Below are positions 1 through 34,177 of a stretch of DNA of 34,177 nt, one piece after another; the first letter of the stretch is position 1; each line of letters starts with the position of its first letter. The notes below the pieces were generated by a model that saw only the letters and a program-made list of their open reading frames with translations, was not told the origin of the DNA and searched no databases. A program made the position numbers and the translations under genes. Where the stretch lies: assembly GCA_030433295.1 (NCBI GenBank), contig JAUIMJ010000009.1:1-34177 (forward strand), given 5' to 3'. The stretch comes from a bacterium. Its GTDB lineage: Bacteria; Bdellovibrionota_C; UBA2361; SZUA-149.

Positions 1-136
1 GCGTGAGGACGCTGGCAAAGCCCAGCGAAAAGGGAAACGAAAATGTCGCGGAATGGAAAAACACGATAAAAACCCCGAAACGTAAAACTACCCCCTAATT
101 ATAGCACGTAAACGGCTCTGAGTTAAGGGCATGTAG

Positions 137-844
137 CTACTTTTGTGCGACCCGGATCGTACCTATTACGACCTGTAGCACCTTTTTATCGGGATCTTCG
201 GAGTCCAAGTTTTTCGGGGACAAATGCTCTACCTCAAACACATAGGTGCTGCGTTCAAGGAAACATAAACTGGCCACCCCACCATCGGCGGCGAGTTCTT
301 CAGAACGGAAGATTCCCTTGGCATCCAGCTTGAAACCGCGGGGAGCCTGACAGGTGGCTGAGACGGACTTGTCGGTGAAGCGAATCTTCACCTTATGAGG
401 CGCATTGTTGACCCAGACCACGGTTGCCCCGGGAGAAACCACTAGTGTCTGCGGGCTGAGTGCATCCTCGCTTATCTGTATGGTGGTGCTTACACCCGGA
501 ACACCCTGATCCGGCTGCTCGTCGCCGGGAACGATATCGTGAATGGTTTCCGGGATCGCCTCTGCGGAGGCATGTCCATGCTCGGCATCACCGGCCTGGT
601 TTTCATGGAAGTGCAGTGCTTTTTCCGGAGTGCTCGGCTCTTCTTTTGTCGCTTCACCCGTCACTTCTTTCTGCGAAGCAGCGTCCTCGGCAGGAAGGTT
701 TTCAGGAGCATGGAGCGTCAGCCCGATAAGCAGAAGCGAAAGCAGCAGTATCCTTGCGCCGATACGCCGATGACCGGACTTTCTTCCCCTGAAAAATCCC
801 AGAGGCGCCTGGCAAAGAAGAAACCCTGTGTATCGCAGCTTCAT
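137..844 (-). CDS. Secreted cupredoxin-like protein
   Basis: The 235-residue protein has a basic N-terminus and one hydrophobic segment (about residues 31-45), a signal peptide or anchor. A His/Glu/Pro-rich linker (about 50-115) follows, then a beta-rich C-terminal domain (about 120-233). The segment SPGATVVWVNNAPHKV is typical of cupredoxins, with H150 at the first copper-ligand position. C165 and C194 are present, but the usual C-x4-H-x4-M cluster is not: C194 is followed only by H207 and no ligand Met is evident. The fold call is good and copper binding is doubtful. The ATG is preceded by AGGAAGTGAG about 5 bases upstream. The gene is divergent from the RibBA-like gene. The linker histidines could bind metal, which is speculation. 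Confidence 0.75.
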   Translation of the reverse strand: MKLRYTGFLLCQAPLGFFRGRKSGHRRIGARILLLSLLLIGLTLHAPENLPAEDAASQKEVTGEATKEEPSTPEKALHFHENQAGDAEHGHASAEAIPETIHDIVPGDEQPDQGVPGVSTTIQISEDALSPQTLVVSPGATVVWVNNAPHKVKIRFTDKSVSATCQAPRGFKLDAKGIFRSEELAADGGVASLCFLERSTYVFEVEHLSPKNLDSEDPDKKVLQVVIGTIRVAQK

Positions 845-936
845 GGAATCTCACTTCCTGAGGGCACAGCCGACAGCCGCCTGATTGGCAATCAGAGAGC
901 GCGGAAATACCGGTGCTTAAGAAACATCGTTTGAAC

Positions 937-966
937 ATTATACGACCACGAACTCCTCCCTGTCAC
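937..966 (-). promoter_or_regulatory. Candidate sigma-70 promoter of the cupredoxin-like gene
   Basis: On the minus strand, GTGACA (966-961) is followed after 18 bases by a perfect TATAAT (942-937). The -35 hexamer lies in the first of two tandem copies of an 11-bp unit, CTGTCACGTAC (960-970 and 971-981). The leader would be about 85 bases. The rest of the 845-1223 intergenic region shows no gene. Confidence 0.5.
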
Positions 967-1102
967 GTACCTGTCACGTACCGGGCCCCCGGGCGTACGA
1001 CAAAGTAAGAGCATTCAGGGTGTAGAAGCGCGAGCCGGCAGCGTCGAACAGAGGTTTCGTAGCTAATCTATGCAGGTTTGCAATACGCGTAAGGAAGACA
1101 TA

Positions 1103-1130
1103 TTGTCCGCGACACGAAAGAGCGTATAGA
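1103..1130 (+). promoter_or_regulatory. Weak candidate promoter for the RibBA-like gene
   Basis: TTGTCC (1103-1108), 16 bases, then TATAGA (1125-1130), about 90 bases before the start codon at 1224. Each hexamer matches consensus at 4 of 6 positions. No FMN-riboswitch-like conserved blocks were seen in the leader. Confidence 0.25.
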
Positions 1131-1223
1131 GTCTGCCGTTATTCTCGAGAGATTTTTGCGCTTTTAGCGAGCACGGGCTGCGCATGCAGGCAGCCTGATT
1201 GCGCAGATGCAGAACGTTTTAGA

Positions 1224-2405
1224 ATGACCCGGGTTTGTACATCATCCATGCAGGCACTTGAACAACATATGCAGGAGGTCATAGCCCACCTGAAGAACGG
1301 CGAGGTAGTGATTCTCGAAGATGATGCCGTTCAGGGTTCTCACTATTTCATGGTCGCCGCCGCCTCACTGGTATCGGTCGAGAACATTGCGCGCATGGTC
1401 AGCCTGGGAAAGGGAATACTTTGTGCGGCGATGACCGATGCCCGCCTGAAGGAGCTGGGGCTTGCGCCCATGCTTGGCAAGCCGGGTTCTAACCCCATGG
1501 ACTTCAGCGTCAGCGTGGAGGCGCGACAGGGAGTAACCACCGGTATCAGTGCCGCCGATCGCGTAGTCACGCTGAAGGCACTGGCCTTGAGCAATCACCC
1601 GAAGCGAGACCTGGTAACCCCGGGACATATGTTTCCCATTCGCACAAAAGACGGGGGCGTTCTCGTGCGCAATGCACCGGCTGAAGGCGCAGTGGATCTC
1701 ATGCGCCTTGCGGGCCTTGAACCCGTTGCCGCACTCATACAATGCCTCGACCAGGATGGTGCAATTCTCAACAAAAAGAGCATAGGCACTATCAGCGAGC
1801 TTGCGGACTTTCCTTCCGTTCGCCTTTCGGAGATAGCGTCTACGCGCTCAAAAACGGCGCCTATAGTTGAGCAGATAGCCTCGGTTCAAATGCCTACCGG
1901 TGATTTTGGCAACTTCACTGCCCATTGTTTCAGAAGTAAAACCGACAAAGCAGAGCATCTGGCGCTGGTAAAGGGAGACATCGCAAAGCACATCGCCGAG
2001 GGGAACGCCATTCCGGTTCGCGTGCAGGCAGAAAACGCCATTTTTGATTTACTGGGAGTTCCTGTTGAGCAGTTAAAGAATTTGCCAGCCGATGGCCCCA
2101 TGCCTTTTACCAATGACATTCGACGCTCCCTGCGCACTATTGAGGAAGCGGGCTGCGGTATCTTTGTCTACATTCGGCATCCGCGACAGGGAGCCCTCGC
2201 AGCCCATGTACGGGCCCTGGGAACAAACTCTAAGGAAGGCGGCGAAGCTTCTGCTTCGGCAGAAATTCGAGAATACGGTATCGGGGCTCAGATCCTGCAG
2301 ATTCTCGGTGCTACTTCCGTTTGCCTCTTAACTAATTCTCAGAAATCCCTTGCTGGTATTAATGCTTTTGGAATCAGGATAGTAGAACAGAAGAAGTTCT
2401 CCTGA
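1224..2405 (+). CDS. RibBA-like protein with both active sites degenerate
   Basis: This is a full-length two-domain homologue of bifunctional riboflavin enzymes. Residues about 10-205 match DHBP synthase (RibB: GVTTGISAADRV at 103-114, TPGHMFP at 132-138, DLMRLAGLEP at 158-167). Residues about 215-390 match GTP cyclohydrolase II (RibA: EIREYGIGAQIL at 347-358, LLTNSQKSLAGINAFGI after it). The RibB signature DDEDRENEGD is replaced by EDDAVQGSHYF (32-42), so the acidic metal and substrate residues are missing, although H135 and E154 remain. In the RibA half, the first zinc cysteine is replaced by Asn (VRVQAEN, 265-271) and the CDC pair is absent. It is therefore probably not a working riboflavin enzyme; RibBX-type proteins are a known precedent for a degenerate RibA half. 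No clear ribosome site is seen, and a start at Met9 or Met16 is possible. It lies 65 bases before the HD gene on the same strand. Confidence 0.85.
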   Translation: MTRVCTSSMQALEQHMQEVIAHLKNGEVVILEDDAVQGSHYFMVAAASLVSVENIARMVSLGKGILCAAMTDARLKELGLAPMLGKPGSNPMDFSVSVEARQGVTTGISAADRVVTLKALALSNHPKRDLVTPGHMFPIRTKDGGVLVRNAPAEGAVDLMRLAGLEPVAALIQCLDQDGAILNKKSIGTISELADFPSVRLSEIASTRSKTAPIVEQIASVQMPTGDFGNFTAHCFRSKTDKAEHLALVKGDIAKHIAEGNAIPVRVQAENAIFDLLGVPVEQLKNLPADGPMPFTNDIRRSLRTIEEAGCGIFVYIRHPRQGALAAHVRALGTNSKEGGEASASAEIREYGIGAQILQILGATSVCLLTNSQKSLAGINAFGIRIVEQKKFS

Positions 2406-2424
2406 AGATCGCAATAACCTCAAT

Positions 2425-2453
2425 CTGAGCAAGGAAGCGTTATCCTTGCTCAG
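2425..2453 (+). other. Perfect hairpin between the RibBA-like and HD genes
   Basis: CTGAGCAAGGA, a 7-base loop, and its exact complement TCCTTGCTCAG form an 11-bp stem. No T-tract follows, so it is not a standard intrinsic terminator. It sits 17 bases before the HD-gene start and 19 bases after the RibBA-like stop, and could be an mRNA processing or stability element. Confidence 0.5.
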
Positions 2454-2470
2454 TAAACGTCGGAAGAGAC

Positions 2471-3793
2471 ATGTCTAACTCCCTGCTGCGCCCCTCGAGC
2501 AATGTTCGCTTTGCCGATGTCGCTCATCAAACGCTCTTATTCGACAGTGCAATAGATTGCGAGCGGGCGATTCTTGAACTCCTTGATACCCCCTGGGTGC
2601 AGCGGTTAAGAAGAGTAAGTCAGACTGGTAACACTCGCCTCGTCTATATGTTTGCCGAGCACTCACGCTTCGGGCACTCCCTCGGAGTGGCCTTCCTTGC
2701 CACATCACTCATGCGCAATCTAAAGCGCCACAGTCCGGAAAAAGTTGCGACCCATGAAACGGCAGTTGCGGCGGCGGCCCTGCTCCACGACGTAGGACAC
2801 GTAGCGCCGGGTTCCCATCTGGGAGAGCGCATCTGGTCCAAGAAGAAGGCAAACAAGCACGAGTACATCAGCACGCGGGTTACTCTGGAGGATGATGATA
2901 TTCGCCGCATACTCGACAACTTTGACCCGGGACTTGCGATGCAGGTGGTCAATATTCTGGGTGAGAGCCCGGAGGTTCCCCCGTGGACCAAATCAATTAT
3001 CTCCGGTGGTGGCTGGAATGCAGATCGGGGAAACTGGGCGATAGTCGACAGCGCCATGTGTGCCGTCTCCTACGGTCGCTATAACGTCGCAGCGCTTATC
3101 GATTCCTTTCGCATTTCAGACGACGACGAGCTGGTGCTGCTCGAGAACAGAACCGACGCCCTGGTCCACTTCTTTGTGGCGCGTGACTCCATGTATCGGC
3201 AGGTGTATCAGCACCGGGTGCTGCAATCCACCGATGCCCACACCGCCTGTATCATCAAACGCCTGCGAGCTTTGATCGAAGAGGAAGGTCTTGAGTCAGC
3301 CAAAGAGCGCTATAACATCTTCTGCGATCAGACCATGTCTGCCGTGGTGTCCGCAGGAAACTACAGCGCGGATCTTTCGCTGGATCAATTGTTCACCATG
3401 ACCGAGAGCTGGTGGCAGTATCACATCGATTCCTGGTGCTGTGCAGAGGACCCGATCCTCAAAGACCTTTCGCTTCGTCTTCGAGACCGCCGGCTGCTAA
3501 AGACCATACGTCTTGATGATGAAGCGGACCCCGAGCAGTTTCTCGCCACCGCCCGGGATATCGCCTCGAACATGGGCTACGACCCCGAATACTACGTCAT
3601 TCTCATCCGTGAAAAAGGAAAACACCGTGCAAAGTCCGAGGACGTTCCCCTGGTCTTACTCGATAATGGAACCGTGGTCCCGGCCACGGAAATTGAGCCG
3701 ATGATTCACGACATCATGAAGCGGGCAGCGAGCAGGAGCAGCTGGCTTGCGGTGCCTGCCGAGGTGAAGCAGAAGATCGGACGGCTTCGTTAG
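2471..3793 (+). CDS. HD-domain phosphohydrolase (dGTPase/SAMHD1-like, COG1078 type)
   Basis: The 440-residue protein has the HD-superfamily metal site in order: H69 (SRFGHSLG), H106-D107 (ALLHDVGH) and D185 in NADRGNW. Before it, DTPWVQRLRRVSQ (39-51) is the family's N-terminal substrate-side motif. Relatives are deoxynucleotide triphosphohydrolases or related nucleotide hydrolases in the cytosol. The usual DxDRxDY motif reads NADRGNW here: the metal Asp is kept, but the flanking Asp and Tyr are changed, so the substrate may differ. The following VSYGRYN still fits the family. The start ATG has GGAAGAG just upstream. It is probably co-transcribed with the RibBA-like gene. The exact substrate cannot be read from sequence. 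Confidence 0.85.
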   Translation: MSNSLLRPSSNVRFADVAHQTLLFDSAIDCERAILELLDTPWVQRLRRVSQTGNTRLVYMFAEHSRFGHSLGVAFLATSLMRNLKRHSPEKVATHETAVAAAALLHDVGHVAPGSHLGERIWSKKKANKHEYISTRVTLEDDDIRRILDNFDPGLAMQVVNILGESPEVPPWTKSIISGGGWNADRGNWAIVDSAMCAVSYGRYNVAALIDSFRISDDDELVLLENRTDALVHFFVARDSMYRQVYQHRVLQSTDAHTACIIKRLRALIEEEGLESAKERYNIFCDQTMSAVVSAGNYSADLSLDQLFTMTESWWQYHIDSWCCAEDPILKDLSLRLRDRRLLKTIRLDDEADPEQFLATARDIASNMGYDPEYYVILIREKGKHRAKSEDVPLVLLDNGTVVPATEIEPMIHDIMKRAASRSSWLAVPAEVKQKIGRLR

Positions 3794-3826
3794 TTTTTCG
3801 CGCGAGTTTTCAAGGCACAAACGTTT

Positions 3827-4549
3827 TCAGGCAGCAAACGTTTTAAAGCAACAACGATGTGCAATAGAAGAGCGAGATGCAGAAAAACCACTTCTCGCTC
3901 TTGATCGTGCAGGCGAAGGCCCCATCCCCAGAGACAGAGCCACACCAAAACGAGGCGGGTCTTCAGGATCCTCCGGTTCCGGATCATCATCCTCCTCGTC
4001 ATCGTCCTCTTCACCGCCGTGAAATCGTCCCAGAAGCAATAGCCCCAGGATGAAATACGTCAGCAGAATGGCGCTGCTCATCGACGTTGATACGGGCTGC
4101 GTACCAATCATCAAAATGAGCGCACATTCAAGAAAAAAGGGTTTGTCGTGAAACAAGTAGAAAAGGATCAGGACGAATCCAACCCATAACAGCATGTTCA
4201 CGAGCTGCTGTCGTTCTTGAAGACATCTGAGCATGGTAATTCCTAATGTAGAACGAAGAAACGATCCATCTTTGCCCTGGTGCTGGAAGTAAAGCGCTGA
4301 CCACTGAAAATACCGATAAGGGAGGCGGACGCTCGTGCGCGTCTGCGAAAGCCTTTTGCGATATTCGGCAGCGAGAGAAACTTCACCCACAGGAAGGGCA
4401 TATGGCGTTTGAAAATCCAAAGCCACATCTCGACTCATACAGGACTGGGAAAGTGCAAAGAATAGTTGAGCCTGATCTAGCGCAGACCGGGGGCTTAGTC
4501 CAGCAAACAGGGACCGAAAGCAACTGACTGCGATCTGGCACTTGCGCAA
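3827..4549 (-). CDS. Hypothetical membrane protein with acidic stretch
   Basis: I do not recognise the family. The 240-residue reading frame begins at a TTG three bases after the stop of the upstream EEP gene, which suggests translational coupling; no clear ribosome site is visible, and an internal ATG (Met38) is an alternative. A soluble N-terminal part (1-115) is followed by two or three hydrophobic helices (about 118-176). Next comes a run of almost only Asp and Glu (about 180-200), then a Ser/Arg-rich tail. The helices support a real protein; the composition of the last 40 residues is less convincing. Its place behind two EEP genes suggests a shared job. Confidence 0.5.
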   Translation of the reverse strand: MRKCQIAVSCFRSLFAGLSPRSALDQAQLFFALSQSCMSRDVALDFQTPYALPVGEVSLAAEYRKRLSQTRTSVRLPYRYFQWSALYFQHQGKDGSFLRSTLGITMLRCLQERQQLVNMLLWVGFVLILFYLFHDKPFFLECALILMIGTQPVSTSMSSAILLTYFILGLLLLGRFHGGEEDDDEEDDDPEPEDPEDPPRFGVALSLGMGPSPARSRARSGFSASRSSIAHRCCFKTFAA

Positions 4550-4552
4550 ATG

Positions 4553-5620
4553 CTACTCAGCGGCTGCACTCGCGGACGGCAGGCGCACCTCTGCGAGTAA
4601 GCCGTGATGATCAGAGCCTTTTATCGGGAACACTGAGATGCGTTCTACCGCATAATCTTCAGCAAGGAGGATGTAATCTATGGGAACGCCCAATATCGCC
4701 TGATACAGAGAGGGTACATGGGCCGGCCAGGTCGCGCGCAGACCGAATCCGTTTCTCGCATCCCGCAAACCCGACTCGGCTATTGAATTCGCGTATGCGC
4801 TCGACCAGGGAGAGGTATTGAGATCGCCCATGAGAATCATTCTGTTTCTTTTTTTCTCTGCCGTTTCATCTTCATCCCCCCTCACGAGCTTCGCGATGCG
4901 TTTTAACTGACGATTGCGCCAGCGATAGCCGCGCACGCTTTGCGGTGAGTAGGGATGCGTGAGCACAATAGGCAGGGTGCCGCGCGGAGTTCGAAGCACT
5001 GCTGATATGCTTTTTAGTGTTTTCGATGCAACTTTCGAGGGGTGCTCAATTACCTCGAGAGACTCAATCGGGAACTTGCTGTAGAGGGCAATGCCGAAAA
5101 ACCCGCGGTCCGGAAATGAGCGTACGTGGGGAAAATGCTCCCGCAGCACGTGCAGCTCCCTCTCCCAATTGGGATCGATTTCAAGCAAACCAAGTATTGA
5201 GGTCTCCGTCGGAACCGAGTCAATAAACTCGCGATAGTGTTGATTTTGCGCATGTACGTTTGCAAGCAAAAGCGTGATGCGGTCTCCCGCAGACGCAGAA
5301 TACTCGCATGTGCTACACGGACTACTATCAGAAAAATACAGGGGGGCAATCATCGACCCGCTACTAAGGACTCCACAGAGCAGAAGCAGAGTCACCCTTC
5401 GGCTCGCCCTGAAACTAAAAAGCAGCAAGCCAGAGAGAAGAAGGAAAAAATACTGAGCCTGAAAGTGAGACAGAAGATCCACATAGAGAGAATCCACTGG
5501 TAGACGGGAGAGTACCGCGATAATCGCGAGGATTACATATCCCAGACGGACAGCCCCGATGAAATCACGGCCAAGGCTTCGGAGGGAGTATCCTTTCTCG
5601 CTCGCCTTCTCACTCTCCAC
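4553..5620 (-). CDS. Membrane-anchored endonuclease/exonuclease/phosphatase (EEP) protein, copy 2
   Basis: Three hydrophobic helices (about 25-40, 55-70, 77-95) precede an EEP domain (about 113-348) with a complete metal-hydrolase set: N121 (ANVHAQN), E147 (LLEID), H222 (LTHPYSP), D266/N268 (GDLNTSPWS), D315 (PIDYIL) and D337/H338 (GSDHHGL). A CxxC (C102, C105) sits between the last helix and the domain. It is a paralogue of the gene just upstream, with the same layout and motifs, so the pair arose by tandem duplication. The family includes DNases, phosphoinositide and sphingolipid phosphodiesterases; in membrane-anchored members the domain is usually extracytoplasmic. The start is GTG with GGGGGA upstream, three bases after the previous stop. 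Confidence 0.85.
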   Translation of the reverse strand: MESEKASEKGYSLRSLGRDFIGAVRLGYVILAIIAVLSRLPVDSLYVDLLSHFQAQYFFLLLSGLLLFSFRASRRVTLLLLCGVLSSGSMIAPLYFSDSSPCSTCEYSASAGDRITLLLANVHAQNQHYREFIDSVPTETSILGLLEIDPNWERELHVLREHFPHVRSFPDRGFFGIALYSKFPIESLEVIEHPSKVASKTLKSISAVLRTPRGTLPIVLTHPYSPQSVRGYRWRNRQLKRIAKLVRGDEDETAEKKRNRMILMGDLNTSPWSSAYANSIAESGLRDARNGFGLRATWPAHVPSLYQAILGVPIDYILLAEDYAVERISVFPIKGSDHHGLLAEVRLPSASAAAE

Positions 5621-5623
5621 GCG

Positions 5624-6649
5624 CTAGTCCCCCGAACTCTCATTGATTGACTTGCGCCGCATAAGCTCAATGCGCAGCCCACGATGATCTGAACCTTTCA
5701 CGCTAATGGTGGCAACGTCGCGCACCGAGAAATGCTCGTCGATGAGACAATAGTCCAGGGGAATGAGCAGCGGGAATATCTGATTTGGCCAGCTCGGCAA
5801 AAGGCCGAAGCCCTGTCGGGCGTCCTTAAGCCCGGAGTCAGAGAGAAAGCGTTTCATGCTGTAGGACCAGGGCGTGGTGTTCAGATCACCGAGCAAGAGC
5901 ACCGGGCCTTCGAGGCCTGCAATCAAAGCAGAGAGAATCTGCAGCTGCTTGTTTCTTTGCGCAAAGAGTTCTGCGGTCTGCGGTGGCACCGGATGTGTAA
6001 GAATAAGGGTGCTCGTTCCGCCGGGTAACTCCAGAGAGGCGACCAGGGTGGGAGGAAGTCCCGCCTTTCGCACTTCAGGCGTATTAATGAGTCGGGCATC
6101 CTGTATGGGATACCTGCTAAACAGAATAAGGCCGAAGTTATCCGGACGCGGATGGGCAAAGTGATAGGGAAATCTCTGCTTTAACTTCTCAAGACCCTCG
6201 ACCCACATAGTGTCGATTTCTATGAGGCCAAGCACTTCGGTGTCCTCGGCGACGGCATCCATCAGGGCCTCATAGTTGCTATTTCTGGTTCGCACATTGG
6301 CGAAGGCAAGCTTTAGACTGGCTGATTGCTCGAGGACGCAGTCCTGGCAGTTCTCTGGCGGCAGATACATCTGCGCGAGCATGAGCAAAGTGGAAGTAAG
6401 GCCAAGCAGAAGATAGATTCGCAGGTATCGGCTCACTGCACGCCAGCCGATAAGAAGACCCAGCAGCAGGGCGAGAAAATACTGAAGCTGAAAATGAGAA
6501 ATCAGGTCGAGAAGATAGGCATCAGAGGGCAGACGAGAAAGTAGTGCGAAGCTCGCAGCGATCAAAAGAGACAGTCGGATACACGCGAAGAGATCGCTGC
6601 GCAGTCTGCTCAGGGAATGCCGCTCGCGTAATGTATCAATACCGCCCAC
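5624..6649 (-). CDS. Membrane-anchored endonuclease/exonuclease/phosphatase (EEP) protein, copy 1
   Basis: First gene of the three-gene minus-strand set. It has three hydrophobic N-terminal helices (about 22-40, 55-70, 77-95), then a CxxC (C101, C104) and an EEP domain (about 112-330). All catalytic positions are present: N118 (ANVRTRN), E144 (LIEID), H219 (LTHPVPP), D255/N257 (GDLNTTPWS), D299 (PLDYCL) and D321/H322 (GSDHRGL). It is clearly paralogous to the next gene throughout its length, including the membrane part (SRLPxDxxxxDLxSHFQxQYF in both). The start is GTG with AGAGGA about 4 bases upstream. The substrate is unknown; phosphodiester or phosphomonoester hydrolysis at the periplasmic face is the likely activity. 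Confidence 0.85.
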   Translation of the reverse strand: MGGIDTLRERHSLSRLRSDLFACIRLSLLIAASFALLSRLPSDAYLLDLISHFQLQYFLALLLGLLIGWRAVSRYLRIYLLLGLTSTLLMLAQMYLPPENCQDCVLEQSASLKLAFANVRTRNSNYEALMDAVAEDTEVLGLIEIDTMWVEGLEKLKQRFPYHFAHPRPDNFGLILFSRYPIQDARLINTPEVRKAGLPPTLVASLELPGGTSTLILTHPVPPQTAELFAQRNKQLQILSALIAGLEGPVLLLGDLNTTPWSYSMKRFLSDSGLKDARQGFGLLPSWPNQIFPLLIPLDYCLIDEHFSVRDVATISVKGSDHRGLRIELMRRKSINESSGD

Positions 6650-7213
6650 AGTCCTCTTGCTCGTTATTTTCTCGTTATAAGGAGTAACCCCTGATTAGAT
6701 GAGTAGGAGCGCCCGAAGGTGCTTTCACCGAAGTCTCCCCTCTCCGAAACTCCTCCCCGCCGCGACTGTCCTTACGCGGTGTCCTTACGCAGTGTCCTGC
6801 TGTCGGACATTGCTACACCTGAGGCCGTTCAGCGCAGACAGCGCAATAATTCACTGTAAATATTACAAAATACACCTCAGCACCGGCACGACATGCTCGC
6901 AGACTGTATGGAAGTCAGACAAATGCATGTCCAGAGCCCTCTGCCTAAGTTCTTAGAATCATTTGTTTTCAAAGCTGGCAAGCAACTTGCTTTTACTAAG
7001 ACATCTTCGACAAAGGAATAGTCGAGAAGACGAGAACACGGAGGAACATCGTCACACGCGGAATTGGAGTTTTTCAATTTCGGAGGCCAGTCGCAGTAAC
7101 TGATGCACGAGATGCCCGAACATCAAACGACGTCAGGTGAGAGGACCGGCAAGCTGTAAAAGGATTGATACCGTGAAGACACTGAGTGTCTACTTGTTTT
7201 GGGGGATTATATT
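6650..7213. other. Intergenic region with a 13-bp tandem repeat
   Basis: No convincing gene in either strand. A 13-bp unit, GTCCTTACGCGGT, is repeated in tandem with one change (6768-6780 and 6781-6793), with a partial third copy. The right edge holds the putative promoter of the 109-aa protein. Confidence 0.5.
7165..7194 (+). promoter_or_regulatory. Candidate promoter with palindromic operator
   Basis: TTGATA (7165-7170), an 18-base spacer and TCTACT (7189-7194) form a plausible sigma-70 promoter. The palindrome AGACACT-G-AGTGTCT (7177-7191) fills the spacer and touches the -10, a typical repressor position. The predicted transcript would begin near 7201, right at the ribosome site of the next gene. 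Confidence 0.4.
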
Positions 7214-7543
7214 GTGAAGAAAATCATTGTGCGACGTTTATTCCAATCATTTATCGAACTTGAAAAAGCCATCTCTACCGCAAAGAGCACGCTGCTGAAG
7301 CAGAAAGAGCCATCACAGCAGGTGCTGGACAGAATAAAAACCTACGAGGAGATCCTCGAAAAACAACGCGAACTTGCTACCGCCCTCTGCGGGCACGCAA
7401 GCCTCGGCAATTGGGAGGAGGTTGCACGGCATGTAAAACTCATCAACGGTCTGTCATTCATGATCCGCGATGATGCAAGGGATATACTTGCCAGTGCACG
7501 ACCACAGACAAAACAGGAAGTACGAGAAGTAATGTATTGCTAA
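7214..7543 (+). CDS. Conserved-looking small helical protein, 109 aa
   Basis: I chose the GTG at 7214 because GGGGGA (7201-7206) lies 7 bases upstream; a TTG at 7199 in the same frame has no such site. The protein is almost wholly helical and charged, with the likely coiled coil around IELEKAISTAKSTLLKQKE and IKTYEEILEKQRELA. It contains GHASLGNWEEVARHVKLING, which looks like a conserved core. No enzyme motif or membrane segment is seen. It resembles small Leptospira-type hypothetical proteins, but I cannot assign a function. It is a single-gene unit with its own putative promoter. Confidence 0.7.
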   Translation: MKKIIVRRLFQSFIELEKAISTAKSTLLKQKEPSQQVLDRIKTYEEILEKQRELATALCGHASLGNWEEVARHVKLINGLSFMIRDDARDILASARPQTKQEVREVMYC

Positions 7544-7927
7544 AAATGTGTTGCTAAAGCCGAGACTACAATCTGACGGCGTGTTTTTCGCGAAAGTACA
7601 CAGGAGGTGGCACTGCCACCCCTGACCCTCGAATTGGGGTTTACCACTCCCCCGACAGAGAGAGAACCGCGAACGAACGAGAGCCCTCAGCGAAATGCAT
7701 GTCTGAAGATTGTAGTCCAGGCGCATCACCAATTCTACGCTTCAAAACAACATCACGGAGAGACTACGCAAACACGCCTGTGTTTGAACACTACAAAACG
7801 TTATCGGGGATGCTGCATGAACCCTTCTTTCTTTCCTTAGACCACCAAGCATGTAGTGTTCCCTGAGTGCCTCCGCGTCTCAGCATATCGGCAATCAATG
7901 CTGTGGCGCGAGTCACTCACCCTATGG
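7544..7927. other. Intergenic region without a convincing gene
   Basis: It contains a short hairpin, GGTGGC-ACT-GCCACC (7606-7620), not followed by a T-tract. Open frames here lack ribosome sites and homology. A strong terminator lies at its right end. Confidence 0.4.
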
Positions 7928-7971
7928 CGACATGTGCTGCACCCACTCGCAGCACATGTCGTTTTCTTTTT
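7928..7971 (+). terminator. Strong intrinsic terminator
   Basis: A perfect 13-bp stem (CGACATGTGCTGC, 7928-7940, with its complement at 7949-7961) has an 8-base loop and is followed by TTTTCTTTTT. The T-tract orients it for plus-strand transcription, ending the 109-aa gene's unit. It sits only 7 bases beyond the stop of the convergent GT-C gene, so the hairpin probably serves both. Confidence 0.85.
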
Positions 7972-7978
7972 CGGCTCA

Positions 7979-9868
7979 CTACAACGAAAGGAAAAATGCG
8001 GCACTCAGGCTCGAGGCCGCCAGCACCGCCGGCACTACCAAAACTCCGGCATCGCGCACCCCCTGGACTACGTAGTACGAGACAGCAAGCGCAAACAGCG
8101 GAATGTAGCGAAAATCCTGCATGGGAAGCGCATGGGTATAGAGGCGCAGCGCGAGCAGCACTGCCGGGGGAATAAAAAGAATACCAAGCAACGGAAGCTC
8201 CCGATACCACAGGCCCCGGCGGAAACTTCCATAGAGACCCAGCAGGAGAAACAGGGTGAGAATCACTCCCGCTACCAGCATGGCGCGCGCGATCCATTCA
8301 AGCTCTGCCGGAAACACAAATTCGCCAAAGAAGAGAGAGCGATAGAAGTATTCCCAGAATATCTCCAGACGCGACTCTGCATTCCAGGGAATGTTGTAGA
8401 GACGCTCAAACACCCGCGAAAGATTAAATGTCGTAAAGTCAGAAAGTGAATTAGGAACAAAGACGCCCTGCAGGCGCTGACTCGCCTTGCCGGGAATCAC
8501 CTCTCGCATGGAAAACAAACTGAGATAACTCAGGCCAACACAGAAGGCTGTCGCAAGCAGAGAAGCTCCTTTCTCTCGTAGCTTCATATCCCGGTGCAGC
8601 AGTATCAGGAGCAGCAGTATCGGAAGCAAAACCAGACTCAGTTTCTTCACACTGAGCCCGAGACAAATGAAGGCGAGCGAGAAACCCAGATACCTGCCCT
8701 GCCCACGCTGCCACCAGCGCCATATACACAACCAGCTCGCAAAAAGCAGGGGATAGGCCAGTACGTCATTGTTGATTCTGCCGCTGGCCAGAATGATGCC
8801 GGGGAATACCGACAGAAGAAGCATTAGGAGAAAGAAGCGCCCCTTTGACTCCTCAGCGAGCAGGGTTCGCGCGCAGCTCAACATCAGGGCAAGGGTGAGC
8901 AGCGACAGGAAGAATGAGGCTGCATGCAGGCAGGCGAATAGCATGCCTGCATCCTGCGGGTAGACACCCGTGCTTCGCATCCAGACACCCTGAAGCCAGT
9001 AATACAAAGGTGAGTGGCGACACATGAAACATTCATTAAAGGCCGGCATGCCGGACTTCGTGACAAAGAGTTCGAGGTACTTCAAATGCTCTATGTAGTC
9101 GTGCTCTCGCTCATGTCTCGCGGTTGCCAGGAAATACGAAGCGCGCAGCAGGGCACCTAAGCAAAACAAGGCGACAAGTGATACCCGCACAAAAGGACTG
9201 CCCGCCGAGTATCTCCAGAGGACAAAACAAAAGAAACACAGACATGCTGCCGCAAAAAGCAGGGGAACCCCCGCAAAACTCAAGGCCGAGGTCTTTGGCA
9301 CAATATCAAAGAGAAAACCGCCGATCTTGTTGCTCAGGGCCAAGCTTACATGGGTTCTTGGCTTCTGTAGATAGGGGGCAAGGTCGAGTTCTACTGCATT
9401 CGGATAGGGGCAGATTGGAAAGGTATCGGTAAATACAGGCCGACCGTCAATGCTCATTCGTTCTATGCAGTCATCGACGAAGAGGCTGTAATCCCCATGC
9501 GCCTGCTCGCCGCGCTGAATGATATCAACATCGACAATCAGACTTCGGGGCAGGGTCTGGTCCCGTGATCCCGCAGAGTATGGCTTTGGCTTTATACTAA
9601 GGGGCAAGACCGTATCTTCTGTTTCCGCTGCATTCGCACCTTTGCAGGGCACAAAGGTTCCATCGACGGACATACAATCGATGACGATACCCCTGACGAA
9701 TTCCACGTGAGGAGCGTTGGCCGAAAAGCGGTGAAAGAGCCAGAACAGAGCAAGAACAAACAGCGCAAGGGCAGCCAGCGCAGGAAGGTATTCAGGCCAG
9801 AAGGAGGTACCACGGACTTCTGCGGCCGGGCTCTCCTCAGGATCCTGATTCGAATGTGTGTCAACCAC
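7979..9868 (-). CDS. Polytopic membrane protein, probable GT-C family glycosyltransferase
   Basis: The 629-residue protein has one N-terminal helix (about 26-47), then a soluble stretch (about 50-195) rich in beta-type sequence with several Cys. About ten further hydrophobic helices follow, to the C-terminus. After the third helix lies an acidic loop, REREHDYIEHLKY, then CRHSPLYYWLQGVW. This is the pattern of lipid-phosphosugar-dependent GT-C enzymes (PMT/ArnT-like), where a loop Asp/Glu is catalytic. A loop with NNDVLAYPLL also fits. Such enzymes transfer sugars or arabinose-like groups from polyprenyl carriers on the periplasmic side. The start is GTG with no strong ribosome site. It stands alone, divergent from gspK. 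The substrate is unknown. Confidence 0.7.
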   Translation of the reverse strand: MVDTHSNQDPEESPAAEVRGTSFWPEYLPALAALALFVLALFWLFHRFSANAPHVEFVRGIVIDCMSVDGTFVPCKGANAAETEDTVLPLSIKPKPYSAGSRDQTLPRSLIVDVDIIQRGEQAHGDYSLFVDDCIERMSIDGRPVFTDTFPICPYPNAVELDLAPYLQKPRTHVSLALSNKIGGFLFDIVPKTSALSFAGVPLLFAAACLCFFCFVLWRYSAGSPFVRVSLVALFCLGALLRASYFLATARHEREHDYIEHLKYLELFVTKSGMPAFNECFMCRHSPLYYWLQGVWMRSTGVYPQDAGMLFACLHAASFFLSLLTLALMLSCARTLLAEESKGRFFLLMLLLSVFPGIILASGRINNDVLAYPLLFASWLCIWRWWQRGQGRYLGFSLAFICLGLSVKKLSLVLLPILLLLILLHRDMKLREKGASLLATAFCVGLSYLSLFSMREVIPGKASQRLQGVFVPNSLSDFTTFNLSRVFERLYNIPWNAESRLEIFWEYFYRSLFFGEFVFPAELEWIARAMLVAGVILTLFLLLGLYGSFRRGLWYRELPLLGILFIPPAVLLALRLYTHALPMQDFRYIPLFALAVSYYVVQGVRDAGVLVVPAVLAASSLSAAFFLSL

Positions 9869-10098
9869 GGCTATCGCTCAAGCCTTCAAAAGGGGCTTCC
9901 GAGAATGAAACGGCTTTTACGTTCTACTCAGCCCGGATACAATTTCAAATACAAGGATACCATCAGAATACAAAAGGCCCGGAACGAAACTACCTGTTTA
10001 CCGTCTAAAACAGTCGAGGGATAGAAGACACCATGTGCATACATGCTACTGCCCTTACCCTGGTTCCGGAGACACCCTCAGTATGATAGTCTGAAACA

Positions 10099-11208
10099 AT
10101 GAGTGATTACCACGCCAATTCCGCCCCTTCCCCCGAGTGTGCGCCGCCCTCGCTGCGTGAGGAGGAGTCCGGTTTTGCGCTCTTGCTTACAATTTTTATC
10201 GTTGCGCTGGCGACCATACTCGTTCTGGATTTTAGTGAAGAAACCTTTGCCTTTCAGCGTGCGGGACGGGGATTTACTGAGAGCATACAGGCTGATTACG
10301 TCGTTAAATCAGCCTTCAATCTCTCAAAAGTCCTGCTCGAAGTGCCCAAACTCGATGGGATTCAGGAGGACTGGCTGGGTGAGCCCTGGGCGCTGATTCA
10401 GGCGGCTCCCTCTCTGCCGATATCCGGCTTTATCGGTGAACCCCGCCTCTCCATCGTCGATGAATCGGGGAAGATAAACATCAATGCCATCTCAACCAGT
10501 AATACACCCGCCGGATTTGCCGGGCAGGTGACGGGTAATCAGGCGAGCAACAATCCGAACTCGGCTCAGACAGAAACAGAAAATTACTGGAAAAATGTCA
10601 TCCGCGAGCTGCTCCTCGGTCAGGGCTTCCAAAGGGAGAGCTACGACTCAAATAAGTATAGAACCCTCGGTGATATCGGCTATGACGCCGAGGATCAGGT
10701 GGCCGTGCTGCACGACTGGGCCGACGGCGACTCAGTTTCCCACAGCAGCGCGAGTTATCCCGGAGAAGGTATAGAGTCATCCTCTGAGAAATTCTGGTTC
10801 TACAACAGGCCCTTTCGCGTGCTTTCGGAGCTGCTCGCCGTGCCGGGCATGACGCTGGAGCGCATGAGAAGGATTGCTCCTTTCGTGCGGGTCTCCACCT
10901 CAAATGACACCCGGGTGAATGTGAACACCGCCCCCTACCCGGTGCTCCTCGCTCTTGGATTTCCGGAAACGCAGGCTCAGGAAGTCCTGCAGAAGCGCCT
11001 GGATCTACCAATTACCATAGCAATCCTGCGGTTATTGACCGAGGGAGATACCCAGCTCCAGCGAGCAACCAGTGTGCAGAGCCGGGAGTTCAGTGCCTAT
11101 GTCGAAGTGAAAATGCCGAATATCACCCGCTGGGCCCATGCGACGCTTCAGGTCAGAGGGGGCAGCTCCAGCAGGAAGGCGAGCATCGTGGCGATTGAAA
11201 CCCTGTAA
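10099..11208 (+). CDS. gspK: Type II secretion minor pseudopilin GspK
   Basis: The 369-residue protein has a prepilin-like N-terminus: a hydrophilic leader ends EEESG, then FALLLTIFIVALATILVLDF (F26 onward). It would be cleaved after G25, and it lacks Glu at +5 as GspK does. The large globular domain contains RLSIVDESGKININA (near 116-131), the family's conserved strand, and later PFRVLSELLAVPGMTLERMRRIAPFV and VNVNTAPYPVLLALG, the helix-hairpin-helix-like GspK signature. It caps the pseudopilus tip with GspI and GspJ. No other gsp gene lies in the window, which is unusual, since gspK normally sits inside a gsp operon. No good ribosome site precedes the ATG. Confidence 0.88.
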   Translation: MSDYHANSAPSPECAPPSLREEESGFALLLTIFIVALATILVLDFSEETFAFQRAGRGFTESIQADYVVKSAFNLSKVLLEVPKLDGIQEDWLGEPWALIQAAPSLPISGFIGEPRLSIVDESGKININAISTSNTPAGFAGQVTGNQASNNPNSAQTETENYWKNVIRELLLGQGFQRESYDSNKYRTLGDIGYDAEDQVAVLHDWADGDSVSHSSASYPGEGIESSSEKFWFYNRPFRVLSELLAVPGMTLERMRRIAPFVRVSTSNDTRVNVNTAPYPVLLALGFPETQAQEVLQKRLDLPITIAILRLLTEGDTQLQRATSVQSREFSAYVEVKMPNITRWAHATLQVRGGSSSRKASIVAIETL

Positions 11209-11565
11209 TCCGGGGTTTTGCCCGAAGCACAAATACTGCCTCTTGATTTATTGCATGGCTGCAGGTAGTATCGCTGGCTTAAATCTCAAGTATTCTTGTG
11301 TGCTTTTATCCCGGAAGACACTTTTATCCTCGAAAAAAAATTGGGGTAAAGGTCAGTGGCCGCGATAGCAGTGCCGCAACCAGCTTCCAGAGAGACGTAC
11401 TCGATGAAGTAGCTGTCAGACTGGGGAAAAATCACCCGGGTGATTTGTGACGCAGGAAGGTACGAGATGCGCTGGCCTGAAACACTGCCGGGCAACAATG
11501 CTCTGGCGGAAGCCGGACAATTTTAACTAATGGTCTCCGTTTACCTGTAGGGAGGTAATTACATC
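11209..11565. other. Intergenic region before rpmB
   Basis: No gene is seen. It holds an A-tract (11333-11340) and an 18-bp perfect palindrome (listed separately). It probably carries the rpmB promoter, which I could not place. Confidence 0.4.
11429..11446. promoter_or_regulatory. 18-bp perfect palindrome upstream of rpmB
   Basis: AAATCACCCGGGTGATTT reads identically on both strands. It lies 120 bases before the rpmB start. It could be a dimeric regulator site, but no factor can be named. Confidence 0.35.
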
Positions 11566-11808
11566 GTGTCTAGAAGATGCCAAATCACGAAGAAGGGTAA
11601 CCACAAGGGCAACACTGTCAGCCACGCTAACAACAAGCGTCGAAAGACCTGGAATGCAAACCTGCAGACCAAGCGCGTGTATGACTCTGAGTCCGGTACC
11701 TGGGTTAAGCTTCGCGTCGCAACACGCACGCTGCGCACCATCAGCAAAAAAGGTCTCGCTGCTACACTTAAGCAACACGGCCTGACGCTCGACGACGTTC
11801 GCAAGTAA
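11566..11808 (+). CDS. rpmB: 50S ribosomal protein L28
   Basis: The 80-residue protein matches bacterial L28 across its length: CQITKKGNHKGNTVSHANNKRRKTW at the N-terminus, then LRVATRTLRTISKKGLAATL. L28 binds 23S rRNA in the large subunit. The N-terminal zinc-type cysteine pairs of some L28 proteins are absent; only C5 remains. The start is GTG with a strong GGGAGGTAA site 8 bases upstream. rpmG (L33), its common partner, is not adjacent. Confidence 0.93.
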   Translation: MSRRCQITKKGNHKGNTVSHANNKRRKTWNANLQTKRVYDSESGTWVKLRVATRTLRTISKKGLAATLKQHGLTLDDVRK

Positions 11809-11965
11809 ACGCTGCGCAAATCCTCAGTCCCTGCACCTTTTCGGGATACTCATATATTTGAATGCAAGAGCACGTGCATGCGCGCGTGCCTTCTGCTGTA
11901 CGCAGGTAGCCGCCAGCTTATTTAACGGCTGTCCTAGACACCTTCTACGTGAAGAAGCGACTGCT

Positions 11966-12307
11966 TTAGTGGATGTTCCTGCCGATTTCGGCGTTGATTC
12001 GCTCTACTTCGAGTTTTACGGCATCAACCCCCTGAAAGATGGGCTGGCCCGTGTTTTTGCTGTCTTTCTCAACAGCGTTTCGAAGCTTGCCGGAGTTGAT
12101 TACTCCTCGCCGCTGATTGTCCGGGACGAAAACATGTCCGCAGATCTCGCACTCAATGACTACGATGATTCCGGCATACGTCACTCGCGTATGCTCTGTC
12201 TTGAATGCCTGGTCACCATCATCGCCACCGTCGTGGCCGCAATTGCAACACTGAATATTGTCTACAAACGTTTCAGCTAATCCCCGGAGCCTGAACTTAA
12301 GTGGCAT
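11966..12307 (-). CDS. Small zinc-ribbon-like protein
   Basis: The 113-residue protein has two CxxC knuckles, C20-x2-C23 and C53-x2-C56, the second in IECEICGHVFVP, a zinc-ribbon pattern. The rest (NSGKLRNAVEKDSKNTGQPIF, then VKLEVERINAE) looks like a conserved compact protein rather than a chance frame. A 140-aa frame on the opposite strand over the same bases lacks any recognisable feature. The start ATG has GAGGG about 8 bases upstream. It lies 145 bases downstream of the STAS gene on the same strand and may share its transcript. I know of no function; it looks like a Leptospira-type hypothetical. Confidence 0.75.
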   Translation of the reverse strand: MPLKFRLRGLAETFVDNIQCCNCGHDGGDDGDQAFKTEHTRVTYAGIIVVIECEICGHVFVPDNQRRGVINSGKLRNAVEKDSKNTGQPIFQGVDAVKLEVERINAEIGRNIH

Positions 12308-12452
12308 CTACCGACCCTCTAAAAACCAACGGAATAAAAACCAAGCGATACTTCCTGCTCTTCTCATGTGACGGCAAAACACCGACACAAGGTTCGGAAT
12401 CCTCCACGCTCCCACGCTGAAGGCCTCCGACTCATGGTGACAGGTGGCAGAA

Positions 12453-12767
12453 TTATGAATCTACGGGGAACAGGCTGTCGAGCATGAGTAGCTCAAATGT
12501 CTCTTTCACAAAGCCGGACAAGGGCTTCACCATGAGGACACCGTCCTCGGCTTTGAGCCGCTTGTAGCACATCAGAATTTTACCGATGCCATAGGAGTTG
12601 ATGATCTCAACCGCACCGAGGTCCAGCACGATAGTGCGCTCACCGCCGTTGTACAGTTTGTTAAATGCATTTCTCAGAGCCTCGCCCGCTTGCTCATTAT
12701 CGAGGTCTCCCTCGATCATGATCAGTCCCTTCCCATCGCTACTTTCGGTCTGATACTCGAAATCCAT
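12453..12767 (-). CDS. STAS-domain anti-sigma factor antagonist
   Basis: The 104-residue protein is a single STAS domain of SpoIIAA/RsbV size. The phosphorylation motif is INSYGIGKIL, with Ser58 at the position of SpoIIAA Ser58; IVLDLGAVEIINS before it forms the central strand and loop. Such proteins bind an anti-sigma kinase when unphosphorylated and release the sigma factor; others feed phosphatase-type switches. No kinase or SpoIIE-type phosphatase gene is in the window. ATGGAGAAT gives a ribosome site 8 bases before the ATG. It is divergent from the HDOD gene 590 bases away. Confidence 0.88.
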   Translation of the reverse strand: MDFEYQTESSDGKGLIMIEGDLDNEQAGEALRNAFNKLYNGGERTIVLDLGAVEIINSYGIGKILMCYKRLKAEDGVLMVKPLSGFVKETFELLMLDSLFPVDS

Positions 12768-13358
12768 TGTAATTCTCCATATATAGGTAGGCGAAATGGC
12801 CTCTTTGCAAATGAAATCTCGTCGTGAATTGCCTTGATTCAGGCAGAACAGCTCGGCTACACGACCTATTTCAATTATCGGCCTTCGATACTGCGGACTT
12901 AAACCCTTTGTTCGGGAGTCTAATGCATTTTTCGTGAATGCGTGGCTAAAAATGCGAGGGATCAGGGGCCTGCGCGCCTCTGGGATGAAATAACGCAGAA
13001 AAGGGCTGTCGGAGCGGAAAAATGCCGCTTGGGAAAAGAAGATTCTGGTGATGGGGACAAGTGTTTGATATCACTATACATAGTGCGAAAAAACAACCGT
13101 CCTCTCCTCCGAGACTACAGGACAGAAGCCAGCGTTCAAGAGCATTGTGTCAGACGGTGAATAAATTCTGCTCGTACTGTTAGTTTCGTTGCGAACTGCG
13201 ACGATAAACTATCATCATACTACTGTTCGGATGTTACTATATGTTTCGCGTGCGTTACATTTCGACGGCCCGAACACTAGCAAAGGTCGAATATAAAGGT
13301 AGGTTCAGCAGTGCAGACCACGACATCAAATCTGCACACAACTCAGAAAGGAAACGGA
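12768..13358. other. Intergenic region between divergent STAS and HDOD genes
   Basis: No supported gene; a 72-aa frame at 12942-13160 has no ribosome site or recognisable feature. A small inverted repeat, CACTAT-AC-ATAGTG, lies at 13072-13085. Promoters for both genes should be here, but none is convincing. Confidence 0.4.
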
Positions 13359-14246
13359 ATGGATCAGGCAGGTATCCCTGAGGAGTATAAGAATCACGTA
13401 GCGCCGGGCAAAGACTGGAAAGAGATCGTTGCCTGGGTTGGCGACCTTCCGCCGCTGCCGCATGTTGCATCTCAGGCGCTGGGTCTGATTGAAGATCCGG
13501 ACACCACTGCAGGAAAGCTTGCTGAACTTCTTGGTGGCGACACTGCTCTTGCTGCCCGTGTTCTTAAAATTGCCAACTCGGCGATGTTCTCAAGACAACG
13601 CGAGATCACCACGATCAGTCAGGCGATAATGATTATCGGCTTTAAGACGCTCAAGGGAATCATCGTTGCGGCGACCCTGCGTCAGCTCAATCGAAACTTC
13701 GGCGACGTAGAAAAGATGATCTGGGAAAACTCTGCATGCACCGCTATTGGCTGCAGAATCCTGGCATCAAAGCTTCGCAAGCCCTACGTTGAGCAGGTTT
13801 TTCTTTTAGGACTGCTCCACGACCTGGGCAAACTCGTGCTCATGCGACAGGTTCCCGAGGAGTATAAAAAGGTCGTTGCCGCTGCCGCCGAGGGGAATGA
13901 ATTCTCACCGACAGAGCAGGAGCAATTCGGCTACGGGCACGCACTCATTGGTGCACTCGTTGCCAAGAAGTGGAACTTCAGCATGGAGACCTGTCAGGTG
14001 ATTCTGCATCACCACGATGAGCTCACCTTTCCCTTTGAAGATGAAATCGATGAACAGACCGCCCTGGTTTCCCTGGCTGACTGCATCGCGCATGTGCTCG
14101 GCTTCGGACATCCCGAAGGGTATCCGGATCTCGGACCTGAAGCGCTTCGCATCGCGGAAATGTTTGGTCTGAAAGAAGAAGACCTGGAACCAATCGCAGA
14201 AGAAATTCGCGAGGCATTCGGTGAAATGGGCGGGGCATTTATGTAA
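13359..14246 (+). CDS. HDOD-domain signalling protein
   Basis: I start at the ATG at 13359 because AAAGGAAACGG precedes it; an upstream in-frame ATG at 13311 lacks a ribosome site. The 295-residue protein has an HDOD domain (about 20-215): LPPLPHVASQAL, LLGGDTALAARVLKIANSAMF and ISQAIMIIGFKTLKG, the typical order. An HD pair is kept in LLGLLHDLGKLVL, and later histidines (VILHHHDE) look metal-capable, though many HDOD proteins are non-catalytic. The family works in signal transduction, often in motility, chemotaxis or cell-cycle control. The position beside fliW and a STAS gene fits, but the target is unknown. Confidence 0.88.
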   Translation: MDQAGIPEEYKNHVAPGKDWKEIVAWVGDLPPLPHVASQALGLIEDPDTTAGKLAELLGGDTALAARVLKIANSAMFSRQREITTISQAIMIIGFKTLKGIIVAATLRQLNRNFGDVEKMIWENSACTAIGCRILASKLRKPYVEQVFLLGLLHDLGKLVLMRQVPEEYKKVVAAAAEGNEFSPTEQEQFGYGHALIGALVAKKWNFSMETCQVILHHHDELTFPFEDEIDEQTALVSLADCIAHVLGFGHPEGYPDLGPEALRIAEMFGLKEEDLEPIAEEIREAFGEMGGAFM

Positions 14247-14272
14247 AGCCGGAAGGCATTACTGCGGCCTTA

Positions 14273-14296
14273 CTTCCAGAGGATTATATCTGGAAG
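14273..14296. terminator. Hairpin between convergent HDOD and fliW genes
   Basis: CTTCCAGA (14273-14280), an 8-base loop and TCTGGAAG (14289-14296) form a perfect 8-bp stem in the 110-base gap. No T-tract follows on either strand, so termination is only suggested by position. Confidence 0.35.
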
Positions 14297-14356
14297 TGGT
14301 ATCTGGAATTCGTAATCTGAGGATGTACTGAGCAGGCGGGCTGCCCTGGGACGGCG

Positions 14357-14845
14357 CTACTTTTCGCCTCCTTCGTCTTTCTTCTCCTCCACATTCTTTG
14401 TCGCCTCACTGGCTTCCTCGGCGGACCAGAGGGGCATGCGAATGGGGTATTTGGGATCGTCGAGCACCATCTGCCGCCCGATCATATTGCTTGAATTCAC
14501 CACTATCGGCGCTTTCAGATTTACCGTCGTCATCGAGGCATCCGGACGAACGGACACGAGGTTAACGATAGCGACATCGTCTGCTTCTTTAAGGTCCAGG
14601 TCACGATCGCCCACCGGCAATGCAAACTGATATCCCTCGCCAAACTCAGCCGCGTTCACCACGACAAAGGCCAGATCCTCATTCTCCGTGCTCTGCAACC
14701 AGGAAAACGGGGGGTTGTACTCGAGAAGCACATACTTGGTACTTGTCGGAAATCCGATAATACCATTGATGATAGTGATCTCCGAGTCTTTTGCGACCTC
14801 GATCTCACCAAAGCGCGTCGTACTGACCTTAATTGTATCCGTCAT
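14357..14845 (-). CDS. fliW: Flagellar assembly factor FliW
   Basis: The 162-residue protein fits FliW: TRFGEIEV near the N-terminus, ITIINGIIGFPTSTKYVLLEY, SWLQSTENEDLAFVVVNA, then VNLKAPIVVNSSNMIGRQMVL. FliW binds CsrA and, competitively, flagellin: when flagellin is secreted, free FliW sequesters CsrA and flagellin mRNA is translated. A Lys/Glu-rich tail (about 143-162) is extra. AAGGAAGAG lies 6 bases before the ATG. It follows csrA by 134 bases, the order csrA-fliW being a variant of the fliW-csrA pair common in spirochaetes and Firmicutes. Confidence 0.93.
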   Translation of the reverse strand: MTDTIKVSTTRFGEIEVAKDSEITIINGIIGFPTSTKYVLLEYNPPFSWLQSTENEDLAFVVVNAAEFGEGYQFALPVGDRDLDLKEADDVAIVNLVSVRPDASMTTVNLKAPIVVNSSNMIGRQMVLDDPKYPIRMPLWSAEEASEATKNVEEKKDEGGEK

Positions 14846-14979
14846 CTAACTCTTCCTTAAGCACCGCCCTTGAAACGGCTTACAACACGGGCAAAAATGT
14901 ACCCACAACGCAGCCCGAGATCATCCTCCCTGGGGTATCCCGGGTGCATCCATCTCTCAACACTCAAGCAGACTTCTGC

Positions 14980-15258
14980 CTACTCATCCTCCTTTTCGGA
15001 CTTACCGGTAAAGGGAGCAATGGTAGGTTTTTTATCAGCCCAGGCTTTTGCGACATCTCCAAGGTCTGATGGAGTATCAGCCGCAGCAACCTTGTTCTCT
15101 TCTAAAATCTGCAGATAAATTTCTTCGCGATAAATTTTCACCGATGAAGGGGCATCTATTCCGATACGAACCTGATTACCTCGAATACCGTGGAGGGTGA
15201 TTTTCACATCATCTCCAATGTACACACTCTGGCCCGGCTTACGTGTAAGTACTAGCAT
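14980..15258 (-). CDS. csrA: Carbon storage regulator CsrA (RNA-binding)
   Basis: The 92-residue protein begins [18 protein letters not shown] and continues [19 protein letters not shown], the full CsrA core with the RNA-contact strand at the N-terminus. CsrA dimers bind GGA-containing hairpins and usually block translation; with FliW here, flagellin is the likely target. Residues about 56-92 are a charged extension beyond the usual 60-75 residues, a form associated with FliW-regulated CsrA. The ribosome site AAGGAGAAGG contains GGA, so CsrA could cover it. A hairpin leader precedes the gene. Confidence 0.95.
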
Positions 15259-15290
15259 TTCTTACCTTCTCCTTTTCCCTGGAGTGACAC

Positions 15291-15335
15291 TCGCGCAGAA
15301 GCGCGAAGAAACAACACCCGGCTATCCTGCCGGGT
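15291..15335 (-). promoter_or_regulatory. csrA leader hairpins with an AGGA loop
   Basis: On the minus strand, ACCCGGC-AGGATA-GCCGGGT (15335-15316) is a 7-bp perfect stem with AGGA in the loop, the classic CsrA-binding arrangement. It is followed by TCGCGC-TTCT-GCGCGA (15306-15291). The second GGA is in the csrA ribosome site. Two sites bridged by a CsrA dimer would give autoregulation. A weak terminator is the alternative reading. Confidence 0.5.
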
Positions 15336-15395
15336 CAACGCGCGGACGATGACACATATAATTCATGCGGCACAAAAACCCTGTCCGTCAGCAAA

Positions 15396-15422
15396 AACAT
15401 AGCAGATATACCTACATGTCAA
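15396..15422 (-). promoter_or_regulatory. Candidate csrA promoter
   Basis: A perfect TTGACA (15422-15417) is followed by TGCTATGTT, an extended -10 with TATGTT at 15401-15396. The spacer is 15 bases, shorter than usual. It would give csrA-fliW a transcript independent of flgL. Confidence 0.35.
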
Positions 15423-15550
15423 TAGAGAGAATTTATTAGGCAAAGGAGATAAGGGGAAACACAGCCGGCAGAGAGGGCCCAATCAGGCCTCAACAGGGCT
15501 GTGCCGCACTAATTTCCTAGCAAAAGATGTAGGAACTTACGCGAAATGCT

Positions 15551-16657
15551 CTAGATGAAATCGAGGAGAGAGAGATTGCTGATCCTCGCCCCGGTGGCAA
15601 GAAGCGCTTCCAGGTTCGTCTGCAGATTTGCGAAGGCACTCGCCGCTTCGACGACATCGGCGTCCTGAATCTCACTTCGCGCCTGCTCGGTGTTGATACC
15701 GATGTTCTCGAGGATTGACTCCGTCTGCTCGACACGGGCCAGTCGGGCACCGATACTACTCAGCTCAGTTTCAATGTCATTGGTTCGCGCGAGATCGAGC
15801 GCGGTCATGGCCTCATGAATCTGCCCCAGCTGTATCGCGAGTTCGCTGTTGTAGTTCGCGGCCGAGGGATCGCTGAGAGCGAGCTGGCGGTTGGTATTTC
15901 CAACATCTGCTACGGATTCAAGGTCATCGATGACGCCATCGGTATCTCTGTCGACCTTACTGGTCTGATAGCCGTGCAGGGCTCGCCCGAGCTGCGTGGC
16001 GGCAGAGATGGCATCTTCAAAGATGTTTCCCGAGGTGTTGATTCGAACACTCTCGGTATCACTTATCTTGACATCCCGGGTAGTCGTGTGCCCCAGCTCA
16101 GCATCTGCGGTGATAACGTTGTTCGGGGAGAATAACCAGTGTCCCCGCTCGGGGGATGCCGCCGGAGAGCCATCACCCGTACCGCCGGCATTCTCAAAGT
16201 AGTTACCTTCGTAGACAAATGGCGGGTCATCATCGTCAGTCCCACCGTAGATATACACACCCTGTTCTTTGGTATTTGCCAGGGAGGCAAGCTGATCACG
16301 CAGTTGAAAAACCTCATCTGCGATTTGCGCACGCACGTCCGGAGCCATGGTTCCGTTTACGCCCTGTGTGGCGAGTTCACGAAGGCGAATCATCACCTCA
16401 TTTGCCGTCGTCATCGCGGTCTCCTGAACCGCGAGGAAGTTTGTGGCATAGGCAATGCGCTCTTTGTGTCGTTCAATGCGCTGAATGGTATTCTGCAGAC
16501 CAACAACCGTTCCGGCACGAGCGGGATCATCACTGGGATCAGCGATATCCAGTCCCGACGTCAAACGATTACGCGTATCCTCCAGGTTGATCTTGGTCTT
16601 GTTCACCTGGTTGATGAAGGTATTCGTAAACTGGCTGTTAGTAACTCGAAATGCCAT
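15551..16657 (-). CDS. flgL: Flagellar hook-filament junction protein FlgL
   Basis: The 368-residue protein has the flagellin-like N-terminal helix (MAFRVTNSQFTNTFINQVNKT, then RLTSGLDIADPSDDPARAGTV) and the matching C-terminal helix (ELSSIGARLARVEQ, then EAASAFANLQTNLEALLATGARI). It sits between FlgK and the filament. The variable middle domain contains DRDTDGVIDDLE (236-247), which matches a DxDxDGxxDxxE calcium-loop pattern, not usual for FlgL. It lies 14 bases after flgK on the same transcript. GAGTTGAGAA gives a weak ribosome site. Confidence 0.93.
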   Translation of the reverse strand: MAFRVTNSQFTNTFINQVNKTKINLEDTRNRLTSGLDIADPSDDPARAGTVVGLQNTIQRIERHKERIAYATNFLAVQETAMTTANEVMIRLRELATQGVNGTMAPDVRAQIADEVFQLRDQLASLANTKEQGVYIYGGTDDDDPPFVYEGNYFENAGGTGDGSPAASPERGHWLFSPNNVITADAELGHTTTRDVKISDTESVRINTSGNIFEDAISAATQLGRALHGYQTSKVDRDTDGVIDDLESVADVGNTNRQLALSDPSAANYNSELAIQLGQIHEAMTALDLARTNDIETELSSIGARLARVEQTESILENIGINTEQARSEIQDADVVEAASAFANLQTNLEALLATGARISNLSLLDFI

Positions 16658-16671
16658 TTCTCAACTCGCTA

Positions 16672-18405
16672 TTAGGCTACGCTATTGAGTAATTCAGTCA
16701 GCAGCTCATCCGCGGTTCGAATAAGCCGGGACGAGGCCTGAAATCCTCTTTGAAAGTTAATGAGCTTCGCAAACTCCTCATCGAGACTGACCCCGGAGAT
16801 ACTTGCCTGGATCTCCTGGAGCTGTTCCTCTCGGTCGCGATAGAGTTCAGCATCATCTGAGGCGCGACGACTGAAACCACCTGCGGTAGTCACCGTGTTT
16901 GAGTACAGTTCTTCCAGACTCATATCGGTGAGAGAGACTACACCGAGGTTGTAGCCCACACCGGGAGCGGTAGACAGCGGTGATAAAATCGCGTCAACGT
17001 TCTCGGAACCACCGGGTGATCCGACGATGGAACCGGCAACGGGGTCCAGGTCCCGCGCTGCGGCGAAGTGGCGCTCGTTACTGATGTTGAAGGTCAGCGT
17101 TTGCGCAAAGCTCGTCACGCCCGCTGCAATCACCAGGTCGAGATCGGTGTTGACGGGAACTCCGTTGGTTCCCTTTACATCACCGGTCCCCGGAAGGATA
17201 TATGCCTCAGCATTATCAAAGGCGAAGAGTGCAAAGCCATTTAGTCCGCCGGTATTCACAACACCTATGGAACTGTCATTTGCTGCGTTGCCGTCAAGAT
17301 CAAGGGACTGGGAATCAAAGACCAGCGGGGTTGCCGGATTCTCATCATCCTGCCCAATGTACTGGCGGTTTACGCGAGTGAGTAAGTCACGAGCAAAAAG
17401 CTCAACGCGCCCTGCAAGCTGTACCAGGTCACCGTCGGTATCAAATGCAGTCGTCGGCGCCGGAGGGATAGGCTGAGGCTGAACCCCGCGGAGAGAGAGC
17501 AGCCCGGCAATTTCCCCCTCGCCTGAATTACGAATAATATCCGTCAACTGAATATGCTGCGGTGCGCCTGAGTCGGCGTAGTTTGCAACCACATGCCCGA
17601 GGCGAATGCCGTCGAGGCCGCTGGGAAAACCATTCGGAGCCGCGTCTTCAAACGAAGGCGTCTGCGTAAACTCCAGGTCATTTGAGTTTGTGCCCTGAAC
17701 CAGATTGAAACCGTTTGCGAAGTAGAGATTGACGGTATTGTCGGAGTTGTCTACTCGCTCAAAACCGACTAATTCACCCAGCTCCAGCATAAGCTGATCG
17801 CGCTGATCGCGCAGGGTAAGCGCCTCCTGATCGCTGATTTCACTTTCGCGAATCTGAGAATTTACATCGGCGATAGCACTGCTAAGACGGTTAACGTCTT
17901 CAACGATGATACCGATTCGACTATCTGCCTCCCGCTGCAGGGCTGCAATTTCGCTGTAGGTCTGTCGTATGGAAAGAACCAGTTCCTGTCCCTGCTGAAC
18001 CACCTGTGTTCTCAGGGGAATACTTCCGGGACTGGTAGTGAGATTCTGCAGCGCACTGACAAACTCATTGAACTCATAGCCGATACGTCCGGCGACTCCG
18101 TCGAGGGAGAAGGACGTCTCAGCGCGGCCGAGAAATTCCTCGCGAATCTCTGCAAAGGCCCGGTCACCGGCGCGATCTTCGAGCTGGCCATTGATGAAAT
18201 TATCAACAACCCGGGTGATTCGCTGAACGTCAACACCCGTCCCAACTCCGGAAACCGGAAGAGGCTGCGTGGTGACGATGTCCGGACGCCGACGGGTGTA
18301 ACCAGGCGTGTTTACGTTGGCGACGTTGTCGCCAATCGTGCGAATTGCCTGAGTGTTGGCGTTGAGCGCCGACTTGGATGTTTCTAATAGATCACTGATA
18401 CCCAT
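16672..18405 (-). CDS. flgK: Flagellar hook-associated protein 1, FlgK
   Basis: The 577-residue protein has the FlgK N-terminus (MGISDLLETSKSALNANTQA, NVANVNTPGYTRRRPDIV) and the C-terminal helix (EEFAKLINFQRGFQASSRLIRTADELL). It joins the hook to FlgL. Two Asp-rich loops in the middle, FDTDGD (321-326) and DLDGNAAND (369-377), could bind calcium. GGGAAGC lies just upstream of the ATG. The gap of 361 bases to flgN carries a candidate promoter and hairpins, so flgKL may be partly independent. Confidence 0.94.
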   Translation of the reverse strand: MGISDLLETSKSALNANTQAIRTIGDNVANVNTPGYTRRRPDIVTTQPLPVSGVGTGVDVQRITRVVDNFINGQLEDRAGDRAFAEIREEFLGRAETSFSLDGVAGRIGYEFNEFVSALQNLTTSPGSIPLRTQVVQQGQELVLSIRQTYSEIAALQREADSRIGIIVEDVNRLSSAIADVNSQIRESEISDQEALTLRDQRDQLMLELGELVGFERVDNSDNTVNLYFANGFNLVQGTNSNDLEFTQTPSFEDAAPNGFPSGLDGIRLGHVVANYADSGAPQHIQLTDIIRNSGEGEIAGLLSLRGVQPQPIPPAPTTAFDTDGDLVQLAGRVELFARDLLTRVNRQYIGQDDENPATPLVFDSQSLDLDGNAANDSSIGVVNTGGLNGFALFAFDNAEAYILPGTGDVKGTNGVPVNTDLDLVIAAGVTSFAQTLTFNISNERHFAAARDLDPVAGSIVGSPGGSENVDAILSPLSTAPGVGYNLGVVSLTDMSLEELYSNTVTTAGGFSRRASDDAELYRDREEQLQEIQASISGVSLDEEFAKLINFQRGFQASSRLIRTADELLTELLNSVA

Positions 18406-18766
18406 GCTGCTTCCCGCTAAAGTTCACCTCTGTAAACGCAAGAAGTGTGCACAGTGCAGCGTATGGGGTTTTAGATATTAATTACGGCAGCTTAGAGCTT
18501 TCCTGGGTGTTTGCCACAGAAGAATTATCTTCTGGGCAGAACGATTTTGCCGCGCAAAGGGGCAATATCTACTCATCGGGAATTATAGCGCTTTAGTGAT
18601 GGACTGCCATAGATGTGCCGCAGAGATGCACTCTGCGACGCCTGCCTCCAGGTCGTCTGAACAGCCCGCCGGGGCCGGCTCCATAGTGATGTGAGGCCAC
18701 GGCGAAAATACGTACGGGGCGATTGCGAGGTCACTGCGGGGCTCATTTCGAGGTCAGAACACCGAC
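18406..18766 (-). other. flgN-flgK spacer with hairpins
   Basis: Unusually long for this operon, with no gene. It has two perfect 7-bp hairpins: CGCAGAG-N5-CTCTGCG (18619-18637) and CAGAAGA-N4-TCTTCTG (18517-18534). The second lies in the predicted flgK leader. Neither has a T-tract. Confidence 0.5.
18582..18610 (-). promoter_or_regulatory. Candidate sigma-70 promoter for flgK
   Basis: ATGGCA (18610-18605), a 17-base spacer, then a perfect TATAAT (18587-18582), about 175 bases before the flgK start. The -35 matches 4 of 6. The same stretch has TAAA and CCGATGA at wrong spacing for sigma-28. Confidence 0.35.
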
Positions 18767-19294
18767 CTATGCTGAGCTTGTGTATCTACCGCTGCGACTG
18801 GCAAAAGCAGAATCGGACTCCTCGCTGGCGAGCCTGCCTTTGCGACCGTAGGTCGGCAGGTCAGATGCCGGTGATGAGCGCATTATGGAAATCGTTGAAG
18901 CGATGATTCCCAGAGACTGCTTGATCAAATCACCATTCTGCTCGTTCAGTTTTTTTACCGACTCGGCAGACATCTTGAGTTCCTCGCCTGTCTTTTGAAG
19001 CTCTTCACTAATCGCTTTCTCATCGCAGGTAGCAATAACCTCAAGAAACGGCTTCTTCTGTGTGCCCCCCTTGCTGTCACCGGAGATATCCATGGCTTCA
19101 AGCACACTCGCGCGCTCACGCTCAAGCGCTACCGCTTCGCCAATCAGCTTTTCTTTCTGACCACCGATATCGAGTATGCGCTCCTGATCGAGCTTTACGA
19201 TCGCCGCGCGCTCGACAGACAGCAGGCGAAGTATCTTGTCCTGATAGGATAATTCCTTCTGCAGAATTCGAAGAAGCTTTCTATAATCCGACAT
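18767..19294 (-). CDS. flgN: Flagellar export chaperone FlgN family protein
   Basis: The 175-residue protein is a long helical bundle with LRILQKELSYQDKILRLLSVERAAIV at the start, as in FlgN, and a second helical segment (LNEQNGDLIKQSLGIIASTISIM). FlgN binds FlgK and FlgL in the cytoplasm and delivers them to the export gate. The assignment rests on helical content plus position between flgM and flgK, the standard order. The Ser/Arg-rich tail (about 143-175) is probably disordered. A strong GGAGGAG lies 6 bases before the ATG. Confidence 0.8.
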   Translation of the reverse strand: MSDYRKLLRILQKELSYQDKILRLLSVERAAIVKLDQERILDIGGQKEKLIGEAVALERERASVLEAMDISGDSKGGTQKKPFLEVIATCDEKAISEELQKTGEELKMSAESVKKLNEQNGDLIKQSLGIIASTISIMRSSPASDLPTYGRKGRLASEESDSAFASRSGRYTSSA

Positions 19295-19379
19295 GAGTTC
19301 TCCTCCAAATGCCCACCTGCGGAGCTTTCACTCCGGCAAAAAACCTTCGGCAAAACCGAGACGAGCAATTTGTTAATGC

Positions 19380-19700
19380 TTATGCGATTGATTCAGTATC
19401 CGCGGCAAAAGAAACCATTGAGCGAGCTACATCAGTTGACTCAACTGAAAACTCACCGGCTTGTACTTTTGCTTTTAACTCAGACACCTTCGCTGATCGG
19501 GCACTCTCATCGTCGGCCAGGATGTTAGACAACTGCGAGAGCTGTCTTGAGAGAGCAGAAATGCTGACACTGTCCTGACCTGGACGGCGCGCTGCATTAC
19601 CCTCATTCTGGGCTTGGTATGTCGATGCGACCCGATTGCGTTGGACGGACTGAGAGGAAGTTTGAGCGTTGCCACGCTCGAATAGCTTTTTAATTTCCAT
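19380..19700 (-). CDS. flgM: Anti-sigma-28 factor FlgM
   Basis: The 106-residue protein has a disordered, Gln/Ser-rich N-terminus and the FlgM core DSVSISALSRQLSQLSNILA (44-63), followed by RSAKVSELKAKVQAGEF, the typical C-terminal helices that bind FliA. FlgM holds sigma-28 until the hook is finished, then is exported. A sigma-28-like promoter lies upstream, as for flgM elsewhere. AAGGA is 10 bases before the ATG. flgN follows after 85 bases. Confidence 0.88.
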   Translation of the reverse strand: MEIKKLFERGNAQTSSQSVQRNRVASTYQAQNEGNAARRPGQDSVSISALSRQLSQLSNILADDESARSAKVSELKAKVQAGEFSVESTDVARSMVSFAADTESIA

Positions 19701-19795
19701 TTAGTTTTCGTCCTTCCGTTGATGGGCCCGCTTACTTCCGATATCCGGTGGAAGATTAGACTATCCTTGGCCAATTACAGAACCTTGTGTTTGGT

Positions 19796-19823
19796 GTCTC
19801 GGCCGGTTTTCAGTCTAACTTGA
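19796..19823 (-). promoter_or_regulatory. Candidate sigma-28 (FliA) promoter of flgM
   Basis: On the minus strand TCAAGTTA (19823-19816) is followed after 12 bases by GCCGAGAC (19803-19796). The enterobacterial consensus is TAAAGTTT-N11-GCCGATAA. It lies about 95 bases upstream of flgM and would drive flgM-flgN-flgK-flgL. Confidence 0.5.
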
Positions 19824-19925
19824 ACAAAATATCGAAAAGTGACGCGATTTCCTTACGTTAACCGCCCCCGTCGGGCTCCCATTTCCGCAACAATTAGTCA
19901 TTTTTGCTGAAACTTCCCTGCACCC

Positions 19926-20270
19926 TTAGGATGCACCGTCGGTCTGTTTCAGTAGCTGTTTTTTCACAAACTCTTTCACACCAATTCCTCGCCCCTCAGA
20001 CACCGAGTCTGCTACGGCCTGGTTCAGCATATCCTGGTAAATCTTGGCCTGGTTGCTGTCCTCGCCGAACATCCCTGTGGTTTCTACTGTTTCCCACATA
20101 GACTTAAGCATTTGATGCAATAATAATGCCTCAAACCCGCTGGCCGCTTTTTCCACCTCCGCATCGGAGGTAAGTGCCTTAGATTGTATGGACTTTGCCT
20201 TGTCGAGGGCAGCACTCTGCTGGGCCGAATCCAGGGGAGAGGCACCGGCGAGTGTCGAGATCTTATCCAC
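19926..20270 (-). CDS. flgJ: Rod-binding protein, FlgJ N-terminal domain only
   Basis: The 114-residue protein contains the Rod-binding domain: VEKAASGFEALLLHQMLKSMWET, MFGEDSNQAKIYQDMLNQAVADSVS, then GIGVKEFVKKQLL. There is no C-terminal muramidase, as in many non-enteric bacteria, so peptidoglycan opening for the rod needs another enzyme. It caps the growing rod in the periplasm. The start is GTG with AAGGGTGA upstream. It lies 75 bases after flgI, with a small hairpin (20294-20311) between. Confidence 0.9.
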   Translation of the reverse strand: MDKISTLAGASPLDSAQQSAALDKAKSIQSKALTSDAEVEKAASGFEALLLHQMLKSMWETVETTGMFGEDSNQAKIYQDMLNQAVADSVSEGRGIGVKEFVKKQLLKQTDGAS

Positions 20271-20345
20271 GCTCTGTCACCCTTTTTGACACCCCCGGAA
20301 CAAACTCCGGGCGCATTTCATATTGTTTTACTGGGGCTTTCCGCA

Positions 20346-21455
20346 CTACATCACCTCCAGTTCGGCCTGAAGTGCACCGGCTTTCTTCATTGCCTGGAAA
20401 ATTGATATCAAATCTCGCGGGGTAGCTCCCAGACCATTCAGGGCATTCACTACTTCGCCGAGGCTGACTGACTTCTCAACGATAGCGAGTTTGGCTTCAC
20501 CTTCCGTAACCTCAACATCGCCGTTATCAACCACCGCGGTTTCTCCTCCGGCCAATGCATTGGGCTGCGCCACCTGTGTTTCATTGCGAATACTGATGTT
20601 CAGGTTCCCGTGCGCAAGAGCGACGGTTGATACGCGGACATTTTCTCCGATGATGATGGTTCCCGTGCGTTCATTGACCACGACCTTTGCGCCGGTGTCA
20701 GGCTCTACTTCCAGTTCCTCGATTTTTGCGAGCAGATGAATCGGCTGCCGGGCAAGCTCCGGATCAAGTGGCAGGACCACGCTGGCACTATCAATCGCCT
20801 GAGCACGCGGAGCACCGATGATGCTGTTAATTGCCGCCTGCACCCGAGTCACCGTGGTGAAATCCGGTTTTCTCAGAACAACGCGGATCTGACCCTGTGC
20901 AAACAAATCAAAGGGAATAGCGCGCTCAATTGATGCTCCGCGGGGAATGGTTCCCACCGTCGCATGATTCTTCTGCGCAGTATCACCGCCGCCTTCTACG
21001 ATAAAGCCACCGAGAGAGACCGGACCCTGCGCAACGGCATACACCTGACCGTCAGCACCTTTTAGTGGTGTCATCAGCAAGACGCCGCCCTGCAGGGTTT
21101 TTGCGTCTCCGATGGAAGAGATAGTCACATCGATCTTTGATCCCGGCCGCGAAAAGGGAGGCAGGGTCGCCGTAACAATCACCGCGGCCACGTTTGATAA
21201 TTTCAGGTCCTCGCTGTTTACCCGTATACCGAGACGCTCAAGAAAGTTGGACATCGCCTGCGGAGTAAAAGCCGCACCTCGCTTATCGCCCGTGCCTTCG
21301 AGTCCGACGACAAGGCCATACCCGATGAGTTCGTTACCCCGAACGCCCTCGATGTCGGCAATATCCTTGAGACGAGCGGCAGACACCGGCTCAGCGAGCA
21401 ACAACAAGACGCTCATCAAGAAAAACAGCAGTTTATGCTTCATACCTTTTCTCAC
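20346..21455 (-). CDS. flgI: Flagellar P-ring protein FlgI
   Basis: I choose the GTG at 21455, which has GGGGGA 6 bases upstream and leaves a 23-base gap to flgH; the ATG at 21443 is an alternative, and the frame remains open to 21518 inside flgH. The 369-residue product has a signal peptide (KHKLLFFLMSVLLLLAEPVSA) and the FlgI pattern: RLKDIADIEGVRGNELIGYGLVVGL, GTGDK, then VAAVIVTATLPPFSRPGSKIDV. It assembles the P ring in peptidoglycan around the rod, with FlgA as chaperone. Length is normal for the family. Confidence 0.95.
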   Translation of the reverse strand: MRKGMKHKLLFFLMSVLLLLAEPVSAARLKDIADIEGVRGNELIGYGLVVGLEGTGDKRGAAFTPQAMSNFLERLGIRVNSEDLKLSNVAAVIVTATLPPFSRPGSKIDVTISSIGDAKTLQGGVLLMTPLKGADGQVYAVAQGPVSLGGFIVEGGGDTAQKNHATVGTIPRGASIERAIPFDLFAQGQIRVVLRKPDFTTVTRVQAAINSIIGAPRAQAIDSASVVLPLDPELARQPIHLLAKIEELEVEPDTGAKVVVNERTGTIIIGENVRVSTVALAHGNLNISIRNETQVAQPNALAGGETAVVDNGDVEVTEGEAKLAIVEKSVSLGEVVNALNGLGATPRDLISIFQAMKKAGALQAELEVM

Positions 21456-21478
21456 AGCATTTCCCCCAATACAGCAGT

Positions 21479-22702
21479 TTAAAACGGCCAAACAAACTTG
21501 AACAATCGCGCGCCCCAACCCGGGGTCTGCTCATCACCGACGACTCCTCGACCGTATAAATCGATCCGCATGTTTGCGATGCGGTTTGAGTCGACCTGGT
21601 TGTTCGATGAAATATCACGAGGTCTGATAAGTCCGCTGATCACCATCACTTCCTCTTCGGCATTGATGGAGACGATCTTTGTGCCCTCTACACGGAGCAG
21701 ACCATTCGGAAAGACCTCCATAATCACTGCTGAGATCTGTCCGCTCAGGCGGCCTTCCCGTTCGGTTTCCCCGGTTCCGGTAAACTCCACCTGAGTGGAT
21801 GCATTAATTAACTGAGAAGGATCCAGACTGGTGTTGTTTGCCGCCCATTTGCTGGTCTCAATTCCAAAGAACTCAGTAATACCGGCGAGAAGATCAAACT
21901 CATTGGTGGTCTCGGTCTCAGCCTTCTTACTACCCTTTGTGCTTTCGTTAATGGTTATCGTTAAGACATCCATAGCCTGAAAGGCACGATGGTCAGTAAA
22001 CAGAAAGGCTCCCTGTGCCTCATCCGGCCAGAGTGAAGGATTGTGACGCATCTGCCCGGTATGATACGGAGCGCGACTGCCCGGGGGCATTGCTGCTACT
22101 GGGGGATGGGGAAACTGCCCGGATACACCCGAAGTAGTACCCGGGACAGCTCCCCCATTTTGAAAATCTACCGGCGTCGGCGCTACGGCCGAGCCCTTCA
22201 GTGAAAATCCCTGATCGAGATAGCGTCGATCTCCGGTAAACTGAGCTCGCATCAGCTTGTTCGGTGAACGCACCTCCCTGATGGGAAGGGGCGCTGAAGT
22301 CGGCTGATTACCATAGGCCGACATACTCGCACGGGTGCGCTGGTCCTGAGGATTTCTCCCAAGCGCCATTGCCGGCGTGCTGCCGGCCATCGCCTGCTGT
22401 CGAGCCTCATAGGCTGATACCGGCTGCCTGCGGGCTTGCGCGGCATCTGCATACGCTGCCGGCATATCTCCGTAGGGACGGGGAGCCTGCGCCGCCGCGA
22501 CAGGTGCCGCCGAACGCGCACGATGGAAAGAGTAATCCTGAGCCGTGCCGTTGTGCACCGCACGTGCGAAAGACTCTGCAGGAACTATCGACGGCGCTTC
22601 CTGCTCATTCGCTCTCATGTTCGCGCACGCAGTAGCAAGCAATACCGATAGTACGGGGCATAGCTTTCTCATAATGTGCTTTTTCATTCTGCCCGTTTTC
22701 AT
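21479..22702 (-). CDS. flgH: Flagellar L-ring lipoprotein FlgH with long insert
   Basis: The C-terminal part (about 221-407) is typical FlgH: NPSLWPDE, MDVLTITINESTKGSKKAET, VVFPNG-type strand EVFPNGLLRVEGTK, and SGLIRPRDISSNNQV. The N-terminus is a lipoprotein signal ending LLATAC with C26 modified; Ala at -3 is a loose lipobox. Between them lie about 190 residues rich in Ala, Pro, Gln and Arg with no homology I recognise, so the protein is 407 residues against about 230 for enteric FlgH. It forms the outer-membrane L ring. It overlaps flgA by an ATGA junction. Internal Met6 or Met11 starts are possible. Confidence 0.93.
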   Translation of the reverse strand: MKTGRMKKHIMRKLCPVLSVLLATACANMRANEQEAPSIVPAESFARAVHNGTAQDYSFHRARSAAPVAAAQAPRPYGDMPAAYADAAQARRQPVSAYEARQQAMAGSTPAMALGRNPQDQRTRASMSAYGNQPTSAPLPIREVRSPNKLMRAQFTGDRRYLDQGFSLKGSAVAPTPVDFQNGGAVPGTTSGVSGQFPHPPVAAMPPGSRAPYHTGQMRHNPSLWPDEAQGAFLFTDHRAFQAMDVLTITINESTKGSKKAETETTNEFDLLAGITEFFGIETSKWAANNTSLDPSQLINASTQVEFTGTGETEREGRLSGQISAVIMEVFPNGLLRVEGTKIVSINAEEEVMVISGLIRPRDISSNNQVDSNRIANMRIDLYGRGVVGDEQTPGWGARLFKFVWPF

Positions 22703-23706
22703 TCTACACTGACCTCTACGTTGTTCTCATCGATGACAATTCCACGAATTATCTTGCTTGAGCTGTCATTCTTCACCCGAATACGCTGCCCGCGCAGGCC
22801 ATCCTGCATCGCGACTCCGCTTGCGGTAGCGAGTAGCCCACCGCTGGAGTAGCGCATAGTCACGCGCTTTCCCTGGACAATCGTCGGGGGGATATCAATA
22901 AAACTCTCTCGAATTGGTCCGCCGGCAGATATTCTGCTCTTTAGTCGCTTACCGACAAGACTATCTACCTCGGCAACGATATCAGCAGGCTGCTTAAAGA
23001 GATTCAGGCGAACGAGTTCCACATCAGACGGAGAAATCAGCATGCCGCGCTCCAGCGTTTTATTGAGCACGGGCACTTCGCGCCAATCATCAACGACAGC
23101 GGTTGCCAGAAATCTTGCGGCTGACTCACCGTCGATAAGGGCGTTTATCTTCAGGGGAACCTTGCCGCCATTGAGTTGTCCAACGCGGGCTACTTCAAAC
23201 GTCGTGGTCCCTTCCGGAACTACCTGCCCGTGGGTCCAGCGCACATCGCGAACCTTCACATCAAGACTGGCATCCTTGCGCAGGGAGGCTGCAACGGCAT
23301 CAAGGACCTCCTTCTTGGTAAGCACACGTCCGGCGCGAGTTACATTAACCAGGCGTGGAATGGCGTAACCAAGCGTATCCGAGGGGATACCCGCTGCTTC
23401 TATGGCAGCAAGAATCTTTACCCCTGAAACAACGGTGCTCATACGGGGTGCCGGTGCTTCGCCGAGATTTATCTCCTTGAGGGCAGCAACAACGGCATCA
23501 TGTTCTTTGTGTTTGGCCCGAATCGTCGCAATCTCGCCGAGGTAAATTCGATCGGAATCAATGCTCACCTCGGATGCAATGCGCAGACGAGGACGATCGC
23601 CGCTGTCTGCGATGGCAAGCGCCGGCAAAAGCAGAAGTAGAGCTGCGAAGAGCAGTCTTCGAATAGGACGTAGTGTAGCGTGCATACCCTTACCTGGTAA
23701 TTTCAT
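22699..23706 (-). CDS. flgA: Flagellar P-ring assembly chaperone FlgA
   Basis: The 335-residue protein has a signal peptide (about 16-33) and the C-terminal SAF/FlgA region: VPVLNKTLERGMLISPSDVELVRLNL, then VGKRLKSRISAGGPIRESFID, and VTMRYSSGGLLATASGVAMQDGLRGQRIRVKN. The start ATG overlaps the flgG stop by one base and the stop overlaps flgH, so the three are translationally coupled. It acts in the periplasm to help FlgI form the P ring. The protein is longer than enteric FlgA (about 220) because of an N-terminal domain of about 100 residues. Confidence 0.93.
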   Translation of the reverse strand: MKLPGKGMHATLRPIRRLLFAALLLLLPALAIADSGDRPRLRIASEVSIDSDRIYLGEIATIRAKHKEHDAVVAALKEINLGEAPAPRMSTVVSGVKILAAIEAAGIPSDTLGYAIPRLVNVTRAGRVLTKKEVLDAVAASLRKDASLDVKVRDVRWTHGQVVPEGTTTFEVARVGQLNGGKVPLKINALIDGESAARFLATAVVDDWREVPVLNKTLERGMLISPSDVELVRLNLFKQPADIVAEVDSLVGKRLKSRISAGGPIRESFIDIPPTIVQGKRVTMRYSSGGLLATASGVAMQDGLRGQRIRVKNDSSSKIIRGIVIDENNVEVSVE

Positions 23707-24494
23707 TATCGCTTAACATTAATCGCACTGGACAGAAGCGCATCAGCAGTCTGAATCACTTTCGAGTTTGCCTCGTATGCCCGCTGTCCGGTCACCATCT
23801 GAACAATCTCTTCAACGACGCTGACGTTAGAACTCTCCAGAAAACCCTGTGCAATGGTTCCCGTTCCCGTTTCACCTGGTGTTGAAAGTGTGGCAGCACC
23901 TGAGGCCTCGGTTTCTTCAAAAAGATTTCGCCCCATCGCGCGTAAACCACCGGGGTTCTGAAATCGAGCTACCTGAATCTGGCCCACCTGGGTAGCCGCC
24001 GCAGCGCCAGGCTGACGAACGGACACAATACCGTCAGAGGAAATAGTAATTCCGAGTGTATCGGCGGGAATGGTGATAGCCGGTGTGAGCTGGAAGCCAT
24101 CGGAGTTTACGAGAATTCCGTTTTCATCAAGCTTAAAGGCACCATCCCGACTGTAGGCAAGATCTCCGTTTGGCAGCGTAATCTGAAAGAAGCCGTCTCC
24201 CTCAATCGCCGTATCGAGCGGATTCGAAGTCGACTGAAAATCACCCTGCGAATAGATCTTACTGACCGCAGCAGGACGGGCACCAAGACCGATCTGAATA
24301 CCGGTAGGGCTGCTGCCCTGCTGGTTTGCAGCGCTTCCCGGCTCCTCGACGATCTGATACATCAGGTCCTGAAAATCAGCGCGACTTTTCTTAAAGCCGG
24401 AGGTGTTTACGTTGGCCAGGTTGTTTGCAATGACATCGAGATTCAATTGCTGAGCAATCATCCCGGTGGCCGCAGTAAAGAGTGAACGTATCAT
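23706..24494 (-). CDS. flgG: Flagellar distal rod protein FlgG
   Basis: The 262-residue protein is a canonical Flg[45 protein letters not shown], a [22 protein letters not shown] middle and the C-terminal [25 protein letters not shown]. It builds the distal rod through the L and P rings. A strong AAGGAGG lies 5 bases before the ATG. The FlgG-specific rod stretch with YQ..EPGSA is present. Confidence 0.96.
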
Positions 24495-24579
24495 ATAACC
24501 TCCTTAGGTTTTCCTATAACATCAGGATGTTTCATCAAGGGGACTCCTGAACTCCCGTCAGTCAGACAGAATGGCCTGT

Positions 24580-25335
24580 CTAACCGCTGGAACGACTACT
24601 TCTAATCGCTCGATCATTTAACTCATTCATGGTCTGCATGGTCTTCGTATAACTTTCGAATGAACGCTGTGCCGCGATCATCTTCACCATGGAATCCACC
24701 ACATTCACATTGGGCATTTCTACTGACTGGGGAACTACATCAGCTTGCTCCGGTCTGGCATCATCCGGTCGTTCAAGCTTAAAGCGCGTTCCTTCAACTC
24801 GTGTTAGCTGCGAGGTATCGTCAATCCTGACCGTTCGAAGAGTACCTACGGTTTCTCCGTCTATCAGCACCGAGCCATTACTGCTTATGCGAGGAATTCC
24901 ACCGGCAACCGTAATCGGACCGCCCTCACCCAATACGGGCTTACCATCCGGGGTCACCAGCGTTCCCGTGCTATCCAGCGTAAAGTTTCCGGCCCGGGTA
25001 AACTCGGGGCCTTCATTTCCCTGAATCGTAAAAAACTGATTCGGGTCTCTAAGGGCCACGTTAAGCGGATTTCCGGTAAACTCCACCGGACCCGGGGTGA
25101 AGTCGGTCATGGTTTCAATATCAACCACACCCGGTGTTCTCAGGTGATCATCTTTAGCGCGGGGATCCGTGCTCACGGCACTTGCCAGCGTGTCAGAGAA
25201 TTCCTGTTTTCGGCTGACAAGACGCTCCGCCTTGTATCCGACGGTGTTCACATTCGCCAGGTTGTTTGCCACAACCTGTAAACGCCTTGATTCGAGTAGC
25301 CCGCCTGAAGCTGCTACGTATGCTCCTCTATCCAC
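24580..25335 (-). CDS. flgF: Flagellar proximal rod protein FlgF
   Basis: The 251-residue protein is of the rod/hook family: [19 protein letters not shown], a GPEFTRAGNFTLDSTG middle, and NVNVVDSMVKMIAAQRSFESYTKTMQ at the end. It is paralogous to the following flgG, and the flgF-flgG order is standard. The start is GTG with GAGGAG 8 bases upstream. The spacer to flgG carries a small inverted repeat, AACATC-CT-GATGTT. Confidence 0.9.
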   Translation of the reverse strand: MDRGAYVAASGGLLESRRLQVVANNLANVNTVGYKAERLVSRKQEFSDTLASAVSTDPRAKDDHLRTPGVVDIETMTDFTPGPVEFTGNPLNVALRDPNQFFTIQGNEGPEFTRAGNFTLDSTGTLVTPDGKPVLGEGGPITVAGGIPRISSNGSVLIDGETVGTLRTVRIDDTSQLTRVEGTRFKLERPDDARPEQADVVPQSVEMPNVNVVDSMVKMIAAQRSFESYTKTMQTMNELNDRAIRSSRSSG

Positions 25336-25365
25336 TTGCGTATCTCCTCACTGTTATTTGCCCTG

Positions 25366-26523
25366 CTATAAGAGCGCCAGCTCTCGTTCAATATCCTCAT
25401 CGAGATTTCTTGAAGGCAGATCCTCCTCAATCTCCTGCTGAAGTTCGATAGCCGCTCTGCGCTCTTCTTCGCGCTCCTCATGCAGAATTCTTCCAAATTT
25501 TCCCGGAGTGAATTCTCGAGCCGCCTGCTGGGGTGCGATAATCTGCGGTTTATTCTTCGGCGCCGGCCTGCTCAGCGGAAGCGTGTCATCAAGAGAGGTC
25601 TCCCCTTCTGAATCTACTACCGGGTTCTCTCTGCGTGCCTTTATCTTCGCTTCCTCGCGCATGAGCTGGTCGAGAAGACGTATTTCCGACACCGGTAAAT
25701 CAACCTTGCGCGCCACGATGTGAAGTTCCTTACCCGCGGTGAGCAATCGTCTTGCTATCCGATAGGTGACAACATCCATGATGCTCGTCTGCTCAAAGGT
25801 CTGTTGAGAAAGACGCTCATCTTCTTCAAGCTCCTCCTCACTTTTTTCGAGTTCAATCGCCTCTCTTGAGAATGTGGTCGGCATACTCGCCGAAGCTAAG
25901 TTCTGTGCACTCGCCATTGACTGTTGGGCCGCTTCGACCAGGGAATTCATCTCTTTCCCGGTAAACTGTGCCCCATTGAATTGAGACCCATTAGCCTGAG
26001 ACCCCGCAGACTGCGCATCCGCAAACGCAGACTCTGAGAAAGCCGCTGGTGGAACTTTGGAGCGGGTATATCCCTGAAGAGATGGTCCTTCACCCGCACC
26101 CGTTCCGGGCTCTTTGTTTAGTGATGGGGCAGGGGCAGACTGATAGGAAGAAGTCTCTCTATCTGTTGCTGTGCACCAGGTCTCGTTTGGAAAATCATCA
26201 TCAGCGCCGCTACCTTCCTGTGCTGATAATCCTGCGTTCTGAGTCACCCGCGACTCTGCCGCTTCGAGTTTAGTGAGAAGGGTTTCCAGTTCTGTGCGTC
26301 GCTTTTGCAGACTGCGATCAAGCCGGCTGCTTGCCGCACCTGCCTCGGCGATGAGATCCTTAAGACCGTGCTGTAAGGCTTCCAGCTCATCCTTCCAACG
26401 AGAACGACGTCCCTCTCCTGAACCGGAAGATGCGGTGAACAAACTGCGACCACAGACAAGTGCAACGAGGAGCACAAATGCCGTGTCTATCACGCTCTGC
26501 ATATCAATACTTTCGAGTGCCAT
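25366..26523 (-). CDS. Membrane-anchored coiled-coil protein with HTH-like segment (SwrB/DUF6115-like layout)
   Basis: I start at the ATG at 26523, which has GGGGGAGAAGG upstream; a second ATG lies at 26541. The 385-residue protein has one N-terminal helix (about 11-30), a charged coiled coil (about 42-95), a long low-complexity linker with an SQxNG-like repeat (175-190), an acidic helix (221-240), then TYRIARRLLTAGKELHIVARKVDLPVSEIRLLDQL (253-287). That last part resembles an HTH-like motif in SwrB/DUF6115 and DUF2802 proteins, which are often linked to flagella. The tail is charged. As first gene of the block it may affect basal-body assembly; that is inference from layout and position only. 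Confidence 0.75.
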   Translation of the reverse strand: MALESIDMQSVIDTAFVLLVALVCGRSLFTASSGSGEGRRSRWKDELEALQHGLKDLIAEAGAASSRLDRSLQKRRTELETLLTKLEAAESRVTQNAGLSAQEGSGADDDFPNETWCTATDRETSSYQSAPAPSLNKEPGTGAGEGPSLQGYTRSKVPPAAFSESAFADAQSAGSQANGSQFNGAQFTGKEMNSLVEAAQQSMASAQNLASASMPTTFSREAIELEKSEEELEEDERLSQQTFEQTSIMDVVTYRIARRLLTAGKELHIVARKVDLPVSEIRLLDQLMREEAKIKARRENPVVDSEGETSLDDTLPLSRPAPKNKPQIIAPQQAAREFTPGKFGRILHEEREEERRAAIELQQEIEEDLPSRNLDEDIERELALL

Positions 26524-27057
26524 TAACCTTCTCCCCCGCATGCCCTGAAACCTGCCTGTTTCCGGAAATGCGGTGCTGTTTATCTACAAACAGAATGTAA
26601 AACCTCCCTGCCGCCTTTCTTGCACTAATTTAATAGCCATTAGTGTCAAGAGAATGTCTCTCCCGCCAAAATCCCTCGTCAGAAGTTTGGCGAAAACAGC
26701 AGAGTATCAAAGCCTGCCATCTCAGTAGCAGGAGTCTGGAAGACTGATAACATCCTATGTTTACTACACAATTATCAGAAACCTCCGCTCCAGACCCTCA
26801 AAGCGCAAATCCCGATGCAGCCTGAGCCACTCTAGATATTGCAACTCGCGAACCACTTTGGCACGGCAGCTAAAATTCCTTTCCAGAAAAAACCCAGTTA
26901 TTCCGATAGAACATATAGGGTTGCTCACAAGGAGCGCTCTCTAAGGTGGTGTGACTACGGGGAAACGTGATGCAGACCCCGGACAGAGCGCACCGATGCG
27001 TGTAAAGCAATGGCCCGTGAATCTGCCGGGCAGGGTTTGAGCTAAGAGTTCGAGCAT
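26524..27057. other. Intergenic region between the flagellar operon and response regulator
   Basis: No gene is visible in these 534 bases. The left part holds a candidate flagellar promoter with an inverted repeat; the right part a short hairpin, GCCCG-N9-CGGGC, near 27012-27030. Both divergent promoters must be here. Confidence 0.5.
26623..26649 (-). promoter_or_regulatory. Inverted repeat overlapping a TTGACA box upstream of the flagellar block
   Basis: CACTAAT (26623-26629), 9 bases, ATTAGTG (26639-26645) form a perfect inverted repeat. A perfect TTGACA on the minus strand (26649-26644) overlaps its edge. No good -10 lies at 16-18 bases, so a promoter needing an activator, or a chance match, are both possible. 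Confidence 0.35.
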
Positions 27058-27696
27058 ATGGTTAAAATTGTAATCGCAGACGATCACGTAGTTTTGCGCA
27101 AAGGCTTAAAGTCTCTCCTCTGCGCCGTAGAGGAGTGGGACGTTGTCGCTGAAGCTGGTGATGGTTTTGAAGTTCTCCCACTCATTGAAGAGCACTCCCC
27201 GGATCTCGTTATCCTGGATCTCACCATGCCGAACCTCGGCGGTCTGGAGACCATCGTTCGACTGCAGAAGTTAAAGGATACTCCCCGCATTCTCGTGCTC
27301 TCGGCAAAAGATGATGACATCTCTGTTGCTGAGGCAATCCGCGCAGGCGCAAAGGGCTATCTGCCGAAAAGTTCCGAACACGAGGAACTTACCTTTGCCA
27401 TTAAAGCGCTTCTCAAAGGTCACTCGTATATCAGTCCCTCGGTTGCCAACGGCGTGCTCCAGAGAGATCCGAACTCCGCAGAGGACAACTCCTCACCTCT
27501 GTCTGCACTTTCCGCGCGTGAGCGAGAGGTCATGAAACTCCTGAGTGAGGGAAAGCCAAATCGGGAAGTAGCAAAGCTTCTGCACATATCTCCGAGGACG
27601 ATCGACAGTCATCGCTCAAACATCATGAAGAAGCTGGACATCAGCAGCAATGCCGAGCTGGTTCAGTTTGCGGTGAAATACGGTCTGATCGAGTAG
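27058..27696 (+). CDS. NarL/FixJ-family response regulator
   Basis: The 212-residue protein has a receiver domain (about 2-120) with the acidic pair D8-D9, phospho-acceptor D54 (LVILDLTMP), S82 and K104, and a LuxR-type HTH (about 150-207: LSAREREVMKLLSEGKPNREVAKLLHIS, then TIDSHRSNIMKKL). Phosphorylated by a partner histidine kinase, it would bind DNA as a dimer. No kinase is in the window. It is divergent from the flagellar block and convergent with the glycosyltransferase 6 bases away; target genes are unknown. Confidence 0.93.
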   Translation: MVKIVIADDHVVLRKGLKSLLCAVEEWDVVAEAGDGFEVLPLIEEHSPDLVILDLTMPNLGGLETIVRLQKLKDTPRILVLSAKDDDISVAEAIRAGAKGYLPKSSEHEELTFAIKALLKGHSYISPSVANGVLQRDPNSAEDNSSPLSALSAREREVMKLLSEGKPNREVAKLLHISPRTIDSHRSNIMKKLDISSNAELVQFAVKYGLIE

Positions 27697-27702
27697 GACT
27701 GC

Positions 27703-28893
27703 CTATTGTCCCTTAGCCGAGGGATTCCAGACCACCGCCCGCTCACCCTGTGCGTACTTAATCCATGCCGAAAGAATTGCTGCGTTTGATACGCAGAGAA
27801 AGAGAGGCACCTTCACAAAGGGGATCCGCGCCAGGGGCTGGATGTAAAAACCAAGCAGCGCCAGAGCATAAAACCCCAGCAAAAGCAGAAGTAAGATAGC
27901 GAACAAGGTTGAAGAAAAAGCAGCTATCAGGCAGCTAAGCGTTCCGAGCACCATAAACCAGGGCACGAGCCAGCGACAGAGCTTATGGCTTGCGATCTGC
28001 CAGGAGAACAGGCCGAATCGAATCGGATTTAGGACCTCCAGTCTCGACATGAAGGTCGTAATCCCACGCAGCACCGTGCGCACTTTTCTGGAAAACTCCT
28101 CTCGTTCGCTTCTCACAGCCTTGTACGACCCGATTACGTCGGGCGCATGCACTCCTCTGAGTTTATTGCGCTTTGTTTCGATCAGAAGAGCAAAGTCGCT
28201 GGGAATATCAGTTTGCAGATTCGCACAAAGCGAGCGACGAACGGCAAAACAGGAGCCACTCAGTCCAACGAGGCTGTTAAAATCAGACTCCAGATCTCGC
28301 AGCCACATTTCATAGGCCACATAGAGTCCTTCACCACTGCTCGTTCCGGAGTCGGAGACGACATTATCCTCACTGCTTACCGCACCGATTGAAGGATCTT
28401 CAAAATAGCGTCCAAAGGATTCAAGCGCCTGATCATTTAGTTCAATCTTGGCGTCGGTAAATACCAGTATCTCCCCTCTGGCACTTTCTATTGCCGCCTT
28501 CTGTGCGCTTTCCTTACCGCCACGCTCGGGCAGGCTCACAAGCTTTACTCCCTTCCCGGCAAAACTCTTAACAATATCGTCGGTACCGTCATCACTGGCA
28601 TCACTTGCGACGATGAGTTCCACATCCGAGTTTGCGTCAGCAATCCAGCGCGCAAGAGCAACCCTGCGGTAGGAAAGCGCCAGAGTCGCCTCGATTTTCT
28701 CGCGAATGACCGCAGATTCATTACGCACCGTAATAATCACGCTCAGCGCAGGGAGCGCAGCACTCTGCTCAGGGGGACTTACTTTCGGCTTTCCCTTTCC
28801 CAGACCAAGACTTCGAAATCCATGCAGGCAAAGCCCGTAACCCACGTATGCATAGAAAACAAAGAGGAGGCACAGAATCGTAAGAAGTTGCAT
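27703..28893 (-). CDS. Family 2 glycosyltransferase, membrane-associated
   Basis: The 396-residue protein has an N-terminal helix (1-22), a GT-A domain (about 48-290) with SVIITVRNESAVI, the ASDASDDGTDDI motif (D98, D101-D102), FTDAKIELN (the D-x-D-like site, D147) and RKVRTVLRG late in the domain. Three C-terminal helices (about 310-380) follow. It would use a nucleotide sugar to extend or start a polysaccharide at the inner membrane. It follows the DegT gene by 54 bases and is probably co-transcribed with it. Confidence 0.9.
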   Translation of the reverse strand: MQLLTILCLLFVFYAYVGYGLCLHGFRSLGLGKGKPKVSPPEQSAALPALSVIITVRNESAVIREKIEATLALSYRRVALARWIADANSDVELIVASDASDDGTDDIVKSFAGKGVKLVSLPERGGKESAQKAAIESARGEILVFTDAKIELNDQALESFGRYFEDPSIGAVSSEDNVVSDSGTSSGEGLYVAYEMWLRDLESDFNSLVGLSGSCFAVRRSLCANLQTDIPSDFALLIETKRNKLRGVHAPDVIGSYKAVRSEREEFSRKVRTVLRGITTFMSRLEVLNPIRFGLFSWQIASHKLCRWLVPWFMVLGTLSCLIAAFSSTLFAILLLLLLGFYALALLGFYIQPLARIPFVKVPLFLCVSNAAILSAWIKYAQGERAVVWNPSAKGQ

Positions 28894-28947
28894 ATGCTTG
28901 TGTCTTATTTTTGCGCTAAAGCCTGCACCAATTGCAGCGCTATAAAC

Positions 28948-30186
28948 TTAAATGCATTTTTGAATAATGGCGAGTGTTCTCTCTCGATCTCTCTCTCCAA
29001 CATAGACGTGGGTCGGCAGGGTAAGGATTCGCTTAGAAACAGAGCGCGCCTGCGCTACATCTTCACCGCTCACATGCCCATCCAGGGCCGGATACTCATT
29101 GAGCACAGAGGGGTATGAGGCACTGGCGCCAAGTCCTGCGCGAAGCAAAGCGCTGAGTGCGGCGTCGCGTTGCTTTTCCCCGGCAAAGACCAGGGGGTAG
29201 CGAATCGGACAATCCCCTTCGTTTGCCCGGATTTTATACGGTTGGACCAGGGGTAATTCCGTAAGAATCTCACTCCAGGCATCTGCGGCATGTTTCAGGC
29301 CCGAAGCTCGGCTCCCCGCGTCATGAAGTTGCGCCAAAACGGCAGCGGCCTGCATGCGAGAAAGTTTTTGCGGCTCATGATTGAGGTCGCAATGCGTCTC
29401 TCCCAGCCCAAGAGCCGGAATCCTCGCCGGTATGCCGTAGAGCCAGGGCATCTCAAAGAGAAAGTATGCCAGGGAAAGAAGCAGGCTCTTACACTCGGAC
29501 GCGATATTCTGCGCTACGGCATGGCAATCCGCCGATTCTGATGCATCCGCAGAGGTAGCGTCACGATCAGCGGGCACCTCTGAGCCACGATCGGCACCGC
29601 GAAGCATTGCCCCTCCGCCGAGTCCGCAAATCGCCTTTCCTCTGGAAAAGCTCAGCACACCATAATCCGCACCGCGGGCACCGAGAAGCGCCTTCCCATC
29701 GTACGACAGGGCTGCCTGGCAGGCATCATCGACGAGCGTCAGCCCTTTTCCGAGCCAGCGCCGCATATCATCCGCAAGTCCGTACAGGTTAGAAAAAAGA
29801 AGCACATCACACTCAGACACGTCGACCCCCTCGGCGATATCAAGTGTCTCTGCATCCACATCCAATGCGACGATAGTACATCCGGCCTGAATCGCTGCCA
29901 CCGCAACATCCGGACAGGTGTAGGCACTCATTCCGATGCGCAGCGAACGCCCGTCGTGTTTGCCTCTAATCTCGGTAAAACAACGTCGAAGCGCATCTTT
30001 TCCGCTTCCTTCGAGCAAAACATCGGTTTTGGCATAGCGATCCGCCAATACCCCGGCACACGCCAGGGCCCAGGAACCTTCGGGTGATTGCGCAAGGCTT
30101 CTCAACGCTCTAATAATAGCGAAGGGAGAGGAGAATCCCCCGGCGGGGGCAAGGACTCTTAAACGTGTTGGTTTCGTATACGCCAT
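28948..30186 (-). CDS. DegT/DnrJ/EryC1 family PLP-dependent protein (sugar aminotransferase-like)
   Basis: I start at the ATG at 30186; an upstream frame to 30267 would overlap the divergent deacetylase gene. The 412-residue protein shows the type I PLP fold: SAYTCPDVAVAAIQAGCTIVALDVD (87-111), D153 in LVDDACQAAL, and the Schiff-base K184 in SFSRGKAICGLGGGAM. DegT-family enzymes aminate nucleotide-linked keto-sugars for surface glycans. The first 60 residues are somewhat longer than usual, and VDDACQA replaces the common EDAAQA. Its partner polysaccharide genes suggest a role in making a precursor. No clear ribosome site. Confidence 0.8.
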   Translation of the reverse strand: MAYTKPTRLRVLAPAGGFSSPFAIIRALRSLAQSPEGSWALACAGVLADRYAKTDVLLEGSGKDALRRCFTEIRGKHDGRSLRIGMSAYTCPDVAVAAIQAGCTIVALDVDAETLDIAEGVDVSECDVLLFSNLYGLADDMRRWLGKGLTLVDDACQAALSYDGKALLGARGADYGVLSFSRGKAICGLGGGAMLRGADRGSEVPADRDATSADASESADCHAVAQNIASECKSLLLSLAYFLFEMPWLYGIPARIPALGLGETHCDLNHEPQKLSRMQAAAVLAQLHDAGSRASGLKHAADAWSEILTELPLVQPYKIRANEGDCPIRYPLVFAGEKQRDAALSALLRAGLGASASYPSVLNEYPALDGHVSGEDVAQARSVSKRILTLPTHVYVGERDRERTLAIIQKCI

Positions 30187-30218
30187 GACTTTGTGATCTA
30201 CTATACCCAAGCTCTGTA

Positions 30219-31097
30219 ATGCTAAACGTAATTTCAGTCGACGTCGAGGAGTACTTCCACGCAGCAAACCTCGAGCCTTTCATAGGCCCGCAGCGCTGGC
30301 ACAGCGTTCCGAGCAGGGTGGTGGCTTCGACTGAACGTACGCTTGAGCTCTTCGCATCCGGGAATGCGCGCGGAACGTTTTTTATCCTCGGCTCAACGGC
30401 CAGAAGACATCCGGACCTGGTGCGCAGGATCGCTGACGCCGGACACGAAATCGCATCACATGGCTACGGGCATCGGCTCGCCTACGAACAGTCTCCCCGC
30501 TCCTTTTATCGCGACATCGTAAAGAGCAAACGCATACTCGAAGATATTTCAGGCAAGGAAGTTCTGGGATATCGGGCTCCGAATTTTTCAATCAAGGAAG
30601 AAAACGCCTGGGCTTACGATGAACTGATTCGAGCTGGCTATCGCTACGACTCAAGTCTGTACCCCATATGGCATCCTCGCTACGCAAACACGCAGCGCAG
30701 TCTGGATGCTGAAATCATTTCCCGAGACAGCGGTCAGATTGCCGTCTTCCCGCTGGCGGTTGCCGAGTATCAGCTATTCGGACGCCGACTGCGCGTTCCC
30801 GTTGCCGGCGGTGCCTACTGGCGGCTTTTTCCGCGATGCCTGATGAAACACGGTCTTTCGCAAATCAACAAAAACGGAAAGTACTTCATCACCTACTTCC
30901 ACCCCTGGGAACTGGATGCAGGACAACCAATCGTCAAAGGAATGGGATTTCTAACCCGACTAAGGCACTACGGCGGAGTCGAGTGCTTTGACGATACCAT
31001 CAGCTACTTTCTCCAGCGATTCACCTTCGCGCCACTCATAGAAGCAGCAAAACAAAGCTCATCGATCGCAGAAGCTGTAGATCTACCTACTCCTTAA
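30219..31097 (+). CDS. Polysaccharide deacetylase of XrtA/PEP-CTERM type (DUF3473)
   Basis: The 292-residue protein has the carbohydrate esterase 4 motifs: SVDVEEYF (D8 as catalytic base), TFFILG, the metal pair H81/H85 (SHGYGH), and LGYRAPNFS. The C-terminal part (PVAGGAYWRLFP, ITYFHPWELD) matches DUF3473, found in exosortase-associated loci. It removes N-acetyl groups from an exopolysaccharide. The start lies 32 bases from the divergent DegT start. No ribosome site is clear. Two repeats follow it. Confidence 0.93.
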   Translation: MLNVISVDVEEYFHAANLEPFIGPQRWHSVPSRVVASTERTLELFASGNARGTFFILGSTARRHPDLVRRIADAGHEIASHGYGHRLAYEQSPRSFYRDIVKSKRILEDISGKEVLGYRAPNFSIKEENAWAYDELIRAGYRYDSSLYPIWHPRYANTQRSLDAEIISRDSGQIAVFPLAVAEYQLFGRRLRVPVAGGAYWRLFPRCLMKHGLSQINKNGKYFITYFHPWELDAGQPIVKGMGFLTRLRHYGGVECFDDTISYFLQRFTFAPLIEAAKQSSSIAEAVDLPTP

Positions 31098-31111
31098 ACC
31101 CAAACCAAAGC

Positions 31112-31300
31112 CCTCTCTGCGTGCTCTGTGTGCTCTGTGTGCTCTGTGTTTCAATTCCCCGAAACCACAAAAGCCAGCCATCTCACACATGAACTCCCTC
31201 ACTGCGCTTAATCGCCTTCGCCGAAAGGACAACAGCTGCTCGGGGATCAAGGTATTTTAAACACAGAGCACGCAGAGCACACAGAGGGGTAAAGAGCTGG
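31112..31300. repeat. MITE-like repeat, copy 1 (189 bp)
   Basis: It starts CCTCTCTGCGTGCTCTGTGT and ends CACAGAGGGGTAAAGAGCTGG-like; the two ends are near-perfect inverted repeats made of CTCTGTGTG-type units. This copy has one extra 9-bp GCTCTGTGT unit on the left. The core of about 110 bp contains a further CCCCGA / TCGGGG dyad. No gene lies inside. Confidence 0.85.
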
Positions 31301-31407
31301 TTCTCGCTCTCTGATTGCTCCCTCAATCCAGGCTCGCCGTGCGCGGAAACATCTCGGACCAAGTCTCAAGCAATACAAAAACACAAGAAGCGACACCCTC
31401 CCCTACA

Positions 31408-31587
31408 CCTCTCTGCGTGCTCTGTGTGCTCTGTGTTTCAATTCCCCGAAACCATAAAAGCCAGCCATCTCACACATGAACTCCCTCACTGCGCTTAATC
31501 GCCTTCGCCGAAAGGACAACAGCTGCTCGGGGATCAAGGTATTTTAAACACAGAGCACACAGAGCACGCAGAGGGGAAAAGAGCTGG
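31408..31587. repeat. MITE-like repeat, copy 2 (180 bp)
   Basis: Nearly identical to copy 1, in the same orientation, 296 bases after it. The core differs at one or few bases (ACCATAAAAG against ACCACAAAAG). The left and right ends are inverted repeats of about 28 bp, with CTCTGCGTGCTCTGTGTGCT on the left and its complement on the right. No transposase is present. Confidence 0.85.
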
Positions 31588-31647
31588 GGTGCTGATGCCT
31601 TGATGTGCAAAAACAGCATATAGAAGCCCCTGAATGCTCAGAACTTC

Positions 31648-31686
31648 ACTTCAGGTATTTGATTGCGGTGTTTTAAACCCTGAAGT
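31648..31686. other. Stem-loop upstream of the FemAB gene
   Basis: ACTTCAGG (31648-31655) and CCTGAAGT (31679-31686) form a perfect 8-bp stem with a 23-base loop. It lies about 90 bases before the FemAB start. No T-tract follows closely. The rest of 31098-31777 outside the two repeats shows nothing further. Confidence 0.35.
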
Positions 31687-31777
31687 ACTCTGGATTTTTT
31701 ATTCTACTTGATTTATTTTCCCCGGGGCCACATGTCTGTGGTCCAATGTTGTTTTTAACGATCTAGTTTCTTACTCG

Positions 31778-32854
31778 ATGATACGCGTCACAGAAGCAAG
31801 CGATGTAGACCATCGCCGATGGGAGGACTACCTCCAGACTACGAATGTAAGCCATCATGCCTACTGCTGGCACTGGCGCAGCATCATCCGGGAATCCTTC
31901 GCGCATACTCCCCACTACCTGATTGCCGAAAACGATGACCCGGAGAACACCTCCGAGACAAAAGAGGTCGTCGGCATACTTCCACTCTATCACGTAAAAA
32001 GCATGCTCTTTGGTTCGGCACTTATTTCTATGCCCTATCTGAACAGCGGCGGTATTCTTGCTAACTCTGACGAGGCATTTGACGAGCTGCTCAAAGCGGC
32101 CGCTGAGCTGAGCAGGAATCTGGAAGTCGATTATCTTGAGCTGCGACACCGCGGTGCCCTTAATCCTATTCCCGATGGCTTGCAGGAGCGTTCACACAAG
32201 GTCTCTATGGTGCTGCCGCTTATGGCCAGCGCCGAGGAGCTGTTCTCTTCGTTTAAACCCAAGCTGCGAAGTCAGATACGGCGGCCGTCAAAAAGCGGTA
32301 TGTACGCGCAGGTCTCCACCGATGATATTCCGGTCGATAAAGCACTGTCTGCATTTTTTGCCGTTTTCTCAGAGCATATGCGTGACCTGGGAACGCCGGT
32401 GTTTCCCAAGAAGCTCTTCTGGGAAACCCATCGACGATTCGGCGACAATTGCAGGATTATCACGGTGTGGTCGGAAGGTAATCCGGTGGCCGCCGGTATC
32501 ACCGTTAGGCAGCAGAATACCGTTGAGATCCCCTGGGCATCTGCTCTTCGCCGCTTTAACAAGCACTCGCCAAATATGCTGCTCTACTGGGAGGCGATAA
32601 AAACGGCTGCCAATGAAGGCGCAGAGTTTTTTGATTTCGGCAGATCCTCGTTCAACACCGGCACCCAGCGCTTCAAACAGCAGTGGGGAGCCACTCCCGT
32701 GCCCCTGCACTGGTACTACCACATTAATCGCGGTGAGATTCCGGATATCAACCCGGCAAATCCAAAATACGCCGCAGTGGTAAAATGCTGGAGCAAACTT
32801 CCCCTGCCGCTTGCTAATACGGTCGGCCCCTGGCTCACCCGCAGCCTGCCATAG
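31778..32854 (+). CDS. FemAB-like GNAT protein, XrtA/PEP-CTERM locus type
   Basis: The 358-residue protein has the FemAB/GNAT layout: an N-terminal half with AYCWHWRSIIRESFAHTPHYLIA and a second half with SFKPKLRSQIRRPSKSG, FWETHRRFGDNCRIITVW and the conserved end FDFGRSSFNTGTQRFKQQWGATPVPLHWYY. These match the FemAB-related family found with exosortase loci, thought to add amino acids or acyl groups to a surface polymer. It follows the deacetylase in the same direction, separated by the repeats. No ribosome site is clear. Confidence 0.9.
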   Translation: MIRVTEASDVDHRRWEDYLQTTNVSHHAYCWHWRSIIRESFAHTPHYLIAENDDPENTSETKEVVGILPLYHVKSMLFGSALISMPYLNSGGILANSDEAFDELLKAAAELSRNLEVDYLELRHRGALNPIPDGLQERSHKVSMVLPLMASAEELFSSFKPKLRSQIRRPSKSGMYAQVSTDDIPVDKALSAFFAVFSEHMRDLGTPVFPKKLFWETHRRFGDNCRIITVWSEGNPVAAGITVRQQNTVEIPWASALRRFNKHSPNMLLYWEAIKTAANEGAEFFDFGRSSFNTGTQRFKQQWGATPVPLHWYYHINRGEIPDINPANPKYAAVVKCWSKLPLPLANTVGPWLTRSLP

Positions 32855-32867
32855 AGAGGTCTGAGGA

Positions 32868-34111
32868 ATGAATCGCGACTCAGCCGAAACGCTTCTCGTG
32901 CTTGATGGTGAGAGTCGCGCGGCCCTTGCCGTCGTGCGTTCTCTGGGGAAACAGGGAAAGCGCGTTGTTGTCGCCTCCTTCAAGCAAAAGGGACTTGCCG
33001 GGTACAGCAAGTACGCCGACAGGCACATTCCCTGCCCTTGCGCAGATGAAGACCCGGAAACCTTTTGCTCCTGGCTTAGAACTACGCTGCAGGAAGAGAC
33101 ATTCACTCATCTTCTTCCGATCACCGACACCAGCCTTCGTCTCGCTCTCAGCATTGAAGAGGAGATTCGAAAACTCACGACTCTTCCCTTCGTCTCCGCT
33201 GAAGTGTTTGAGGCAGTCAGCAATAAGGACCACTTACTTGCAGAGGCCTCGAGTCTGGGCCTTCGCTGCCCGCAGTCGATTAGCCTTCTGCAACATCATG
33301 AGCAGAGCGAAGAACAGCTACAGCAGATTCGCGCATTCAGCTACCCGGCTGTCGCAAAGCCGGTTCAGTCCAGCGAACATCAGGGAGAAAAAAGAATTCA
33401 GTCCGAGATTCGATACTTTGATTCGGCGGAGGACGCTGTCGCTTTCTTCTCGCGACAGGAGACAGACGAAGGAGTTCGCTATCTTCTGCAGGAGCGAATT
33501 CAGGGACGGGGACTTGGGGTGTTTGCCGTTTGTGCAGAAGGACAGGCCATACAGTTCTTTGCCCATCGACGTATTCTCGAAAAGCCTCCCAGCGGAGGAA
33601 GAAGTGTTTTGAGCAGGCTCCGGTAGAACAGGCTCGCGCTCTGCTTGAGCACTATCGCTGGGACGGGGTGGCCATGGTCGAGTTCAAGCAGAACGAGGGC
33701 GGTGATTCTTACCTGATGGAGATCAATCCGAGATTCTGGGGCTCCCTGCAGCTTGCCATTGACGCAGGCCGGGATTTTCCTGCCCTGCTACTTCAGATTT
33801 TTCCCTCGGGCGCAGAAGCAGACCGGGAGGCAATCGACAGTATCCGCGCATCTGAGCAGCCCTTTGCCCATGGTTGCAGACTCCGCTGGACACTTGGCTG
33901 CCTGGATCACTTCCTCATTCGCCTCAAGCAGGATCCCGGATCAACTCTCGGCGATACCCTGCTGAGAAACGCCTTACATTTCTTTGTTCGCTCCGGGGAC
34001 ACTGTCGGGGTAAAAGTACGCACAAAGCTCGAAGTGCTGCGAATGGAGGACCCTCGTCCCTTCCTTGTTGAGCTCAAGCAGTATGTGCTGCAGATACTGA
34101 AAATCGCCTGA
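32868..34111 (+). pseudogene. ATP-grasp enzyme gene, broken by a frameshift
   Basis: The first part (32868 to about 33605) encodes TLLVLDGESRAALAVVRSLG, the nucleotide-binding region with YPAVAKPVQSS, and HRRILEKPPSGGRSV, then stops at 33626 after SRLR. The rest continues in the -1 frame from about 33607: QARALLEHYRWDGVAMVEFK, then LMEINPRFWGSLQLAIDAG, the ATP-grasp metal motif, to the stop at 34109-34111. Together they make one ATP-grasp protein of about 415 residues. The join reads SVLS|EQAPV; adding one T in GTTTTG or a second GAGC restores the frame. Sequencing error, mutation or phase variation are all possible; no standard slippery heptamer is seen. It sits 13 bases after the FemAB gene. 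Confidence 0.82.
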
Positions 34112-34126
34112 GAAGGAACCCTGGAC

Positions 34127-34177
34127 TTGTCAGAAGAGATGAACATTTTAATTTTTATTGAGTCGGGCGGACCGGGT
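34127..34177 (+). CDS. Start of a probable glycosyltransferase, cut by the window end
   Basis: Only 17 codons are visible. The in-frame TTG at 34127 has GAAGGA 9 bases upstream; the ATG at 34139 is the alternative and gives MNILIFIESGGPG, which resembles the N-terminus of family 4 glycosyltransferases of the surface-polysaccharide type. It follows the ATP-grasp gene by 15 bases in the same operon. Confidence 0.5.
   Translation, partial: MSEEMNILIFIESGGPG

Follow-up and report, generated by a model that had tools for sequence, protein, structure and literature searches.

The active site of RibB, the DHBP synthase, is shared between the two subunits of a dimer: in the V. cholerae enzyme the site of monomer A is built from its own loops 1 (residues 34-41), 2 (82-98) and 3 (175-185) and also takes loops 4 (103'-111') and 5 (132'-138') from monomer B, loop 4 being described as a lid over the partner subunit's site (PMC5228156). 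Glu39 mutants of RibB are inactive, and in the M. jannaschii enzyme Thr108Ser abolishes activity and Asp114Ser lowers it (PMC5228156). In what follows, loops 1-3 are called the home half of the site and loops 4 and 5 the partner half; V. cholerae residue numbers are the E. coli numbers plus one. Among relatives in which part of this machinery has been given up, the RibBX proteins of Shewanella, Aeromonas and Acinetobacter (structure 6mnz for the last) keep a full active RibB half and retain a degenerate RibA half as a folded domain (PMC10012899). Arabidopsis RIBA2 and RIBA3 are RibBA paralogues that have each lost one activity and kept the other (PMC3509567), and for this pair we found no description of reciprocal loss across the dimer interface. 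Farther afield, trypanosomatid deoxyhypusine synthase and AdoMetDC consist of mutually dependent paralogues, a dead and an impaired subunit forming a heteromer (PMC3663545, PMC5201418). A literature search that covered few subscription journals returned nothing relevant on a RibBA heterodimer or on degenerate RibBA paralogues.

The gene considered here, which we call 'a', lies on the forward strand at 1224..2405 of the window, the whole stretch of 34,177 nucleotides of contig JAUIMJ010000009.1 that was analysed. The preliminary description had taken it for a full-length, double-domain RibBA homologue, and the open reading frame (393 aa) and both Pfam domains agree: residues 17-205 (1272..1838, forward strand) match the DHBP_synthase family PF00926 at 2.8e-48 and residues 217-389 (1872..2390, forward strand), the degenerate RibA or GTP cyclohydrolase II domain, match GTP_cyclohydro2 (PF00925) at 1.2e-31, each well above its gathering score. 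Every NCBIfam RibB, RibA or RibBA model that the product matches, however, scores below cut-off, the best score being 243.5 bits vs an equivalog cut-off of 569. Its AlphaFold2 model is confident (pLDDT 89.8) and predicts an intact fold, with the M. tuberculosis RibBA known as RibA2 (4i14_B, TMt 0.91) as the top PDB match and the RibBX structure 6mnz as the next best.

Within this fold, alignment shows losses and retentions that follow the division of the RibB site (all positions on the forward strand). Loop 1, on the home side, is degenerate, DDAVQGSHYF replacing DDEDRENEGD at 1320..1349, so that AVQGSHY stands where DRENEGD is expected; the GHTE metal/phosphate motif has become APAE (NAPAE, 1671..1685), and with these changes the metal and substrate residues of loop 1 and GHTE are absent. 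Of loops 1-5 just 4 and 5 survive: loop 4 reads QGVTTGISAADR at 1527..1562 (core TTGISAADR), with the equivalents of V. cholerae Thr108' and Asp114', and loop 5 reads LVTPGHMFP at 1611..1637 (core PGH), with the equivalent of His137'. In the RibA half the zinc cysteines (HSECLTGD...RCDCG in canonical proteins) are lost at 2019..2096, as are QEGRGIGL and the catalytic residues, while YGIGAQIL (2274..2297), a motif that the genome's other RibBA has lost, and LLTN are retained. The absence of DRENEGD and the RibA zinc site, like the survival of YGIGAQIL and LLTN, had thus been read correctly from the start. The verdict that both active sites were lost went too far: the metal and catalytic motifs are gone, but the partner-contributed RibB residues T107, D113 and H136 (E. 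coli numbering) are kept, at 94-100% among the 36 members of the 'a' family.

This combination separates 'a' from each of its described relatives. Like bifunctional RibBA (4i14) it has two domains, the same fold and RibB loops 4 and 5; unlike that protein, it has lost loops 1-3, the GHTE motif and both the zinc and the catalytic residues of RibA. Its degenerate but folded RibA half recalls RibBX; it cannot be counted among those proteins, as its chain lacks complete RibB active-site residues and its RibB half keeps the partner loops only, and the earlier remark that RibBX loses the RibA half alone and is therefore something different holds (PMC10012899). Assignment to a RIBA3-like class, with RibB lost and RibA kept, was rejected because intact GTP cyclohydrolase II residues are absent.

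The genome that carries the window (4.45 Mb in 425 contigs, 86% complete) has one other RibBA, which we call 'b', on contig C29. There it directly adjoins the riboflavin synthase gene ribE (Lum_binding, C29:16712-17269) and a ribD-like gene (C29:17462-17875) whose RibD_C match is weak, at 22.0 bits vs a cut-off of 24.1; lumazine synthase (ribH) is encoded away from 'b', on C327. The two RibBA genes are on separate contigs, 'a' adjoining an HD-domain gene and no rib genes, and a search of 16 loci gave no Rfam match to an FMN riboswitch near either. The preliminary description had proposed looking for this form beside a normal RibBA, and a second RibBA is indeed present, but it is not normal. 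Its RibB domain retains loops 1 and 3, most of loop 2, Cys67 and GQTE/GHTE and is without the loop 4 residues Thr108 and Asp114 (V. cholerae numbering), His137 often being gone too; all zinc and catalytic residues of its RibA domain are in place.

The reciprocity of these losses is the main finding, and it extends well beyond one genome. We aligned 36 'a' sequences and 39 'b' sequences (from 38 genomes) with 91 canonical RibBAs from many phyla and with E. coli RibB and RibA, whose reference letters were verified against PDB entries. On the home side (E. coli numbering), R37, E38, N39, E40, G41, D42, T93, T154, E174, M182 and R184 are found at 92-100% in 'b', with R37, E38, E40, D42, T154 and E174 invariant, vs 0-19% in 'a'. 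On the partner side, G104, T107, I109, S110, D113 and H136 stand at 92-100% in 'a', vs 0-18% in 'b' for the first five (T107 8%, D113 3%) and 47% for H136; in V. cholerae numbering, Thr108 is lost in 35 and Asp114 in 37 of 38 'b' proteins, and canonical RibBs keep both at 99%. Counted by column, 11 conserved home-loop positions are lost in 'a' alone and one in 'b' alone, vs none in 'a' alone and six in 'b' alone for the partner loops (Fisher p 4e-4, columns within a loop not being independent). The lost columns are also variable, with 14 residue types at column 107 in 'b' and 12 at column 38 in 'a', which indicates that the constraint has shifted to the other gene. Each class genome in which both genes could be read (36 of 36) has the pattern: 'a' keeps the partner-loop residues that 'b' lacks, and 'b' the home-loop residues that 'a' lacks. 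An intact loop 1 is seen in 91 of the 92 comparison sequences. Several details count against the reading developed below. At M83 in loop 2, a home loop, canonical proteins and 'a' have Met and each of the 38 'b' sequences covering the column has Gln, a fixed change that runs opposite to the general pattern. H136 persists in about half of the 'b' sequences, loop 4 of two 'a' sequences has Ser for Thr, and 'a' and 'b' lie on different contigs in the window's genome. Most 'b' proteins also have Gln at position 153, as do roughly one in three canonical RibBAs.

The distribution of the two genes tells a similar story. Among the 46 genomes of the class that were surveyed (no other class of its phylum being represented among the relatives), 36 have both genes, two have 'b' only, none has 'a' only and eight have neither, a co-occurrence with a Fisher p of 2e-7 if kinship is ignored; the two genomes with 'b' only are incomplete bins (79% and 84% complete). 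Apart from genes split across contigs, PF00926 occurs in exactly two genes in each genome with the pair, and a PF00926 search found no further intact RibB there, so that 'a' and 'b' occur together with no additional RibB present. A point against the proposal made below is that lumazine synthase was missed or weakly found in seven genomes with 'b', mostly incomplete bins. The eight genomes with neither gene span seven families besides that of the window: five have no RibB (PF00926), RibA or lumazine synthase, in two (G011 and G042) the only RibBA is intact in both halves, and one (G029) has a separate intact RibB beside a RIBA3-like RibBA in which only the RibA half is intact. Where an intact RibB is present, then, 'a' and 'b' are both absent, as would be predicted for an interchangeable unit. 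No 'a'-type protein was recognised among 337 genomes outside the class, and a GTDB contig scan for 'a' returned just relatives at 32-37%. Six outside-class sequences, chosen mostly by best scores, were read; five were canonical, and the sixth, a second copy in a two-copy genome, had loop 1 partly altered.

Taken together with the published dimer, these observations lead us to propose, at a probability of roughly 85%, that 'a' and 'b' form an obligate heterodimeric RibBA in which one RibB site is composite and the other dead. The complete site would combine loops 1-3 from 'b' with loops 4 and 5 from 'a' and convert ribulose 5-phosphate to DHBP; the mirror site, with the home side of 'a' and the partner side of 'b', would be the dead one. 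Given the reciprocal loop losses and the published mutants, neither protein alone should form a working RibB homodimer. Which loops come from which subunit, and the importance of the lost residues, are taken from published work (PMC5228156); the reciprocal residues, the co-occurrence, the lack of another RibB, the retained folds and the purifying selection come from the present analysis, and from the two together we infer that 'a' associates with 'b' and that the composite site is active. The most likely role of 'a' would accordingly still be RibB catalysis, in trans, because 'b' has lost exactly the partner half that 'a' conserves.

The RibA half may be shared as well. G131 and G133 of YGIGAQIL are at 100% in 'a', and the motif is lost in 'b' (G131 at 0%), a reciprocity which suggests, from residue conservation, that 'a' may lend this segment to the RibA site of 'b'. 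It would be 'b' that provides GTP cyclohydrolase II activity, perhaps with the YGIGAQIL segment contributed by 'a'. E. coli RibA is without the motif, so 'b' may be active alone as RibA, and our literature search turned up no structural study of the interface in RibA dimers. That both activities are heteromeric, with YGIGAQIL of 'a' acting in trans on the GTP cyclohydrolase II site of 'b' beside the composite RibB site and neither paralogue having any complete site alone, is thus a tentative extension that we rate below even odds.

Both genes appear to be old. Each forms one well-supported clade in the tree, and the same deep split, the window's order vs the rest, recurs in both, which points to an old arrangement inherited together. 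On whether one duplication inside the class gave rise to both, the tree speaks mildly against 'a' and 'b' as sisters (AU p 0.02), long branches, that of 'a' among them, being involved. The mirror-tree correlation between the two (0.88) is uninformative, as the HD neighbour correlates about equally. The long branches and divergent sequence of 'a' could be taken to mean a decaying duplicate without function, an idea that conservation already contradicts and to which we give next to no credence: 'a' is kept in 36 genomes of many families, has 25 invariant columns among 36 sequences at a mean column identity of 37%, retains a folded model and shows a dN/dS of 0.09-0.23 in the three pairs that are unsaturated in dS, most pairs being saturated. 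Purifying selection on 'a', claimed in the preliminary description, is thereby borne out where it is measurable; its corollary, that this selection is for something else, finds no support, since the conserved part is the partner half of the RibB site, the half that 'b' has lost.

Two functional alternatives to the composite enzyme deserve more attention. The gene downstream of 'a' (2471..3793, forward strand) encodes a SAMHD1-like HD-domain phosphohydrolase of what we take to be the EF1143 type, and it adjoins 'a' in 36 of 36 genomes. Its place beside 'a' had been taken as a hint of nucleotide metabolism, and the constant adjacency would suit a role for the two outside riboflavin synthesis, as a ligand sensor or in a new reaction. 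Orthologues of the HD gene nevertheless persist without 'a' in G011, G042 and G029 and, in G005, without any riboflavin gene, so that adjacency is no pointer to a nucleotide reaction common to the two; the HD gene is a stable neighbour and not evidence of shared function. Such a role would moreover leave the reciprocal loss in 'b' unexplained, and 'a' is never found without 'b'; we consider it very improbable. A riboflavin-linked regulator is somewhat easier to entertain, though still unlikely: 'a' could be a prozyme-like pseudoenzyme that tunes or activates 'b' homodimers, for instance in response to ribulose 5-phosphate or GTP, with the homodimers carrying both RibB and RibA activity. Dead paralogues act as activators in the T. 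brucei AdoMetDC prozyme (PMC5201418) and trypanosomatid deoxyhypusine synthase (PMC3663545), and in RibBX the RibB activity is under the control of the X domain (PMC10012899). Homodimers of 'b', though, would in nearly every genome lack Thr108 and Asp114, the two residues at which M. jannaschii mutants show lost or lowered activity; nor would a protein with a purely regulatory role have reason to conserve just loops 4 and 5. The dead and impaired paralogue enzymes of trypanosomatids seem, by analogy, to be the closest functional parallels to the 'a':'b' heterodimer proposed here; they are unrelated enzymes from unrelated organisms, whereas 'a' and 'b' each carry one half of a single interface site.

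Several other genes were noted in passing. The HD gene was also considered as the missing riboflavin phosphatase and rejected for that role, as an orthologue occurs in a genome that lacks the pathway; in one genus, several genomes have an additional HD copy that is more distant. Another PF00925 protein, some 500-600 aa long and carrying at least two PF00925 stretches in several genomes, occurs in G000 (contig C250:88-579, L191), G021 (C100), G028 (C100/C8), G024 (C57) and G022 (C109); it is not the RibA of the riboflavin operon and is possibly a UTP-cyclohydrolase-like enzyme. In one genus (G018, G021, G025, G026, G030, G031, G032, G035, G041 and G043) there is an extra weak PF00925 match of about 60 bits, mostly in an open reading frame of 385-480 aa with no PF00926 match. 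On the reverse strand of the window, two similar proteins encoded side by side (4553-6649; 355 and 341 aa) look by eye like a tandemly duplicated membrane-anchored protein of the endonuclease/exonuclease/phosphatase type, and a flagellar cluster with FliW, FlgL, FlgK, FlgI, FlgH, FlgA, FlgG and others, likewise recognised by eye, occupies about 14357-25335.

If the heterodimer is as we propose, it would be a clear natural case in which reciprocal loss has divided an interface active site between two paralogues, a case conserved across a bacterial class and belonging to an essential vitamin pathway. An apparent pseudoenzyme would become a testable catalytic subunit, and a half-of-sites RibB would let home and partner residues be mutated separately. 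Annotation of either gene on its own, as RibBA or as dead, would be wrong here, and a general screen may be worthwhile for paralogue pairs whose losses lie across a known homodimer interface from one another.
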